A DNA stretch of 64,000 bases. Origin: Acidobacteriota bacterium. GTDB taxonomy: Bacteria > Acidobacteriota > Blastocatellia > Pyrinomonadales > Pyrinomonadaceae. Numbering within the stretch: position 1 is the first letter of the stretch; each line of letters starts with the position of its first letter. The DNA is taken from the NCBI GenBank assembly GCA_025463125.1, contig JAOAPX010000161.1, forward strand, positions 1 to 64,000, in the 5' to 3' direction. The notes under the pieces are model-generated. The model made no database searches, had not been told where the DNA came from, and saw nothing but the letters and a program-made list of their open reading frames with translations. Of this stretch, positions 1-64,000 are shown one piece after another. The position numbers were made by a program, and so were the translations under genes.

Positions 1-63
1 GTTTTGCTGAATAGATGTCAATAGTTTAATTAAACAATCAAATTAAATATTTACGGCAAACAA

Positions 64-93
64 AAAAAGGCAGTCGCATTTGACTGCCTTTTT
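64..93. terminator. Bidirectional intrinsic terminator
   Basis: Inverted repeat with arms AAAAAGGCAGTC and GACTGCCTTTTT around a 6-nt loop. It has an A tract on one side and a T tract on the other, so it can terminate in both directions. It lies just beyond the 3' end of the minus-strand tRNA. Bases 1-63 before it hold nothing recognisable. Confidence 0.8.
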
Positions 94-107
94 TCTATAT
101 TTAAAGC

Positions 108-182
108 TGGTGCCCTCGACAGGATTCGAACCTGTAACCTAGCGATTATGAGCCGCGCGCTCTACCGTTGAGCTACAAGGGC
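108..182 (-). tRNA. tRNA with CAT anticodon (Met or Ile2)
   Basis: On the minus strand the sequence folds as a full cloverleaf. The acceptor arms are GCCCTTG and CGAGGGC, the D stem is GCTC/GAGC, the anticodon loop is CTCATAA, and the T arm is ACAGG-TTCGAAT-CCTGT. An A discriminator is followed by an encoded CCA. The first pair of the anticodon stem (C27-T43) is mismatched. The CAT anticodon fits elongator tRNA-Met, or tRNA-Ile2 if C34 is changed to lysidine. The missing initiator features (no C-A mismatch at the acceptor end) argue against initiator tRNA. A possible promoter (TTGCCG, 17 nt, TAAACT) lies upstream on the same strand. Confidence 0.93.
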
Positions 183-263
183 AAAGAAATACTAGTTTAG
201 TGAAAAGTTTTTCTTTCGGCAAATAAGGATGCCTAAAATTCTCCGAACTAAATTATACACGTT

Positions 264-626
264 TTACATATTTTCTTCTGAGCTTGGCGGCGGCGGCGGC
301 ACATTGAAAATTTCTTCATCAGGAATCGTTGAAACGCGGCGCAGTATCAGCCAGATTCCGATGAAACTGACAATTACACCGGTCAACCCGATGATTGTGC
401 CCAATGACCAGGGTAATTCGTCAATATTTGTCAATGGCTTTCCCGAAATCGACATCACAACCGTAATAACGATTAAGATCATTGCCGGAAAAACAATTTG
501 CAGTCCGACTCCAACCGCAAAAGTCAGTAAAGCCCAGCCGACCGCGTTGCGGTTGGTATCTTTAGCAGATTTATAAACAAAATAAGCGGCAATAATGACG
601 GCGATAAACGCGACAACAGAAATCAT
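264..626 (-). CDS. Small membrane protein with three TM segments
   Basis: Not recognised as a named family. The 120-residue protein has three hydrophobic stretches (about residues 2-17, 30-60 and 74-95). A short basic stretch (LRRVS) follows the last one, and the acidic, proline-rich C-terminal tail contains PPPPPSSEE. It is probably an inner-membrane protein with a cytoplasmic tail. It stands alone, on the same strand as the secreted protein upstream (736-1209). No clear ribosome binding site precedes the ATG. Confidence 0.6.
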   Translation of the reverse strand: MISVVAFIAVIIAAYFVYKSAKDTNRNAVGWALLTFAVGVGLQIVFPAMILIVITVVMSISGKPLTNIDELPWSLGTIIGLTGVIVSFIGIWLILRRVSTIPDEEIFNVPPPPPSSEENM

Positions 627-735
627 CTTAGCAATATTTCATAGGTTTATTGTTTGTGTCTATAAAAATTTAATATTCTTGCGGAAATTGTTAATAAAAA
701 CCCTTTTATGTTCGTTAATTTACTAATTTTCCGAC

Positions 736-1209
736 CTATAATTGAAATTTCGGCTTTGCGGTGCTGACTTTTTTATAAGTGCCGTCAGCCGAGACGTTTC
801 GCCCGAAACCGCATTCGACGTCCGAGCCTTGCTGGGTAATTTTGACAATTCCGGGTTTGACGAACTTGATCACGATTACGCATTGTCCGAATTCTTCGTT
901 TGTAAAAGTCGCCGTATCGCCGACGATTTCCGCTGTGCCTTCGGCTTCGCCCATATTCGCCGATTGTTCGCCCGTGCCGTCAATATACGGGTAAATCAGC
1001 TCAAAGCCGACTTTCAATTTCCCTTTTCCGAGCGCGAGAATTTTTATTTCATTGTATGAGTCTTCGTATTCGCCCGAAAAATGCGAACGGAAAGTTCCGT
1101 TAACTTCCGCCGCGCTGACGGCTTCGCGGTCGGTTTGGGCGCTCGCCTTTTGCGGCGCGATTGTGGTAAACACAAGTATAAAAATTAAAAGAAAAAGTTT
1201 TCGGAGCAT
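736..1209 (-). CDS. Secreted protein of unknown function
   Basis: The 157-residue protein begins with a clear Sec signal peptide: a basic start (MLRKL), a hydrophobic core to about residue 20, and cleavage near KASA-Q. The mature part is rich in Gly, Val and Thr in an alternating pattern that suggests beta strands, as in a small beta-barrel or sandwich. It has two cysteines (in GQC and EC, about 25 residues apart) that could form a disulfide after export. No family is recognised. The gene is divergent from the peptide transporter at 1304. Confidence 0.65.
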   Translation of the reverse strand: MLRKLFLLIFILVFTTIAPQKASAQTDREAVSAAEVNGTFRSHFSGEYEDSYNEIKILALGKGKLKVGFELIYPYIDGTGEQSANMGEAEGTAEIVGDTATFTNEEFGQCVIVIKFVKPGIVKITQQGSDVECGFGRNVSADGTYKKVSTAKPKFQL

Positions 1210-1303
1210 AATATTTTTTAAAGGTGACTTTTCGTTACAAAATTAATCTGCTATATTTTGCCTAATTATTTTCAAAAAACAAATAAACAAAGGGGAAATA
1301 CAA

Positions 1304-3043
1304 ATGAGTGCAAATGTTGGAACTTTTGATAACGCGGAGACGGCGGATCACGCAGGCTCGATAGCTGCGGAAAACAAGCATCCGAAAGGTCTCTACGTTT
1401 TGTTTGGCACGGAAATGTGGGAGCGTTTCAGTTTCTATTCGATGCTCGCGCTTTTCACGCTTTACTTGCGCGACCCCGTAGAAGGCTTCGGCTGGACGGC
1501 GACCGAGGCGACTTCGCTTTACGCCAATTACCTGATGTTCGTCTATGCCAGTCCGCTGATCGGCGGTCTGATCGCCGACAAGATTACAGGCTATCGCAAA
1601 GCCGTTATGATCGGCGGCGTTTTTTTTATGATCGGGCATGGATTGCTTTCAATTCCGGCGGTTTGGGCGGTTTATGCCGCTTTGACTTTCCTGGTCATAG
1701 GCAATGGTTTTTTCAAACCGAACGTTTCGACGATGGTCGGAAACCTTTATCCTGAAGGCAGCCATTTAAAAGACCGCGCTTACAATATTTTTTATATGGG
1801 CATCAACGTCGGCGCGGTTTTCGCCCCGATTGTGATGGAAATCGTTAAAGCCTATTTCGGTTTTCACGCCGCGTTCGCCGTCGCCGCTTTCGGGATGGTA
1901 ATTTCGGTGGCGATTCTCTGGTTCTTCAAAAACACGCTCGAAGGCACGGAGAAAAAAGCCCTGGTTGTCGGCGATTACGTGATCGAGGATGTCGGTTCGA
2001 AAGGCGTCGCTGATCCTAATCAAGCGGCAGACACCGCCGCGACGAGCGTTGACGCGCCGCCGCACGGCATCAGCGATCAGGACGAAGGCGGGCATAAAGC
2101 CGCAAACGCGGCTCGGCAAGACCGTATGAACGCCGTGCCGGACTGGAAACGCGTGATGGCGCTGATCGTGATTTTCCTTATTGTCATCGTATTCTGGATG
2201 GTCTTTCATCAGAACGGCTCGACTTTGACTTACTGGGCGGACGACAACACTGCCTGGAACGTTTCGGGAACGATATCTAATTCGATTAACCCGTTCTGGA
2301 TCATTGTCTTAACGTTTCCGCTCGTCGCCTTCTGGGGCTGGCTCGACAAGCGCGGGATGGAGCCTTCGACGCCGACGAAAATGGCGATCGGGATGCTTCT
2401 GACCGGATTATCGTTTTTCGTGCTTTACGGCGCGGCGAAAATCGGCGAAAACCAGCCTGTAACGCCGCAGCAATACTCGGTCGGCTCGTTCAGAATAAAC
2501 GAGCGAGTTGCGGATAATTTAAGGGCAGACGGCGTTCCGCAGGACGTTCTTGATAAAATCTTAGCCGCAAAAGACGCAGACGGTAAAAACGTTATCAACG
2601 ACGTCAAGTTTTCCGCCAAAGAAGACGAAACAACCAAGGTAAAAACCACGGGCGAACAGAATTATATCGATACGATAAACCGCGTCGCGCCCGGAGCCGG
2701 AACGCAATACCGCGAAGCGTTTTTGCAGCGCAGCTATTTGTTCCAGGTGTCCTGGGTCTGGCTGATTCTGGCTTACGCGATTATCTCGCTCGGCGAATTG
2801 ATGCTCTCGCCGATGGGATTATCCTTAGTTTCAAAGGTCGCGCCGCTCAGGATGCGCGGGCTGCTTATGGGCGGCTGGTTTGTCGCGACGGCAATCGGCA
2901 ACAAGCTGACGATGATCGGGATTTACTGGAGCATCTGGTATCAATCCTCGTTTTTTATTATTCTCGGCGCGATGGCTGTGTTTATGTCGATAGTGTTGTT
3001 CTTATTGCTTAAGCCTTTGAAAAAAGCCATGCCGGGCGTTTAA
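1304..3043 (+). CDS. POT/PTR-family proton-coupled peptide transporter
   Basis: A major-facilitator peptide symporter for di- and tripeptides in the inner membrane. The proton-coupling motif ExxER is present in TM1 (E37, E40, R41, in EMWERFSFYS). The PTR2 signature FYMGINVGA lies near residue 170, and the loop GGLIADKITGYRKA follows TM2. At 579 residues it is longer than the usual 450-500. Extra material sits in a hydrophilic loop (about 220-280) and in a polar insert before the last helices (about 385-475). The start has a good ribosome binding site (AAGGGG). Nearby M16 proteases could supply peptides, but no operon links them. Confidence 0.9.
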   Translation: MSANVGTFDNAETADHAGSIAAENKHPKGLYVLFGTEMWERFSFYSMLALFTLYLRDPVEGFGWTATEATSLYANYLMFVYASPLIGGLIADKITGYRKAVMIGGVFFMIGHGLLSIPAVWAVYAALTFLVIGNGFFKPNVSTMVGNLYPEGSHLKDRAYNIFYMGINVGAVFAPIVMEIVKAYFGFHAAFAVAAFGMVISVAILWFFKNTLEGTEKKALVVGDYVIEDVGSKGVADPNQAADTAATSVDAPPHGISDQDEGGHKAANAARQDRMNAVPDWKRVMALIVIFLIVIVFWMVFHQNGSTLTYWADDNTAWNVSGTISNSINPFWIIVLTFPLVAFWGWLDKRGMEPSTPTKMAIGMLLTGLSFFVLYGAAKIGENQPVTPQQYSVGSFRINERVADNLRADGVPQDVLDKILAAKDADGKNVINDVKFSAKEDETTKVKTTGEQNYIDTINRVAPGAGTQYREAFLQRSYLFQVSWVWLILAYAIISLGELMLSPMGLSLVSKVAPLRMRGLLMGGWFVATAIGNKLTMIGIYWSIWYQSSFFIILGAMAVFMSIVLFLLLKPLKKAMPGV

Positions 3044-3067
3044 GGCGAATTACAAATTACGAATTGA

Positions 3068-3132
3068 GAATTACGAACTACGAATTACGAATTAAAGAAG
3101 CAGGTTTCCTTTAGTTCGTAATTCGTAATTTT
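3068..3132. terminator. Hairpin built from AATTACGAA repeats
   Basis: The gap after the transporter holds several degenerate copies of AATTACGAA followed by an inverted copy. Bases 3083-3097 and 3109-3123 pair over 15 positions with one G-T pair, and the outer copies extend the stem. A T-rich run follows. It probably ends transcription of both the transporter and the convergent gene at 3160. The repeated words also look like a dispersed intergenic repeat. Confidence 0.6.
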
Positions 3133-3159
3133 ATTTGAAATTGTTTTAACGGTTTCTAT

Positions 3160-3384
3160 TTAATTTTCTCTGTTTCGTGATTTGTAAGCCAGGACAGCTT
3201 CCGCCGCGCCTGCGTGCATAATCTCCGGTTTGTGATATTTCCAGTATTTTTCATATTCCTCGTCCGACAGTTCGGTTTTTTCGCTCCTGGTTTTTTCTTT
3301 CAGGAAAAGCTCGCACCACTCGCGCATTTCCATATTTTGATTCAACGCGGTTCGCGCTCCGTGCATCATATTATCTCGTTCCAT
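3160..3384 (-). CDS. Small charged protein, unknown function
   Basis: The 74-residue protein is not recognised. It has a strong ribosome binding site (AAGGAGACG, 8 nt before the ATG), the main reason to believe it. It is rich in Glu, Lys, Arg and Met and lacks a signal peptide or membrane segment. Predicted helices surround SDEEYEKYWKYHKPE. It has a single cysteine (WCELF). It is divergent from the M16 protease at 3473. Confidence 0.55.
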   Translation of the reverse strand: MERDNMMHGARTALNQNMEMREWCELFLKEKTRSEKTELSDEEYEKYWKYHKPEIMHAGAAEAVLAYKSRNREN

Positions 3385-3472
3385 AATTTTCGTCTCCTTC
3401 GGGGTGTATTAAAACTTTGTTTGCTAAAATTGCGTAAAAATTAACGCTTAAACTTTATTTTGGAGTTTTCAG

Positions 3473-4999
3473 GTGAAAAAATTCTTTCTCGGTTCATTTT
3501 TAATCTTATCAGCTTTAACCAATCTTGATTTTGCACAAACGGCAAAGTCTAATCAAGCGGCAGCGAAAAACACGGCGACGGCAGCGGCGCAGGCGAAAAC
3601 GCAGGACGACGTAAAAGTTCCGTTCGTCACGAAAACCTTGTCGAACGGCTTGGAAATCATCGTTTTGCCGGACGCTTCCGTGCCGCTCGTAACGGTTGAA
3701 ATGGCGGTTCGCAACGGCAGTTTTACAGAGCCGCCGGAACTTAACGGTTTATCGCATTTATACGAACATATGTTTTTCAAAAGCAACCAGGCGGTTGCTA
3801 TTTTCCGCTGCGACCTGGCGAGAAGCTATAACAACCTGAATTATTATATGGGTCAGAACTGCGCTGAGCAGGTGAAACTGAAAGCGCAGATCGGAGATGT
3901 AAATTATCTGACCGAAGTCGATAAGCTCGGCTACGTTCGCAACGGAACGACGCAGGAAGAATACGTTAATTATTATTTCAGCACGACGAGCCAGAATATG
4001 CCGACGATTCTGCGCCTGATGCGCGACGCGATGCTTTACCCTTCGTTTGAAAAAGAAGAATTCGAGCGCGAAATCCAGGTGGTTTTGGGCGAGCTCGACC
4101 GCCAGCAAGCCGAACCGGTTTATTATCTCGACCGGACGCTGATGGACAAGCTTTTCTACAAATATCCTTCGCGCAAAAGTCCGGGCGGCACGCGCGAAAC
4201 CGTCGCTTCGGCGACAACGGAAAAAATGCGCCTGATTCAATCGCGTTATTACGTTCCGAACAATTCGGCGCTGATCGTTACCGGCGACGTGCAGCCGGAA
4301 CAGGTTTTCAAGCTCGCCGAAAGCCTTTTCAGCATCTGGAAAAAAGGCGAAGACCCGTTTATCAAATACCCGATCGTCGAGCATCCGCCGCTTCAGAAAA
4401 GCGAGGGCGTAATCGTTACGCAGGACGTCGAAAACGTGATGATCCAGATCGGCTGGCACGGTCCTTCGATCGGCAAAGACGACGCTTCGACATACGCGGC
4501 TGATGTATTTTCTTACATTATCCAGCAGCCCGATTCGCGCTTTCAGCGCGCGATGATCGATTCGGGGCTGGCGGTCGCGGCAAACGTTCATTACTACACG
4601 CAGAGAAACACCGGACCGATTCGCGTCACGCTCGTCACGACGCCGGACAAAGCGAAAGCCGCGCTCGACGCGCTTTACAAAGAAATGGCGCAGTTTAATA
4701 ACCCGAATTATTACACCGAAGAAGAACTTGCGAACGCCAAAACGCTGCTCGAAGCCGAAGATTTATATCGCCGCGAAAAACTCAGCGAATACACGCACAG
4801 CTTAGGGTTCTGGTGGTCTTCGACCGGAATGGATTATTACCGCGGTTATTACAAAAATCTGCGGGCGGTTTCGCGCGACGATATTAAAAAATATATTTCA
4901 ACGTATATCCAGGGCAAACCGCACGTCGGCGTCGCGCTGATTTCGGCTCAGGCGCAGGCGGCGGCGAAATTAACCGGGCAGGATTTAATCGGAAAATAA
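3473..4999 (+). CDS. M16 family zinc metalloprotease, active subunit
   Basis: An exported zinc peptidase of the pitrilysin/insulinase clan. A signal peptide (residues 1-22, cleaved near DFA-Q) precedes an Ala/Thr-rich linker. The inverted zinc motif HxxEH is present as HLYEH (H95, E98, H99). The distal glutamate appears to be E207 (VLGELDR), farther away than the usual 75 or so residues because about 35 residues, with C113 and C130, are inserted after the motif. The C-terminal half is a second M16 domain. The GTG start has TGGAG upstream. The catalytically dead partner follows at 5107, as in two-gene M16 heterodimers. Confidence 0.88.
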   Translation: MKKFFLGSFLILSALTNLDFAQTAKSNQAAAKNTATAAAQAKTQDDVKVPFVTKTLSNGLEIIVLPDASVPLVTVEMAVRNGSFTEPPELNGLSHLYEHMFFKSNQAVAIFRCDLARSYNNLNYYMGQNCAEQVKLKAQIGDVNYLTEVDKLGYVRNGTTQEEYVNYYFSTTSQNMPTILRLMRDAMLYPSFEKEEFEREIQVVLGELDRQQAEPVYYLDRTLMDKLFYKYPSRKSPGGTRETVASATTEKMRLIQSRYYVPNNSALIVTGDVQPEQVFKLAESLFSIWKKGEDPFIKYPIVEHPPLQKSEGVIVTQDVENVMIQIGWHGPSIGKDDASTYAADVFSYIIQQPDSRFQRAMIDSGLAVAANVHYYTQRNTGPIRVTLVTTPDKAKAALDALYKEMAQFNNPNYYTEEELANAKTLLEAEDLYRREKLSEYTHSLGFWWSSTGMDYYRGYYKNLRAVSRDDIKKYISTYIQGKPHVGVALISAQAQAAAKLTGQDLIGK

Positions 5000-5106
5000 T
5001 TTGCTGCCGGAGCGTGCTCGAAACCGAGAGGCGCTTTAACGGTTAAGTTAATTTTTGTTGCGTTAATTTTCATTTTTTGTGCAGTTACAATTTTAGGTTT
5101 TCAATT

Positions 5107-6417
5107 ATGAAATTCATTTTTTCCGCATTTTTGCTTTTATCTTTCGTTTTCACCGGTTACGCGCAAACCGCCGATTCGCCCGACAAATTCATTACGGAAT
5201 TCGATGTCAACGGGTTAAAAGTTATCTTTAAACGCCGCCCGAGTTCGCCGACGGTTTCGGCTGGTTTATTTACGCGCGGCGGAGTTAAAAATCAAACCGC
5301 TCAGAATGCCGGAATTGAAACTTTAACTTTATCGACGGCGACCGAAGCGAGCGCGAAATATCCGCGCGAAGCTTTGCGCAAAGAGTTGGCGCGAACCGGA
5401 AGCGCGATCGGCGCGGGCGCCAATTACGATTTCGGCGTGATTTCTCTTTCTTCGACGCGCCAGAATTTTGATAAAACGTGGGACATTTTTACGGATGTGG
5501 TAACCGATCCGAAGCTCACGCAGGAAGATTTTCAGCTTGTTCGCGAGAGAGTTCTGACCGGTCTGCGCAATCAATCGATCAGCCCTGACAGCGCGCTCGG
5601 CGTTCTGGAAGATAAAGTTATTTACGCAAATCACCCGTATGCGACCGAGCCGAACGGAACGATTGAAACGATCGGCAAGCTGAAGCTCGAAGATATCCGC
5701 GCTTATCACAAAAATCTTTTGCAGACGTCGCGTCTTCTCTTAGTAATTGTCGGCGATCTCGATCCGCAAACAATTCAAAAACAAGTCACGGCTTCGTTCG
5801 GCAAATTGCCCCAGGGAAATTATAAAGAACAGCCGACGCCGCAGATTAATTTCGCCGAGCCGACGCTCGACGTAACGGCTCGAACTATTCCGACCAATTA
5901 CGTCAAAGGAGTTTTCGCCGCCCCGTCCTTAAACGACCCGGATTATCACGCGATGCGCGTCGCGATCACGATTCTGCAAAGCCGCGTTTACCAGGAAGTC
6001 CGCACCAGACGAAATCTCTCTTACGCGCCGAATGCGGAAATGAACGACAACGCGGCAAATACCGCTAATATTTATGTGACGGCGGTAGACGCCAATCAAG
6101 CGGTCAGCGTGATGCTCAGAGAAATCGAGAGTATGAAGAATTCCGAGATGGACGACGAAGGATTTACGGGCGTGCCTGGATATTTCCTGACGACTTATTA
6201 TATTAACCAGGAAACCAACGCCGCGCAGGTTGCCGAGCTGGCGCGTTACGAGCTGATCGGCGGCGGCTGGCGCAACTCGCTGACCTTTTTAGATAAAATT
6301 CGCGGAGTTTCGGCGAAAGACGTGCAGAGAGCAGCGCAAAAATACATGAAAAATCTTCGCTTCGTCGTCGTCGGCGATCAAGCCGCTGTTAATCGCCGGA
6401 TATTTTTACAAAATTAA
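5107..6417 (+). CDS. M16 family protein, inactive partner subunit
   Basis: A signal peptide (MKFIFSAFLLLSFVFTGYAQ) leads into two M16-like domains. The position of HxxEH reads ETLTLSTATEA, so the zinc site is absent. By analogy with bacterial M16 heterodimers it would form the substrate chamber with the active subunit encoded just upstream (107-bp gap). The C-terminal domain keeps the R-x2-LSYAP stretch of partner subunits. The start was placed at the ATG that opens the signal peptide; a start 30 bases upstream would add residues that do not look like a leader. Confidence 0.85.
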   Translation: MKFIFSAFLLLSFVFTGYAQTADSPDKFITEFDVNGLKVIFKRRPSSPTVSAGLFTRGGVKNQTAQNAGIETLTLSTATEASAKYPREALRKELARTGSAIGAGANYDFGVISLSSTRQNFDKTWDIFTDVVTDPKLTQEDFQLVRERVLTGLRNQSISPDSALGVLEDKVIYANHPYATEPNGTIETIGKLKLEDIRAYHKNLLQTSRLLLVIVGDLDPQTIQKQVTASFGKLPQGNYKEQPTPQINFAEPTLDVTARTIPTNYVKGVFAAPSLNDPDYHAMRVAITILQSRVYQEVRTRRNLSYAPNAEMNDNAANTANIYVTAVDANQAVSVMLREIESMKNSEMDDEGFTGVPGYFLTTYYINQETNAAQVAELARYELIGGGWRNSLTFLDKIRGVSAKDVQRAAQKYMKNLRFVVVGDQAAVNRRIFLQN

Positions 6418-6482
6418 TTTACAAAACCGCGATAACAAAAAAGAAAGGGAGATTGAAAGAAAAGGAATTTTTGTCTTCCTTT

Positions 6483-6530
6483 CTTTCTCCTTTTCTTTCT
6501 CCTTTTCTTTCTCCTTTTCTTTCTTATTTT
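6483..6530. repeat. 12-bp pyrimidine tandem repeat
   Basis: CTTTCTCCTTTT is repeated three times exactly and a fourth time with two changes, between two convergent genes. Bases just before it (6455-6484) are its purine-rich complement (GAAAGAAAAGGAA), so the tract can fold into a long hairpin and may act as a two-way terminator. All-pyrimidine mirror tracts can also form triplex DNA. Confidence 0.7.
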
Positions 6531-6560
6531 CTCCGCTTGCCCCTTTCTTCTCTTGTCAAA

Positions 6561-8606
6561 TTACTGCCCGTCTTTGCTTTTTCGATTTTCACTTAAAGGC
6601 GGCGACGGTTTGCGGTCCTCTTTCGTTTCATTTTTCACCGGCGGCGCTTCTTCGCGCTTTGGCGGAGGCTGCGGACGCGGCTGTTCTCGCTGCGGCGGAT
6701 CATTGCGGGGTTCTTCGCGTTTCGGTCGGTCGCTTGGCGTCGGTCGATCGGTCGGCGTCGGTTGAAACGGAGGTTGGCGGCGAGGCTTTTCGCGCTGTTC
6801 CGCTGCCGGCGGGTTGTCGGGCGGAAGTTGTTTTATCTCGCGCCTGTCGCGTTTCTGTCGCTCGTTTTGGCGATTATCTCGCTCTTCAGGATTTTGATTT
6901 TCCGTATTATTCTGAAGATCCCCGCGCGGCGTGAAAACGGGAGTTCTCGTTTTTCTCGTTTCGCGGCTGTCGTTGTTCGTTTCCGCGCGAACGACCGCCC
7001 CGGTTCTGCGCTTTTCGATTTCTTTTTCTTTTACAGGTCCCGTCTCATTTTCAAAAGGTTTTGCTTCAAGCGGCGGACGATTGCCGAAAATGCGGGTCTT
7101 GCGAAGCTCACCGTCCATTGAAACGTCGGGCTGGCGAACTGTTGCTCCCGTTTGAACGCGTTTTTCGATTTTAGCGATCATCGGCGGCGCGGCTTGAATC
7201 TCACGGCTGACTTTTCCGTTTAATTCCCTGAAAGTCGGCAAAACCGGCGGCGTTTCGATTATTTCCGGCGTTTTTACAATCGCCGTTCTGGCAACGTCGA
7301 GCGGGGCGGTCTTAAAGCCTCTTCTACCTCTGCCGAACTGGCTCTCGGTAACCGAAACGACCCCGGTCAGAGGAACCGTTTCAAGCGGCGGCACTACTAA
7401 ATTTCTTCTTCGGATTTTTGCAATCGCTTGATTTTCGCCGGGAATAATTGACGGCGGCTGATTCGCTGCCGGAGGATTATTAACATTTGGCGTTCTGCCC
7501 CGCCGATTGCGGCGATAATGCCGGTTGTAATCGTAATGCCCGTAATTATACGGCAGAGGATACCAGCAGACGTTGCTGTTTAAGGTAACCAGCACAACGA
7601 GCGCGGGCTGCCACCAGCTTCGGCGGCTTCTCTGCTTGCCGTAAGGCGACCAAACCCACGTATCGTCATCGTAAACCCAGCGCCCGTGATGATAAGTCGC
7701 CCAGCCCCATGGCTCGTCGTTAATCCACGTCCAGCCGTAAGGCGGAACCCAACGCCAATGCCCGTAACGGTACGGCGACCAGTCGGCGTATTGGCTGATC
7801 GAATTATTAAACGGTCGCCAGACGTAGCCGTATTTTCGCGTGTGAATCCATTCGCCGTATTCGCTTAAATCTTCGGCGCCGTAGATGTCACGGTCGTAAT
7901 ATTCGTCGTAATGCGCGTCGCGCAAACGCTTTGCGATGACCGCATCGCGCTCGAGCGCCCATTCGTCGAATTCATCGGCGTAACGCGAAGCGTCGGCGGT
8001 TTCCCATTCGCCCGCGTAATTTCCTGCGAGAAATATCCTGGCGCTGCGCCCGCCGCGAAGCGTAAAGCCGAAAGTTTCCGAGTAAATTCTGGCTTCACCC
8101 TTTTCCGTAACGCTTACGCGAATCTCCGTCGCCCGTTCATCACCCGCGTCAACGCGGTACATTCCTTCTTTCTGAACGGAAACGGTCGTTTTCGGCGCGT
8201 CAATCTCAAAATACGCGCGGTCTTTATCGAATTCCAGAACTCGCAAACTCAAACTTCCCTGCGGAAGACTGACGGCGATTCCTTCGTCCTTTAAATTAAC
8301 GATTCTCAAATGCGAATTTTCTGCCAGTCGCAGATAATTTACGCTGTTAAACTGAATTTCCAGCCGCGCGCCCGCGTCCGTTGCGATCTCGTCGCCTTCG
8401 ACAATCGGCAAATTCTGCGCTGCGCGTTCCCATTCTTCGCCGTCCGCGCGACGAATCTGCACATCACCGCGCAGAAAACTTATACGCGCGACGCGAGCCG
8501 TTACTTCCGGCGTGTAATCGTCTGAAACTGCGGCGAAAACATTTCCGGCAAATAAAAGGGGAATTACAAGGAAAACAGCCCTGAGGACTTTCTTTGCTGA
8601 ATGCAT
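6561..8606 (-). CDS. FecR-domain protein with YGxW repeats (DUF6600-like)
   Basis: A 681-residue exported protein. The signal peptide ends near residue 25 (NVFAA). A FecR-like beta domain spans about 35-170 (RISFLRGDVQIRRADGEEW is typical). The centre (about 240-345) is an aromatic repeat region with YGYVWRP, YRYGHWRWVPPYGWTW and WGWATYHHGRWVYDD, as in DUF6600 proteins. The last 300 residues are disordered, rich in Pro, Arg, Glu and Gln. Without a membrane anchor or TonB partner it is more likely a periplasmic or surface structural protein than an iron-signalling FecR. The start has AGGAGAG 7 nt upstream. It stands alone. Confidence 0.82.
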   Translation of the reverse strand: MHSAKKVLRAVFLVIPLLFAGNVFAAVSDDYTPEVTARVARISFLRGDVQIRRADGEEWERAAQNLPIVEGDEIATDAGARLEIQFNSVNYLRLAENSHLRIVNLKDEGIAVSLPQGSLSLRVLEFDKDRAYFEIDAPKTTVSVQKEGMYRVDAGDERATEIRVSVTEKGEARIYSETFGFTLRGGRSARIFLAGNYAGEWETADASRYADEFDEWALERDAVIAKRLRDAHYDEYYDRDIYGAEDLSEYGEWIHTRKYGYVWRPFNNSISQYADWSPYRYGHWRWVPPYGWTWINDEPWGWATYHHGRWVYDDDTWVWSPYGKQRSRRSWWQPALVVLVTLNSNVCWYPLPYNYGHYDYNRHYRRNRRGRTPNVNNPPAANQPPSIIPGENQAIAKIRRRNLVVPPLETVPLTGVVSVTESQFGRGRRGFKTAPLDVARTAIVKTPEIIETPPVLPTFRELNGKVSREIQAAPPMIAKIEKRVQTGATVRQPDVSMDGELRKTRIFGNRPPLEAKPFENETGPVKEKEIEKRRTGAVVRAETNNDSRETRKTRTPVFTPRGDLQNNTENQNPEERDNRQNERQKRDRREIKQLPPDNPPAAEQREKPRRQPPFQPTPTDRPTPSDRPKREEPRNDPPQREQPRPQPPPKREEAPPVKNETKEDRKPSPPLSENRKSKDGQ

Positions 8607-8858
8607 ATATTTTCTCTCCTTGAACTATTCGCTTATCTGTAGGGAAGATGAGTTGAGAGGTTTTAACCCCAACTTATGCTTGCGCTTACAGCAATTTTCA
8701 TACCTGTATAACATTTATTTTCGTAATGAATATTATTCAATAAATATGCGGGCGAACACGCCTGTTAACGATGGCGGATTTGTCTTTTTTAACGAAATAG
8801 TGCATAAACCGGAAAACGCAGATACTAAATCGTATAAATTAATTTGTTTTTTTTTGCC

Positions 8859-8895
8859 TTTGCCGCACATCCGGCAAACGATTTTCGTTTATAAT
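8859..8895 (+). promoter_or_regulatory. Inverted repeat upstream of a TATAAT box
   Basis: TTTGCCG and CGGCAAA form a perfect 7-bp inverted repeat with a 6-bp spacer (8859-8878). It ends 11 bp before a perfect TATAAT (8890-8895), so it covers the expected -35 region. It probably belongs to the promoter of the gene at 8980. The rest of the 373-bp gap (8607-8979) is AT-rich with no convincing gene. Confidence 0.4.
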
Positions 8896-8979
8896 TCGTC
8901 TTAACGGTTTGGCTTGGTACGGATTTTCAATTATAAAATTCCTACTAATTCCAACTTCTTTAATGAGGACTAATAAAAA

Positions 8980-9501
8980 ATGAAAAAATTTGCAATATTC
9001 AGCTTTATGATTTTAGCTCTGACTTTTTCAGCTTACGGTCAGAAAACAAAAACGATTGTCAAAGCTGATCCGACCAAAGGCGTCCGCGAAGCTTTTGAAC
9101 GTCTTGTCGAAGGCATCGAGCAAGCCGACGCCGAAAAGGCGATGAGCGTTTACGAAAAATCAGATAAAATCCTTTTCTTTAACAACAACGGTTCGGCGAC
9201 AATCGGCTGGGACAATATGAAAAAAACGCGCGAATCGCTTTACGCGAAAGCGGCGAACGTCAGTCTGGACATTACGGGTCTGCGCGTGGAAATGCTCGGC
9301 AGAGACAGCGCGTATCTTACCTGTAAATGGAAGCAATCACAGGAGTACGACGGAAAACTCGAAACCGCTTCGGGCAGAATGACGGTCGTTTTCAAACTGA
9401 TCGGTAAAGACTGGAAAGCGGTTCACCTTCATACTTCGCCGGACAATCCGCCCGCGACAAGACCGGTTTTAACCTCGGAACGCGAAGTTATCGTAAATTA
9501 A
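8980..9501 (+). CDS. Exported SnoaL/DUF4440-like protein
   Basis: A 173-residue protein with a Sec signal peptide (residues 1-20, ending SAYG-Q). The mature part matches the NTF2-like cone fold used by SnoaL, DUF4440 and ketosteroid isomerase proteins: an N-terminal helix with FERLVEGIEQADAE, then KILFFNNNG, GWDNMKK, and a C-terminal sheet ending in KDWKAVHLHTS. These proteins bind or isomerise small ligands, but the sequence does not say which. The ribosome binding site is GAGG. A strong terminator follows. Confidence 0.78.
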   Translation: MKKFAIFSFMILALTFSAYGQKTKTIVKADPTKGVREAFERLVEGIEQADAEKAMSVYEKSDKILFFNNNGSATIGWDNMKKTRESLYAKAANVSLDITGLRVEMLGRDSAYLTCKWKQSQEYDGKLETASGRMTVVFKLIGKDWKAVHLHTSPDNPPATRPVLTSEREVIVN

Positions 9502-9540
9502 AAATCGCACGCTTTTCAGTTAAAAGATTTTTAGTTAAAA

Positions 9541-9581
9541 GAAAAAAGCCGCCTGACTTTTCGTTCAGACGGCTTTTTTCT
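9541..9581. terminator. Strong bidirectional terminator
   Basis: A stem of AAAAAAGCCG and CTGA pairs with TTCAG and CGGCTTTTTT around a short loop, with T runs both ways. It separates the convergent genes ending at 9501 and 9600. Confidence 0.85.
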
Positions 9582-9599
9582 TTTGTTTTTCTTAAACGG

Positions 9600-11519
9600 C
9601 TAAGTTTTTGTGCCCGGATAAGCGGTGCCCAGCTTTGTCTCGTCGCCTTCGGCTAAACTGTTGATTATTTCGTAATTAAAATAATCGAATTTTGCCGCAA
9701 CCGGCGATTGAACGCGCTTATCGTACATTTCGCGCGAACGATCGATCGCTTCGCGCAAACGGTCGTACAAATCGTTTGATTCGCGTCCTTCTTTTACTTT
9801 TTGCTCGTTGTAAAGCTTGATTTCCGAAACGAGCAGGCGCGCGAAACGGCGGGCATCGTTATGCAGACGACGTTCTTCCTCGGGAACTTCTATCGGGAGA
9901 TCGACATTTCTTTCGCTGAGCCTGGTTTTAACCGGCGCGGCTGCCGCGGTCGAAACCGCTTCTACCGGTTCGGGCGCGTAAGTTTCCGGCGAAGCTTCGC
10001 CGTGCTTCGTTTCAAAGTTCTGTTCGGTAAATTTACTTGCCGTTTCGTACTCCGAACCACGGTTTTCGTTGAACATCTCGTCTAATTTACCGGTTGAAGC
10101 GCCGGAAAAAGATTCGACGGGCGTTTCGAAATCGTAGCTCGGAACTGTCGATAAATCCTGATCCGGTTGTCTCGCCTCATCAGCGTACCCGGCAATCGGA
10201 GCTTCCTCTTCTTCTTCGACAATCACATCTTCAACAACGTATGTTTGTTCGTCGGTTTCCGAAGGATTTACAGGGCTTGTCCAGGAATATTGCTGTTCCG
10301 GTTCGGCTTGAAACTCGTTTGCCGCGGACGCGCCGCGCGCGGATTCATCAAAGCTTTGTTCGGATTTTTCTTCGAAAGCGCCGTAATCCTGATAATAATC
10401 TTGATAATTTCCAGCCGGCGGCGTTTCGCTTTGAAAAGCGTTTTCAACGCTTGTTTCCGGTTGAGCCTGCTGCTCTTCAGCAGCGTATGCCGTTTCAGCG
10501 GCGGGCGATTGGTAGCTTTCTTTAAAGCTTTCTTCGTATTTTTCTTCCTCGCCTTCGGTCTGCCCGTAGTAGTCGTTTGATCGGAAATTTTGCGGCTGCG
10601 GCGCTTCACTTTCCGCCGGTTGGCTTACAGGCGCAAAAGCGGAAGCGGCTTCCCTCGCATACTGAGTTGTCTGAGCCGTTTGAGCCGGAGCCGCTTGAGT
10701 TCTCGCTCCCGGCGCCGCGGCGAGCAATTCAACGGTTAAACCGGCGACTTTAACAAGAGTTTCCAAAGCTTCGACGTTAACGGTTACGCCTTCCGTTCCG
10801 TAATCGGCGTAAAGAACGGCGACGCCGCGCCCGCGCGCAATCAAAGGAATCGCGTACATGCGGTCGGGCTGCCCGAATTCGAGTTTATCTAAATAAGCCG
10901 AATCATCGGAAAAGGTTCCGAAATTGCTTTCAACCGGGCTTAAAGAACGCACTGCTTCGCTTAAAATCGTTTCGCTCGTCATCGGAAAGGAAATTTCGCG
11001 AACTTGCTGCTCGTCCATCGCGCCTTCTTTTCCGAAAACGCGCCAGCCGACAAAATTTTCGTTTTTAATAATGAAAAAGGCTCCGCGCGGCGTAAAATGA
11101 GCCGCGTAATTAACCAGAGACTTTAAGATTCCCGCCTGCGAATCCTGGCTGCTGATCTCGTTTATCGCATCCCTGATTTCGTTGTAATTGCCCGAAGTAG
11201 CCGCCAAAGCCGTCGCGTTTTCTCTTTCCCTGTCTTCAGCCTCGGCAATCGCCGATGCGGTAATTCTCGCGCCTTCGTCTTTTGCAAGCCGCAAATGCTC
11301 AACGATCGATTCCTTGAACGCTTCGTCTATCTGTTTATCGTTTTCGATACGCGATGAAAAATCCTGAAAAACTTCGTCGAGCCGGGATTTATGTTTTTCA
11401 AATTCGTTTTGGAATTTTTCCTGAAAATCGGAAACCTCCTGCCGCATTTCGGCAAGAATACTGCTTAGATAACTCTCGAATTCAGTTCTCAGACTAATTT
11501 CGAGTTCTTCACTGTTCAC
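9600..11519 (-). CDS. Coiled-coil and GAF-like protein with acidic linker
   Basis: A 639-residue cytoplasmic protein. Residues 1-115 form a charged coiled coil. Residues about 115-275 resemble a GAF sensor domain (AAHFTPRGAFFIIKNENFVGWRVFG, then YAIPLIARGRGVAVLYADYG). Residues about 280-530 are a low-complexity linker rich in Glu, Ala, Gln, Ser and Tyr. The conserved C-terminus (about 545-639) contains ERRLHNDARRFARLLVSEI. The architecture suggests a sensor or scaffold with a flexible spacer; no catalytic domain is visible and the ligand is unknown. The GTG start is set by a perfect GGAGG 9 nt upstream. Confidence 0.7.
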   Translation of the reverse strand: MNSEELEISLRTEFESYLSSILAEMRQEVSDFQEKFQNEFEKHKSRLDEVFQDFSSRIENDKQIDEAFKESIVEHLRLAKDEGARITASAIAEAEDRERENATALAATSGNYNEIRDAINEISSQDSQAGILKSLVNYAAHFTPRGAFFIIKNENFVGWRVFGKEGAMDEQQVREISFPMTSETILSEAVRSLSPVESNFGTFSDDSAYLDKLEFGQPDRMYAIPLIARGRGVAVLYADYGTEGVTVNVEALETLVKVAGLTVELLAAAPGARTQAAPAQTAQTTQYAREAASAFAPVSQPAESEAPQPQNFRSNDYYGQTEGEEEKYEESFKESYQSPAAETAYAAEEQQAQPETSVENAFQSETPPAGNYQDYYQDYGAFEEKSEQSFDESARGASAANEFQAEPEQQYSWTSPVNPSETDEQTYVVEDVIVEEEEEAPIAGYADEARQPDQDLSTVPSYDFETPVESFSGASTGKLDEMFNENRGSEYETASKFTEQNFETKHGEASPETYAPEPVEAVSTAAAAPVKTRLSERNVDLPIEVPEEERRLHNDARRFARLLVSEIKLYNEQKVKEGRESNDLYDRLREAIDRSREMYDKRVQSPVAAKFDYFNYEIINSLAEGDETKLGTAYPGTKT

Positions 11520-11798
11520 TTTATATTTCCTCCATTTTTTGAAAACACAGCACGTTCAGGTCGCTTCTGGCTGGCGGTTTGGTGTAGATTAAATTACTGA
11601 AGATGAGGCGGCAATCAGCGCGTTATTGCCTCCGCCTAAGATTATGAACAATTTTAGGCTTTAATGTCAAGAAATAGTTTCTAAAGGAGATAACCTGCTT
11701 CGGCGCCGATTTCGGGCTGAAAGACCGATCGATTTCAAAACGACGTTTCCTTTTACTTTTATCATTACCGCAATTGCCAAATTGCTCGTTTCAAAGAA
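11520..11798. other. Intergenic region with a stable hairpin
   Basis: No gene is seen. A GC-rich hairpin (AGGCGGCAAT, 9-nt loop, then ATTGCC and CCGCCT with one bulge) occupies 11606-11637. It lies about 90 bp upstream of the GTG start of the GAF-like gene, so it could be part of that gene's 5' leader. No known riboswitch is recognised. Confidence 0.35.
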
Positions 11799-11837
11799 AA
11801 AAGATAAGCGCTTCTCCGCATCGAGCGCTTATCTTTT
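11799..11837. terminator. Perfect 14-bp stem terminator
   Basis: AAAAGATAAGCGCT and AGCGCTTATCTTTT pair perfectly around an 11-nt loop, just after the end of the minus-strand nfu gene. The T tract works in both directions. Confidence 0.85.
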
Positions 11838-11871
11838 GTTTGTCTTTTTTCACTTTTTTTTGACAGACACA

Positions 11872-12447
11872 TTATTCGGCAATGACTTCAAGTTCCGGGT
11901 CAATCTCTTCTTTTATCATGTTTTCAATCGCCATCAGCGTTCCCGTCAAACTCGAAGGACAGCTTCCGCAAGCGCCCTGATAACGAAGTTTAAGTGTTTT
12001 ATTTTCCAAACTCGTAATTTCAACCCAACCGCCGTCTCCGGCTAAATACGGGCGAATTCTTTCGTCGAGCAATTCATTGATTTGAGCAATCATCGGGTTA
12101 TCGCTCAAAGCAGCTCCGATCGCGCCGCCGACCGCCGCCGCCGCGCTTTTATTTCCGTTACCGTTTCCTCCCGCCTGAACGCTTTCCGCCGCGCGAATCG
12201 GAACCGCCAGGTTCGGCAAGATTTCGTCCCAATCGGTTTCGTCGGTTTTTTCGACCGTTATCATTTTGTCCATATAAAATACGGACACGACATCGCCGAC
12301 ATCGAACAGCGATTTAGCGAGTTTATCGTCCGAAGCCTTTTCCGGCGCGTCGAATGAATGCGACGTTCCGTGCGAAACAGGCTCTTTTAAAATAAACTTG
12401 ACCGCGTTCGGGTTTGGCGTTTCTTGTATATCTGCAATTTTTGGCAT
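11872..12447 (-). CDS. Nfu-type iron-sulfur cluster carrier
   Basis: The protein has an N-terminal Nfu domain (starting PKIADIQETPNPNAVKF), an Ala/Gly-rich linker with GGNGNGNK, and a C-terminal NifU-like domain. That domain has CGSCPSS, whose CxxC binds a 4Fe-4S cluster bridged across a dimer. It carries clusters from the Suf scaffold to target enzymes in the cytoplasm. The ATG at 12447 is preferred over a TTG 27 bases upstream because it has AAAGG at suitable spacing and matches where the family begins. Its promoter carries the same element as the rrf2-suf promoter 43 kb away, which suggests joint control. Confidence 0.9.
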   Translation of the reverse strand: MPKIADIQETPNPNAVKFILKEPVSHGTSHSFDAPEKASDDKLAKSLFDVGDVVSVFYMDKMITVEKTDETDWDEILPNLAVPIRAAESVQAGGNGNGNKSAAAAVGGAIGAALSDNPMIAQINELLDERIRPYLAGDGGWVEITSLENKTLKLRYQGACGSCPSSLTGTLMAIENMIKEEIDPELEVIAE

Positions 12448-12472
12448 CTCTTCTAAAACCTTTGTTAAATTC

Positions 12473-12510
12473 AAAAATGTAAAGTTTATAAATCTTTACA
12501 TTTTTGTCAA
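12473..12510 (-). promoter_or_regulatory. nfu promoter with palindromic operator
   Basis: Reading the minus strand: -35 TTGACA (12510-12505), a 16-nt spacer, and -10 TAAACT (12488-12483). A perfect 12-bp inverted repeat (12473-12484 and 12494-12505, 9-bp spacer) covers the spacer and -10. Its core GTAAAG-N9-CTTTAC resembles the element at 55608-55630 in the rrf2-suf promoter. A bound repressor would block polymerase. The rest of 12511-12701 holds only a weak hairpin (CGGAC/GTCCG near 12566-12598). Confidence 0.65.
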
Positions 12511-12701
12511 CATTATAGCTTATATGATGCTGAAATTCACTTCGGCAATGCCAAAATAAAAACGGACAGCTAAAAAAAACACACAGTTCAGCCGTCCGAA
12601 AACCGGAGTATCTAATTTTAGCGATAAAGGAAAGTATTCTACCGAGCCATAAAGCAAACTCTCATTCGGTTACCGCTTTGTTAAAGCCGGAATTTTTTTA
12701 A

Positions 12702-12902
12702 CTACTCGGTAATATGTATATCGTCCGATTTATTGACTCTGCCCGACAAAAACAAACCGCCGAAAACAATCGTCATCAGCACGGATAGAATCGCAATAAT
12801 GATATACAACGTGTACTCATCACTTTTAACGTAACTATAAAAGAAAAATGCCGCGATCAAAGCAGTGATAAGAGCTAATACGGCATACAGCATATCCTTC
12901 AC
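12702..12902 (-). CDS. Small two-TM membrane protein
   Basis: A 66-residue protein with two hydrophobic helices (about residues 5-22 and 31-51) joined by a short polar turn with KSDEYT. The tail is charged (NKSDDIHITE). It is not a recognised family. The start was set at the GTG at 12902 because a perfect GGAGGTGA lies 8 nt upstream; the GTG nine bases earlier overlaps that Shine-Dalgarno sequence. The gene is isolated, with 225 bp of AT-rich sequence upstream and no other gene in it. Confidence 0.6.
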   Translation of the reverse strand: MKDMLYAVLALITALIAAFFFYSYVKSDEYTLYIIIAILSVLMTIVFGGLFLSGRVNKSDDIHITE

Positions 12903-13127
12903 AAAAATCACCTCCGTTATTTGAAAAAAGGTTAGAACTTCCGAAGTTTCGCTGGTTTCTTCGCTGCCATCGACTTTTGATAAGTGAAGGCATTGAAAAC
13001 ACCTATAAACTTTTCAAATTGCTTATTTGGAATGCACCTTATAGTAACTCCACTTTTGTTGAAAAGGCAAGATTTTTTTATAACTTACGAATTTTCTAAA
13101 AAAAAATAAATACAATAAATCGTATTT

Positions 13128-13988
13128 TTAAGCCCTGATTTTGAGCCGCGCTTTGACCATTCGGGGAATGCCCTGCAAATCGGGCAGTATTTCGAGCATG
13201 AGCCATTTTTCTAAATCGAACATAACGGAGACTTTCCGCGCCTGATCGAAACCGATTTCCATCAGCAAAAAACCGCCGGGATTTAAATAAAGCGGCGAAT
13301 CGCGAATGATTTTTTGGACGATGGAAAGCCCGTCCGCGCCGTCGGTCAAAGCTGTGTGTGGCTCGAAATCGCGCACTTCTTTTTGCAGCGTCGCGACGTG
13401 TTCGAAAGGAACATACGGCGGGTTGGAAACGATTAGATCGAAGGTTTCCGGATTTTCCAGCGCGCTGAAAACATCGGAAACCTTTGTTTGCAAACGGCTC
13501 GAAACAACGTGCGCGTCCGCATTCTTTCGCGTTACCGCTAAAGCTTCCGGCGAAATATCGAGCCCGATCGCCGTCGCGGTTTTCAATTCGTGCAAAATAG
13601 AAACGGAAATGCAGCCCGAGCCCGTTCCGATTTCGCAAAACCGCGGATTTTTTGTTCCGGATAAAATTTCAACGGCGTTTTCAACGATCAATTCGGTTTC
13701 GGGACGCGGAATTAAAACGTTTGGCGTCACAAGAAAATCCAGCCTGTAAAATTCCTGTTTCCCGGCAATGTATTGAAAAGGCTCGCCGCGGGCGCGTCTT
13801 TTCAAAAAGCCTGCGAATTTTGTTTTTTCCGCGCCGGAAAGCGCGTAATCATCGTGCGAGATAAGAAAGATTTTATCTACGCCGAGAGCGAAGGCAAGCA
13901 GCGAAGCGGCTTCGCGGCGCGGTTCGGCAACGCCGTTTTCGCGCAGAATTTCGCTTGCTTCCAAAAGAGTTTCGGCAATATTCGGCAT
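13128..13988 (-). CDS. prmC: PrmC, release factor glutamine methyltransferase
   Basis: Methylates the glutamine of the GGQ motif in peptide-release factors RF1 and RF2, using S-adenosylmethionine. The N-terminal helical domain ends in IPRPETEL (about residues 93-100). The Rossmann domain has the SAM loop EIGTGSGCISV (about 119-129) and the amide-binding motif NPPYVP (189-194). The 286-residue length is normal. The ATG directly follows the stop codon of the upstream methyltransferase (TAAATG), so the two are co-transcribed. prfA, often its neighbour, is not here. Confidence 0.93.
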   Translation of the reverse strand: MPNIAETLLEASEILRENGVAEPRREAASLLAFALGVDKIFLISHDDYALSGAEKTKFAGFLKRRARGEPFQYIAGKQEFYRLDFLVTPNVLIPRPETELIVENAVEILSGTKNPRFCEIGTGSGCISVSILHELKTATAIGLDISPEALAVTRKNADAHVVSSRLQTKVSDVFSALENPETFDLIVSNPPYVPFEHVATLQKEVRDFEPHTALTDGADGLSIVQKIIRDSPLYLNPGGFLLMEIGFDQARKVSVMFDLEKWLMLEILPDLQGIPRMVKARLKIRA

Positions 13989-14765
13989 TTAAAGTTTTAT
14001 CGCTCGCGTCGAGATAAAAGTCGGCGCGTATCTGTTCAAAAGCCTCGCTTCGTTTGTCCAGTAATCTTCGTAAAAACCCGCGATCAAAAATCCGGCGGCG
14101 ATTTGCCCGCCGATTTGCCCGTCGAGCGTGTGGCTGAATTCGAACGGATCTTTTCTGGCGATTCGCGCGGCTTTTTCCGCTTCGTTCAAAGATTCCGAAT
14201 CCGAATACGGCAGACGGTGCCTGACGCGCAAAACGCCTTCTTTTTCTTCAGCCTCGGAATCGAAAATATAAACAAGCGGATTATTAAACCCGGTCAAAAG
14301 CGCGCCGCCGCGCCGTAAAACGCGAAAACATTCGCGCCAGACCGGTTCGAGATTCTCCATAAAACAATTCGAGCACGGATTGAAAATCAAATCGAAGCTT
14401 TCATCGGCAAACCTCGATAAATCAGCCGCATCGCCTTTTTCCAGGCGAATATGCAAATTCTCTCTTTCCGCGACCGATCTATCCAGCTCAAGCTGTTTCG
14501 CCGAATTATCAAACGAAGTAACATTTGCGCCCGCCGCCGCTAAAACCGGAGATTGCTGACCGCCGCCCGAAGCCAGGCACAAAACATCTTTGCCTTCGAC
14601 ATCGCCGAACCATTCGCGCGGAACGGGTTTTAAGGGCGTTAATATTAATTCCCAATCGCCTCGGCGCGCTTTTTCGATCGTTTCCGCGCTGACCGGAACA
14701 CTCCACTCGATTTTGTTCGCCGCTAATTTGTCCCAAGCGGCTGAATTATATTCTTGAATATTCAT
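13989..14765 (-). CDS. Class I SAM-dependent methyltransferase
   Basis: A methyltransferase of the Methyltransf_11 type with unknown substrate. The SAM-binding loop reads VLCLASGGGQQSP, motif II has FDNSAKQLELD, and the motif IV region reads FDLIFNPCSNCFMENL. The start at 14765 (MNIQEYNSAAWDKLA) is the only ATG near the conserved N-terminus; a TTG 42 bases upstream is less likely. It precedes prmC without a gap, so its expression is tied to it. The substrate cannot be read from sequence. Confidence 0.85.
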   Translation of the reverse strand: MNIQEYNSAAWDKLAANKIEWSVPVSAETIEKARRGDWELILTPLKPVPREWFGDVEGKDVLCLASGGGQQSPVLAAAGANVTSFDNSAKQLELDRSVAERENLHIRLEKGDAADLSRFADESFDLIFNPCSNCFMENLEPVWRECFRVLRRGGALLTGFNNPLVYIFDSEAEEKEGVLRVRHRLPYSDSESLNEAEKAARIARKDPFEFSHTLDGQIGGQIAAGFLIAGFYEDYWTNEARLLNRYAPTFISTRAIKL

Positions 14766-14830
14766 ACACAAAATCGGGCGACTAAAACTGTCCGCCGACA
14801 GTTTCAAGATTTTCGTATTAAACCGATTTT

Positions 14831-15700
14831 TTAAGCGAGATGCCCGCGCCAGCGCGAAAAATCGCCGCCGGATGTGGTCGCTATACGCAAATCTTCGTCA
14901 GTTTCAAAAAAATCGACCGCACCGCTCGTAATTTCATAATACGCGCCGATGACGGCAATTTTACCGCTTGTAATCGCGTCCTGAACGAATTTATTTTTTT
15001 TCAGATTCTGTACTTGAAGACGCACGTTAGAGATGACGGCTTCACGCATTTTCGCTTTTTCATCACGAATTTTAGGTATTTTAGAAACCGCCGGAACTAT
15101 GCTGTTGAGCAGCGCCTGAATGCTTTGTGTTTCACGAGCGCGTTCTTCGGGCGGAAGCAAAGCGGCTTTGACGGCTCCGCAGCCTTCGTGCCCGAGAACA
15201 ACCACGACGTGCGATTTCAAATGTCCGATGCCGTATTCGATGCTGCCGAGAGTTCCAGTATCAATTACGTTTCCGGCGACGCGCGTGATGAAGAGATTAC
15301 CCAGCCCCTGGTCGAAAACAATCTCGGTCGGCACACGGCTGTCCGAACAGCTCAAAACGACGGCAAACGGCGTTTGCGCTAAAATTTGCGAACGGCGTTC
15401 GGCGGCTGACAATTCCGGGCGTCGCGCCGTCCCGCTAAAAAATCTTGAATTCCCCGATTTCAAAGCGCGAATCGCTTCCTGCGGACTTTTGGCAATCGGT
15501 TCGCGGAGCTGCGCCATTTCTTCCATCGTTGCGCCGCGTTTGACGGCATCGATAACTCGCTGATCTTCAAGCACCGCTTCCACCACCGGTTGTGTAGCTC
15601 GCGTGTCCTGCGCTTTTACGGCACCGGCTGCTAAAGCTATTCCGCCAAAGCTCAAAAGCCCTCTGCAAACATCTCTTCTGCTGATTTTTTTATCGCCCAT
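14831..15700 (-). CDS. Tat-exported beta-carbonic anhydrase
   Basis: Interconverts CO2 and bicarbonate. Zinc ligands are visible in CSDSR (C118, D120) and GHEGC (H171, C174). The N-terminus is a twin-arginine signal: SRRDVCRG followed by a hydrophobic run and an AxA-like site (AVKAQ, about residue 30), so the folded zinc enzyme is probably exported to the periplasm. About 60 residues separate the signal from the catalytic core and include KRGATMEEMAQLRE. It stands alone, with GGGAG 9 nt before the ATG. The family assignment is firm; the export is inferred from the twin-arginine motif. Confidence 0.9.
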   Translation of the reverse strand: MGDKKISRRDVCRGLLSFGGIALAAGAVKAQDTRATQPVVEAVLEDQRVIDAVKRGATMEEMAQLREPIAKSPQEAIRALKSGNSRFFSGTARRPELSAAERRSQILAQTPFAVVLSCSDSRVPTEIVFDQGLGNLFITRVAGNVIDTGTLGSIEYGIGHLKSHVVVVLGHEGCGAVKAALLPPEERARETQSIQALLNSIVPAVSKIPKIRDEKAKMREAVISNVRLQVQNLKKNKFVQDAITSGKIAVIGAYYEITSGAVDFFETDEDLRIATTSGGDFSRWRGHLA

Positions 15701-15795
15701 CGTTAATTTCTCCCTTTTCCCTTTTTCGTGTATTTAGTTTGTGTGTTTATTTAAGGATAACAATTTTTCGATTCAAATATCAAAATTTCCGGCTT

Positions 15796-17343
15796 TTATC
15801 GCGCGCCGTCGCCGCGCAAAATCGCCGGGAGCGTTAATAAAATAATCTTTAAATCGAGCCACAAAGACCAGTTTTCGATGTAATACAAATCTATCCGCAC
15901 CATTTCTTCAAACGCGAGGCGATTTCTGCCGGAAACCTGCCAGAGCCCTGTAATTCCCGGCTTCATATCGAGGCGTTTGCGATGGCGCACGTCATAATCC
16001 TCGACTTCGTAAGGAATCGGCGGTCGCACGCCGACAACGCTCATATCGCCTTTCAAAACGTTGATAAACTGCGGCAGCTCGTCGAGGCTCGTGCGGCGCA
16101 GAAACTTTCCGATTCGCGTAATTCGCGGATCGTTTTTCACTTTGCCGAAAATCGGGTTTTCGTCGTTTCCGGCGTTAGCTTCCGTCGCTCCTTTTATGTT
16201 TTTTCGATACGCTTCGCGGTGAATTTCTTCGCCCGCGCCCGCTTTCATCGTGCGAAATTTGTAGCAAAGAAAAATACGCCCGTCCATCCCGACGCGTTCC
16301 TGTTTAAAGAGAACCGCGCCGCGAGAATCAAATTTAACGAGCAGCGCGATCAGAAATAAAACGGGCGATAAAACAATCAGCGCGACCGCGGAAATAAAAA
16401 TGTCGGAAGCGCGCTTGATAAATCTTTCGATGTCGGAAAGCGGTTCGCGAAAAAGGCGCACCATCGGCAAAACCCCGATTTGCTCGACGCTTGTTTTCTG
16501 CGGCAAAACGTTGAAAAGCGACGGCGCGAAACGAAATTCGACGCGCTGCCGCCTGCCGATTTCGAGCATGATTTCGAAAAATCTTTCGCTCGGAATTTTG
16601 TCGTCCGTGATGATTACTTCCTGAATTTCGAGCTCGCGGATCAAAGCGGGCAAATCGTCGAGATCGCCGACGATTTGGTTTTGAATTGTTCGAACGCCGG
16701 GCGAAGGCTTTGCCGGTTCGCTTTCGACGATTCCGACAACGCGATAACCCAAATCCGGACGCAGCTTCAATTCGTTAAGCGTTTGCCCGGCTTCGGCGTT
16801 CGTCCCGACGATCAAGGTCGGGATTAAATTTATATCGCGCCGCCGGAAAAACGTTTGCACGGCGCGCAGACTTAAATGAAAAACCGTAAAAATAATCAGA
16901 GCTAAAGCGAAATCAAATAAAAAGACCGCCCGCGAATATGAAAACTCTCGGAAAGCGAAACCGCCGCGAAACAAAAAAGCCCACGCGACAATTAAAAGCG
17001 AGCTGATCGAGACGGCTTTGAAAATTTTTATCGCTTCATTGGTGTAGGAAAACGCGCCGTGAAAGCGGTAAACTCTTTGATACGCGAGCATCGCGAGGCG
17101 ACACGGCACGGCGAAAAACAATATTCCGACGTAAGGCACGAATTCTTTCGACCAAGCCCAAGCCGTATTTGATAAAATCGCTTCGCCTTCGCGCCATTTG
17201 AAAGCGACGACGAAAGAAAAAACCGTCAAAACCGCGTCGAGCGCGAAAATCAGCGCTTTGATTAGCGGAAGCACGTAAACGGGCACGCGATTTTCGGCTT
17301 TTACAATATTGTTTCTGGGTTTAACGATTGTTTCGGGCTTCAT
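15796..17343 (-). CDS. Polyprenyl glycosylphosphotransferase for exopolysaccharide
   Basis: Starts exopolysaccharide repeat units by moving a sugar phosphate from a nucleotide sugar to undecaprenyl phosphate. It has four N-terminal membrane helices (about residues 22-160), a CoA-binding-like Rossmann part (about 175-290), one more hydrophobic segment (about 305-330), and the C-terminal sugar transferase domain. That domain shows [30 protein letters not shown] and GVRPPIPYE. The 515-residue length fits the WbaP/EpsE-like group. It is divergent from the glycosyltransferase at 17465, suggesting a small capsule or EPS locus. Confidence 0.92.
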
Positions 17344-17464
17344 TTCCTTTCATACGAAAAGCGCAGGAATCGTCAAGAATTATGTTGTTTCGACATTTTA
17401 GACGCTGCCGCGATTGTCGTTTGACGAGAAATTATCTTACCATTTTCCTGGTCGAATAAAGAAA

Positions 17465-18544
17465 ATGAAAATTTTGATAACCGCGCCGAGTCTTGACGAA
17501 AACAGAAATGTCAGCGGAATCTCGACCGTCGCGCGCCAAATCGTCGAAAACGGCACTTTTCGATACGCGCATTTCGCCGCCGGGCGAGAAGACAGGGAGA
17601 AAACAAGCGCCCGTTGGATTTTAAAACAAGGCGCGCTGCCGTTTCGTTTTTTTCGCGCGGTCAAAAACGGGAATTTCGACATCGTTCATATAAATACGGC
17701 TTTCAACGCGCTTTCGATCGTTCGCGATTTCGCTTTAGTCCGGGCGGCGCGCCTCGCCAAAACACCGGTTCTGCTGCACGTTCACGGCGGGCGTTATTTA
17801 GCGGAAAACTTTGCAAATAAAAAACTGGAAAGCCTTGCGAAAAAGATGCTGCGAGCGTCGGATTCCGTGATCGTGCTAAGCGAACTGGAAAAAGATATTA
17901 TCGAAAAGCGCTGGAAAAATATAAAAGTAGAGGTTTTGGAAAACGCCGTTGCGCCCGGAATAGCGCCGCTAAGGGAAAAAACGCCCGGCGAAAAAACGAT
18001 TATTTATCTCGGACGTTTAACCGAATCGAAAGGCTTGCGCGAAATCACGAAAGCGTGCCGGGCGCTGAAAAATGAAAACTTCAACTTTCGTTTCGACGCA
18101 TACGGCGCGGGCGATTTGCAGGATTTTTTCGTCGGCGAAATGAAAGAGATTCTCGGCGACAAATTTCGTTTCGGCGGCATCGCGTCGGGCGCGGAAAAAC
18201 GGCGTGCGCTCGCCCGAGCCGACATTTTCGTTTTGCCCTCGCGATACGGCGAAGGCTTGCCCGTCGCGATGCTCGAAGCGATGGCGACCGGTTGCGCCGT
18301 GGTAGTTTCGGAAATGGCTTCGATCGGCGCGGTCGTGCGCGACGGTTTTAACGGCTTTACAATCGAGCCGGGCGATGTTTCGCAATTAATCGGAAAGCTG
18401 CGGATACTGCTTTCCGGCGCGATCGATTTGCGGGAAATCGGAAAAAACGCCAGGAAAACCGTCGAGGAAAAATTCGATCTGCGCGATTACATCGTCAGGC
18501 TCGAAAATATTTACAAAGAAATCATTGATAAAAAATCTCTTTAA
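17465..18544 (+). CDS. GT4 family glycosyltransferase
   Basis: A GT-B fold glycosyltransferase acting on a lipid-linked sugar at the cytoplasmic membrane face. The N-terminal half contains NVSGISTVARQIVENG and LLHVHGGRYL. The C-terminal half has IIYLGRLTESKGL and the donor-binding EGLPVAMLEAMATG, the usual GT4 E-x7-E motif. The ATG at 17465 fits the family's N-terminus (MKILITAPSL). The next gene overlaps its stop (TAATG), so the pair is co-translated. Confidence 0.9.
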   Translation: MKILITAPSLDENRNVSGISTVARQIVENGTFRYAHFAAGREDREKTSARWILKQGALPFRFFRAVKNGNFDIVHINTAFNALSIVRDFALVRAARLAKTPVLLHVHGGRYLAENFANKKLESLAKKMLRASDSVIVLSELEKDIIEKRWKNIKVEVLENAVAPGIAPLREKTPGEKTIIYLGRLTESKGLREITKACRALKNENFNFRFDAYGAGDLQDFFVGEMKEILGDKFRFGGIASGAEKRRALARADIFVLPSRYGEGLPVAMLEAMATGCAVVVSEMASIGAVVRDGFNGFTIEPGDVSQLIGKLRILLSGAIDLREIGKNARKTVEEKFDLRDYIVRLENIYKEIIDKKSL

Positions 18545-19338
18545 TGCAGCAAAACAAATCAATTAACAACCCGATCGACAAGCCGGCGCGCGTGCGCGTC
18601 GTCAGTTTACTGCCGAACGTCTGCGATCACGATCGTTTGATCGAACAAATCGCCGCTCTTGCCGCAAAAGGCGCGGGCGGCTACGTGTGTTTTTCGACCG
18701 TGCATATGGTTATGGAAAGCTACGACAATCCGGAATACGGCGCGAAAGTAAACGGCGCGGACCTGATCGTGACCGACGGGATGCCGCTCGTCTGGATGCA
18801 GAAATTGCAGGGCGCGAAATCGGCTTCGCGCGTTCGCGCCAACGATCTGATGATCTCGCTTTGCGAATTCGCCGAAAAAAACAATCTGTCGGTCGGTTTT
18901 TACGGCGGTCGGCAGGAAGTGATCGACGCGATCATCGAACGCGCCGCGAAAGAAACGCCGAAATTGAAAATCGCATACGCTTATTCGCCGCCGTTTCGAC
19001 CTTTAAGCGAAGCGGAAGACCTGGAAATCACTGCGGAAATCAATCGCGCCGCGCCCGCCATCCTGTTTATGGGTTTGGGCTGCCCGAAACAGGAAAACTG
19101 GATGGCGGCGCATAAAAACAAAACGAAAGCCGTGATGCTCGGCGTCGGCGCTTCGTTTGATTTTTACGCGGGAAACGTTAAGGAGTCGCCCGAATGGATG
19201 GGAAAATTGGGCTTGGAATGGCTTTACCGCTTAACGCAGGAGCCGAAACGGCTCTGGCGGCGCTACCTCGTATTAAACCCGCGCTTTGTGTGGCAGGCAT
19301 TTTTGCAGCTTTCCGGCTTGAAGAAATTCGATCGATAG
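18544..19338 (+). CDS. WecG/TagA/CpsF family glycosyltransferase (GT26)
   Basis: Adds a sugar to undecaprenyl-diphospho-sugar during surface polysaccharide synthesis. Family motifs in order: VTDGMPLVW with the likely catalytic Asp (about residue 78), LFMGLGCPKQENWM (about 175-188), GVGASFDFYAG and LGLEWLYRLTQEPKRLWRRYL near the C-terminus. Length (264) is normal. It overlaps the GT4 gene by one base. With the divergent glycosylphosphotransferase it would cover the first steps of a repeat unit; no flippase or polymerase is in the window. Confidence 0.92.
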   Translation: MQQNKSINNPIDKPARVRVVSLLPNVCDHDRLIEQIAALAAKGAGGYVCFSTVHMVMESYDNPEYGAKVNGADLIVTDGMPLVWMQKLQGAKSASRVRANDLMISLCEFAEKNNLSVGFYGGRQEVIDAIIERAAKETPKLKIAYAYSPPFRPLSEAEDLEITAEINRAAPAILFMGLGCPKQENWMAAHKNKTKAVMLGVGASFDFYAGNVKESPEWMGKLGLEWLYRLTQEPKRLWRRYLVLNPRFVWQAFLQLSGLKKFDR

Positions 19339-19365
19339 TTAAAGCTTTTTTACTTTTTTATAAAT

Positions 19366-21378
19366 TTACAAACGCGGCAGCGTAAAGCTGAATTTCGAGC
19401 CTTGCCCGATTTCCGATTCGACGCCGACTTGCCCGCCGTGCTGTTCGACGATTTCTTTAACGAGCGAAAGCCCGAGCCCGGTCGATTCTTCTTCCTTGTC
19501 CTGACCGTCGCGCGCGATCCGGTAAAATTTCTGCCAGATTTTATCGCGCTCGCTTGCCGGAACTCCGTAACCTTTATCTTCGACGACAACGCGCAGAAAG
19601 TCGGCTTCCAAGATCGTCGAAATTATCACGGAAGTTCTTTCCGGACTGTATTTAATGGCGTTATCCACCAGATGCGAAACGACGCGCTGAATCAAGCCTT
19701 TATCGGCTGCGACCGGCGGAATATGCGAGTTCGGCTGTTCGACAAGGCGGATTCGTTTGCGTTTGGCGCGTTCCTGCATTTCGCCGACCACTTCGCTGAC
19801 GATCGTATCGAGCTTGACCGGCGTTTTCTCCATTTCCTGTTTGTCGGTTTGTTCGAGGTTGGAAACGGATAAAAACGTCGTCAGCATTTTCGAAAGTCTC
19901 TGCGATTCATTCGATATTATTTCCAGAAACTCGCGCGATTCGCCGGGAATCGTATCGTCCGCCAGAAGAAGCTCGGCAAAGCCCTGAATGCTCGTTACCG
20001 GCGTGCGAAGTTCGTGCGACATAAGGCTCGTCAGATCGCTGCGCAGACGTTCGTTTTCCTTAAGAGCGGTAATATCGCTGATCGTTATCAAAAAACACGC
20101 GGGTTTCATCGAAACATTCGTTTCGTGAATCGAAACGTCGTCGTTCGGCACTTTTACGAGCGTGATCTGAATTTTCAGGGTCTTGTTTGTTTTAGGGTAA
20201 AAAAGGTCTGAATTAAAATTTTCGCCGGTTTGCAGAACGCGCCGAATCGCCAGCGAAGGCTCGTTAAAAATCTCGTTCTTAAAGCTGTCGAGCAGCCCGA
20301 AAAGGTCTATTTCGTGAATCTGCGCGGCGTTCTTTTTCAAAAGATGACGCATTTGCCGGTTAAGATACGCGAGCGTTCCGTCGAGATAAGCAATCGCGTG
20401 AGCTTCCTTTAAATACGAGCTCGCCACCATTCCGAAACTTTGTTCGAGCATCAGGCTGTTAATCAGGCTGATGACGTCAAGCCGGTTTTCAGCCGAATGC
20501 GTCGAAAGACCGCTCCACCAGGTTTTATGCGGCAGGCTTTTACTGCGCAGCTGTTTGCGCTGAAAATTTCGCGCCAGCTGATCGCTGAAAGCTTCGAGCA
20601 GATTGCGGTCGGCGTATTCAAAATTCTTGTTTACTTTAACGAATAAAACACCGACCGCCACTTTTTCGTGAATCAGCGGCAGCGCGATGCGCGCCGAACC
20701 GATCTTGCTTTCGTCGAGCGAAACAATGGTTTCGCGCTGTTTGAAAGCCTGCACGCAAAGCTCCACGTTTTCGCGCCATTCGGTTTGTCTCGAACTTAAA
20801 TTGTTTATCGCCTGATCGTTTCGCGCGCGACCGACCGGTTTTAATTGCCCGCTCTCGTCGTAATGAAAAACAATCGCTTCGGAAAGCGGCAAAACGGTTT
20901 CGAGCAGCTTCAAACCGCTTTCGATACGCGAATCCGGCGTTTTTCCTTCGAGCAGATGCTCGGTCGAAGCGACCTCGACGAGCCGTTCGGTCAATTCGAA
21001 ATCGATCAGCCAGAGCTTTTTCAGATGCGCGGCGATCATCGAAACGAAGACGATCGCCGCGACACGCAGAAAAAACAAATTAAAAGAGAAATATTTTGCC
21101 GCGATAAAGCTGAAAACCGCCCAAATTCCGACGAACGACAAAACATACGGCAAGACCTTTTTTATGCTGAATTTTTCCGTGACGAGCCCGACGGCGACCG
21201 CCAGCAAAAGCAGCAGCAAAAAACTCCGGGAACCGGGCGTCAGCGTGTCGAACGGCAGGAAATCTCTCGAATAAATGAAAAACCCGAGCGCGGTTTCCCA
21301 TAAAAGGATAATCGAGACGGCTAGCAATAAAGACAAACCGATGGAAAACAAGATACTTCTGTTCTTGAATGTATGCAT
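19366..21378 (-). CDS. Membrane sensor histidine kinase (GAF, PAS)
   Basis: A 670-residue kinase. Three to four hydrophobic segments (about residues 9-110) are followed by a GAF-like domain (about 145-265), a PAS-like domain (about 320-430), and the HisKA dimer with the phosphorylated histidine in SHELRTPVTSIQGF (about residue 455). The ATPase domain has N-box HLVDNAIKYS, G1 EDKGYGVPAS and G2 STGLGLSLVKEIV. No response regulator lies next to it, so it is an orphan. The short periplasmic loops argue against a large external sensor domain. The signal is unknown. Confidence 0.9.
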   Translation of the reverse strand: MHTFKNRSILFSIGLSLLLAVSIILLWETALGFFIYSRDFLPFDTLTPGSRSFLLLLLLAVAVGLVTEKFSIKKVLPYVLSFVGIWAVFSFIAAKYFSFNLFFLRVAAIVFVSMIAAHLKKLWLIDFELTERLVEVASTEHLLEGKTPDSRIESGLKLLETVLPLSEAIVFHYDESGQLKPVGRARNDQAINNLSSRQTEWRENVELCVQAFKQRETIVSLDESKIGSARIALPLIHEKVAVGVLFVKVNKNFEYADRNLLEAFSDQLARNFQRKQLRSKSLPHKTWWSGLSTHSAENRLDVISLINSLMLEQSFGMVASSYLKEAHAIAYLDGTLAYLNRQMRHLLKKNAAQIHEIDLFGLLDSFKNEIFNEPSLAIRRVLQTGENFNSDLFYPKTNKTLKIQITLVKVPNDDVSIHETNVSMKPACFLITISDITALKENERLRSDLTSLMSHELRTPVTSIQGFAELLLADDTIPGESREFLEIISNESQRLSKMLTTFLSVSNLEQTDKQEMEKTPVKLDTIVSEVVGEMQERAKRKRIRLVEQPNSHIPPVAADKGLIQRVVSHLVDNAIKYSPERTSVIISTILEADFLRVVVEDKGYGVPASERDKIWQKFYRIARDGQDKEEESTGLGLSLVKEIVEQHGGQVGVESEIGQGSKFSFTLPRL

Positions 21379-21570
21379 AGACAGGATTTTTTTCGTGGAA
21401 GACTTTTGAGGAAAACCAAGCGGTTAAAACGTTTTGAGCCAAACTTCGATGTTTGACAAAATGATTATGCAATTATTTTTCGAATTAAATCAAGTAATAT
21501 TATCGCGCGGCGCGGCGTTTTATAAATTTCGCCTTGCAAGTTTGCAAGTCCGCTCGTAATCTCTTAAGAA

Positions 21571-21894
21571 ATGCTTTATCAATCAATCACAGCCCGGCAA
21601 GCGGCTGAACGCTTAAAAAACGGGGAGAAATTCAGATTTATCGACGTCCGCGAACCGCAGGAATACGCCGTCGCGCGGATTGAAGAAGCCGAACTTTTGC
21701 CGCTGACGCGCTTTAACGAATGGATCGCGACGCTCGACCCGAAAGAAGAAATCGTCGTTGTGTGTCACCACGGAATCCGCAGCGCGAATGTTTGTATGTA
21801 TCTCGTTCGCAGCGGTTTCGAAAAAGTTTACAATCTCGACGGCGGTATCGATTCGTGGTCCAAAGAAGTCGATGAAAACATCGCTCGCTATTAA
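21571..21894 (+). CDS. Single-domain rhodanese
   Basis: A 107-residue rhodanese domain, the size of GlpE-type sulfurtransferases. The N-terminal FRFIDVREPQEYAVARIEEA is the family motif. The active-site cysteine is in the loop CHHGIRS, followed by GFEKVYNLDGGIDSW. It transfers sulfane sulfur to an acceptor such as cyanide or a thiol carrier; the real acceptor cannot be told. No signal peptide, so cytoplasmic. It is monocistronic. Confidence 0.9.
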   Translation: MLYQSITARQAAERLKNGEKFRFIDVREPQEYAVARIEEAELLPLTRFNEWIATLDPKEEIVVVCHHGIRSANVCMYLVRSGFEKVYNLDGGIDSWSKEVDENIARY

Positions 21895-22051
21895 TTCCCG
21901 GCAAATTTCAATCTTATCCGGGATTCCCGCTTAAAATCCTTCAGCTTTTTTCGCCTGTCTCTAAATGTTTCTTCAACTTATGACTCGAATTGTCGCAATC
22001 CGAGACTGTAAAAAAGAAACTTATCCCAAATCTCGTAACGGCGAACACCGA

Positions 22052-23476
22052 TCAATAAAAAAGATTTCCGCCTTTTTGAGATTTCGCGTCCTGAAATTGC
22101 CGGGCGTCTGTGCGGCGCTCGCTGATGCGTTCCTCGGTCGTGTTGCGCGTTATTACTTCGTATAAAATCGCCTGCTTGTTTTCTTTTTTGCGCAGAATCC
22201 TGCCGAGGCGCTGGATGTGTTCGCGAGACGAACCGGAGCCGGAAAGGATTATGGCGACAGAAGCGTCTGGAATATTTACGCCTTCGTTTAAGACTTTTGA
22301 GGTGGCGAGCGCCAGCACATCGCCTTTGTTAAAGGCTTCGAGCCAGAAACGGCGTTCCTTGACGTTTGTTTCGTGCGTGATCGCCGGCACTAGATAATCG
22401 TTTGAAATGCGGTAAACCATTTCGTTTTCGGCGGTGAAAATTAAAACTTTATCGCTGCGGTGGCGGACGAGCAAATGCTGCAAAACGCGCAGTTTGGCGT
22501 CGGTTCCGAGCGCGATTTTTTTCGAGTTTCGGTAAGCTTTCATGGCGCGCCTGCCGTCCTCGCTGCGCGCGCTCTGCATTATAAAAGTTTTCCAGCCGTT
22601 GATCGAGCCGAACGGGATGTTTCGCGCGCGCACGAACGAGCGGAAAATTTCGCGCTCGCGTTTGTAGACTTCGCTTTCCTCGGCGCTTAGATCGACCTCG
22701 ATGCGCTCGATTATATAATCGGCGAGATATTCGCCCGCCAATTGCTGCGCTTCGAGCCGAAAGACGAATTTGCCGACGAGATTTTCGAGCAGCGAATCGT
22801 TGCCGTCGGCGCGGTCGGGCGTCGCCGAAAGCCCCAGACGGAAAGGCGCGAGCGCAAATTCCGCCGCGTATTTATAGCCTTCCGACGGCAAATGATGACA
22901 TTCGTCGAAAATAATCAGCCCGAATTGATTGCCGATGCGTTCCTGGTGCCGGAAAGCCGAAGCGTAAGTCGTCACGGTAATCGCGCCGATCTCGTAAAAA
23001 CCGCCGCCGATCAAACCGATTTCCGCGTCGAACGTCGAAAGAAGAAGGTCATACCATTGATTCATCAAATCGAGCGTCGGCACGACGACGAGCGTTTGCC
23101 GATCGCACATTTCGATCGCCATCGTCGCCACGTGGGTTTTTCCCGCGCCGGTCGGCAAAACAACGACGCCGCACCGCCCGTTTGCGCGCCACGCTTCGAT
23201 CGATTCGGTTTGATACGGGCGCGGCTCGACGTGAAACTTTTGCTTGAAATCGAAAACGGCGTATTTTTTAGCTTCGTCCGCATAAGCGGTTTTTGCGCGA
23301 ACGAATTCTTTGATTACTTCGCGGTACAAAAACGCGGGCGCGCGAAATTGACGCGTGCGCGCGTCCCAGACGAAAGCGCCCGGAACCGAATCCAGCTCGC
23401 CTGCGTTTTCCAAAATTAATGTTCCCGATTCGTATTTGAGTACAAACCCGTTTTCAATCGAAGATGTAATGCTCAC
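22052..23476 (-). CDS. XPB-like superfamily 2 DNA helicase
   Basis: A 474-residue helicase related to eukaryotic and archaeal XPB. An N-terminal region (1-85) matches the damage-recognition part. Motif I is LPTGAGKTH (about 107), motif Ia is VVPTLDLMNQW, motif II is FDECHH (about 190), motif III is LGLSATPDR, and motif VI is QRLGRILRKKENKQ (about 425). It probably unwinds DNA in repair. The usual partner nuclease of archaeal-type XPB (Bax1) is not adjacent. The start is a GTG inside a 13-bp tandem duplication, with no ATG nearby. Confidence 0.88.
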   Translation of the reverse strand: MSITSSIENGFVLKYESGTLILENAGELDSVPGAFVWDARTRQFRAPAFLYREVIKEFVRAKTAYADEAKKYAVFDFKQKFHVEPRPYQTESIEAWRANGRCGVVVLPTGAGKTHVATMAIEMCDRQTLVVVPTLDLMNQWYDLLLSTFDAEIGLIGGGFYEIGAITVTTYASAFRHQERIGNQFGLIIFDECHHLPSEGYKYAAEFALAPFRLGLSATPDRADGNDSLLENLVGKFVFRLEAQQLAGEYLADYIIERIEVDLSAEESEVYKREREIFRSFVRARNIPFGSINGWKTFIMQSARSEDGRRAMKAYRNSKKIALGTDAKLRVLQHLLVRHRSDKVLIFTAENEMVYRISNDYLVPAITHETNVKERRFWLEAFNKGDVLALATSKVLNEGVNIPDASVAIILSGSGSSREHIQRLGRILRKKENKQAILYEVITRNTTEERISERRTDARQFQDAKSQKGGNLFY

Positions 23477-23494
23477 TTAAAATGCTCACTTAAA
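23469..23494. repeat. 13-bp tandem duplication at the XPB start
   Basis: ATGCTCACTTAAA occurs twice head to tail. On the coding (minus) strand each copy reads TTTAAGTGAGCAT. The helicase start GTG lies in the copy nearest the gene, and the upstream copy offers AAGTGAG, a Shine-Dalgarno-like word 8 nt before it. Confidence 0.8.
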
Positions 23495-23687
23495 TAGCAA
23501 GAGTATGAAGAAACTTTACTGCCTGTCAAACGCTTTTTCGCAGCTCGACCAATCGAAAACCCGCAATGTAAACCGCGCAATTTTAGTATCGAACCGATTC
23601 GGCTTTTAATAAGATGAAGAGCCTTTTAAATATAAAAACCATTTTAGATAAAGCGCTTTTTATTTTCTATTTATCTTTGAAACGCTA

Positions 23688-23703
23688 TGGCACAGCCATT
23701 GCA
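23688..23703 (+). promoter_or_regulatory. Sigma-54 type -24/-12 promoter
   Basis: TGGCAC, five bases, then TTGCA. The GG and GC pairs are separated by exactly 10 bp, which is the strict requirement of RpoN. The predicted start is near 23714, giving a leader of about 120 nt to the gene at 23833. Within the leader lies a perfect inverted repeat GTACG-AAAAA-CGTAC (23729-23743). A palindrome AAAGCGCTTT (about 23650-23659) upstream could mark an activator site. The rest of the 356-bp gap holds no gene. Confidence 0.7.
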
Positions 23704-23832
23704 GATTCGTAATCAAAGCATTTTGATTGTACGAAAAACGTACTCAAAATTTTAATAAAATATGTAATGACGGTAAAACTGTTCCGAATTTCCGGAAGGC
23801 TTTACCGGAAAAATAACAAGGGGAAATAAAAT

Positions 23833-24426
23833 ATGAACGAAACAACAGGACGCACACCAATGGTAACCGGGCTTTTTAATGACAGAGATAGCGCAGAACG
23901 CGCTTATTCGTCGGTCGAAAGCCGCGGCTATAGTAGAGATGATGTTAATTTGATGATGTCGGACGAATCTCGAAACAAACATTTCGGCGAAGGCACAGCC
24001 GACACGGAACTCGGCAGTAAAGCTCTCGAAGGCGCGGGAACCGGTTCGGCTATCGGCGGAACATTGGGCGCGATTATCGGCGGCATTGCCGCAATCGGCA
24101 CAAACGTTCTGCTTCCGGGTTTGGGCTTAGTTGTAGCCGGACCAATCGCAGCGGCTTTAGTCGGCGCGGGCGCCGGCGGTTTAACAGGCGGCTTGATCGG
24201 CGCGCTGATCGGATCGGGTATTCCTGAAGAACACGCGGCGGAATATGAATCAGGCGTCAAAAACGGCGGAATTTTCATGGGCGTAAACGCACGCAACCAG
24301 GAAGATGCGGATTACTTCCAGAATGAATGGAACAATCACGGGCAGAAAATCTACAACACCGCCAGAGGAACCGGTTCGAGCGGAATATCAAACAGCACGA
24401 CTACCGGCGGCAATCAATCTTTCTAA
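23833..24426 (+). CDS. Stress protein with glycine-zipper membrane region
   Basis: A 197-residue protein. The N-terminus (about 10-45: VTGLFNDRDSAERAYSSVESRGYSRDDVNLMMS) matches the general-stress YflT-like domain. Residues about 65-135 are a long Gly/Ala glycine zipper (GTGSAIGGTLGAIIGG and GAGAGGLTGGLIGALIGSG) that can insert in a membrane. The C-terminal part (EEHAAEYESGVKNGGIFMGV) is typical of the same family. The tail is disordered. It has AAGGGG before the ATG and a strong terminator behind, and sits behind a sigma-54 promoter, fitting a stress-induced single gene. Confidence 0.85.
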   Translation: MNETTGRTPMVTGLFNDRDSAERAYSSVESRGYSRDDVNLMMSDESRNKHFGEGTADTELGSKALEGAGTGSAIGGTLGAIIGGIAAIGTNVLLPGLGLVVAGPIAAALVGAGAGGLTGGLIGALIGSGIPEEHAAEYESGVKNGGIFMGVNARNQEDADYFQNEWNNHGQKIYNTARGTGSSGISNSTTTGGNQSF

Positions 24427-24487
24427 ATATTTGAAATATTATAGAAAATTGACGGCAACAACTTAAACGATTCGTTTGAGATTACAC

Positions 24488-24523
24488 AAAAAAAGGGCAG
24501 CTTCACGCGGAGTTGCCCTTTTT
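24488..24523. terminator. Terminator after the stress protein
   Basis: AAAAAGGGCAGCT and AGTTGCCCTTTTT form a stem (one mismatch) with an 8-nt loop and T runs on both strands. Confidence 0.85.
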
Positions 24524-24553
24524 CAATTTGTTCAGATTTTCAATTTGTTCAGA
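24520..24553. repeat. 17-bp exact tandem repeat
   Basis: TTTTCAATTTGTTCAGA occurs twice head to tail right after the terminator. Function unknown. Confidence 0.75.
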
Positions 24554-24644
24554 TATTTTTTGTTTATTTCTGCAATTTTCCCTGGAAAGTTTTTCTAAAG
24601 AGTTTCTCCTGCGTAGTTTAGAGATGGTGGCAGGAAGCCCTGTA

Positions 24645-24664
24645 TTTATAAAAATTTTTATAAA
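24645..24664. promoter_or_regulatory. 20-bp perfect AT palindrome before fdhD
   Basis: TTTATAAAAATTTTTATAAA is a perfect palindrome in the 383-bp gap between the stress gene and fdhD. A TTGACT box follows at about 24722. It may be an operator for fdhD or chance in AT-rich DNA. Two short overlapping reading frames in this gap lack ribosome binding sites. Confidence 0.3.
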
Positions 24665-24809
24665 CCTGTATTCATCGGTTATTACCCTTATAACAGGCAT
24701 TTATGGTTAAAAAAGTTTTCATTGACTTCAATACACCAAAGTGTTAATTCTTCATTATGGCTGCTCGGATTTAACCATCTTTTTTTTATTTTCAAGAGCG
24801 GCAAAGCAG

Positions 24810-25718
24810 ATGCGAAAAGAACAAAACACTGCCGAATTGCCTGTTCTGCGGATAAAAGAAAATCATATTTCCGCGATCGAACAGGATTTGCTCGCGATCG
24901 AAGAACCGTTAGAGATTCGTCTCGGATTCAAGGAAAACGGGAAACCGGTTCATAAAAGCGTTTCGATCACGATGCGCACGCCGGGCGACGATTTCGAGCT
25001 TGCCGCCGGATTTCTGTTTACCGAAGGCATCATAAAATCAGTTGATCAAATCAGCAAGATTCAGCACTGCGGTATCGGCGCAAAAAAAGACGCTCCGCGC
25101 AATACGATTCGAGTTGATTTAAGCGATGGCGTTGCGGTCGATTACAAACGGCTCGAACGTCATTTTTATACGAGTTCGAGCTGCGGCGTGTGCGGAAAAA
25201 CCTCGATCGAAGCGCTGCAAACCGGTGTTTGCCGGTTAAAGGAAGCCGCAAAACCGTTTTTTGAATCGGGCGTGATCCATCGCTTGCCGGAAATCCTGCG
25301 CGCCCGCCAAAACGTTTTCGAACAAACCGGCGGGCTGCATGCCGCCGCGCTTTTCAGCGCGAGCGGAGAAATAGAATCGCTGCGCGAAGACGTCGGCAGG
25401 CACAACGCGGTCGATAAGCTTATCGGCGCGCAGTTTCTCGCCGGAAAAACCCCGGTCGGGGATAAATTGCTGCTCGTCAGCGGTCGCGCCAGTTTCGAGC
25501 TTGTGCAAAAAGCCTTGATGGCTGGAATCCCGATTCTCGCAGCGGTCGGCGCGCCCTCGAGTCTCGCCGTCGAGCTTGCAAATGAATACGAAATGACGCT
25601 TTTGGGTTTCGTCCGCGACAATCGTTTTAACGTTTATACGGGTGCGGAAAGAATCGGCAGCGATAATCGCGTGAGCGCGAAAACAAAACGAGCGGTATCG
25701 GGCAAGCCGGGATATTAA
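24810..25718 (+). CDS. fdhD: FdhD, sulfurtransferase for formate dehydrogenase
   Basis: Passes sulfur from a cysteine desulfurase to the molybdenum cofactor of formate dehydrogenase-type enzymes. The sulfur-carrying motif is CGVCGKTS in an Ser-rich loop (TSSSCGVCG), with RTPGDDFELAAGFLFTEGI upstream and SLREDVGRHNAVDKLIG, LLVSGRASFELVQKALMAGIP downstream, all family hallmarks. The ATG at 24810 fits the family's N-terminus; an earlier start would add a hydrophobic stretch that does not belong. It is followed 96 bp later by the molybdoenzyme and then mobA, so the three form a cofactor-plus-enzyme cluster. Confidence 0.93.
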   Translation: MRKEQNTAELPVLRIKENHISAIEQDLLAIEEPLEIRLGFKENGKPVHKSVSITMRTPGDDFELAAGFLFTEGIIKSVDQISKIQHCGIGAKKDAPRNTIRVDLSDGVAVDYKRLERHFYTSSSCGVCGKTSIEALQTGVCRLKEAAKPFFESGVIHRLPEILRARQNVFEQTGGLHAAALFSASGEIESLREDVGRHNAVDKLIGAQFLAGKTPVGDKLLLVSGRASFELVQKALMAGIPILAAVGAPSSLAVELANEYEMTLLGFVRDNRFNVYTGAERIGSDNRVSAKTKRAVSGKPGY

Positions 25719-25814
25719 CAATAAGCGCCCGGCAGGCGAACGCCTTACTCGCATCCGGCAAGACAAATGCGCGTAACTTTTATTAATCTTATTAACAGGT
25801 GAGATAAGCAGCAA

Positions 25815-28616
25815 ATGATCGACAAAGCGAACAACCAGGAAATTGACCCACGCGAAGGAACGCAGATCGAAGGCGCGCACGAAGCGGCAAATGCTGCCGA
25901 TAATCACCAGGCGAGTCACTGGACGGCGGGCAAAGAAAATATTCGTTCCGAATCCGATATTGTTCGCGAAGCTGTCGAGTCTCCGGGCGGAGCAGACAGC
26001 GCGAAAAAGCAGATACGGCAGGCTAATCTCGCCGAAGCGAGTAATTTTCACGGCGAGCAGCCTCTGGTCGCAAGCTACGAGGGAACCGCTGAAATTCGAC
26101 ACGAGACTCCGGAAGAATTTACAAATTTGCGCGTTACGCGCCCGGAGCGGACAGCCGCAGGGCTTCCCGCAATCATTTCGACGATGCGTCATACGCTGAG
26201 CCGCATGGGCATTATGCGCACGATCCGCACGCTTAAATCGGTAAATCAAAAAGACGGTTTCGATTGCCAGTCGTGCGCCTGGGCTGACCCGGACGGCGAG
26301 CGTCATTTTTTTGAATTCTGCGAAAACGGCGCGAAAGCCGTCGCCGACGAAGCGACTACGAGCCGCGCGACGCCCGAATTTTTCGAGCGCTACAGCGTCG
26401 CCGAGCTTTCGCAAAAGTCTGATTTCTGGCTTAACAAACAAGGTCGAATAACGCATCCGATGATTTTGCGCAAAGGCGCGGCGCATTACGCTCCCGTTTC
26501 GTGGGAAGAAGCCTTTTCGCTGCTTGCCGATGAACTGAACCGGCTCGCGTCGCCCGACGAAGCCGTGTTTTACACTTCGGGCAGAGCTTCGAACGAATCG
26601 GCTTTTTTGTACCAGCTTTTCGTTCGTCAATACGGCACGAATAATTTGCCCGACTGCTCGAATATGTGCCATGAATCGAGCGGAACGGCTTTGACCGAAA
26701 GCATCGGAATCGGCAAAGGCACCGTCACGCTCGAAGATTTCGACAAATGCGATTTGATTATCATTCTCGGGCAAAATCCGGGCACGAATCACCCGCGAAT
26801 GCTGACTTCGCTCGAAAACGCGAAACGCAACGGCGCTAAAATTCTAACGATCAATCCGCTGCCCGAAGCCGGGCTGCTCGGCGTCGTCAATCCGAACCCG
26901 CAGGAATATAAAAACCCTCTGAAATTTCCGCTGGTCGTTTTAGGCAATCAATCGACGCCGCTTTCGGATCTTCATCTTCCGGTTCGCATAAACGGCGATA
27001 TGGCTGTCTTAAAAGGAATGATGAAATATATGCTCGCTCAAGAAGCGGCGCATCCGGGCTCGGTTCTCGATACCGGTTTTATCGAGCGTGACACGGCGGG
27101 ATTCGAAGAATTCCGGGCGAATCTCGAAAAGGCGAATTGGTACGACATCGTCGAGCAAAGCGGCGTCAGCCGTGAACTGATCGAACGCGCCGCCGCGCTT
27201 TACATAAAATCGAACCGCGTGATTACGTGCTGGGCGATGGGCTTGACGCAGCATAAAAACGCGGTCGGCACGATTCAGGAAATCGCCAATCTGCATTTTA
27301 TGCGCGGCAATATCGGCAAGGAAGGCGCGGGATTATGCCCGGTTCGCGGTCATTCGAACGTGCAGGGCGATAGAACCGTCGGCATCTGGGAGCGCCCGCG
27401 CGAAGAGTTTTTAAAGGCGCTCGACGAGGAATTTAAGTTTACGGCTCCGCGCAAGCACGGCTACGACACGGTCGAATCGATCAAGGCGATGCATGTCGGA
27501 AGAGCGAAGGTTTTCTTTGCTCTCGGCGGCAATTTTCTTTCCGCGTCGCCCGATACGGAATACACGGCGCACGCTCTTCGGCGCTGCTCTTTAACGGCGC
27601 AAATCATCACGAAACTTAACCGAACGGCTTTGATTGCCGGCGAGCAGGCGCTGATTCTGCCTTGTCTCGGGCGCTCGGAAAAAGATTTTCAAGCGGGCGG
27701 CGAGCAGTTTATTTCGTGCGAAAACACGATGGGCGTCGTGCAGATGTCGAAAGGAATTCTCGAACCGGCTTCGGAACATCTGCGCAGCGAGCCCTGGATC
27801 GTCGCGCGGCTTGCAAAAGCCGTTTTAGGCGCTAAATCAACGGTCGATTGGGACGCGTTGGTCGCAGATTACGACTATATCCGCGGCAAAATCGAACGAA
27901 CGATTCCCGGCTTTGAAAATTACAACGAGCGCGTTCGCCGCGGCGGCGGTTTTTACCTGCCGAACGGTCCGCGCGAAAACGTCTTCCCGACGGCGACCGG
28001 CAAAGCCAATTTTACCGTTCACGAATTACCGATTCATAAAATCGCGCACGGCGAGCTGATTATGATGACCATCAGGACTCACGACCAGTTTAATACGACG
28101 ATTTACGGGCTCGAGGATCGTTACCGGGGCGTTCACAACGAGCGGCGCGTGATTTTGATGAACCCGGCGGATATGATCGAGCGCAATCTGGAAAGCGGGC
28201 AAGTTGTAGACATAACCAGTCATTTCGACGACAACGTCGAACGCAAAGCGCGGCATTTTATCGTCGTCCCGTATGACATTCCGCGCCGCTGCGCCGCCAC
28301 GTATTACCCGGAAACAAACGTTTTGGTTCCGATCGGAAGCACCGCAGACCGCAGCAATACGCCGGTTTCCAAATTTATCCGCATAACGGTCGCGCCGCAC
28401 AAAACAAAACCGGGCGAGCCGTCGATCGTCGGCAAATTCGATTACGATTACGTCGACGGCTACGCGCAGAAAAAAGCCGAACCGAGTTTAAGCCGCCGGG
28501 CAACCGACGGTTTGCTCGGCATAGTAAATCTCGAACACACGGTCGGAATTGCCGTCTGGGCGACGATCATCGGGGCGGTATTAAAAGGAATCTACGATTC
28601 GCAGGCGGGAGGATAA
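25815..28616 (+). CDS. FdhF/YdeP-type molybdopterin oxidoreductase
   Basis: A 933-residue catalytic subunit in the bis-MGD family. The YdeP-type N-terminal signature is GFDCQSCAWADP with a further Cys in EFCENGAKA. The cofactor domain shows YTSGRASNESAFLYQ, DCSNMCHESSG, LGQNPGTNHPRM and MGLTQHKNAVGTIQ. A C-terminal dinucleotide domain has RTHDQFNTTIYG. About 115 polar residues precede the catalytic domain, unusually long, and a hydrophobic stretch near 905-925 could touch the membrane. E. coli YdeP is linked to acid resistance; the substrate here is unknown. No iron-sulfur or cytochrome subunit is adjacent. Confidence 0.9.
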   Translation: MIDKANNQEIDPREGTQIEGAHEAANAADNHQASHWTAGKENIRSESDIVREAVESPGGADSAKKQIRQANLAEASNFHGEQPLVASYEGTAEIRHETPEEFTNLRVTRPERTAAGLPAIISTMRHTLSRMGIMRTIRTLKSVNQKDGFDCQSCAWADPDGERHFFEFCENGAKAVADEATTSRATPEFFERYSVAELSQKSDFWLNKQGRITHPMILRKGAAHYAPVSWEEAFSLLADELNRLASPDEAVFYTSGRASNESAFLYQLFVRQYGTNNLPDCSNMCHESSGTALTESIGIGKGTVTLEDFDKCDLIIILGQNPGTNHPRMLTSLENAKRNGAKILTINPLPEAGLLGVVNPNPQEYKNPLKFPLVVLGNQSTPLSDLHLPVRINGDMAVLKGMMKYMLAQEAAHPGSVLDTGFIERDTAGFEEFRANLEKANWYDIVEQSGVSRELIERAAALYIKSNRVITCWAMGLTQHKNAVGTIQEIANLHFMRGNIGKEGAGLCPVRGHSNVQGDRTVGIWERPREEFLKALDEEFKFTAPRKHGYDTVESIKAMHVGRAKVFFALGGNFLSASPDTEYTAHALRRCSLTAQIITKLNRTALIAGEQALILPCLGRSEKDFQAGGEQFISCENTMGVVQMSKGILEPASEHLRSEPWIVARLAKAVLGAKSTVDWDALVADYDYIRGKIERTIPGFENYNERVRRGGGFYLPNGPRENVFPTATGKANFTVHELPIHKIAHGELIMMTIRTHDQFNTTIYGLEDRYRGVHNERRVILMNPADMIERNLESGQVVDITSHFDDNVERKARHFIVVPYDIPRRCAATYYPETNVLVPIGSTADRSNTPVSKFIRITVAPHKTKPGEPSIVGKFDYDYVDGYAQKKAEPSLSRRATDGLLGIVNLEHTVGIAVWATIIGAVLKGIYDSQAGG

Positions 28617-28743
28617 AAAGGCGTGTTTTGTGCCGACGCGCGAAAACTTCGTAAAAATATTCGACAGTTCTTTTTTAATTTTTAATGTGAAAATTTTAAG
28701 GTGAAAAGATTCTGTTCACTGCTCTTTATATTTTTTGCATTTA

Positions 28744-29379
28744 ATGTTTGACGGTTATATTTTAATCGGCGGCAGATCGAGCCGTATGAAAACGGATAAA
28801 TTCCGGCTTCGTTTGGGCGAAGCGACTTTTGCCGAACGCGCTTTCGCGGCGCTGCGTAAAATTGCCGGCGAGCGCGTTTACTTCGTTTGCGCCGAAAACC
28901 AGGTAAAAGAAACGCACGGGCAATTGCCCGTCAATGCGCGTGCAATTGCCGATTCGGTTCCGGGGAAAGCGGCGATCGGCGGAATTTACACGGCTTTAGC
29001 AAATTCGAAAAGCGAATGGACGGCGGTTTTGGCGTGCGATTACCCGTTTGTGAACGCGGATTTATTCGCGCGGCTGGCTGAAATATCCGATTCGGTGAAG
29101 CGTGACGTTTCGGCGATCGTCACGCTTCAGCCCGGCGGCAGAGTTCAGCCGCTTTGCGCGATTTACCGGACAAGCGATTGCATTAAAGCCGCAAAACAAT
29201 TGATCGAAAGCAACTGTGTTCCGCCGGCGCGCCGTTTGGCGGAAAACGTTTCGACGCGGTTTGTAAAGTTTGCGGAAATAGCAGATCTGCCCGGCGCCGA
29301 ATCCTTTTTTATAAACGTCAATACGCCTGAAGAATATACCGAAGCGCAAAAGATTTTCCGGCAAATGCCGCATAAGTAA
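28744..29379 (+). CDS. mobA: MobA, molybdenum cofactor guanylyltransferase
   Basis: Adds GMP to molybdopterin to make MGD, the cofactor of the enzyme upstream. The nucleotide-binding motif is LIGGRSSRMKTDK (family LxGGxSxRMGxDK, with the usual Gly replaced by Lys). Further motifs are DSVPGKAAIGGIYTAL and LACDYPFVN. The ATG at 28744 places the motif at the expected distance from the N-terminus. It lies 127 bp after the oxidoreductase, with fdhD at the other end of the cluster. Confidence 0.9.
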   Translation: MFDGYILIGGRSSRMKTDKFRLRLGEATFAERAFAALRKIAGERVYFVCAENQVKETHGQLPVNARAIADSVPGKAAIGGIYTALANSKSEWTAVLACDYPFVNADLFARLAEISDSVKRDVSAIVTLQPGGRVQPLCAIYRTSDCIKAAKQLIESNCVPPARRLAENVSTRFVKFAEIADLPGAESFFINVNTPEEYTEAQKIFRQMPHK

Positions 29380-29515
29380 AGAATTTCGCTGTGTCCCGTC
29401 GTTTAGTTTCAAAGCAATCGCAAGCCTGTTCAAACCCTGCTTGATTACCCTCGCGCAACTTCGCTATACTCATTTATTAACCGCTTGGATGTAGTTAAAC
29501 TTTCTGCCTTTTCTC

Positions 29516-31309
29516 ATGGAACAATTACTGAAAAAGTATTTCGGATACGACGCGTTTCGTCCTTTGCAAAAAGAGATTATCGACGCCGTTTTAAACCGAA
29601 AAGACGCGCTCGTGCTGATGCCGACCGGCGGCGGGAAATCTCTGTGTTTTCAATTGCCGGCTTTGATGCTTCCGGGCGTGACGATTGTTATTTCGCCGCT
29701 TATCGCTTTAATGAAAGATCAGGTCGACAGTTTGCGCGCAAACGGCGTCGCGGCTGAATATATCAACAGCTCATCGACGGCGGCGGCGAATTCCGATGTA
29801 ATGAAGCGGTTAAGAAAAGGCGAAGTGAAAATCGTTTACGTCGCGCCCGAGCGCCTCGCTTTAGCTGACTTTCAAAACTTTTTGAAAACGATCAACGTCA
29901 GCCTGTTCGCCATCGATGAAGCGCATTGCATCTCGCAATGGGGACACGATTTTCGCCCCGAATACAGAAGCTTAAACGTTTTGCGCAGAAATTTCCCGGA
30001 AGTTCCGATGATCGCTTTAACGGCGACGGCGACGGAAAAAGTTCAGGAAGATATCGTCCAGCAGCTGCGCGTCACCGAGCCGCAAATTTTCTTAACCAGC
30101 TTTAATCGCCCGAATTTAACTTACAGCGTTTTGCCGAAACGCGATGCTTTTCAATCGACCGTCAGCCTTTTGCGCGAGCATGCCGGGCAATCGGCAATTA
30201 TTTATTGTTTTTCGCGCAACGAAACCGAAGTTTTATCGGAAAAGCTGCGCGCCGACGGCTTTAAATCCCTCGCTTATCACGCGGGAATGTCAGCCGATGA
30301 GCGCAGCGCGGTTCAGGATAAATTTATCGGCGGCGCGACGCACATCATCACCGCGACCATCGCCTTCGGAATGGGCATCGACAAGCCGGACGTGCGGCTC
30401 GTCGTGCATTACAATATGCCGAAAACCCTGGAAGGCTATTACCAGGAAACCGGTCGCGCGGGCAGGGACGGCTTGCCGAGCAAATGCGTTTTGTTTTTTT
30501 CCGTCGCCGATAAATATAAATATTCGACCTTTATCAACGAGATGAGCGATGAGGAAGAGCGCAAAAAAGCGAACGTGCAGCTCGATCAAATCTTTCGTTT
30601 CTGCGCGCTGACGACCTGCCGGCGCAAGCATCTGCTCGAATATTTCGGCGAAAAAGCCGATTCGGTAGAATGCGCGACGTGCGACAATTGCCAAAGCCCG
30701 GTCGAGCTTTTCGACGCGACGATCGACAGCCAGAAAATTATGTCGGCGGTCGTTCGCACCGGTCAGCGCTACGGGAAAGGTTATATTATCGATGTTTTGC
30801 GCGGTAAAGACGACGAAAAGATCAAGGCGCGCAGGCACGAGGAATTGACGGTGTTCGGCATTATGCGCGATCAATCCGTTCATCAGCTGAGCCAGCTTTT
30901 CGATTTTCTGCTCGAGCGCGGGCTTCTGGCGATGGTCGGCGATAAGTACCCGATTATACAGCTTGCGCCCGACGGCTTAACAATTTTGAAAAATCGCGAA
31001 TCGATCGCTTTGCCCAAGCCGCGCGAAAAAAGCAAAACAAGGGAAAAACCGCAAAAAGCAAAAGGCAATCTGCCGTATGACGAGGATTTGTTTCAGGAGC
31101 TGCGCCAGCTTCGCCGTTCAATCGCCGCCGAACAAAACGTACCGCCTTATATTATTTTCGGCGACGTTTCGCTGCAGGCGATGGCGCGAAGCGTTCCGAC
31201 GAGCCGCGGCAGTTTCGCGCAGATTCACGGCGTCGGCGAACGCAAGCTCGATCAATACGGCGACCAATTTTTAAAGGTCATCAACGATTACGTTTCGACC
31301 GCCGCATAA
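29516..31309 (+). CDS. recQ: ATP-dependent DNA helicase RecQ
   Basis: A 3'-5' DNA helicase in recombination and fork repair. Motif I TGGGKS (37-42), DEAH (134-137) in DEAHCISQWGHDFRPEY, motif V/VI TIAFGMGIDKPDVR and QETGRAGRDG. The RQC zinc site is formed by C residues in TTCRR and CATCDNC (about 365-390). A C-terminal HRDC domain (about 515-597) ends the protein. Length (597) and order match RecQ. It is monocistronic. Confidence 0.94.
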   Translation: MEQLLKKYFGYDAFRPLQKEIIDAVLNRKDALVLMPTGGGKSLCFQLPALMLPGVTIVISPLIALMKDQVDSLRANGVAAEYINSSSTAAANSDVMKRLRKGEVKIVYVAPERLALADFQNFLKTINVSLFAIDEAHCISQWGHDFRPEYRSLNVLRRNFPEVPMIALTATATEKVQEDIVQQLRVTEPQIFLTSFNRPNLTYSVLPKRDAFQSTVSLLREHAGQSAIIYCFSRNETEVLSEKLRADGFKSLAYHAGMSADERSAVQDKFIGGATHIITATIAFGMGIDKPDVRLVVHYNMPKTLEGYYQETGRAGRDGLPSKCVLFFSVADKYKYSTFINEMSDEEERKKANVQLDQIFRFCALTTCRRKHLLEYFGEKADSVECATCDNCQSPVELFDATIDSQKIMSAVVRTGQRYGKGYIIDVLRGKDDEKIKARRHEELTVFGIMRDQSVHQLSQLFDFLLERGLLAMVGDKYPIIQLAPDGLTILKNRESIALPKPREKSKTREKPQKAKGNLPYDEDLFQELRQLRRSIAAEQNVPPYIIFGDVSLQAMARSVPTSRGSFAQIHGVGERKLDQYGDQFLKVINDYVSTAA

Positions 31310-31339
31310 ATTTCAAACGGCAATCGAAACGTAATTTTC

Positions 31340-32149
31340 TCAAAACAGGGTATCAAGCTGGCTGAGCTGAGCGGCATCGCAATCGATGCGGCTCATAACC
31401 GATTTTTCGAGCGCGAAATATTCGCGCCTTGATTGTTCAGTCATTTTCAAATCAAACTGATCGCGCGCGTTTTTTGCTTTGACGAATTCGTAATACATAA
31501 AAAAGTCGTTATCGACCGTGCAGTCATCGTGGCAATGATTATCGAAAATAATCTCGTATTTAACGCCCGGTTCCCGCTTTATCGTGTGCGCCGGGATGTT
31601 GTCTATTTCTAAAACCACTTCTCCGCTGTCAGTATCCGGCGAAAACTTCATCTCACCGCCGACAATTTCGCCGATCGTTCCTAAATTCCACGAAACACCC
31701 GGATTTGCGTGATTATACAAAGTGTATCTCATCGTCGTCAGCTGCTCGGTGTAAAGCATCGCGTCCGGCACGGCGAGCAAAATTTTATTTTTATTTTCTA
31801 TTACTTCGACGCCATCGGCATGCGTCAGCGTTTTATCTTCTAAATCCACGAAGTAGCGAAAATCACGATCGTCATTGTTTTGACGCTGAAACCAGTTAAA
31901 GCCGTTTTCTCCTGCAAAATACGGGTGTTCGGGCATCACGGTGTTTGTCGTCAGAAAATTGATGGTCTGCCCGACGGAAACCGGAATCGGCACGGCTTCG
32001 CTATCGCCGACCTTTTGGACAAAAACTTTCAGCAGATGTTTATCTACCTGCGGAAGTAAAAATTCCCAGCGAGCACGAGCCTTGTTATAACAGCACAAAG
32101 CCAAGCCGTAAACGAGTATTCTGACATCCGCATCGGGATCTACAGGCAT
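31340..32149 (-). CDS. Unknown protein, third gene of the CHAT cassette
   Basis: A 269-residue protein with no recognised domain, signal peptide or membrane helix. It contains a His/Cys/Asp cluster (DNHCHDDCTVDND, about residues 206-218) that could bind metal, a CC pair (residues 19-20) and a charged C-terminal helix with EQSRREYFALEKSVMSRID. The composition suggests a soluble beta-rich protein. A good AGGAG lies 9 nt before the ATG. It lies 37 bp after the TPR-CHAT gene on the same strand, so it is probably co-expressed and could be the target or effector of the CHAT protease. Confidence 0.6.
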   Translation of the reverse strand: MPVDPDADVRILVYGLALCCYNKARARWEFLLPQVDKHLLKVFVQKVGDSEAVPIPVSVGQTINFLTTNTVMPEHPYFAGENGFNWFQRQNNDDRDFRYFVDLEDKTLTHADGVEVIENKNKILLAVPDAMLYTEQLTTMRYTLYNHANPGVSWNLGTIGEIVGGEMKFSPDTDSGEVVLEIDNIPAHTIKREPGVKYEIIFDNHCHDDCTVDNDFFMYYEFVKAKNARDQFDLKMTEQSRREYFALEKSVMSRIDCDAAQLSQLDTLF

Positions 32150-32186
32150 ATTTTTTTTCTCCTAATTGTATTTGTTTAGACCAGAA

Positions 32187-35100
32187 CTAGATTTCCCCGC
32201 CGAGGGTCATAAAAGCAGCCCAGTAATACGGGTGGCGGTATTTGCCGTCGCTCGCGTTCATAATTTCGATTTGCGCGCGGCGAAGAGATTCCGTTGCCGA
32301 AAGATTTCCGGTTTTCCGGTAACGGTGAAAGAGAATCATCAAATCGGCGGTCGCGCCGGACTCTACTTCCCAAAAACTGGCGACGACCTGCGGAACGCCG
32401 GCGGCGAGAAACGCGCGCGCCGCTCCGATCATTCCTTCTCCGGCGTAATAATCTTCAACACCGGTTCGGCAGGCGGAGAGAATTACGAGTTTTGTTTTTT
32501 TTAGTTTTTCTCCTGCAAGCTCGCGGTTGAAAAGCACGCCCCGATTTTCGCCGTTTCCGGAACGACCGGTTTCCGGTACCGAGTTGAGGATAAAACCCGA
32601 ACGCATCGGCGAATGTTCATCGACGACGTAATGACCGGCAAAATGCATTACGGATGCCTGCCGCAGATGCTTTTTAAATGATTCTTTCGTGGCTTGTTTT
32701 CCGGCGAGAATAACCGGAGATCGATAAAGTTTGCCGATTTCTTCGGCTTCCCGGCGCGCGTCCGGCAAATCCGGCAAGTTCGAATAAACGGTTTTATCGA
32801 ATGACGGATTGCCGACGGCGAGCAGGCTTTCGGGCAGATTTTTTTCGAGGCTTTTTCTAAGATTGTTCGAGCTTAAAAGATACGTGTTGGCGCTCGGCGC
32901 AAAAAATACGCTGTAATCGGAAATCAGTCTTTTTTTCGATCCGGGCGCGATCAGCGCTGAAAAAGAAAGCCGGAATAAAAACTTGTCGGGAACGATCGCC
33001 AGTTTCTTATACGGACTTAAACGACCGGCGACCGGACTTATTAAAATATTGTAGAGCTCTTCGGCGAGCATTGATTCGGCGTCGCCCGCAGCGGCGTCTT
33101 TATTTGAGATAAGAGCGGAATAGTCGAGGACCTTTTTTTGCAAATCCGCGATTGGAATAACAGTTTGCCCGATTGCCAGATCGTCGTTTGAAACGAGCCA
33201 GACGAGAACTTTGCCGGGCAAAACCGAATATTGCAGAATCTGCACGGTTTCCGGAATATCGCGTCGAAAGTCATTTACGCGGCGCGGCTGCGAAACGACG
33301 TTTGCAGAACTTGCCGCACTCGTTTTAACGGTTTCCGGCGCGGCGCGGCTATTTAACAGATCAAGCAAAGAACGCGAAAGCGATTGCTCTGTATAATCGT
33401 AAGCTTGCTCGTAATTTCCTTTTTCGTATTCGTAATCGACGGCAAGATCGTAAACGCTCTGCTCGCGGTCGAAAAAGTGATTGCGCGTCTGCTCTTCGAT
33501 GATCGTTTCGCGGTTGCGCTCGAAAATCCGCAAAACGATCGGCAATTCCGTCGCGACCGCTTCGTTATTCTGCGATTCGGCGTAACAGAGCAGGCGTCCT
33601 TTGCGCGCTTCGTATTCCTCAAGCCGAAATTCCATCGAGCTTAAGCTCTCGATCACGCCGTCGTAAAAACTAATCGCCTGCGCGCAATCGCCGGTTTCGC
33701 GCTTAAAATGCCCGATCTGCACTTCCGTGTAGTTGAGCAGTCTTTTGCGAGTCGGCTCATCGCTTTGCGCCCCGGCTGTGCGGCGGCTTTCTTCGATATA
33801 AAACCACGCTTCTTCGAATCTTCCGCGCGCTTTATTGATTATCCCGAGCGTTAAATCCGAGATGTGAATCAAGGTCGGGTCCTGCAAAGATTGCGCAACT
33901 TCGATGGCGTCGGCTTCGAAAGCGGCGGCGGCGGCGTAAAGACCGCGCGAGTAAAAAACTTCAGCGGAAAAAAAAGATTTTCGCCATAGCTGCCGCAAAC
34001 TTTTCTGCGAGGCGTCATCAAACGCAAAGGCACGCTCAAAATAATATAAAGCGTTGTTTGAATCGTTTAATTGATAATAAACATCAGCCAGCTGCAAAAG
34101 AACTTTTTCAGTCAGATAATCGTCGGAGATTTCTTCGGCGAGTGCTAACGATTGTTTATTTAACTCGACGATCCGCGCGTAGTCGCGGCTGCCGTAATAC
34201 GCGTCGACAGCTTTGCTGAGCGCCTGCGCCCGCAGCCACTTGTAGTTTCTCGCCGCGCTGAAATCCGCCAAACCGTTTAATATTCCAGTGCTTTCGCGCA
34301 CCTCATCGAGCTGAAAGCGGCAATATCCAATCCAGTAATCGAGAAGTTTCGCTTCAAGAGAATTGTTTGCCCGCGCCAGAAGTTTCTGCGCTTGCTGAAA
34401 TTCCGCAAGCGCTTCGGCGTATTTCGATTTCAAACAGAAATTGTAACCGTTTTTAACGGCAAAATGCGCCTTGCCGAGCAGTGAAAGCTCCGCCTCGGAA
34501 GCGCCTTCATAATAATCGCCGACTTCTCGCCAAAAAGCGTCGCCGCTGCGCGTTTCTTCGAGCGCCCCGGCGTATTTCAACGCTTCGAGCCTTTGAGCCG
34601 CTTCCACCGGACGGTTTTGCAAATGAGCTTCAACAAATAAAAAAGCAAGCTGTTGAGGTACCAGCTTGCCTGTAATCATTTCGCGATTCCGACTTATAAT
34701 TTTATAGGCGCGATCCGCGTCCCGAATCAGAAAAGCCTTCGTGTATTCCTCTGTAACTTCTTCAGCCGTTCGGCTTTCCTGGTTCTGAGATTCGATGCGC
34801 TTAAGATTATTTCTCGCTTCTTCCGCCCATGGAGAATCGCTGTCGAGCCGCAGATATTCTTTCCAGGCGACTGCCGCCTGTCCGGGCAAATTCAAAGCTT
34901 CCAGGTTTAAAGCCTTGTTAAAACGCGCTGCCCGAGATGCCGGATCAAACTTAATCGCTTCTTCAAAAAACTCGAGAGCTTTAGCGGCTGTCTCGATTCT
35001 GCCGGCGGCATCGTCCGGCAAACTCTTGCTTTTTTCCAGGTAAGCCGTGCCTAAATCATTTAACGCGCCCGCGTTTTCAGGAGATAGTTTTTGGGATTTC

Positions 35101-35870
35101 TCAAGCTGCGCGAGCGCCTGGTCAAAATCCTTTTTCAATAAATAAAGGCGTCCGAGCGCGTGCAAAGTTTCGGCGTTCGGATTTTCCGCCGCATCGTCGA
35201 GAAGAATTCTTTCAGCCCGGTTGCGTTCGGTTAGATTGATGCTGTCGCCGAGACCGCCGCGCAGCGCTCCGAGCGGCGCGTAATCGATGTCTGAAATGCG
35301 AGCTTGCAGCGGGCGCTCTGTTTTATAAGCTTTATTGAGCGAAGATAGGGCAAGCTCGGTTTCCGAGCCGGTAAACGGCAATTTCCAGACGGCAAATGCG
35401 GCGATGAGCAAAACGACGCCGGTGAAAACAACCGGCAACGGGCGTAAAAACCAATTTCCGAACAAGCCCGGCTGCGCGCTGTCTTCTTTTATCACCGGCA
35501 CGGGTTCGGCTGTTTGCAGTTCGAAATCGCTCGATCCGCCGGCGTGAATCGAAGCCGCCTGTTCGTTTACGTATTTGCGCAGTGATTTGGCAAACTCAAC
35601 TCTTTTCCGCATCCGTCCGGAACGCGAAAGATATTTTTCGAACGTTTCGCTTTCCGCCGGATCGAGTTCGCCGTCGGCGTATTCCTGCGCCAATTCCGTT
35701 TCTTCCAATTCCAGCTGCTGATAAAAATCCTCGTCGCTCATCAGCCGCGCTTCAAGCTTCTCCCTCTCCGCCTCGCAAGCGATTCCGCCGAGAAGATATT
35801 CGCGTAAAGCTTTATTTTTATCTGTCTTTTCAGGCATTTTCAGTCTTAAAATTCTTTGCTGCACTTCCAT
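32187..35870 (-). CDS. Membrane TPR-CHAT protease with anti-sigma-like head
   Basis: A protein of about 1,230 residues. The N-terminal part (about 20-115) resembles anti-sigma heads in Acidobacteriota, with LREYLLGGIACEAEREKLE and SDEDFYQQLELEETELAQEYADGEL. One membrane helix follows (about 144-164). TPR-like repeats fill most of the middle (about 225-340 and 470-800). The last 330 residues are a CHAT domain of caspase fold with the likely dyad His (HFAGHYV) and Cys (LVILSACRTG). The start is uncertain: an in-frame GTG at 35897 and an ATG at 35837 are alternatives. The head starts 13-47 bp downstream of the sigma gene, so the pair is coupled. Confidence 0.87.
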   Translation of the reverse strand: MEVQQRILRLKMPEKTDKNKALREYLLGGIACEAEREKLEARLMSDEDFYQQLELEETELAQEYADGELDPAESETFEKYLSRSGRMRKRVEFAKSLRKYVNEQAASIHAGGSSDFELQTAEPVPVIKEDSAQPGLFGNWFLRPLPVVFTGVVLLIAAFAVWKLPFTGSETELALSSLNKAYKTERPLQARISDIDYAPLGALRGGLGDSINLTERNRAERILLDDAAENPNAETLHALGRLYLLKKDFDQALAQLEKSQKLSPENAGALNDLGTAYLEKSKSLPDDAAGRIETAAKALEFFEEAIKFDPASRAARFNKALNLEALNLPGQAAVAWKEYLRLDSDSPWAEEARNNLKRIESQNQESRTAEEVTEEYTKAFLIRDADRAYKIISRNREMITGKLVPQQLAFLFVEAHLQNRPVEAAQRLEALKYAGALEETRSGDAFWREVGDYYEGASEAELSLLGKAHFAVKNGYNFCLKSKYAEALAEFQQAQKLLARANNSLEAKLLDYWIGYCRFQLDEVRESTGILNGLADFSAARNYKWLRAQALSKAVDAYYGSRDYARIVELNKQSLALAEEISDDYLTEKVLLQLADVYYQLNDSNNALYYFERAFAFDDASQKSLRQLWRKSFFSAEVFYSRGLYAAAAAFEADAIEVAQSLQDPTLIHISDLTLGIINKARGRFEEAWFYIEESRRTAGAQSDEPTRKRLLNYTEVQIGHFKRETGDCAQAISFYDGVIESLSSMEFRLEEYEARKGRLLCYAESQNNEAVATELPIVLRIFERNRETIIEEQTRNHFFDREQSVYDLAVDYEYEKGNYEQAYDYTEQSLSRSLLDLLNSRAAPETVKTSAASSANVVSQPRRVNDFRRDIPETVQILQYSVLPGKVLVWLVSNDDLAIGQTVIPIADLQKKVLDYSALISNKDAAAGDAESMLAEELYNILISPVAGRLSPYKKLAIVPDKFLFRLSFSALIAPGSKKRLISDYSVFFAPSANTYLLSSNNLRKSLEKNLPESLLAVGNPSFDKTVYSNLPDLPDARREAEEIGKLYRSPVILAGKQATKESFKKHLRQASVMHFAGHYVVDEHSPMRSGFILNSVPETGRSGNGENRGVLFNRELAGEKLKKTKLVILSACRTGVEDYYAGEGMIGAARAFLAAGVPQVVASFWEVESGATADLMILFHRYRKTGNLSATESLRRAQIEIMNASDGKYRHPYYWAAFMTLGGEI

Positions 35871-35883
35871 ATGCAAAAAGAGG

Positions 35884-36456
35884 CTAAAATATTTCACCTT
35901 TTTTCACGCATTTATTGCAACAGTTTTCCAGCTTCTCGCGAATGCGGAAAGCTTTTAGATGCATAGCGCTAACCGAAATGTTCATTTTTTCTGCAATAGC
36001 GCGGCGCGTTTCTACTTTTTCCGTGTCATGAAAAGCATAATAAGCAAGAATAAAATCTCGCTGTTCAGTCGTTAATTTTTTCAAACATTGCTGCAGACAG
36101 CGATAATAACCGTCTTCTTTATTTGATTTGGCGGGCTCAGTTTCAGCGATGGCTTTTGATAATTCGATCTGCTGCGGCTGGCGGTAAAATTCGTGAGACA
36201 CGTTTCTGGCGACTCCTAAAAAATACGAAACCGGATCGCCTTTATATGTCGAGACGATCCTGTGTATTTTCGCCGTCACGCGATTTATCGTTTCGTCGGT
36301 CAGTTCTTCCGCCTTAAAACAACCGCGCAGCTCGAAAACTCTTATCAAACGAGTTCGGATGACTTCATATTTTTGACCGGCGATGTCGCGATCGGGATCG
36401 AGCCACGTCAGAAGCTGTTCAAAATTGTCTTTTACGATGCTTAAATCTTTAGACAT
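35884..36456 (-). CDS. Sigma-70 family (ECF-like) RNA polymerase sigma factor
   Basis: A 190-residue sigma factor. Region 2 lies near residues 30-95 (TINRVTAKIHRIVSTYKGDPVSYFLGVARN). Region 4 is a helix-turn-helix near residues 125-185 (LTTEQRDFILAYYAF, RRAIAEKMNISVSAMHLKAFRIREKL). The C-terminal tail has a CCNKCVK cysteine cluster. Length and order match ECF-type factors. It is the first gene of the cassette; the downstream protein has an anti-sigma-like head, so it would regulate this factor. Confidence 0.88.
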   Translation of the reverse strand: MSKDLSIVKDNFEQLLTWLDPDRDIAGQKYEVIRTRLIRVFELRGCFKAEELTDETINRVTAKIHRIVSTYKGDPVSYFLGVARNVSHEFYRQPQQIELSKAIAETEPAKSNKEDGYYRCLQQCLKKLTTEQRDFILAYYAFHDTEKVETRRAIAEKMNISVSAMHLKAFRIREKLENCCNKCVKKGEIF

Positions 36457-37281
36457 TTGCGTAGAGAGTTTACGTTACCTTTCCAACCTCTTTTAAATAT
36501 AAAAAAAATAGATTTCGCCAACTATCCGCCGTGAAGCTTTTTTGTGACTGCTAGCGGAACCGATCGATCCACCTTGCATTATTTTTAGATCTTTTTACGA
36601 GAAATTTTTATATTTCTTCGAAGCGAGACGCCCGCAAGTGAAATACGTTTTTAATTTTTAATGGTGTAAATAAGGAAATTAATCAGCTTTTACTCAAACT
36701 CCGGTCGCTGAACCTTTTTTTGCCGGGAATGACACCTTTCATTTAACCAAAATACAATGATTTGTCCACTCGGCGTGCACTTTCGGGAAATTAAAATTTA
36801 ATGCGCTTCTTTTTGTTTATCCCGGCGCAGCGTAAAACCGGACGCGTTTCGATTGAAACGAAACGGTACGAGCGCCTCGTATATCGCGTTGCGGCTGCGA
36901 CAATTATGAGTTTGCTTTCGTTACCCGGCTCAAGTAAAACCGGCGTCGCGCTCCCTTTTAATACGCGATGCCGATTATGTTTACTCTTTGAAGCTTCCAA
37001 AAAACGAATTCTTGCTGACACGAGAAAATCTTTTTGTGAGTCTGCAAACATTGCGTTCGCTAAAGCTAAAGATTTCCATAATTAATAAAACTATAATAAC
37101 AGGAAGAGGTTTTCCGGGATTTTTGCGCTATTTTTATTTAAGAGCATTCCGAGTTTGTGCGGAAATCGCTTATTGCCGAATCTTCACCGTTTTTTTCGCT
37201 TTCTTTCCGAAACTTTGTTTCGCGGGCTTCGTAACATACCTAAAGAACCTGAATTCAAACGATATTCAATCAAAAAAAAAC
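36457..37281. other. Long gene-free gap before the M16 operon
   Basis: Over 800 bp with no convincing gene. Two overlapping frames on opposite strands near 36790-37085 lack ribosome binding sites and have no family resemblance. It includes the upstream region of the sigma gene. No promoter is obvious by eye. Confidence 0.4.
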
Positions 37282-37283
37282 AA

Positions 37284-37312
37284 ATAAAAAAGGTCGGAAC
37301 AAAACGCCGACC
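37284..37312 (-). terminator. Minus-strand terminator
   Basis: Read on the minus strand: GGTCGG, a 9-nt loop, CCGACC and then TTTTTTATT. There is no gene on the minus strand between here and 42.9 kb, so it may stop antisense transcription entering the gap. Confidence 0.5.
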
Positions 37313-37393
37313 GACACAAAAAAAATGTCCATCCGCCGGATAAAAACTCAAACCTTAACTGGTAATCCGGCTACATTTAAAAGGAGTAAGTTT

Positions 37394-38761
37394 ATGAAAA
37401 AAAGTCAAATATTTTTCAGTATATTTCTAGCCGCCGCGATTTTATCGATTACCGCGGCGGCACAGACAACCGGCAAGATTTCGCGCGTCGAATTCAAAGA
37501 AACGGTGTTAAAAAACGGTTTGCGAGTTATTACGGTCGAAGACCACACCGCGCCGGTTATCGCTATTAACGTCACGTACGACGTCGGCTCGCGCAACGAG
37601 CGAAAGGGGCGCACCGGGTTCGCGCATCTGTTTGAACATATGATGTTTAAGGGATCGGAAAACATCGGCTCCGGCGAACACTTCACGCTCGTTTTCAATA
37701 ACGGCGGAACGATGAACGGAACGACCAACGAAGACCGTACAAACTATTTCGAAGCTTTGCCCGCCAATCAGCTCGATCTGGCGATTTTCCTCGAAGCCGA
37801 CCGCATGAAAAGCCTCGCGATCACCAAGGAAAACCTCGACAACCAGCGCAATGCCGTGCAGGAAGAACGACGCCTCGGCGTCGACAACGTGCCTTACGGC
37901 AAAAGCAGCGAAATTCAGCAGGAACTGCTTTACGACAATTTCGCGTACAAACATACGGTCATCGGCTCGATGGACGATCTGAACGCGGCAAGCGTCGAGG
38001 ACGTCGCCGATTTTTTCAAAACTTATTACGCTCCGAACAACGCGGTTCTCACGCTCGTCGGAGATTTCAAAACAGAAGACGCTCTGGCGCGTATCCGCAA
38101 AAGCTTTGAAAGCATTCCGCGCCAGCCGGCTCCGCCCGCCGTCGATATGACCGAGCCGGAACAAAAAGCCGAGCGCCGCGCAACGATCGAAGACGCTCTC
38201 GCGCGTCTTCCGCAAGTCGATATCGCCTTTAAAACCGTTCAGGGTAACACGCCTGATTTTTACGCGCTTCAGGTTTTGTCTTCGGCGCTGCAAAACGGTC
38301 AAAGCTCGAGACTTTATCAGAAACTCGTTAAAGAAAAAGAAATGGCGACGGACGTCGGCGGTTACGCTGACGAAAAACGCGGAACGGGCGCTTTATATAT
38401 CTCGGCGACGTATAAACCGAATATGAAAACCGAAGACGTCGAAGCGGCTATCTACGACGAAATCGAGCGCATCAAGCGCGAAGGCGTCGCCGATTGGGAA
38501 TTGCAGAAAGCCAAAAACGCAACGCGCCGCAATTTTATCAACGGATTGCTCAGCTCGCTTTCGCGCGCCAATACCATCGGGCAATACGCGGTTTATTACG
38601 GCGACCCGAATCTTATCAATACGAGGCTCGACAAGGTAAACGCCGTCACCAAGGAAGACGTCATGCGCGTCGCCAATAAATACTTAAAACCGACAAACCG
38701 CACCGTAGTCGTCACCACGCTCAAAGCCAAAACGGCGGGAAACACCGGAGGCGTTCAGTAA
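37394..38761 (+). CDS. M16 family zinc metalloprotease, active subunit
   Basis: A signal peptide (MKKSQIFFSIFLAAAILSIT, cleaved near AAA-Q) precedes two M16 domains. HxxEH is HLFEH (H78, E81, H82), and the distal zinc ligand is E158 (VQEERR), 76 residues later, the standard spacing. Thus it is expected to be a working zinc endopeptidase in the periplasm. The ATG has AAAAGGAG upstream; an upstream in-frame ATG at 37325 lies inside the leader and is unlikely. The partner starts 15 bp later. Confidence 0.92.
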   Translation: MKKSQIFFSIFLAAAILSITAAAQTTGKISRVEFKETVLKNGLRVITVEDHTAPVIAINVTYDVGSRNERKGRTGFAHLFEHMMFKGSENIGSGEHFTLVFNNGGTMNGTTNEDRTNYFEALPANQLDLAIFLEADRMKSLAITKENLDNQRNAVQEERRLGVDNVPYGKSSEIQQELLYDNFAYKHTVIGSMDDLNAASVEDVADFFKTYYAPNNAVLTLVGDFKTEDALARIRKSFESIPRQPAPPAVDMTEPEQKAERRATIEDALARLPQVDIAFKTVQGNTPDFYALQVLSSALQNGQSSRLYQKLVKEKEMATDVGGYADEKRGTGALYISATYKPNMKTEDVEAAIYDEIERIKREGVADWELQKAKNATRRNFINGLLSSLSRANTIGQYAVYYGDPNLINTRLDKVNAVTKEDVMRVANKYLKPTNRTVVVTTLKAKTAGNTGGVQ

Positions 38762-38776
38762 AGGAGATTTCAAGTC

Positions 38777-40282
38777 ATGAATATTTACAAAGAAACAAAA
38801 AACAAGCTGCGCGCCTTTTCGCCAGTAATCGCTTTATCAATTGCCGTTTTAGCTTCGCTCGGCTCGATCAACGCGCAAACCGGCGCTCCGCAAAGTCAAA
38901 CGATAAAAGGCGCTGAAATAAAAGGTCGCGCGCCGGTCAGCAAGGAAATATTGCAGGTCAAGCTCCCGAAAGCTCAGGAAGCGACATTAAAAAACGGTCT
39001 GCGCGTCGTTTTGCTTGAAAATCATAAAGTTCCGACCGTTTCGATGCAGATGGTTATTTTAAGCGGCGGACTTTCCGACCCGGCAGACCGCCGCGGTTTA
39101 GCCAGTTTTACCGCTTCGCTTTTGCGTGAAGGAACGCAAACGCGCACAAGCCGCCAGATCGCCGAACAAACCGACGCGCTCGGAGCGACTTTAAGCGCAA
39201 ACTCGGGATTATCGGCGTTTACGACGAACATTAACGCTTCCGGCTTAGTCGAAAACATGGACGAAACGCTCGATATTTTCGCGGACGTTATCCGTAATCC
39301 GAAATTTCCGCAGGAAGAAGTCGCTAAATTTAAAACGCGCACATTATCTCAACTGCAATCACAGCGCGGAATCCCGCAGTTTTTGGCGGCGGAGCGTTTT
39401 CAGAGGGCAATTTACGGCGATCACCCGGGCGGGCTCATCGCGCCTTCGGTCGAAGCCGTCCGCGCCGTTACGCCGGAAAGTTTAACGGCTTTTCACGCGC
39501 AGAATTATCTGCCGAATAACGCTATTTTAGCCGTTGTGGGCGATGTAACGTTGAAAGACCTTTTGCCGAAACTCGAACGCGAATTCGGCGATTGGAAAGC
39601 CGGAAAAGCCGTCAGCACAACGCTTGCAGCGGTGCCGAAACAGGGAGCGTCGAAAATTTATCTGATCGATCGTCCCGGATCGGTGCAAACCGTTCTTCAG
39701 CTCGGCACGCTCGGCATCGAACGGACAAGCCCCGATTATTTCGGAATGCTCGTGATGAACAGAATTTTCGGCGGCGGACCCTCGGCGCGTCTTTTTATGA
39801 ATCTCCGCGAAGATAAAGGCTACACGTACGGCGCTTACAGCTCGTTCGGCGGCTCGAAGTTTCCGGGAACCGTTCTGGCAAGCTCGGAAGTTCGCACGGA
39901 CGTGACCGAAGGCGCGATGAAAGAGTTTATGTACGAAATCAACCGCATCCGCGATGAAAAAGCTTCGGCGGAAGAGCTCGAAAACGCCAAACGCGCGCTT
40001 ATCGGCAGTTTTGCGCTTTCGCTCGAACAGCCGCAGGCGCTTCTGCAAAACATCATCACGCAGAAACTTTACGATCTGCCCGCCGATTACTGGGATACAT
40101 ATCCGAAAAGAGTAATGGCGATCACCTCGGACGATGTGCAGAATATTGCCAAAAAATATCTCGATACGGGACGCCTGCAAATCGTCGCGGTCGGCGACGC
40201 TTCAAAAGTCCGCGCGCCCTTGGCGAAATACGGCTCGATTGAAGTTTACGACGTCGAAGGCAAAGTCGTTTCAAATCCTTAA
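38777..40282 (+). CDS. M16 family protein, inactive partner subunit
   Basis: A signal peptide (cleaved near INA-Q, about residue 34) leads into two M16 domains. The zinc motif is replaced by RRGLASFTASLLREG, so it is not catalytic. The C-terminal domain has GGPSARLFMNLREDKGYTYGAYSSF, whose Arg and Tyr in partner subunits contact substrate. It starts 15 bp after the active subunit and has AAAGGAG before the ATG. The pair resembles known two-chain M16 proteases of Gram-negative bacteria and ends in a terminator. Confidence 0.9.
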   Translation: MNIYKETKNKLRAFSPVIALSIAVLASLGSINAQTGAPQSQTIKGAEIKGRAPVSKEILQVKLPKAQEATLKNGLRVVLLENHKVPTVSMQMVILSGGLSDPADRRGLASFTASLLREGTQTRTSRQIAEQTDALGATLSANSGLSAFTTNINASGLVENMDETLDIFADVIRNPKFPQEEVAKFKTRTLSQLQSQRGIPQFLAAERFQRAIYGDHPGGLIAPSVEAVRAVTPESLTAFHAQNYLPNNAILAVVGDVTLKDLLPKLEREFGDWKAGKAVSTTLAAVPKQGASKIYLIDRPGSVQTVLQLGTLGIERTSPDYFGMLVMNRIFGGGPSARLFMNLREDKGYTYGAYSSFGGSKFPGTVLASSEVRTDVTEGAMKEFMYEINRIRDEKASAEELENAKRALIGSFALSLEQPQALLQNIITQKLYDLPADYWDTYPKRVMAITSDDVQNIAKKYLDTGRLQIVAVGDASKVRAPLAKYGSIEVYDVEGKVVSNP

Positions 40283-40310
40283 AGATGATATTTGAAACAA
40301 GTTAGCGTAA

Positions 40311-40351
40311 ACTAAAGGGCAGCCGTTGCGAGTTGCCCTTTAGTTTTTTTA
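40311..40351. terminator. Terminator after the M16 pair
   Basis: ACTAAAGGGCA and TTGCCCTTTAGT pair almost perfectly around an 11-nt loop, followed by a T run. Confidence 0.85.
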
Positions 40352-40427
40352 TATAACAGAGCGTGCCTGAAACTTCGGTTCGTTTATCCGGCTGTAATTC
40401 TTTGACCGCGAGTTTTCTTAAAATAAA

Positions 40428-41900
40428 ATGAAATTTATCGACACCTGTAAAGCAGCGCTTATCGCTGCGCTTTTACTAAACGCAAACTTTGAAATTTACG
40501 CGCAGACATCTTCGTCTTTCAAGCCGCCTCAAAGGGCGAGCCGTCAAAAAAGCGGCGCGAACGCTTCTCGGATCGAGGAGCGAAACGTTCGCGCTCATAT
40601 GGATTTTTTAGCCGGCGACGCATTGCAGGGTCGCGGCAGCGGAACGCAGTTCGAGCTTCTCGCCGGTCAGTATATCGCTTCACAAATGCGGCAGTTCGGC
40701 ATCGAACCGGCGGGCGACGCCGACGCTTCGGGCGCGAAAACTTATATTCAGACGGTTAATATTACGAGAAATTCTTTCGCCGAAGCTCCGAAAGTTTCTT
40801 ATTCGTCAAATAATTCCGAGGTGAGCTTTGAACACGGCAAAGAAATTCTTGTTTTGCGAATGAGCGCGGGAAGCGCGCGCGGCGGGCTGCAAAAAATAAC
40901 TTTAGGCGAAACGCCGAAACCGGGCGCGGTTGTTCTTGTAACTCTGCGCGAAGGCGAAGACGCGCAAAACCTTATGCGCTCGCTGCAAGCGCTTTCGGCA
41001 AGCGGCGCGGCGGCTGTGATTGTCGAGGAAACTCCGCAATGGAGAGCGCAGTGGGGCAACCTTGCAGCTCGAAGAATTTCTTACTCGGCAATCGCGGGCG
41101 GTGCTCCCGCCGGATTCAACTTGATTGTAGCGGGAAAAGATGCGATTGACGCGCTCAAAAAGGTCGCCGACGGAACGCAAATCGAAATCAAAGGACAGCT
41201 CGCCGCCCCTTTAATACAGCAGACATGGAACGCGGTCGGAAAGCTGACCGGTACGGATTCCAAACTTTCGGCGGAAGTCGTTCTGCTCAGCGCGCATATG
41301 GATCATCTCGGCATTCGGGAAAACGCTCCGGGCGAAGACAAAATTTTTAACGGCGCCGACGATGACGCGTCGGGCTGCGTCGCCGTTCTCGAACTGGCGC
41401 GCGTTCTGGCTGAGGGTCGTCGCCCGAAACGAACAATTTATTTCGCTTTTTTCGGCAGCGAAGAAGCGGGCGGCTTCGGTTCGAAGTATTTCGCAAACAC
41501 TCTGCCTTTTCCGAAAGAAAATCTGGCGGCAAACCTGCAATTTGAAATGATCGGTCGCCCGGACGCGAAAGTCGCCGCCGAAGAGCTCTGGCTGACCGGC
41601 TACGACCGTTCGAATTTAGGAGCGGAACTGGCAAAACAAGGCGCGAAGCTCGTCGCCGATCCGCATCCGAAGGAAAACTTTTTTCAGCGTTCGGATAATT
41701 ACACGTTAGCCGCGCAAGGCATCGTCGCCCACACGGTTTCGAGTTTCGGGCTTCATACCGATTATCATAAAGCGAGCGACGAGATAAAAACCATCGATTT
41801 TAATCATATGACGCGCTCGATCAATTCGATGGTCAAGCCGGTTCAATGGCTTGTGAATTCGAGTTTCAAGCCGAGTTGGTATGAAGGCAAAAAGCCGTAA
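40428..41900 (+). CDS. M28 family zinc aminopeptidase with PA domain
   Basis: An exported aminopeptidase (490 residues) with a signal peptide ending near residue 26 (EIYA-Q). A protease-associated insert lies at about 115-250. The M28 core has the metal ligands of this family: H in AHMDHLG (about 286), D in FNGADDDASG (about 309), the catalytic and metal Glu pair in FGSEEAGG (about 344) and H in LHTDYHKASD near the C-terminus. It probably releases N-terminal residues from peptides in the periplasm, consistent with the neighbouring M16 pair. Confidence 0.92.
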   Translation: MKFIDTCKAALIAALLLNANFEIYAQTSSSFKPPQRASRQKSGANASRIEERNVRAHMDFLAGDALQGRGSGTQFELLAGQYIASQMRQFGIEPAGDADASGAKTYIQTVNITRNSFAEAPKVSYSSNNSEVSFEHGKEILVLRMSAGSARGGLQKITLGETPKPGAVVLVTLREGEDAQNLMRSLQALSASGAAAVIVEETPQWRAQWGNLAARRISYSAIAGGAPAGFNLIVAGKDAIDALKKVADGTQIEIKGQLAAPLIQQTWNAVGKLTGTDSKLSAEVVLLSAHMDHLGIRENAPGEDKIFNGADDDASGCVAVLELARVLAEGRRPKRTIYFAFFGSEEAGGFGSKYFANTLPFPKENLAANLQFEMIGRPDAKVAAEELWLTGYDRSNLGAELAKQGAKLVADPHPKENFFQRSDNYTLAAQGIVAHTVSSFGLHTDYHKASDEIKTIDFNHMTRSINSMVKPVQWLVNSSFKPSWYEGKKP

Positions 41901-41983
41901 ACTTTTCCCGCTCGCTTTAGCCGCAAACCGGCGAAAAACGCGCTCGTTAAAAACAAATAAAAAACCCTTTGGAGAAAAGCATC

Positions 41984-42673
41984 TTGTCTGAAAACAAAAA
42001 TGAAGCCGCCGGTTCGTTAAAAGCCGTAATTTTCGATATGGACGGGATTTTAATAGATTCCGAACCTTTCTGGCGCGAGGCGGAAATCGCCGCGTTCGCT
42101 CGAATCGGAGTTCGATTGACGGAAAGCATGTGTCTCGAAACGATGGGTCTCAGAGTTGACGAAGTTATCCATTACTGGCACAGGAAATTTCGTTGGGAAA
42201 ACTTCGTTCCCGGCGAGCTTGAAAACCAAATTACCGGCGGAGTTATCGATTTGATACGCTTAAAAGGCGAAGCCAAACAAGGAATGAGCGAAGCGTTCGA
42301 GTTTTTTAAAGACAAAAACTTAAAAATCGCGCTCGCTTCGTCTTCCTCGTATAAAATTATTCACGCCGTGATCGAACATCTCGGAATTGCGGGCGAGTTC
42401 GAATGCATCTATTCGGCTGAAGAAGAAAAATACGGAAAGCCGCATCCGGGCGTTTACCTGGCGACCGCTGAAAAACTGCGCGCCGCGCCTTCGGAATGCC
42501 TGGCGATCGAAGATTCGTTTAACGGCGTGCTCGCGGCAAAAGCGGCGAAAATGAAATGCATCGCCGTGCCCGAACCCTTAACGCGCTCCGATCCGCGATT
42601 CGTTATCGCAGACGTCGTCCTCGATTCCCTTCTGGATATAAACCCGGAAATCTGGAATGAATTAAACAAATAA
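41984..42673 (+). CDS. HAD phosphatase, HxpB/YniC-like
   Basis: A haloacid dehalogenase of the beta-phosphoglucomutase-like branch. Motif I FDMDGILIDSEPFW (catalytic Asp pair), motif II SSSSYK, motif III/IV with EEEKYGKPHPGVYL and AIEDSFNGVLAAKAAKM. The nearest recognised group is hexitol or 2-deoxyglucose-6-phosphate phosphatase (YniC/HxpB); the true substrate is open. The TTG at 41984 is chosen because GGAG lies 9 nt before it; an in-frame TTG 15 bases upstream overlaps that site. Confidence 0.88.
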   Translation: MSENKNEAAGSLKAVIFDMDGILIDSEPFWREAEIAAFARIGVRLTESMCLETMGLRVDEVIHYWHRKFRWENFVPGELENQITGGVIDLIRLKGEAKQGMSEAFEFFKDKNLKIALASSSSYKIIHAVIEHLGIAGEFECIYSAEEEKYGKPHPGVYLATAEKLRAAPSECLAIEDSFNGVLAAKAAKMKCIAVPEPLTRSDPRFVIADVVLDSLLDINPEIWNELNK

Positions 42674-42701
42674 TTTACATAAACGAAATTGCGTTTGAAA
42701 T

Positions 42702-42808
42702 AAAAAAAGCGCCGGAAATCTGCTTTCTATTATTTACGCCCATTATTTACGCCGAAACGCTCGCGGACAATAAAGACAATAAAAGTAAAACGTCGGCGCT
42801 TTTTTTTA
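42702..42808. terminator. Terminator with a long repeat-bearing loop
   Basis: Arms AAAAAAAGCGCCG (from 42702) and CGGCGCTTTTTTTT (to about 42808) could pair over 13 bases. The loop of about 80 nt contains two copies of TTATTTACGCC and two copies of GACAATAAA. T tracts lie on both strands. Confidence 0.7.
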
Positions 42809-42885
42809 ATTTTAACACTCTTTAAATTTTAATCGCCTGGTAAACGACCTTGTTGTTACGTCTCGGAAAGAATCGCCTTTTCAGA

Positions 42886-42930
42886 CAAATAATATTATAA
42901 ACGCTCTGCCCGCCGGTAAACACTGGGTTT
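42886..42930. repeat. Direct repeat, left copy (45 bp)
   Basis: The first 20 bases (CAAATAATATTATAAACGCT) match the copy at 43765-43809 exactly, and about 35 of the 45 bases agree overall. The stop codon of the lipoprotein gene lies at the inner edge of this copy. The two copies flank about 830 bp of AT-rich DNA. Confidence 0.75.
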
Positions 42931-43504
42931 ATTTCGGATTAAATGCTCTACATTCACTCTGTTCTTTTTGTTTTCGATATTCTTTACCATCAAATTTGTA
43001 TGGCGTAACACCGAGCCTCGCAATGTTCTTATCACAAAAACCCATAGGAGTTTCGCTCGATAAATCTCGATAACCGTTTGTTACACTGTCTTTTACTTGC
43101 AGGACTTTGTCTTCAACTAACAACTTATACCCCGTTGGTGTTTTCTGGTATGCCCAATAAGAACAATTACTTCCTGCTCCGCACCAATCACTATGGTCAA
43201 TGTAAAGAAAAAACTCTGAAACTCCATCATTATTCAAATCATGCAGCTCATATTTCAGATAATTATTCAATACTTCTAAATCTTCTTTTGATAAATGGAA
43301 ATTGTTTTCATTGGTGTTTATGTCAGTGATTAGTTGTTGAATTAAATCATCCGGAATTTTAGATATGTTTTTCTGATTCGAAGAAACTGTTGAAGACTTC
43401 TCTATCGGAGGTTGATTTTGCGTTGATGCAGAGTTTTCACAAGATGATCCGAATAAACTTACAACGATACATAAAAACAAAATAAGCTGCCGCATATTAT
43501 TCAT
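42929..43504 (-). CDS. Putative AT-rich lipoprotein
   Basis: A 191-residue protein, not recognised. The N-terminus is a lipoprotein-like signal (LILFLCIVVSLFGSSC, Cys at residue 22), although the -3 residue is Gly rather than Leu. A Ser/Gln/Asn-rich spacer follows, then a domain with LHDLNNDGVSEFFLYID that resembles calcium- or repeat-type surface domains. It is richer in Asn, Ser and Lys than its neighbours and AT-rich. GAGG precedes the ATG. Direct repeats flank the gene, suggesting acquisition. Confidence 0.68.
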   Translation of the reverse strand: MNNMRQLILFLCIVVSLFGSSCENSASTQNQPPIEKSSTVSSNQKNISKIPDDLIQQLITDINTNENNFHLSKEDLEVLNNYLKYELHDLNNDGVSEFFLYIDHSDWCGAGSNCSYWAYQKTPTGYKLLVEDKVLQVKDSVTNGYRDLSSETPMGFCDKNIARLGVTPYKFDGKEYRKQKEQSECRAFNPK

Positions 43505-43574
43505 TTTTCCTCTCGCGTAAATAATCTTAAAAAGTGTCGTTTTTGAGATGCTACATTATTGATTAAAAATCAGG

Positions 43575-43703
43575 TCAAACTTTCCAATTATTAAAATAAC
43601 AGCCGATAAGTATCTTCCGCCCATCGCGCCATCTCACCCAGCCGTTTGTCCTAGCTTCTTTGACTTTATCAAGCTCGACTAGTGCAACCCGAAATCCAAT
43701 CAC
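43575..43703 (-). pseudogene. Possible remnant of a FGE/SUMF1-type C-terminus
   Basis: A 42-codon frame starting GTG reads MIGFRVALVELDKVKEART, and the stretch IGFRVAL is the C-terminal signature of formylglycine-generating enzyme (SUMF1-like) domains. The rest of such a domain is not in frame: the upstream frame has a stop, and another frame reads CFETEVPDAQYLGDER before a stop. It therefore looks like a broken end of a gene, but the match is short. The rest of the 373-bp gap (43505-43877) holds nothing clear. Confidence 0.25.
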
Positions 43704-43764
43704 CTTTCATCTCCCAGATATTGAGCATCTGGAACTTCTGTCTCAAAACAAGTCGTTTATGCCA

Positions 43765-43809
43765 CAAATAATATTATAAACGCTTTGCCTTTCAATAAAC
43801 ATTAGATTT
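43765..43809. repeat. Direct repeat, right copy (45 bp)
   Basis: Matches 42886-42930 in the same orientation, identical over the first 20 bases. The offset is 879 bp. It lies upstream of the DUF4149 gene at 43878. Confidence 0.75.
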
Positions 43810-43877
43810 GTTCTCGCCTTTTGCTCTTTTGGCTTAAAAACTTCATAATATAATTAGATTTACGCCTTTTTTAAACG

Positions 43878-44387
43878 ATGAATTTTATTAAAGATTTCCG
43901 GGCATTGCTGATTGGTTTGTGGCTCGGCGCGGCTGTTTTCTTTGTCGCCGTCGCGCAAAGCTCTTTCGCCGTTCTGCCGACGCGCGAGCTTGCCGGCGCG
44001 CTTGTTTCGCGAACGCTTTCGATCATCAACATAACCGGTTTGATAATCGCGCTGATTCTGCTCGTCACATCGTTTATCAAACGCGCCGAAGCCAGATCTT
44101 TTTTATTGTGGGCTGAACGAATCGCGCTCTCAGTCGTGGCGATATGCGGCGCGGGCGGGCAATTTGTCATAGCTATCTGGCTCGCGTATATTCGCGCGCA
44201 GATCGGCAGACCGATCGACGAAGTAGCGGCTGACGATCCGCTTAGAATCCAGTTTAATACGCTTCATGAATATTCGGTTTGGGCTTTAATGACCGGAATG
44301 ATCGCCGCGCTGCTTGCTTTTTTTATTATTTTGCGGAAATCTGATAAAAATCCAGTGGTTGATGATAAACAGGAATTTAAGTTTTAA
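43878..44387 (+). CDS. DUF4149-family membrane protein
   Basis: A 169-residue protein with four hydrophobic helices (about residues 7-27, 52-67, 83-105 and 135-155), fitting the DUF4149 family. The first helix contains LLIGLWLGAAVFFVAVAQSSF. The third and fourth are joined by a polar loop with IRAQIGRPIDEVAADDP. The function is unknown. It lies 57 bp upstream of the GrdB-like gene and is probably co-transcribed. Confidence 0.78.
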   Translation: MNFIKDFRALLIGLWLGAAVFFVAVAQSSFAVLPTRELAGALVSRTLSIINITGLIIALILLVTSFIKRAEARSFLLWAERIALSVVAICGAGGQFVIAIWLAYIRAQIGRPIDEVAADDPLRIQFNTLHEYSVWALMTGMIAALLAFFIILRKSDKNPVVDDKQEFKF

Positions 44388-44444
44388 AATTTTAAGATAG
44401 CGGAAAAACCAGAAACTGAAAATCAATTTTATTTCAAACGATAA

Positions 44445-45308
44445 ATGTTAAATTCAATTAAAGAAAATATCGAACGCCGCCTGGGCATCGAAAGCAAAAA
44501 AACCCCGTCGAAAAAAGGCGCCGTAATTGAAAACATCGGCGAATTCTCGGGACGATTCGGCAATTGGCGCGGCGATGAAAATTTAAGAAACTACCCGTTC
44601 GTCGAAAACACTTACGCGCCGTTTACGCCGCTTAAACGCGGGCTTCCGCTTTTGAACCTGGCTGTGATTTCATCAGCCGGCGCGTATATCGACGGAACCG
44701 AGCCTTTCGACATCGAATCGCGCGACGGCGACATAAATTTTCGCGAAATTCCGATCGAAGTCGAAGCCGCCGACCTTCTTTACTCGGCTCGCGGCTACGA
44801 TCCGAAAGCCGTTAAAGAAGACCGCAACGCGCTGATTCCGATCGAGCGTTTATCGGAATTTCAGGCTAACGCCGTCATCGGCAAGCTGAACGACGTCTGG
44901 TGGAGCTTGAGCAGTTATATTCCGAACGCCGCGCTCGTCGCCAACGAAATGGCGCCGCGTCTCGCCGAAAGACTCGTTAACTATGAAGTGCAGGCGGCGC
45001 TCTTAATTCCCGCCTCGCCTTTGTGTCATCAGACTTTGGGCATTGTCGCCCGCACGCTCGAGCTTCGCGGCATTCCGACGATGGTCGTTTCGGTTGACCG
45101 TCTCGCGACAGACCGCATTCGCCCGCCGCGCACGGCTTATTACAACGGCGAATTCGGCGCGGTTGTCGGCAGACCGAACTGGAAAGAATATCAAATCCGC
45201 GTGCTCGACGAATCGATTCGCTGGATTGAAACGTTCGACCAGCCCGGATCGAGAAAACTCTCCGTGGATTTGGAAACATTGTCCGAGCAAGAACGTGGAG
45301 AAAGATAA
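44445..45308 (+). CDS. GrdB-like reductase family protein without Sec
   Basis: A 287-residue protein of the glycine/sarcosine/betaine reductase selenoprotein B family. Hallmarks are LAVISSAGAYIDGTEPFD, DIESRDGDINFREIPIEV and ADLLYSARGYDPKAV. In true GrdB a redox-active Sec/Cys motif precedes a helix; here that place reads SPLCHQTLGIVARTLELRGI with one Cys and no in-frame TGA. It is thus a non-selenoprotein relative and does not imply amino-acid fermentation, since no grdA or grdC is nearby. Its reaction is unknown. Confidence 0.8.
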   Translation: MLNSIKENIERRLGIESKKTPSKKGAVIENIGEFSGRFGNWRGDENLRNYPFVENTYAPFTPLKRGLPLLNLAVISSAGAYIDGTEPFDIESRDGDINFREIPIEVEAADLLYSARGYDPKAVKEDRNALIPIERLSEFQANAVIGKLNDVWWSLSSYIPNAALVANEMAPRLAERLVNYEVQAALLIPASPLCHQTLGIVARTLELRGIPTMVVSVDRLATDRIRPPRTAYYNGEFGAVVGRPNWKEYQIRVLDESIRWIETFDQPGSRKLSVDLETLSEQERGER

Positions 45309-45347
45309 ACGATAGCTGCCGAAAGGCTCAAAAATCACGAAAAAAAG

Positions 45348-45440
45348 AGAGCGGGTTTGCACGAATTTATTTTGAATCTTATTTTGAAAAAGATTTCTCA
45401 TTGTTTCGAAATAAATTTGTTAGCGCGAATCCGCTTTTTT
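45348..45440. terminator. Long imperfect hairpin terminator
   Basis: AGCGGGTTTGC and downstream GCGCGAATCCGCT pair imperfectly at the base. An inner stem adds GAATTTATTTTGAA with TTTCGAAATAAATTT. T runs follow. It separates the GrdB-like gene from the convergent gene at 45502. Confidence 0.65.
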
Positions 45441-45501
45441 ATTCGTCAAAACCCGTTTTTCAATTTTGTTTTCGCGTCTTTTGTGCTTTTTGCGGTTATT
45501 C

Positions 45502-46092
45502 CTACATTCCCGTTTGCCACGCTTTGATTGAATCGAGCGGGTAGATCAGCATTAAAATGTTCAATAGAAGGCTGTCGCGAATCCAGAAAAGCAAAACGGC
45601 TTCGGTTGCTAAAAAGAAAAGTAAAGAGCGTTTCCAGCCGAGCTTGCAAGCGATGTAAAAACCGGCGGCGCAGGCGAAAAGATCGCCGATCGAATTAAAA
45701 ACCGAATCTCCGAAATAATCGAGCGAAGCCGTATTTTTCCGGTAATGCTCGATGACCGCATTAGAATTTTCCAAAACTTCCCAAACGGCTTCGATTGCAA
45801 TCGCCAGCGAAAACTGCCGGACAAAATTCATCCGGCGAAAAAACAAGCTTACCAGCCAGAAAAACATCACGCCGTGCAAAACGTGCGTAAACGAATACGG
45901 ATCAAGTAAATGCTGCGACGTATGGCTGCTCCAGGCGTCTAACGTCAGCGGCGCATAATCGCCGATCTCGCACCACCAGACTCTGCCCTGCGCGCGCAAA
46001 AGCGCGATCATCGAGACGGCAATCCCAAAAATTAAAAAGGCGGGAAGAAAATCTTTTGTTGAATTAAAATTATTATCTGGAGTTTCGGGCAT
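45502..46092 (-). CDS. DUF2585-family membrane protein
   Basis: An integral membrane protein of about 196 residues with the DUF2585 (UPF0314) hallmarks GRVWWCEIGDYAPLTLDAWSS and HLLDPYSFTHVLHGVMFFWL, then AIEAVWEVLENSNAVIEHY. It has about five hydrophobic segments. The ATG at 46092 is preferred over a TTG at 46155, which overlaps the region between this gene and the divergent glpD. Function unknown. Confidence 0.82.
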   Translation of the reverse strand: MPETPDNNFNSTKDFLPAFLIFGIAVSMIALLRAQGRVWWCEIGDYAPLTLDAWSSHTSQHLLDPYSFTHVLHGVMFFWLVSLFFRRMNFVRQFSLAIAIEAVWEVLENSNAVIEHYRKNTASLDYFGDSVFNSIGDLFACAAGFYIACKLGWKRSLLFFLATEAVLLFWIRDSLLLNILMLIYPLDSIKAWQTGM

Positions 46093-46198
46093 AATGATGA
46101 AAAGATTGTCGTCAGATTCGGGTAAAATTACAAGTTTACAAAGCGTCGCAAACAAACTGTAAATATTGTTTGCTTAAATATTTTATTAAAGTTGATTT

Positions 46199-47767
46199 AT
46201 GCAGCGGCTTGAAATGCTCGAACGCGCCGCGTCGGGCGCGCAATTTTGGGATTTTATCATCATCGGCGGCGGCTCGACCGGAGCCGGATGCGCGGTCGAT
46301 GCCGCTTCGCGCGGTTTTTCCGTTTTGCTTTTAGAGCAGAACGATTTCGGCAAAGGAACTTCGAGCCGCAGCACGAAACTCGTCCACGGCGGCGTTCGAT
46401 ACTTAGCGCAAGGCAACGTTTCGCTTGTGCGCGAAGGATTGAAAGAACGCGGATTCCTGCTCGGAAACGCGCCGCACCTGGTCGAAAAAGCCGAATTCGT
46501 CGTGCCCGTCTACAGCTTTTGGAACAAATTTTTCTACGGCGCGGGGCTTAAAATTTACGACTATCTTTCCGGCGGCTACAGCTTCGGAAAATCGAAAATT
46601 CTTTCTAAAACCGAAACCGTTCAATCGCTTCCAAACGTCAAGCGTCAAAATCTGCGCGGCGGCGTTTCTTATTTCGACGGGCGTTTCGATGATGCGAGAC
46701 TTTTAATAAATCTTGTTCAGACGGCAGCCGAACGCGGCGCGGCTGTTTTAAATTACGCGCGCGTTTTTGATTTTATAAAAGACGAGCGAGGAAAAATCAG
46801 CGGCGTAAATTTTCAGGACGCGGAAACAGGCGAGGTTTATCAGGCGCGGGCAAAAGCGGTTATCAATGCGACCGGCGCTTTCTGCGATGCCGTGCGGCAG
46901 ATGTCTGACCGGAAAGCGGAAAAACTGCTCGCGCTCAGCCAGGGAATTCATCTGGTTTTCGATAAACATTTTCTGCCCGGCGAAAAGGCTCTGATGATAC
47001 CGAAAACTTCAGACGGCAGAGTTCTTTTCGCCATCCCGTGGCACAATAAAACGCTGATCGGCACGACCGACACGCCGGTCGAGAATGCCGAACCGGAACC
47101 GCAGGCGCTTGCGGCGGAAATCGAATTTATTCTTACAACCGCTCGCGATTACCTGCAAAAACCGCCGCAAAAAGAAGATATCAAAAGCGTTTTCGTCGGT
47201 TTGCGCCCGCTCGTCAAAGCATCGAACGAAAAAAACACGGCTTCGCTTTCGCGAGATCACACGATCGAAATCGACGAGTCGAACTTGCTGACGATTACGG
47301 GCGGAAAATGGACTACTTACAGAAAAATGGCTGAAGACGCCGTAAATCAAGCGATTATTCTGGCAAACTTGCCGCGAAAAGCTTGCCAAACGAAACATTT
47401 GAAAATTCACGGCGCAACCGAAGCCCGAAAGACGCGCGGCGATATGGCGATTTACGGCGCGGACGCCGAAAGCATCCGTAAATTAATCAGCGAAAATCCT
47501 TTGCTCGATGAAAAACTGCACGCCGATTTGCCTTACAAAGCGGCGGAAATCGTTTGGGCGATTCGTAATGAAATGGCTTTGACGGTTGAAGACGTTCTTG
47601 CGCGGCGAACTCGCGCGCTTTTCCTGGATGCTGATGCGGCAATAGAAATTGCGCCGCAAATTGCGAGAATTATGGCTCAGGAACTTGGTAAAGATTCGGA
47701 TTGGATTGCGGAACAGGTTCGCGAATTTAACGCGACGGCTCGTAAATACACGATTGAGAATTATTGA
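46199..47767 (+). CDS. glpD: GlpD, aerobic glycerol-3-phosphate dehydrogenase
   Basis: Oxidises glycerol 3-phosphate to dihydroxyacetone phosphate with FAD at the membrane and passes electrons to quinone. The FAD-binding fold is IIGGGSTGAGCAVDAASRG at the N-terminus, followed by SSRSTKLVHGGVRYLAQ, a GlpD hallmark. A C-terminal helical domain (about 390-522) completes it. Length (522) is normal. No glpK or glpF is next to it. Confidence 0.94.
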   Translation: MQRLEMLERAASGAQFWDFIIIGGGSTGAGCAVDAASRGFSVLLLEQNDFGKGTSSRSTKLVHGGVRYLAQGNVSLVREGLKERGFLLGNAPHLVEKAEFVVPVYSFWNKFFYGAGLKIYDYLSGGYSFGKSKILSKTETVQSLPNVKRQNLRGGVSYFDGRFDDARLLINLVQTAAERGAAVLNYARVFDFIKDERGKISGVNFQDAETGEVYQARAKAVINATGAFCDAVRQMSDRKAEKLLALSQGIHLVFDKHFLPGEKALMIPKTSDGRVLFAIPWHNKTLIGTTDTPVENAEPEPQALAAEIEFILTTARDYLQKPPQKEDIKSVFVGLRPLVKASNEKNTASLSRDHTIEIDESNLLTITGGKWTTYRKMAEDAVNQAIILANLPRKACQTKHLKIHGATEARKTRGDMAIYGADAESIRKLISENPLLDEKLHADLPYKAAEIVWAIRNEMALTVEDVLARRTRALFLDADAAIEIAPQIARIMAQELGKDSDWIAEQVREFNATARKYTIENY

Positions 47768-47768
47768 T

Positions 47769-48164
47769 TTAAGCCGGATTTCTACTTGTACCGGTTCCCT
47801 TTTCGTTGATTTGCCGGTTGAGACTGTGCGCGATCATTTTGGCGCGGAGCTTGGCGTTTTCCGCTTGCTCGCCGGCGAAATTCGCGTCAACGGTGCGGCT
47901 GAAAATCTCAAACCATTGCCTGAAATGTTCGAGCTTGAGCGGCGATTTACCGTTCAGCTTTTGATGAATCATCAACGGGTTTCCGAAATAAACCGGTTTC
48001 CCGAACAGTATTTTTTCCCAGAAATCTACGATCACAGGCAGATGCGCCGCCAGGTCGAGATCGGCGAAATGATGCCCGATACTTTCGTCTTTTGTCGCGA
48101 TTTTATAAAACTCCTCTAAAAGAAATTCCAGATCGCTGCGCGTTTCTATGTCGCGTTTCATCAT
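47769..48164 (-). CDS. Group III truncated hemoglobin
   Basis: A 131-residue 2-over-2 globin. The family motif is IVDFWEKILFGKPVYFGNPLMIHQ, with the proximal His in LKLEHFRQW (about residue 79). It lacks the glycine motifs of group I, as expected for group III. These proteins bind oxygen or nitric oxide. The ATG directly follows the stop of the upstream membrane gene (TAAATG), which is 9 bp from sufU, so it probably reads through from the suf operon. Confidence 0.88.
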   Translation of the reverse strand: MMKRDIETRSDLEFLLEEFYKIATKDESIGHHFADLDLAAHLPVIVDFWEKILFGKPVYFGNPLMIHQKLNGKSPLKLEHFRQWFEIFSRTVDANFAGEQAENAKLRAKMIAHSLNRQINEKGTGTSRNPA

Positions 48165-48596
48165 TTAATCACTGCCCTGACGATTTACGAGAACGCTTAA
48201 AATCAACAAAGACAATATCTTTGTAATTTCAAACGCGATGTAAACGAAGTGGGCGTTTGAATCCGGCGGAGCTTGCCCGCTTGTTAGCGCGTCGATTCTT
48301 TCGATAAGGCGCGGAATCAGCCAGAAAGTTTGCGCGAGCAGAATAAAGGCGGCGAAAGCGAAAACTATCCGCGCTTTTTTTGCCGGCGCGAAAGCGAAAA
48401 ACGCGATTGTTAAGATAACGGCGATGACGCATTCGATGCGGTTCAGCGCCGTAAAAACCAGCTTGCCGATTCCCAAGCCGAGCTCGCGCGTGATGCCCGG
48501 AGCCTGGAATTTCAACTGCGCTTCGAAGGCGATCGCGATCAACATTCCGCACCAAAACGGCGGCAAAATTCTTTGCAAAATGACAGCAGTCTTCAC
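48165..48596 (-). CDS. Four-TM membrane protein at the suf operon end
   Basis: A 143-residue protein with four hydrophobic helices (about residues 10-30, 48-68, 77-97 and 118-138), an early Pro-Pro-Phe-Trp-Cys motif and LNRIECVIAV in the second helix. Family unknown; similar proteins may be DUF4149-like. It starts 9 bp after sufU and abuts the hemoglobin gene, so it looks like part of the same operon. The Cys in FWCGM and RIECV could sit in the membrane. Confidence 0.65.
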   Translation of the reverse strand: MKTAVILQRILPPFWCGMLIAIAFEAQLKFQAPGITRELGLGIGKLVFTALNRIECVIAVILTIAFFAFAPAKKARIVFAFAAFILLAQTFWLIPRLIERIDALTSGQAPPDSNAHFVYIAFEITKILSLLILSVLVNRQGSD

Positions 48597-48605
48597 CTGT
48601 GTTGT

Positions 48606-49055
48606 TTATTCGGTCGAAATTTCCGTTTCGTTATTAAGCGCGGCGTAAAGCGTGTGCCAGCTCAAAGACGCGCATTTGACGCGAGCCGGAAATTCCAGAA
48701 CTCCGGCAAAAATTTTCAATTTTCCGAGATGATTTTCCTCCTGCTCGATGTCGAGATTTCCGGTGACCATCCGCTGAAATTCGTCAAATAAAACCTCGGC
48801 TTCTTCGCGCGTTTTGCCCTTGACCATCTGCGTCATCATCGAAGCCGAAGCCTTTGAAATCGCGCAGCCCGAACCTTTAAACGCGACGTCCGCAACCTTG
48901 TCTTCTTCCATCGAAACGTAAACCCTGAGCGCGTCGCCGCACAAAGGATTATTTCCGTCAGCCGTCCGGTCGGCGTCCGTAATCTCGCGGAAATTTCGCG
49001 GATTTTTATTGTGTTCTAAAATTACTTCCTGATATAAATCGCTTAATTCTGACAT
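48606..49055 (-). CDS. sufU: SufU, Fe-S assembly protein / sulfur acceptor
   Basis: A 149-residue SufU. The three zinc-binding cysteines are in NPLCGD (C39), SGCAISKAS (C63) and ARVKCASL (about C127). The conserved Asp is in CGD. The insert between the second and third cysteines (GKLKIFAGVLEFPARVKC) is typical of SufU rather than IscU. It accepts sulfur from SufS and supports the SufBCD scaffold. It is followed by 9 bp and a membrane gene. Confidence 0.95.
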   Translation of the reverse strand: MSELSDLYQEVILEHNKNPRNFREITDADRTADGNNPLCGDALRVYVSMEEDKVADVAFKGSGCAISKASASMMTQMVKGKTREEAEVLFDEFQRMVTGNLDIEQEENHLGKLKIFAGVLEFPARVKCASLSWHTLYAALNNETEISTE

Positions 49056-49084
49056 AAAATATAAAGCACTGTTTCGATTTCCCT

Positions 49085-50329
49085 TTACGCAAAAACGTCA
49101 ATCACTTTCTGAATCGAATCCGCCAAAACGTCAACTTCTTCTTTTGTATTGTAAAAAGCGAACGAAGCGCGAGCCGTTGCCGGAACCTGGAAAAACTGCA
49201 TCACGGGCTGGGCGCAGTGGTGCCCGGCGCGAATTGCGATTCCCGATTGGTCTAAAATCGTGCCGATGTCGTGCGGGTGGACGTTTTCGATTGTAAAAGA
49301 TAAAACCGAAGCTTTTTCACGCGCCGTTCCAATCAGTTTGACGCCTTCGATGGCGGAAAGTTTTTCGGTCGCGTATTCCAGAAGTTCGTGCTCGTAACGC
49401 GCGGCGGCTGCGAAATCGATCGAATTCAGATAATCGATCGCCGCGCCGAGACCGATGTTGGCGGCAATCGCCGGAGTTCCGGCTTCGAATTTTTCGGGCA
49501 GTCCGGCGTAAGTCGTTTTTTCGAAAGTAACGGTGCGAATCATTCCGCCGCCCGTCTGATACGGCGGCATTTTATCGAGCCATTCTTTTTTGCCGTAAAG
49601 CACGCCGCTGCCCGTGGGCGCGAACATTTTATGCCCGGAAAAAACGTAAAAATCCGCGTCTAAATCCTGCACGTCTACGGGAAAATGCGGAACCGACTGC
49701 GCCGCGTCAACCAAAACCGGAACGCCGAATTTATGCGCCGTCGCGATCATTTCCTTGACCGGATTCACTGTTCCTAAAGAATTGGAAACGTGTGAAACGG
49801 CGACGATCTTTGTGCGTTCATTCAAAAGATTTTCGTATTCTTCAATGATAAGTTCGCCGCGTTCATTTATCGGAATCACACGCAGTTTCGCGCCTTTTTC
49901 TTCCGCTAAAACCTGCCACGGAATAATATTGGCGTGGTGCTCCATCGCGGAAATGAGAATTTCATCGCCTTCATTGACGAATTTTCGACCGTATGAATAA
50001 GCGACCAGATTCACGCCCTCGGTACAGCCGCGCACGAAGATGCATTCTTTGGCTTCGCGCGCATTTATAAAACGTTTCACTTTTTCCCGCGCCGCTTCAT
50101 AAGCGGTCGTCGCGTTTTGCGAAAGATAATGCACGCCGCGGTGAATGTTTGAATGTTCCTCGCGCAGATACTTCGCGCCGCGATCAATCACGACCTGCGG
50201 CACCTGCGACGAAGCCGCGTTGTCGAGATAAACCAGAGGTTTTCCGTTTACAGTCTGCGACAAAACCGGAAAATCCGCGCGAATTTTTTCTATATTCCAA
50301 TTGCTCATTTCTTTTACTGCTGTTTTCAT
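49085..50329 (-). CDS. sufS: SufS, cysteine desulfurase
   Basis: Group II pyridoxal-phosphate desulfurase that supplies sulfur for clusters. The PLP lysine is in SGHKMFAPTGSG and the catalytic cysteine in RAGHHCAQP (about residue 365), as in the SufS short-loop type. The start ATG overlaps the stop of the upstream RHH gene (TAATG). The GGAAGTG upstream serves as the binding site. It sits upstream of sufU, its sulfur acceptor. Confidence 0.96.
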   Translation of the reverse strand: MKTAVKEMSNWNIEKIRADFPVLSQTVNGKPLVYLDNAASSQVPQVVIDRGAKYLREEHSNIHRGVHYLSQNATTAYEAAREKVKRFINAREAKECIFVRGCTEGVNLVAYSYGRKFVNEGDEILISAMEHHANIIPWQVLAEEKGAKLRVIPINERGELIIEEYENLLNERTKIVAVSHVSNSLGTVNPVKEMIATAHKFGVPVLVDAAQSVPHFPVDVQDLDADFYVFSGHKMFAPTGSGVLYGKKEWLDKMPPYQTGGGMIRTVTFEKTTYAGLPEKFEAGTPAIAANIGLGAAIDYLNSIDFAAAARYEHELLEYATEKLSAIEGVKLIGTAREKASVLSFTIENVHPHDIGTILDQSGIAIRAGHHCAQPVMQFFQVPATARASFAFYNTKEEVDVLADSIQKVIDVFA

Positions 50330-50523
50330 TATTTCACTTCCGAAGCGGCTTTTTCGGAGACGGCTTCAGATTGCGGATTATCGGCTTGTTTTGCTTCTTC
50401 GCGTTCGATGAATTCTCGCAGAGCGGTTTCGATCGTGGCGGCGCGTTTGTTTTTGTCGCCCGCGATCCAGTCAATTTTTGTCAGCAAACTTTCTTCGATA
50501 ATTAAATTTGTTCTGATTCTCAT
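50329..50523 (-). CDS. Ribbon-helix-helix (CopG-like) protein in the suf operon
   Basis: A 64-residue protein. The N-terminal part (MRIRTNLIIEESLLTKIDWIAG, then NKRAATIETALREFIERE) matches a ribbon-helix-helix DNA-binding fold. The C-terminal 20 residues are polar and acidic. Such proteins usually bind DNA as dimers, either as antitoxins or as regulators. No toxin gene adjoins: the stop codon overlaps the sufS start and sufD ends 6 bp upstream. A role in tuning suf is therefore possible, as an inference. Confidence 0.75.
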   Translation of the reverse strand: MRIRTNLIIEESLLTKIDWIAGDKNKRAATIETALREFIEREEAKQADNPQSEAVSEKAASEVK

Positions 50524-50528
50524 AATTT

Positions 50529-51842
50529 TTACGCTTCCAGATTCGCGTTTAAACGATTCAAAACCGCTTCGTCTAATTGTTTTTTGATAGATTCGATTTC
50601 AATTTTATTGACGATTTCTTCAGCGAAACCGTACGTTAAAAGATTGCGAGCCAGGCTTTCGTTCAAGCCGCGGCTGAGTAAATAAAACAATTCTTCTTCT
50701 TCCAGCTGCCCGACGGTCGCGCCGTGAGCGCATTTGACGTCGTCGTTGAAAATTTCGAGCTGCGGTTTCGTATCAACTCTCGCGTCATTCGACAAAAGCA
50801 GATTTTTGTTCGATTGATAACCGTCTGTGCCGCTGGCGTTTTCGCGGACGAGGATTTTGCCGTTGAAAACCGCGCGCGCTTTGCCGTCGATAATTCCCTT
50901 GTAAGTCTGGTGCGAAGTGCAGTTCGGCAAACGGTGGTCGATGACCGAATGCGTGTCGTGATGCTGATCTTCCGAGATCAGATAAAGTCCGTCAACGAAC
51001 GCTTCGCCGCCTTCGGAATTGAACTTGAAATCAATGTCATGCCGCGAAAGACGCGCGCCGAGCGTGATGTTCGTCGCGTCGTAAACCGAGCCGCGGGCGA
51101 CCTCGGTGCCGCTCGCGCCGACGTGAAACGCTTCGTGCGATTCGCGCTGAACGCGGTAATGCTTGATTTTCGCTTCGTCCGCCAGGGAAACCTCGATAAC
51201 GGCATCGGTCAGATATTTCGTTTCATCGGCGCGAACGAAAGTTTCGATAATCGTCGCCTCGGCAAAGCTTTCAGCGACAACCAAAACGCGCGGAAACGCC
51301 GCTTTGCCTTCGTCGGAAACGAACAAAAATTGAACCGGAGATTCGATTTTCGCGTTTTTCGGGATGAACAAAAACACGCCTTCGCCGATAAATGCCGCGT
51401 TCAGCGCGGTAAAGCCGTTTTTCTCGAAATCGACCAGGCTGCCGAGCTTCGCCTTAAAAATTTCGCCGAATTTTTCATCGCTTGCCGCCGCGCTGAAACT
51501 CAAGACAGTCGCGTCTTTAATAGCGTCCAGGTTCGACAAATTCCGGTCAAAACTTCCGTTTGAAAAAACCAGAACGCTTTCTTTCGACTCGTTAAAAACG
51601 AACGGCGCGATTTTCTCCGGCGTAAAATCCGAGCTTTGCGCAATCCGAAAATCTTCATTTCCGATCGCCGCGACGTTCGTGTATTTCCACTCTTCGTTTC
51701 GCGGAGTCGGAAAACCGTTTTCCGTGAAATACTCAAACGCTTCCGAACGCAGATTTTTCAGCCACTCGGGCTGATTTGCGTTTTCTAAGCTCGCCAGAAA
51801 ATCTTTTGTGTAAATTGTTTCTTTTCCTGCTTGTGAATTCAT
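50529..51842 (-). CDS. sufD: SufD, Fe-S cluster scaffold component
   Basis: A 437-residue partner of SufB in the SufBCD scaffold. The N-terminus (PEWLKNLRSEAFEYF) and the right-handed beta-helix are typical. The cluster-site region reads KCAHGATVGQLEEEELFYLLSRG, with the conserved His. It is a paralogue of SufB and lies 5 bp after DUF3703. Confidence 0.95.
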   Translation of the reverse strand: MNSQAGKETIYTKDFLASLENANQPEWLKNLRSEAFEYFTENGFPTPRNEEWKYTNVAAIGNEDFRIAQSSDFTPEKIAPFVFNESKESVLVFSNGSFDRNLSNLDAIKDATVLSFSAAASDEKFGEIFKAKLGSLVDFEKNGFTALNAAFIGEGVFLFIPKNAKIESPVQFLFVSDEGKAAFPRVLVVAESFAEATIIETFVRADETKYLTDAVIEVSLADEAKIKHYRVQRESHEAFHVGASGTEVARGSVYDATNITLGARLSRHDIDFKFNSEGGEAFVDGLYLISEDQHHDTHSVIDHRLPNCTSHQTYKGIIDGKARAVFNGKILVRENASGTDGYQSNKNLLLSNDARVDTKPQLEIFNDDVKCAHGATVGQLEEEELFYLLSRGLNESLARNLLTYGFAEEIVNKIEIESIKKQLDEAVLNRLNANLEA

Positions 51843-51846
51843 TTTC

Positions 51847-52200
51847 TTAAACTTCTTTTGCCTGCTTTAAAATCAAATGCAAATCTTCAGGAACCGGCAT
51901 CGGTTTGAACGGGCTGACGTTTGCTCCGCCCGTGTTTCCGGTCGGATAAATGCCGAAAGGCGTTTTGGTCGAAGCGCCGGCGATGCGGAAAATCTGCCCG
52001 AAAATCTCGCGAAAATCTTTGCGACGCCAGCCGATTTTCAGCATCAGCCAGTGAACTCGCGCGTGCTCGAATGTTATCGCCTGACCTAAAACGTGCGCTC
52101 TTTCCAGATGCCGGAAAGCCGAAGCCAAATCGCCTTCAGCGGCTAATTTTTCCGCTCTTTCGACTTCCGCGTCAATGTGTTTTTTGATCTTCACGGACAT
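51847..52200 (-). CDS. DUF3703 protein inside the suf operon
   Basis: A 117-residue protein matching DUF3703. The start is helical (IDAEVERAEKLAAEGDLASAFRHLERAHVLGQ), then HWLMLKIGWRRKDFREIFGQIFRI, then FGIYPTGNTGGANVSPFKPMP. The function is unknown. Its ATG directly follows the sufC stop (TAAATG), so it is in the operon. Position between SufC and SufD suggests a link to the scaffold, which is inference only. Confidence 0.82.
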   Translation of the reverse strand: MSVKIKKHIDAEVERAEKLAAEGDLASAFRHLERAHVLGQAITFEHARVHWLMLKIGWRRKDFREIFGQIFRIAGASTKTPFGIYPTGNTGGANVSPFKPMPVPEDLHLILKQAKEV

Positions 52201-52959
52201 TTATTTTCCCGCCGCTTTTACCCAATCGTAGCCTTTTTCCTCGAGTTCGAGCGCCAGTTCTTTCCCGCCCTGCTTGACGATTTTTCCGTTTGCCAGGACG
52301 TGCACGAAATCCGGCGTGATGTAATTCAAAAGGCGCTGGTAGTGCGTGACGAGAATAATCGCTTTTTCCGAATCTCTTAATTTATTCACGCCGCCCGCGA
52401 CGATTCTGAGCGCGTCGATATCCAAGCCAGAATCGGTTTCGTCTAAAATCGCAAGTTTCGGTTCCAGCACAGCCATCTGCAAAATCTCGTTGCGTTTTTT
52501 TTCGCCGCCGGAAAAACCTTCGTTGACCGAACGCTTGAAAAACGACGAATCCATTTCGACGACTTTCGCTTTTTCCTTCAAATAATCATTGAATTCGAGC
52601 GGGTCGAGTTCTTCTTCGCCCAAATGTTTCATTTTCTCGTTATAAGCGAGGCGCAAAAACTGCGAATTCGAAACGCCCGGAACTTCGACCGGATATTGAA
52701 ACGCGAGAAAAACGCCGCTCCGGGCGCGTTCGTCCGGGTCGAGCTCGAGCAGATTTTTGCCTTCGAAAAGAACTTCGCCCGAAATCACTTCGTAGCCCGG
52801 ATGCCCGGCTAAAACTTTCGCCAAAGTAGATTTCCCCGAACCGTTCGGTCCCATAATGGCGTGAACTTCGCCGCGATTAACGTTTAAGGTCAAGCCCTTT
52901 AAAATTTCCCTGCCTTCGATACCGGCGTGTAAATCTTTGATTTCCAACAACATTTTCAT
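52201..52959 (-). CDS. sufC: SufC, ABC-type ATPase of the SufBCD complex
   Basis: A soluble ABC ATPase that drives the SufB-SufD scaffold. Walker A is GPNGSGKST (about 37-45), the signature is FSGGEKKR (about 150) and Walker B is [12 protein letters not shown]. Length is normal (252). It lies 18 bp after ridA and 1 bp before DUF3703. Confidence 0.96.
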
Positions 52960-52977
52960 TTACCTTCGTTTAATAAA

Positions 52978-53358
52978 TTATTCTATAACTGCCGCAATCG
53001 CCTGAATTTCGATCTTCGTTCCGAAATGCAAATCTTTGACGGGAACGATCGCCCGCGCCGGTTTGTGTTCGCCTAAAATGCGCGCGTAAACTTCGTTAAC
53101 CTTGTCCCAGAGTTCCATATCGGAGACGTAAATCGTGAACTGCAAAACGTGCTGCAAATCGCTTCCGGCTTCTTTCAAAATCGATTCGACGTTTCGCAAA
53201 GCGATTTCCGTCTGCCGCTCGATCGCGCCGGTTTCAACCGTTCCGGTCGCGTGATTCACCGGCAATTGCCCGGACACGTAAATCAAACCGCCGTGCGCGA
53301 CGGCTGGCGAATAATGCCCTTTCGGCGCGGGCGCGTTTTTAAGCTGAACTTTTTCCAT
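52978..53358 (-). CDS. ridA: RidA-family reactive intermediate deaminase
   Basis: A 126-residue RidA/YjgF protein that hydrolyses reactive enamines and imines formed by PLP enzymes. The active-site Arg is in KPARAIVPV, with GGLIYVSGQLPVN and the final Glu-containing stretch KIEIQAIA. The ATG at 53358 has GGAAG 5 nt before it; an in-frame TTG at 53370 is less likely. It overlaps the preceding membrane gene by 20 bases. RidA can protect PLP enzymes such as SufS from damage, a plausible reason for its place here. Confidence 0.9.
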   Translation of the reverse strand: MEKVQLKNAPAPKGHYSPAVAHGGLIYVSGQLPVNHATGTVETGAIERQTEIALRNVESILKEAGSDLQHVLQFTIYVSDMELWDKVNEVYARILGEHKPARAIVPVKDLHFGTKIEIQAIAAVIE

Positions 53359-53599
53359 TTTTTCTTCCAATCGTCAAAATTGCAAAAAAAGCAATAATCG
53401 TCCAAACCGCGTTCACAAAACTCGACGGGTAAGCGCCGTAATAAATCGTATTAACGAGCAAAAGAATACTAGCCGTAATATTCAGCCATTGATACGTTTG
53501 CGAATCGGCTTCGAGCTTTTTGAAAGAAATTAGCCCGTAAGCCAGCAAAAGCAAAAATGCGCCCACCCAACCGAGCGCATTAAAAATCAGGCTTTCCAT
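53339..53599 (-). CDS. CBU_0592-family membrane protein
   Basis: An 86-residue three-helix protein (about residues 3-27, 38-55 and 61-80) with LGWVGAFLLLLAYGLISFKKL and LNITASILLLVNTIYYGAYPSS, typical of this family of unknown function. Its ATG overlaps the sufB stop (TAATG), and its end overlaps ridA. It is translationally tied to the suf operon, yet no Suf role is known. Confidence 0.8.
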   Translation of the reverse strand: MESLIFNALGWVGAFLLLLAYGLISFKKLEADSQTYQWLNITASILLLVNTIYYGAYPSSFVNAVWTIIAFFAILTIGRKNGKSSA

Positions 53600-55038
53600 T
53601 AACCGACGCTTCCTTCGAGTTTTAATCCGAGAAGTTTCTGCGCTTCGACGGCGTATTCCATCGGCAGTTCGCGGAAAACTTCTTTGCAGAAGCCGTTAAT
53701 GATTAATGAAACGGCGTCTTCCTGCGAAATGCCGCGCTGCTGTAAATAAAACAACTGCTCTTCGCTGATTTTCGAGGTCGTCGCTTCGTGTTCGACTTTT
53801 GCGGAAGCGTTCATCACCTCGATATAGGGAAACGTGTTCGCTTCGCTTTTATCGCCGATCAGCATCGAATCGCACTGCGTGTAATTGCGCGCGCCTTCGG
53901 CTCCCCGCAAAACTTTGACCAGACCGCGATAGGAATTGTTAGATTTTCCGGCGGAAATCCCTTTGGAAACGATGGTCGATTTCGTGTTTTTGCCGATGTG
54001 AATCATCTTGGTTCCGGTGTCGGCAATCTGCGCGTTGTTCGTCAGCGCGACCGAATAAAACTCGCCGATCGAATTGTCGCCCTGCAAAATAACACTCGGA
54101 TATTTCCACGTAATCGCCGAGCCGGTTTCAACCTGCGTCCAGGAGATTTTTGAATTGCGCCCGCGACACGCGCCGCGTTTCGTCACGAAATTATAAATTC
54201 CGCCTTTGCCCGATTCGTCTCCGGCGTACCAGTTCTGAACGGTCGAATATTTGATTTCGGCGTCGTCTAAAGCGACGAGTTCGACGACAGCGGCGTGAAG
54301 CTGGTTCGTATCGAACTGCGGCGCGGTGCAGCCTTCGTTATAAGCGACGTAACCGCCTTCTTCGGCGACGATCAGTGTGCGTTCAAACTGTCCCGAATCC
54401 TGCGTGTTAATGCGGAAATACGTCGACAATTCCATCGGGCAGCGGACGCCTTTCGGAATGAAAACAAACGAGCCGTCGGAGAAAACCGCCGCGTTTAGAG
54501 CCGCGTAATAATTATCCGACGAAGGCACGACCGAGCCGAGATATTTTTTTATCAGTTCAGGATAATCGGCGACCGCTTCGGTGAACGAGCAGAAAATGAC
54601 GCCCGCTTCGAGAAGCTTTTTCTTGTAAGTCGTCGCCACCGAAACCGAGTCGAAAACCGCGTCAACCGCGACGTTCGCCAGCATTTTCTGTTCGGTGATC
54701 GGAATACCGAGCTTTTCAAAAGTCCTGATTAATTCCGGGTCAACTTCGTCAAGGCTCGCCTTTTTCGCCTTCTGCTTCGGCGCGCTGTAATAGCTTATGT
54801 TTTGAAAATCAATGTTCGGATACTGGAAATTCGCCCAATTATCGGGCTGCTTCATTTTCAGCCAGTGACGGAAAGCTTTCAGACGAAATTCCAAAAGCCA
54901 TTCCGGTTCGTTTTTCTTTCGCGAAATAAGGCGAACCGTGTCTTCGTTTAAGCCTTTCGCAATCGTTTCAGTTTCGATGTCGGTCGTGAAACCGTATTTA
55001 TATTCCCTGTTTGCCAGTAATTCAACAGCCGTACTCAT
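53599..55038 (-). CDS. sufB: SufB, Fe-S cluster scaffold component
   Basis: A 479-residue core scaffold. It begins [20 protein letters not shown] and has the beta-helix region with [18 protein letters not shown]-like stretches and [20 protein letters not shown]. The cluster/sulfur site is in [14 protein letters not shown] (Cys), with [21 protein letters not shown] near the end. It lies 45 bp after rrf2. Confidence 0.96.
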
Positions 55039-55083
55039 AATATTTTGTGTTCTGCGTAAACTTTTCTACAAAAATTTTAAAAA

Positions 55084-55569
55084 CTAATTTCTTAAGCTTT
55101 CCTGACCGAGTTTGCGCTCGAATCTCTTTATTTGATGAAATGTGGCGTCAACCTGCGCTTCGTCGCCGACCAATTGCGACAGGGTGATTTGCGATAAGGC
55201 TTCCTGCACGATCTCGTGAAGCCCGACAATCACCGGGCGAATTCCGCAATCGCCTTTATGAATGCACTTTTCTAAAACCCCTGTGTAGCTTTCGCAGTGA
55301 TTTCCAATTTCGTCTTCATCCAAAACTTTAATAACTTCGCTCAAGCGAATGTGTTCCGCCGGGCGCGCCAGGCTGTAGCCGCCTTTTGTGCCGCGCGTCG
55401 CCTGCACGAATCCGGCTTTATTCAAAAGCCACATTAATTTTCCCGCGTTGGCAACGGAAATCCCCTCGCGCTCGGCAATCTGCGGCAGCGTCAGCGAAGC
55501 CGTTCCCGGCAAGCATGCAAGCTGCAGCAAACATCGCAATCCGTATTCTTCTTGAGCAGATATTTTCAT
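55084..55569 (-). CDS. Rrf2-family Fe-S regulator of suf (IscR/SufR-like)
   Basis: A 161-residue winged-helix regulator. The N-terminal helix-turn-helix reads MKISAQEEYGLRCLLQLACL and ISVANAGKLMWLLNKAGFVQATRG, followed by the wing GGYSLARPAEHIRLSEVIKVLD. Three cysteines (C92, C102, C108, in NHCES and EKCIHKGDCG) resemble the 2Fe-2S ligands C92, C98 and C104 of IscR, with longer spacing between the first two. It would repress suf when holding a cluster. It is the first gene of the operon and has GGGGAAAGCA before the ATG. Confidence 0.9.
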   Translation of the reverse strand: MKISAQEEYGLRCLLQLACLPGTASLTLPQIAEREGISVANAGKLMWLLNKAGFVQATRGTKGGYSLARPAEHIRLSEVIKVLDEDEIGNHCESYTGVLEKCIHKGDCGIRPVIVGLHEIVQEALSQITLSQLVGDEAQVDATFHQIKRFERKLGQESLRN

Positions 55570-55607
55570 TGCTTTCCCCGGTTATAAATTCTCTTGCCTG
55601 ATTCAAA

Positions 55608-55641
55608 GTATAAGATTATCAAATCTTTACTTTTTTTTCAA
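55608..55641 (-). promoter_or_regulatory. rrf2-suf promoter with palindromic operator
   Basis: Reading the minus strand: -35 TTGAAA (55641-55636), a 17-nt spacer and -10 TAATCT (55618-55613). The spacer contains GTAAAGATTT 5 nt after the -35, and the imperfect palindrome GTAAAGATT-TGAT-AATCTTATAC runs to 55608. The same GTAAAGATTT occurs at the same 5-nt distance from the -35 of nfu (12473-12510). Confidence 0.62.
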
Positions 55642-55775
55642 GATTGGTCTGCAATTATTTCCGTCGCGTAATCTTCCCGCGTAGTATTTACAGCGTTTTG
55701 CGGTTTTATAAATTGCATTTTCCGCCAAAAAGTTTTCTACTACATTGCAATAAAAAGTAAAATGTATCTCTAGAT

Positions 55776-55797
55776 TATTAATGTGATATTAATGTGA
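55776..55797 (+). repeat. 11-bp tandem duplication upstream of the dehydrogenase
   Basis: TATTAATGTGA occurs twice head to tail. The second copy contains an in-frame GTG 12 bases before the chosen ATG of the aldehyde dehydrogenase, so the repeat may influence start use. Confidence 0.75.
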
Positions 55798-55805
55798 AAA
55801 CTCAG

Positions 55806-57254
55806 ATGCTCAAAATAGAAAATTATATTGGCGGAAAGCTTCTCGAACCCGTTTCCGGCAAATATATCGACAATTACAACCCGGCAACCGGAGAAGTTTA
55901 CAGCTTGATCCCCGATTCCGACGAAACGGATGTCGAAGCGGCGGCGAGATCGGCTAAAGCGGCGTTTCCGGTTTGGTCGAAAATGAGCGCCGAAGCGCGG
56001 CACGACGTTTTGATGCGCGTTTCCGCTTTGATCGAACGCGATTTGGATTTGTTGGCTGAAGCAGAAAGCGTTGACAACGGAAAGCCTAAAACTTTAGCGA
56101 AAAAAGTTGATATCCCGCGCGCCGTTTCTAATTTCAAATTTTACGCGACCGCCGCGATGCACACGGCGACCGAAGCGCACGAAACAGTAGGGCAGGCGAT
56201 AAATTACACTTTGCGCCAGCCGCTCGGCGTCGTCGGCTGCATTTCGCCCTGGAATCTGCCGCTTTATTTATTTAGCTGGAAAATCGCTCCGGCGCTTGCC
56301 GCAGGCTGCTGCGTCGTCGCAAAACCTTCGGAAATCACGCCGATGACCGCCTTTCTTTTATCGAAAATCTGCATCGAAGCCGGAATGCCCGAAGGAGTTT
56401 TAAATATCGTTCACGGTTTGGGCGCAAAAGCGGGCGCGGCGATTGTTCAAAACAAGGACGTAAAAGCGATTTCATTCACGGGCGGCACGCGCACGGGCGA
56501 ATGGATCGCCCGCGAAGCCGCGCCGAAGTTTAAAAAACTATCTTTGGAGCTCGGCGGCAAAAATCCGAACATCATTTTCGCCGACTGCGATTACGAGGAA
56601 ACGCTCGCTACAACCGTGCTTTCCTCGTTTTCGAATCAAGGTCAAATCTGCCTTTGCGGCTCGCGGATTTTCGTCGAACGACCGCTTTACGAAAAATTCA
56701 AAAACGATTTTGTCGAACGCGTTAAAAAACTAAAAGTCGGCGACCCGCTCGATGAAACGACAAACATCGGCGCGGTCGTTTCCAAACCGCATATGGAAAA
56801 AATTCTTTCCTACATTGATCTGGCGCAGAAAGAAGGCGGCACGATTTTAACCGGCGGAAAGCAAATACAAGTTGAAGGCAGATGCGCCGGCGGCTATTTC
56901 GTCGAGCCGACCGTCATCGAAAATCTCGCGCACGATTGCCGCACGAACCAGGAAGAAATTTTCGGTCCGGTCGTCACGATTACGCCTTTTGACGCGGAAG
57001 ATGAAGTTTTAAGTTACGCAAACTCGGTCGAATACGGTCTTTCCGCAACCGTCTGGACGGAAAACCTTTCGCGCGCGCATCGAATGGCAGAAAAAATCGA
57101 AAGCGGAATCGTCTGGGTGAATACATGGCTTTTAAGAGATTTGCGCACGCCGTTCGGCGGCATGAAAAATTCCGGCGTCGGGCGCGAAGGCGGTTTTGAA
57201 GCACTAAAATTTTTTACTGAGGAAAAAAATGTTTGTATCAAGATAGATTATTGA
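55806..57254 (+). CDS. 2-aminomuconic/hydroxymuconic semialdehyde dehydrogenase
   Basis: An NAD-dependent aldehyde dehydrogenase of about 482 residues. The ALDH motifs are FTGGTRTGEWI, the catalytic Glu in LELGGKNPN (about 248) and the catalytic Cys in GQICLCGSR (about 282). The CLCG with a second Cys and the substrate loop resemble AMSDH and hydroxymuconic semialdehyde dehydrogenases. In the 3-hydroxyanthranilate pathway it would follow ACMSD. The ATG at 55806 is preferred; an in-frame GTG 12 bases before is possible. It is divergent from rrf2. Confidence 0.85.
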   Translation: MLKIENYIGGKLLEPVSGKYIDNYNPATGEVYSLIPDSDETDVEAAARSAKAAFPVWSKMSAEARHDVLMRVSALIERDLDLLAEAESVDNGKPKTLAKKVDIPRAVSNFKFYATAAMHTATEAHETVGQAINYTLRQPLGVVGCISPWNLPLYLFSWKIAPALAAGCCVVAKPSEITPMTAFLLSKICIEAGMPEGVLNIVHGLGAKAGAAIVQNKDVKAISFTGGTRTGEWIAREAAPKFKKLSLELGGKNPNIIFADCDYEETLATTVLSSFSNQGQICLCGSRIFVERPLYEKFKNDFVERVKKLKVGDPLDETTNIGAVVSKPHMEKILSYIDLAQKEGGTILTGGKQIQVEGRCAGGYFVEPTVIENLAHDCRTNQEEIFGPVVTITPFDAEDEVLSYANSVEYGLSATVWTENLSRAHRMAEKIESGIVWVNTWLLRDLRTPFGGMKNSGVGREGGFEALKFFTEEKNVCIKIDY

Positions 57255-57255
57255 A

Positions 57256-57705
57256 ATGAGACAATTGTCCACAAATCTCACATTATTTTGGCGATTGTTT
57301 GCAATCGCATGGATTTTATTTTTTTCGATTTCCGGTTTTAATTCAATTTATAAATATTTGATCTCTTTAGAAAAGGATTTTAACGTCAGTGATTTAATTC
57401 TTTTTATCCTGTTTGGATTGATAAGCAGCATTTTTGTCCATTTCATGCTTGGAAAATTGAAAAATGTATATCTGGCAGGAAATACTTTGATTGTTTCCAA
57501 TTTTTTAAAACAGATTACGATTCCGCTTTCTAATGTAAGTCACGTTGATAAACCGGATATTTCATCTTTAAGGCGTATCAATATAATTCTTAAAGAACCG
57601 TGTGAATTCGGTAAAGAAATCGTTTTCGCACCTGCTATGTTTGAAGCGAAAAGAATCACTAATGAATTGAAATCAAAAATAGAAACAAATTATTTATCAA
57701 TATAA
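57256..57705 (+). CDS. AT-rich membrane protein with PH-like tail
   Basis: A 149-residue protein. Two helices (about residues 10-32 and 45-65) are followed by a soluble part (LKNVYLAGNTLIVSNFLKQITIPLSNVSHVDK), typical of bacterial PH-like domains. It is markedly more AT-rich than its neighbours. It starts two bases after the ALDH stop, so it could be translationally linked, but it has no known part in the pathway and looks acquired. Confidence 0.6.
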   Translation: MRQLSTNLTLFWRLFAIAWILFFSISGFNSIYKYLISLEKDFNVSDLILFILFGLISSIFVHFMLGKLKNVYLAGNTLIVSNFLKQITIPLSNVSHVDKPDISSLRRINIILKEPCEFGKEIVFAPAMFEAKRITNELKSKIETNYLSI

Positions 57706-57726
57706 ACTCTGTGACGAGGCAAGTTC

Positions 57727-57910
57727 TATGAGTTCGGAAACCCAGCCGGTACGCATAGAAACCGGTGAAGAAGTAGCGCTTTAACTGATGAGATTCATCG
57801 CCGAAAAGGAAAATAAATCGCTCGCGCCGGAAAAACTGCGCGATTATTACATGGATTTATTACCGAATGCGCTCACGCGGTTTATAAAGCGGAAAACGGC
57901 TGAAAAGCGC
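57727..57910 (+). pseudogene. Degenerate coding remnant
   Basis: A short frame starting at 57727 (MSSETQPVRIETGEEVAL, then stop) is followed 61 bases later by another ATG in a shifted frame (RFIAEKENKSLAPEKLRDYYMDLL). Codon-like composition in both suggests one gene broken by frameshift and stop. It ends in the convergent hemolysin-family gene. No family is recognised. Confidence 0.22.
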
Positions 57911-57957
57911 GCTTTGCGGTTTGCCACGCAGAGCAGCAATAGCTGCAAGCCGTTTCA

Positions 57958-59280
57958 TCACAAAGCTTCCGCCGCATCGTCCGGCGTTTCCTTCGGCGTA
58001 ACCAGAACTTTATCGACGCGGCGCCCGTCCATATCCATAATCTCGAAAATATAATCTTCCCATTCGAATTTGTCGCCTTCCTGCGGCAGTTTTTCCATTC
58101 GTCTGAGAACAAAACCGGCGAGCGTCTGGTACGAATCGCGCTCTTCTTCGGGCAGATTCTTTAATTGCAGAATTTCCTTGAAATCCGAAACGGTCAGCCG
58201 CGCGTCGACCAGAAGCGAGCCGTCTTCGCGCCTGACGACGCTGGCTTTTAATATGCCGCCGGTCGGAAATTCGCCGACGATCGCTTCCAAAACGTCGTTC
58301 ATCGTGATTAAACCTTCGGTCGCGCCGAACTCGTCGATGGCTATTGCCAGGTGAGTGTGCGATTCTTTGTAAAGCTCGAGAAGATCGAGCCCTGTTATCG
58401 TTTCCGGCACGAAAAGCGGCTCTATCAAAGCCGCCTCAATGTCAAGCGTTTCGCCTTTCAGAACGCGGGCGAGCAAATCTCTGGCTTTGACGAAACCGAC
58501 GATTTCATCGAGACTGCCGCGCCCGACAGGCAGCCGCGAGTAGGGCGAATTGATGATTTTTTCGCGAATCGTCCCGGCGTCCTCCGCCAGATCGAGCCAG
58601 TAAATTTTCAAACGCGGCGTCATTAAAGCGGCGATGCGCTGGTCGTCGAGCCGAATTACGCTTTCGAGTATTTCCTGCTCGGTTTCGTCAAAAACTCCGA
58701 TTTCCGTGCCGTGCGCGATGTGCGCTTTGATTTCTTCTTCGGTGATCGCCGCGTCGGTCGCTTTACGGACGCGCAGAATTTTCAGGACGAGCGAAGTCGA
58801 GCTGCTCAAAAACCATACGACCGGGGCGGTCACGCGCGAAATTAAATTCATCGGGCGCGAAAAAGCCGAGGCGATCTTTTCCGGTCGATTGAGCGCAAGG
58901 TTTTTCGGCACGAGCTCGCCTATAACGAGCGCGAAATAAGTGATGATCAAAATAACGACGGTGAAAGCGATGGACGGCGCGTAAGGCGCGAGTAAAGGAA
59001 ATGTCGCCAGATAAACGCCGAGCGACCGGGAGACGGTCGCGCCGCCGAACGCGCCCGACAAAACGCCGACGAGCGTGATGCCGATCTGCACGGTCGAAAG
59101 AAACCGGTCCGGTTTTTCCTGTAGTTCGGCTGCCGCCGCCGCGCCCGCGTTTCCCGCTTCGGCTTCCTGCAAAAGCCGTACCCGGCGCGCCGAAACTACG
59201 GCGATTTCGGTCATGGAAAACAAGCCGTTGATGAGGATCAAAACGGCAATTAATATAATCTCGAAAATAATCTGGCTCAT
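57958..59280 (-). CDS. CNNM/CorC (TlyC-like) transporter-type protein
   Basis: A 440-residue protein with a DUF21 membrane domain (about residues 1-195: NGLFSMTEIAVVSARRVRLL, then GGATVSRSLGVYLA), two CBS domains (about 205-335: LMTPRLKIYWLDL and LLELYKESHTHLAIAIDEFG), and a C-terminal CorC/HlyC domain (about 345-430). The family is linked to magnesium/cobalt efflux or resistance. Transcribed toward the ALDH region. It interrupts the plus-strand catabolic genes on both sides. Confidence 0.92.
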   Translation of the reverse strand: MSQIIFEIILIAVLILINGLFSMTEIAVVSARRVRLLQEAEAGNAGAAAAAELQEKPDRFLSTVQIGITLVGVLSGAFGGATVSRSLGVYLATFPLLAPYAPSIAFTVVILIITYFALVIGELVPKNLALNRPEKIASAFSRPMNLISRVTAPVVWFLSSSTSLVLKILRVRKATDAAITEEEIKAHIAHGTEIGVFDETEQEILESVIRLDDQRIAALMTPRLKIYWLDLAEDAGTIREKIINSPYSRLPVGRGSLDEIVGFVKARDLLARVLKGETLDIEAALIEPLFVPETITGLDLLELYKESHTHLAIAIDEFGATEGLITMNDVLEAIVGEFPTGGILKASVVRREDGSLLVDARLTVSDFKEILQLKNLPEEERDSYQTLAGFVLRRMEKLPQEGDKFEWEDYIFEIMDMDGRRVDKVLVTPKETPDDAAEAL

Positions 59281-59388
59281 AATTTCGTTCTAAATTATTA
59301 TTCGTTTCAATCGAGGCGAGGTCAATCTTTGTTTCGATTAATTGACGCGCGTTGTTTTTTTGATTTTGCAGCCTTTACAGTAAAATAA

Positions 59389-59817
59389 ATGCCGATGAGC
59401 GAGAAAAATATAATAAACTCTTCAAAAGCGCCGGAGCCGGTCGGTTTGTACCCGCACGCGCGGCGCGTCGGAAATCTTTTATTTCTGTCGGGCGTCGGAC
59501 CGAGGGAACGGGGCGCGAAGAAAATTCCCGGCGTTGAGCTGGATGAAAACGGCAAAATCATTTCTTACGACATCGAAACGCAGTGCCGTTCGGTTTTTCA
59601 GAATGTAAAATATATTTTGGAAGATTCGGGCTCGAGCTGGGAAAAAATCGTTGACGTGACGGTTTTTTTGACGAGTATGAAAGACGATTTTCAAACTTAT
59701 AACCGAATTTACGCCGAGTATTTCAAAGACAATCAGCCTTGCCGGACGACCGTGGAAATCGGTTCGCTTCCGACGCCGATTGCGATTGAGCTGAAAGTCA
59801 TTGCGACGATTGATTAA
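59389..59817 (+). CDS. RidA-family protein, likely 2-aminomuconate deaminase
   Basis: A 142-residue protein of the RidA fold. Its motif GLYPHARRVGNLLFLSGVGPRERG differs from housekeeping RidA and fits enzymes in 2-aminomuconate catabolism; the Arg in CRTTVEIGSLPTP is the usual catalytic one. It would hydrolyse 2-aminomuconate to 4-oxalocrotonate and ammonia. It is the first of a run of genes to the right edge. Function is inferred from the genes beside it. Confidence 0.78.
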   Translation: MPMSEKNIINSSKAPEPVGLYPHARRVGNLLFLSGVGPRERGAKKIPGVELDENGKIISYDIETQCRSVFQNVKYILEDSGSSWEKIVDVTVFLTSMKDDFQTYNRIYAEYFKDNQPCRTTVEIGSLPTPIAIELKVIATID

Positions 59818-59835
59818 TTCAAAAGGGAGAATAAT

Positions 59836-60888
59836 ATGAAACCAACCAGAGGATATGCCGTCCATGCAGCGGACGCGAAATTCGAACCGTTCGATTTTGA
59901 GCGCCGCGAATTAGGCGCGCGAGACATTTTGATCGAAATTATGTATTGCGGAATTTGCCATTCGGACATTCACCAGGCGAGAAACGAATGGCAGAATTCG
60001 ATTTACCCGATGGTTCCCGGGCACGAAATCGTCGGGCGCGTCAAAGAAACGGGTTCGGAAGTTTCGAAATTCAGAGAAGGAGACATTGCGGGCGTCGGCT
60101 GTTTTGTGGATTCGTGCCGCACTTGTCGAAACTGCACAGACGGGCACGAGCAGTTTTGCCGGAAACACGTCGCGGTAACTTACAATGGAACGGAAATGGA
60201 CGAAAAAACCCCGACTTTCGGCGGCTACTCGTCGCAAATCGTCGTCGACGAAGATTACGCGCTGAAGATTACGGCGAAAGATAAGCTGGCGAATATCGCG
60301 CCTTTGCTTTGCGCCGGGATCACGACCTATTCGCCTTTAAAACGTTTTAACGTCGGCGCGGGGCAAAAGGTCGGAATCGTCGGCTTGGGCGGGCTCGGGC
60401 ATATGGGCGTCAAGATTGCCGCGTCGATGGGCGCGGACGTAACGGTTTTCAGCACGTCGCCGTCAAAGGAACAGGACGCGCGAAAGCTTGGCGCGCATAA
60501 TTTCGTCATCACCAAAAATCCGGAAAATATGGCTGCCCTGGCGGGAACTTATGATTTTATTCTAGACACGGTCAGCGCGCCGCACGATTTAAATATATAT
60601 CTCAGCCTGCTCGGCGTAAACGGCGCGATGGTGCTGGTCGGCGCGCCGGAAAAACCCTCGGAAATTCACGCTTTTTCGCTTATCGGAAACAATCGCACGC
60701 TTTCCGGTTCGATGATCGGCGGCATTCCGGAAACGCAGGAAATGCTCGATTATTGCGCCGAACACAATATCACCTCCGATGTCGAAATAATTCCGATTCA
60801 AAAGATCGAAGAGGCTTATGAGCGAACAATCAAATCAGACGTGCGCTATCGATTCGTGATTGATATGCAGTCGCTCGATAAAGCCTAA
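59836..60888 (+). CDS. Zinc-dependent NAD(P) alcohol dehydrogenase
   Basis: A 350-residue medium-chain dehydrogenase of the cinnamyl/YahK type. The catalytic zinc ligands are in CGICHSDIH (C38 and following) and PGHEIVG, plus a later Cys. The four structural-zinc cysteines are in CRTCRNCTDGHEQFC. The cofactor fold is VGLGGLGHMGVKIAASMG. It is 19 bp after the deaminase and AAAGGGAG precedes the ATG. Role in the pathway is unclear; it may reduce a muconic semialdehyde or belong to another step. Confidence 0.9.
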   Translation: MKPTRGYAVHAADAKFEPFDFERRELGARDILIEIMYCGICHSDIHQARNEWQNSIYPMVPGHEIVGRVKETGSEVSKFREGDIAGVGCFVDSCRTCRNCTDGHEQFCRKHVAVTYNGTEMDEKTPTFGGYSSQIVVDEDYALKITAKDKLANIAPLLCAGITTYSPLKRFNVGAGQKVGIVGLGGLGHMGVKIAASMGADVTVFSTSPSKEQDARKLGAHNFVITKNPENMAALAGTYDFILDTVSAPHDLNIYLSLLGVNGAMVLVGAPEKPSEIHAFSLIGNNRTLSGSMIGGIPETQEMLDYCAEHNITSDVEIIPIQKIEEAYERTIKSDVRYRFVIDMQSLDKA

Positions 60889-60929
60889 AAACGCCTGAAC
60901 TTGAAAGATTGCGGCAATTAAACAGCAAA

Positions 60930-61457
60930 ATGAAACACGTCGCATTTCTGCGCGGCATCAATGTCGGCGGCAGAAACAAAATCAAAATGGAAGCGCTGCG
61001 CCGAATTTGCGCAGCGCTCGGTTTTGAAAACGTCAAAACTTATATCAACAGCGGCAACGTCATTTTTGAAACGAAGAAAGCTGACGATGTAAAAGTTGCC
61101 GCGAAAATCGAAAGCGCGATTGAAAAAGAATTTGCGCTGAAAATTAAAGTCATTGTAAGGACGATTTCGGAAATCGAAGAAATCATCGCCGATAACCCGT
61201 TCGACGGGCAATTTGAAAACGAAAAAGATTTGCACGTTTTCTTTCTCGACGAAAATTTGCCGGAAGAAAAGCGCGAGCTGCTTCTTTCAAACAATAATAA
61301 AAACGAAATGTACGCCGTGCGAAACCGCGAAATATTCTGCCATCTGCGCGTCGGCGTTTCGGACAGTTTGATGGGTAAGGATTACATCGGCAAAAAATTG
61401 AAAGTTTCGGCGACGGCGCGAAACTGGCGGACGGTCAATAAAATATTAGAGTTGTAA
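60930..61457 (+). CDS. DUF1697-family protein
   Basis: A 175-residue protein. It starts MKHVAFLRGINVGGRNKIKM, with YINSGNVIFETK, then KDYIGKKLKVSATARNWRTVNKILEL, all family hallmarks. DUF1697 has no established function. The start at 60930 agrees with family length; a TTG 21 bases upstream is less likely. It lies between the alcohol dehydrogenase and the dioxygenase with gaps of 41 and 14 bp, so it is in the same transcript. Confidence 0.88.
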   Translation: MKHVAFLRGINVGGRNKIKMEALRRICAALGFENVKTYINSGNVIFETKKADDVKVAAKIESAIEKEFALKIKVIVRTISEIEEIIADNPFDGQFENEKDLHVFFLDENLPEEKRELLLSNNNKNEMYAVRNREIFCHLRVGVSDSLMGKDYIGKKLKVSATARNWRTVNKILEL

Positions 61458-61471
61458 AACGAGGAGATTTT

Positions 61472-61996
61472 ATGCCTATCACAAGACCTTTTAACCTGCA
61501 AAAATGGATTGCAGAGCATCGTCATTTGCTAAAACCGCCGGTCGGCAATCAATGCGCTTATGATGCCGAGGATTTTATCGTGATGGTCGTCGGCGGACCG
61601 AATTCCCGAAAAGATTATCACTACGACGAAGGCGAGGAATTTTTCTACCAGCTCGAAGGCGACATCACCGTTAAAATCCAGGAAGACGGGCGAGCGGTTG
61701 ACGTTCCCGTGCGCGAAGGCGAGATTTTCCTGCTCCCGCCGCGCGTTCCGCACAACCCGGTTCGCGGCGCGAACACAATCGGCATGGTCATCGAGCGCAA
61801 ACGTCGCGACGGCGAAAAAGACGGGCTTCTTTGGTTTTGCGAAAACTGCAACGAGAAATTGTATGAAGAATACTTCGGATTGACCGATATTACCACGCAG
61901 TTTCAAGGCGTTTTCAAAAAATTCTACGGCAGCGAAGATTTGCGAACCTGCAAAAACTGCGGCGCGGTAATGCAGCCTCCGCCGGTTGTGAGCTAA
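61472..61996 (+). CDS. nbaC: 3-hydroxyanthranilate 3,4-dioxygenase
   Basis: Opens the ring of 3-hydroxyanthranilate to 2-amino-3-carboxymuconate semialdehyde. The cupin iron ligands are H50 and E56 (YHYDEGEEFF) and H94 (RVPHNPVRG). A C-terminal rubredoxin-like site has two CxxC pairs (C123-C126 and C160-C163), as in the bacterial enzyme of Cupriavidus type. The 174-residue length fits. A clear GAGGAG precedes the ATG. Confidence 0.95.
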   Translation: MPITRPFNLQKWIAEHRHLLKPPVGNQCAYDAEDFIVMVVGGPNSRKDYHYDEGEEFFYQLEGDITVKIQEDGRAVDVPVREGEIFLLPPRVPHNPVRGANTIGMVIERKRRDGEKDGLLWFCENCNEKLYEEYFGLTDITTQFQGVFKKFYGSEDLRTCKNCGAVMQPPPVVS

Positions 61997-62034
61997 ATAT
62001 AAAATGCCAACGCTTTTAATTGAGAGGTTGGAAA

Positions 62035-62148
62035 ATGAAGAAAGTTGATATGTCAGGAGCGGCTGTTTTAAGACGTTTGAAAACAATTGACCAACTTGCG
62101 CGAGCTTTGTTTGTCTTTGATGAAGGCGAAAGAGAAGAAAGAAAATAA
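62035..62148 (+). CDS. Short 37-residue protein inside the nba operon
   Basis: A 37-codon gene (MKKVDMSGAAVLRRLKTIDQ, then LARALFVFDEGEREERK) with GAGAGG about 9 nt before its ATG. It is amphipathic and charged, with no signal peptide. It is flanked by the dioxygenase and the decarboxylase with gaps of 38 and 20 bp, so translation is likely. No family is recognised, and small size makes it uncertain. Confidence 0.4.
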   Translation: MKKVDMSGAAVLRRLKTIDQLARALFVFDEGEREERK

Positions 62149-62168
62149 ACAAATTGAAAAAAAGGTAA

Positions 62169-63179
62169 ATGTTAAAAATTGACGTTCACACGCACGTTTT
62201 GCCGAAAGATATTCCCGCTTGGAAAGAGCGGTTCGGATACGGCGGGTTTATCAAACTCGATCATCACAAATCGTGCTGCGCCCGGATGTTGAAGGACGAC
62301 GGGCATTTTTTTCGCGAGGTCGAGGACAATTGCTGGAGCGCCGAGCGTCGAATCGAGGAATGCGACCGGTTCGGCGTCTCGGTGCAGGTGCTTTCGACCG
62401 TTCCGGTGATGTTCGGCTATTGGGCAAAGCCAAACGACTGCGCGGAAATTTCAAGATTTTTAAACGACGGCATCGCCGAAATCGTCCGTAAATTTCCGAA
62501 AAGATTTATCGGCTTGGGAACCGTTCCGATGCAGGACGCGCGGCTGGCGATTAAAGAACTCGAACGCTGCAAAGAAAACGGTTTGGTCGGCGTGCAGATC
62601 GGCTCGAACGTCAACCAATTAAACTTAGGCGAGCCGCGGTTTTTCGATTTTTTTAAGGCTTGCGAAGAATCGGAAATGGCGGTTTTCGTTCACCCGTGGG
62701 AGATGATGGGCGAGCGCGATATGCAGAAATACTGGCTGCCGTGGCTGGTCGGGATGCCCGCGGAAACTTCGCGGGCGATTTGCAGTTTGATCTTTTCGGG
62801 CACATTGGAAAAATGCAAAAACCTGCGCGTTTGTTTCGCGCACGGCGGCGGTTCGTTTCCCTCGACCATCGGCAGGATCGAACACGGATTTCACGTCCGC
62901 CCGGATTTATGCGCCGCCGACAACGAGTGCAATCCGCGCGATTACCTGGGAAAAATCTGGTTCGATTCTCTCGTTCACGACGCGCCGATGCTCGAATATT
63001 TAGTGAAGCTGGCGGGCGCGGAAAAGGTCGCGCTCGGAACCGATTACCCGTTTCCTTTGGGCGAACTTGAGCCGGGAAAATTAATCGAATCAATGCCGTT
63101 TGACGAAGCCACAAAAACCGAATTGCTGCACGGCGCGGCGCTTCGCTGGCTCAATTTACAGAAAGAACGATTCGTTTAG
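62169..63179 (+). CDS. nbaD: 2-amino-3-carboxymuconate-semialdehyde decarboxylase
   Basis: Decarboxylates ACMS to 2-aminomuconic semialdehyde, preventing its cyclisation to quinolinate. A TIM-barrel amidohydrolase: metal ligands H7 and H9 (DVHTH), H175 (VFVHPWEMMG), and D292 (LGTDYPFPLGE); H225 (FAHGGGSFPSTIGR) is the catalytic His. The 336-residue length matches bacterial ACMSD. It directly follows the dioxygenase that makes its substrate, with only the small gene between. Confidence 0.95.
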   Translation: MLKIDVHTHVLPKDIPAWKERFGYGGFIKLDHHKSCCARMLKDDGHFFREVEDNCWSAERRIEECDRFGVSVQVLSTVPVMFGYWAKPNDCAEISRFLNDGIAEIVRKFPKRFIGLGTVPMQDARLAIKELERCKENGLVGVQIGSNVNQLNLGEPRFFDFFKACEESEMAVFVHPWEMMGERDMQKYWLPWLVGMPAETSRAICSLIFSGTLEKCKNLRVCFAHGGGSFPSTIGRIEHGFHVRPDLCAADNECNPRDYLGKIWFDSLVHDAPMLEYLVKLAGAEKVALGTDYPFPLGELEPGKLIESMPFDEATKTELLHGAALRWLNLQKERFV

Positions 63180-63207
63180 AAAATTTGTTCGATAAACCTC
63201 TGAAACG

Positions 63208-63924
63208 ATGAATGAAAAACCGATCGCGCTCGATGCCTACGAAGCTTTAGCCGAATCTTACGCGGCTGCCGTCGAAACGAAACCGCACAACGCTTTTTAC
63301 GAGCGCCCGGCGACTTTATCTTTGCTGCCCGAAAATATTAAAGGCAAAAAAATTCTCGACGCGGGCTGCGGTCCGGGCGTTTATTCCGAGCGATTGATTA
63401 AACAGGGCGCAAGCGTTTTTGCAATCGACGCGAGCCCGAAAATGATCGAACTTGCCGCTGAAAGATTAAACGGCGCGGCGGAAATGCGCGTGGCTGATTT
63501 ATCGAAGCCGCTCGATTTTTTAGAAGATTCCGCTTTCGATTTAATTTTAAGCCCGCTTGTTTTGGATTACGTAAAAGACTGGCGAGCCGTTTTTGCCGAG
63601 TTTTACAGGATTTTGCGCCCGTCCGGTCATCTCGTTTTTTCAGTTACGCACCCGTTTTTCGATTATATTTATTTTAAATCAAACGATTATTTTGCGATTG
63701 AAGTTGTCAGCTGCGAATGGCGCGGATTTGAAAAAGTTCGCGTGCAAATGCCGAGTTACCGCCGACCGCTCGGCGAATTGCTCAACCCGCTTTTGGAAAT
63801 CGGTTTCCAGATAGAAAAAATCGTCGAGCCGCTGCCGACCGAAGAATTCAAAGCGGCTGACCCGAAGCATTACGAGGAATTATCGGCGTTCCCGGCGTTT
63901 ATTTGTATCAGGGCAAAAAAGTAA
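63208..63924 (+). CDS. Class I SAM-dependent methyltransferase
   Basis: A 238-residue Methyltransf_11-type protein. Motif I is LDAGCGPGVYSERL (about 50-63), motif II has VFAIDASPKMIELA, and motif IV has FDLILSPLVLDYV. The C-terminal part is FSVTHPFFDYI. The substrate is unknown. It lies 28 bp after the decarboxylase and may be part of the operon or unrelated. Confidence 0.87.
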   Translation: MNEKPIALDAYEALAESYAAAVETKPHNAFYERPATLSLLPENIKGKKILDAGCGPGVYSERLIKQGASVFAIDASPKMIELAAERLNGAAEMRVADLSKPLDFLEDSAFDLILSPLVLDYVKDWRAVFAEFYRILRPSGHLVFSVTHPFFDYIYFKSNDYFAIEVVSCEWRGFEKVRVQMPSYRRPLGELLNPLLEIGFQIEKIVEPLPTEEFKAADPKHYEELSAFPAFICIRAKK

Positions 63925-63950
63925 ACCGAAAAATATTTTTTAAGACAGAT

Positions 63951-64000
63951 ATGCAAACACAACCATCAAGATATGTAGCGTCCGCCGCCTTTGCCGCAGA
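63951..64000 (+). CDS. Start of a gene cut by the window edge
   Basis: From the ATG at 63951 the frame is open to the edge (MQTQPSRYVASAAFAA). Ribosome binding site is weak (AAGACAG). In similar loci kynureninase or kynurenine monooxygenase is often next, but the visible part is too short to tell. Confidence 0.3.
   Translation, partial: MQTQPSRYVASAAFAA

Follow-up and report, generated by a model that had tools for sequence, protein, structure and literature searches.

Does a bacterium of the family Pyrinomonadaceae (Acidobacteriota) place a stress gene under sigma-54, and if so, which activator would work at its promoter? The question arises in a 64-kb stretch of one contig (the window, meaning all 64,000 nucleotides analysed), where a preliminary description had pointed to a TGGCAC-N5-TTGCA sequence, with 10 bp between GG and GC, about 130 bp before the gene of a stress protein. 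The sequence is indeed there. It occupies positions 23688-23703 of the forward strand (TGGCACAGCCATTGCA), with GG at 23689-23690, GC at 23701-23702 and exactly 10 bp between them, in agreement with the TGGCAC-N5-TTGCW pattern, and it is a canonical -24/-12 box. No other match to TGGCAY-N5-TTGCW occurs in the window, even with one mismatch allowed, and 129 bp separate the end of the box from the start of the open reading frame (ORF) at 23833. By the sigma-54 -12/+1 convention, which places the start 12 nt after the C of the -12 element, transcription is predicted to begin at about 23714 on the forward strand. Between 23400 and 24700 no sigma-70-like promoter is found on the forward strand, all five matches there being on the reverse strand. 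A gene for an XPB-like helicase (22052-23476, reverse strand) diverges from the stress gene and has a good sigma-70-like promoter (23502-23529).

The ORF (23833-24426, forward strand) encodes a 197-aa glycine-zipper membrane protein with a predicted strand-helix-strand unit flanking the zipper on each side. The earlier label of YflT-like is fair as a distant one: the protein itself scores 15.9 bits against YflT (PF11181), where the Pfam gathering cut-off is 26.2, and its DUF1269 match is below the cut-off as well, but 25 of 29 members of its family match YflT at E<0.05, the best at 1.7e-6. It is at best a distant relative of YflT/DUF1269, a family of stress proteins. The predicted structure is of moderate confidence (pLDDT 63), and its comparison with the PDB gave no significant match. 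An intrinsic terminator-like site follows the ORF on the same strand (24490-24523), and the gene looks monocistronic. A stable hairpin, the second in the leader, lies at 23771-23807 just 5′ of the ribosome-binding site; a SAM-III match to the same positions is weak and far under its cut-off, and an RNA family search of the leader and terminator returned sub-threshold matches only.

The preliminary description had proposed looking for similar promoters and for sigma-54 activator genes elsewhere in the genome, and both are present. Pattern searches, by which the regulon of this genome was sampled, find 24 exact TGGCAY-N5-TTGCW sites in the assembly (3.79 Mb, 201 contigs) vs. 6 for the reversed control pattern, so perhaps three quarters of the sites are real. 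CGGCAY-N5-TTGCW, considered as a second class of box, is not enriched here (16 sites vs. 13 reversed), and hence TGGC boxes alone were used for this genome. The sigma factor itself is encoded by a single, complete rpoN (527 aa, with AID, CBD and DBD domains), and eleven activators carry a strong sigma-54 interaction domain.

The box is also kept before homologues of the window gene. A box score of at least 25 is reached in 33 of 46 homologue upstream regions. Markov shuffles reach it in 2.5% of cases, and the reverse strand in 5 of the 46. The regions are all from the family except for one gene, counted twice, some genomes supply several paralogues, and related genomes are not independent observations. 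When the promoters are aligned on the box, the flanks diverge and little is conserved besides the box and one downstream element. Outside the family, where homologues reach up to about 75% identity at the protein level, a box of at least 25 with an intact TTGC is absent from all the Hymenobacter, Massilia, Janthinobacterium and Myxococcales homologues examined. Five Hymenobacter loci score 25-26 solely by virtue of a GCACC-N4-GGTGC palindrome. A true box precedes the homologue in one MAG labelled Chlorobiales. Since the box is found before family homologues and is missing from those of the four other groups, the sigma-54 wiring, as read from these comparisons, is a property of the lineage and not of the gene itself. 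Palindromes of the GCACC-N4-GGTGC type (e.g., TGGCACCGCTGGTGCA) stand at a constant distance, about -106/-112, before many Hymenobacter homologues (L104, L111, L114, L128, L138, and others) and are possibly the operator of another regulator.

A sigma-54 promoter calls attention to the DNA around it, and here the GTACG/CGTAC palindrome of the leader, which had been reported earlier with no role given to it, is likely to be a binding site for the activator. The palindrome (GTACGAAAAACGTAC, 23729-23743; about +16 to +30 of the predicted transcript) is one of two copies at this promoter of a 15-bp dyad of the approximate form GTAYTGAWTCARTAC, the other being GTATCGAACCGATTC at 23586-23600. The two putative activator sites, scoring 10.7 and 10.5, start at +41 and -102 from the start of the box, respectively, both within activator range. 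The class to which the palindrome belongs, GTAYG-N5-CRTAC, has just two copies in the genome, the second of which is 100 bp upstream of the sigma-54 box of a GlsB-like stress gene.

De novo motif search in the promoters of this genome alone gave weak motifs, little above those from shuffles, and relatives' promoters were therefore needed. In the promoters of window-gene homologues the 15-bp dyad emerged with a log-likelihood of 75.7 (18-20 in shuffles), and in GlsB promoters with 55.2 (about 21 in shuffles). A position weight matrix (PWM), built by hand from sites of other genomes and shaped in part by relatives' homologues of two of the targets, was scanned over the promoters of this genome. 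Scores of at least 9 were found at -97 to -106 in six promoters (those of a CxxC small protein, GlsB, the paralogue of the window gene, L062, L063 and the window gene) and at +40 to +45 in those of DUF5670, L050, the CheY-like regulator and, again, the window gene. The dyad thus has two places, one about 100 bp upstream and one, nearly fixed, downstream, and the latter recurs in the promoters of window-gene homologues, of GlsB and of other sigma-54 genes. With the position limits set at -110 to -95 and +38 to +46, 9 of the 24 sigma-54 promoters carry such a dyad where 0.19 are expected, although the limits were narrowed after the hits had been seen and the resulting p-value is optimistic. With no selection of position, a dyad of at least 9 is present between -200 and +90 in 11 of the 24, vs. 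about 2-3 expected. The +40 to +45 element was also considered as the -10 box of a second promoter and rejected, as inspection found no matching upstream hexamer.

Among the eleven activators, one stands out. Encoded at G000:C100:33595-35118, the C100 activator is an NtrC-type enhancer-binding protein with receiver, AAA+ and Fis-type HTH domains (PF00072, PF00158 and PF02954, all over their cut-offs) and a loop of the GAFTGA type in the variant form GSFTGA. It is the sole one of the eleven whose own gene is preceded by high-scoring dyads (12.2 and 15.7) and a sigma-54 box. Most of its full-length orthologues have dyads of 12-16 bits upstream of their own genes, usually with a sigma-54 box. In eight further orthologues that had no part in the PWM the scores are 10.5-14.9 bits, while 34 control stretches taken from the loci of other activators peak at 10.6; in one genome, G009, the dyad of the activator gene lies +44 from its box. 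L003, which at 81% identity is the closest orthologue, carries the box and no dyad of at least 7, and six further family genomes have an activator homologue with no dyad before its gene. In part of the clade the activator seems to be autoregulated. Its HTH (GNKQAAANLLGLYRPRLY) contains a helix, YRPRLY, that none of the other activators of this genome shows, and the same helix is retained in those six family genomes without the autoregulatory dyad, whose homologues are 55-57% identical. From these associations we infer that the C100 activator binds the 15-bp dyad.

The gene belongs to a cluster, conserved in several genomes, with histidine kinases (those adjoining it are of CHASE-type and PAS-HK-REC), a small membrane protein, a glycine-zipper protein and a VWA protein. 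A GlsB or DUF5670 gene lies near the activator gene in four genomes (G027, G009, G014 and G018). Across the class, 60 of the 118 genomes searched have the activator. One genome (G006) has target genes with boxes and an activator homologue no better than 42-43%; another of the same genus (G118) has the activator homologue.

Several features can be read directly in the DNA: the box and its conservation, the dyad and its positions, the domains of the activator, its gene cluster and the dyad-bearing promoter of its own gene. The complete rpoN, the conservation of the box in the family, its enrichment in the genome, and the dyad with its candidate activator strongly support the earlier proposal that the gene of the 197-aa protein is controlled by sigma-54, binding and expression being inferred. 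We consider, with a probability of about 0.75, that 23688-23703 is a working sigma-54 promoter in a stress/envelope regulon driven by the autoregulated C100 activator. The adjacent CHASE-type and PAS-HK-REC kinases would probably set the phosphorylation of the activator. Once phosphorylated, it would bind through its HTH to the dyad, whether this lies about 100 bp upstream or about 15-30 nt into the transcript, and would oligomerize there. Using ATP, it would then open the sigma-54 polymerase complex at the box, and it would also switch on its own gene. The regulon would include the window gene and its paralogue, genes of GlsB/YeaQ-type, DUF5670, small glycine-zipper and secreted proteins and, in relatives, LysM genes.

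The downstream copy of the dyad, which we take to act as an enhancer, is also where the main competing explanation applies. The promoter could be a true sigma-54 promoter and the dyad be bound by some other protein, the downstream copy being an operator that blocks elongation. The nearly fixed position at +40 to +45 is easier to understand for an operator that borders the open complex than for an enhancer that can be moved freely, which keeps this roadblock a rival for the downstream copy. However, the same dyad is found in many of these promoters at about -100, a usual position for an enhancer, and it also precedes the gene of the activator, where it outscores the control loci. Moreover, for FlrC, sites located beyond the start have been documented as true enhancers (PMC6504787). 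On balance we regard the operator as unlikely. Far less probable is that the palindrome works as an RNA stem-loop affecting stability or translation and has no relation to the box. The window dyad does fold as a hairpin with extended arms, and the fold of the leader is better than that of shuffles (z = -2.2), but the element that relatives have at this position is often asymmetric (CGAAAATCGTACAC), and in other promoters the dyad is upstream, i.e., outside the transcript. That the box is a functionless chance match, with another sigma factor driving the gene, is the least credible explanation: although about 6 chance matches of its quality are expected per genome, the box persists in family homologues while its flanks diverge, it is missing from homologues of other phyla, dyads are linked to it, and the forward strand offers no sigma-70-like alternative.

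A sigma-54 promoter driven by the C100 activator finds parallels in known systems. FlrC, which controls Vibrio flagellar genes, is likewise an NtrC-type activator of a two-component system acting at sigma-54 promoters from sites downstream of the start (putative sites in our case). In contrast, the targets here are stress/envelope genes, the dyad is different and also occurs about 100 bp upstream, and the C100 activator seems to regulate its own gene in part of the clade. The ZraSR/NtrBC-type systems have the same REC, AAA+ and Fis-HTH activator beside histidine kinases, and autoregulation has been reported for ZraSR (PMC12316311), whereas here the partners are the CHASE kinase, PAS-HK-REC, VWA and glycine-zipper proteins, with another set of targets. 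PspF has no receiver domain and drives other effectors. It nevertheless provides, in the phage shock response, a precedent for sigma-54 serving membrane stress genes (PMC3162934), so that the earlier description of sigma-54 control here as unexpected was fair but a little overstated.

What, then, of the sigma factors usually in charge of stress? A search for sigma-70 factors with region 3 in the assembly (94% complete) found one, in an RpoD-sized frame of 588 aa (G000:C153:4764-4994, L312), and no SigB-, RpoS- or FliA-type factor. It seems that part of the stress response runs on sigma-54 instead. The count covers region-3 factors alone, so that replacement of the usual stress sigma factor by sigma-54 is offered as a hypothesis. 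The targets (YflT-like, GlsB/Transgly_assoc and small membrane proteins) resemble the general-stress genes of SigB, RpoS or EcfG, but those regulons differ from the present one in promoter type and in the presence here of a single region-3 sigma-70 factor. It is conceivable, although we would put it below even odds, that in the Pyrinomonadaceae and part of the class the general stress response, for which SigB, RpoS or EcfG are responsible elsewhere, is run by sigma-54 together with a single autoregulated activator under phosphorylation control, which works from either of two set positions, about 100 bp upstream or within the transcript. The control of stress genes in this hard-to-culture group appears to be little studied: our literature search found nothing on the subject, and two surveys of sigma-54 regulons make no mention of Acidobacteria (PMC12316311; PMC3162934). 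The idea is testable, since the candidate activator, the DNA site and a list of targets are all specified. A natural set of promoters that have one putative activator site in common, placed upstream in some and within the transcript in others, should also be useful for studying the effects of enhancer position.

The genes downstream of the boxes of this genome include those of GlsB/YeaQ-type (PF04226), DUF5670 and the paralogue of the window gene, in addition to glycine-zipper and other small secreted proteins, the CheY-like regulator and a pilin. Among GlsB-type homologues of the family, a forward box of at least 25 is present in 15 of 30, concentrated in the closer orthologues. In several genomes GlsB and a LysM-type gene are divergently arranged, with a sigma-54 box before both (L191, L192, L195, L200 and L208 are such pairs), and in most pairs a single strong dyad lies within the GlsB leader and, at the same time, upstream of the LysM box. 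The type IV pilin-like gene (L066, G000:C121:14160) has a sigma-54 box and no strong dyad, as expected if it has a different activator. The CxxC small-protein family was rejected as a consistent member of the regulon, just 7 of 26 homologues having a box of at least 25. In several leaders of CxxC genes (L221, L233 and L239), units resembling AACGAACAAGGGGAAGGT are repeated immediately before the start codon.
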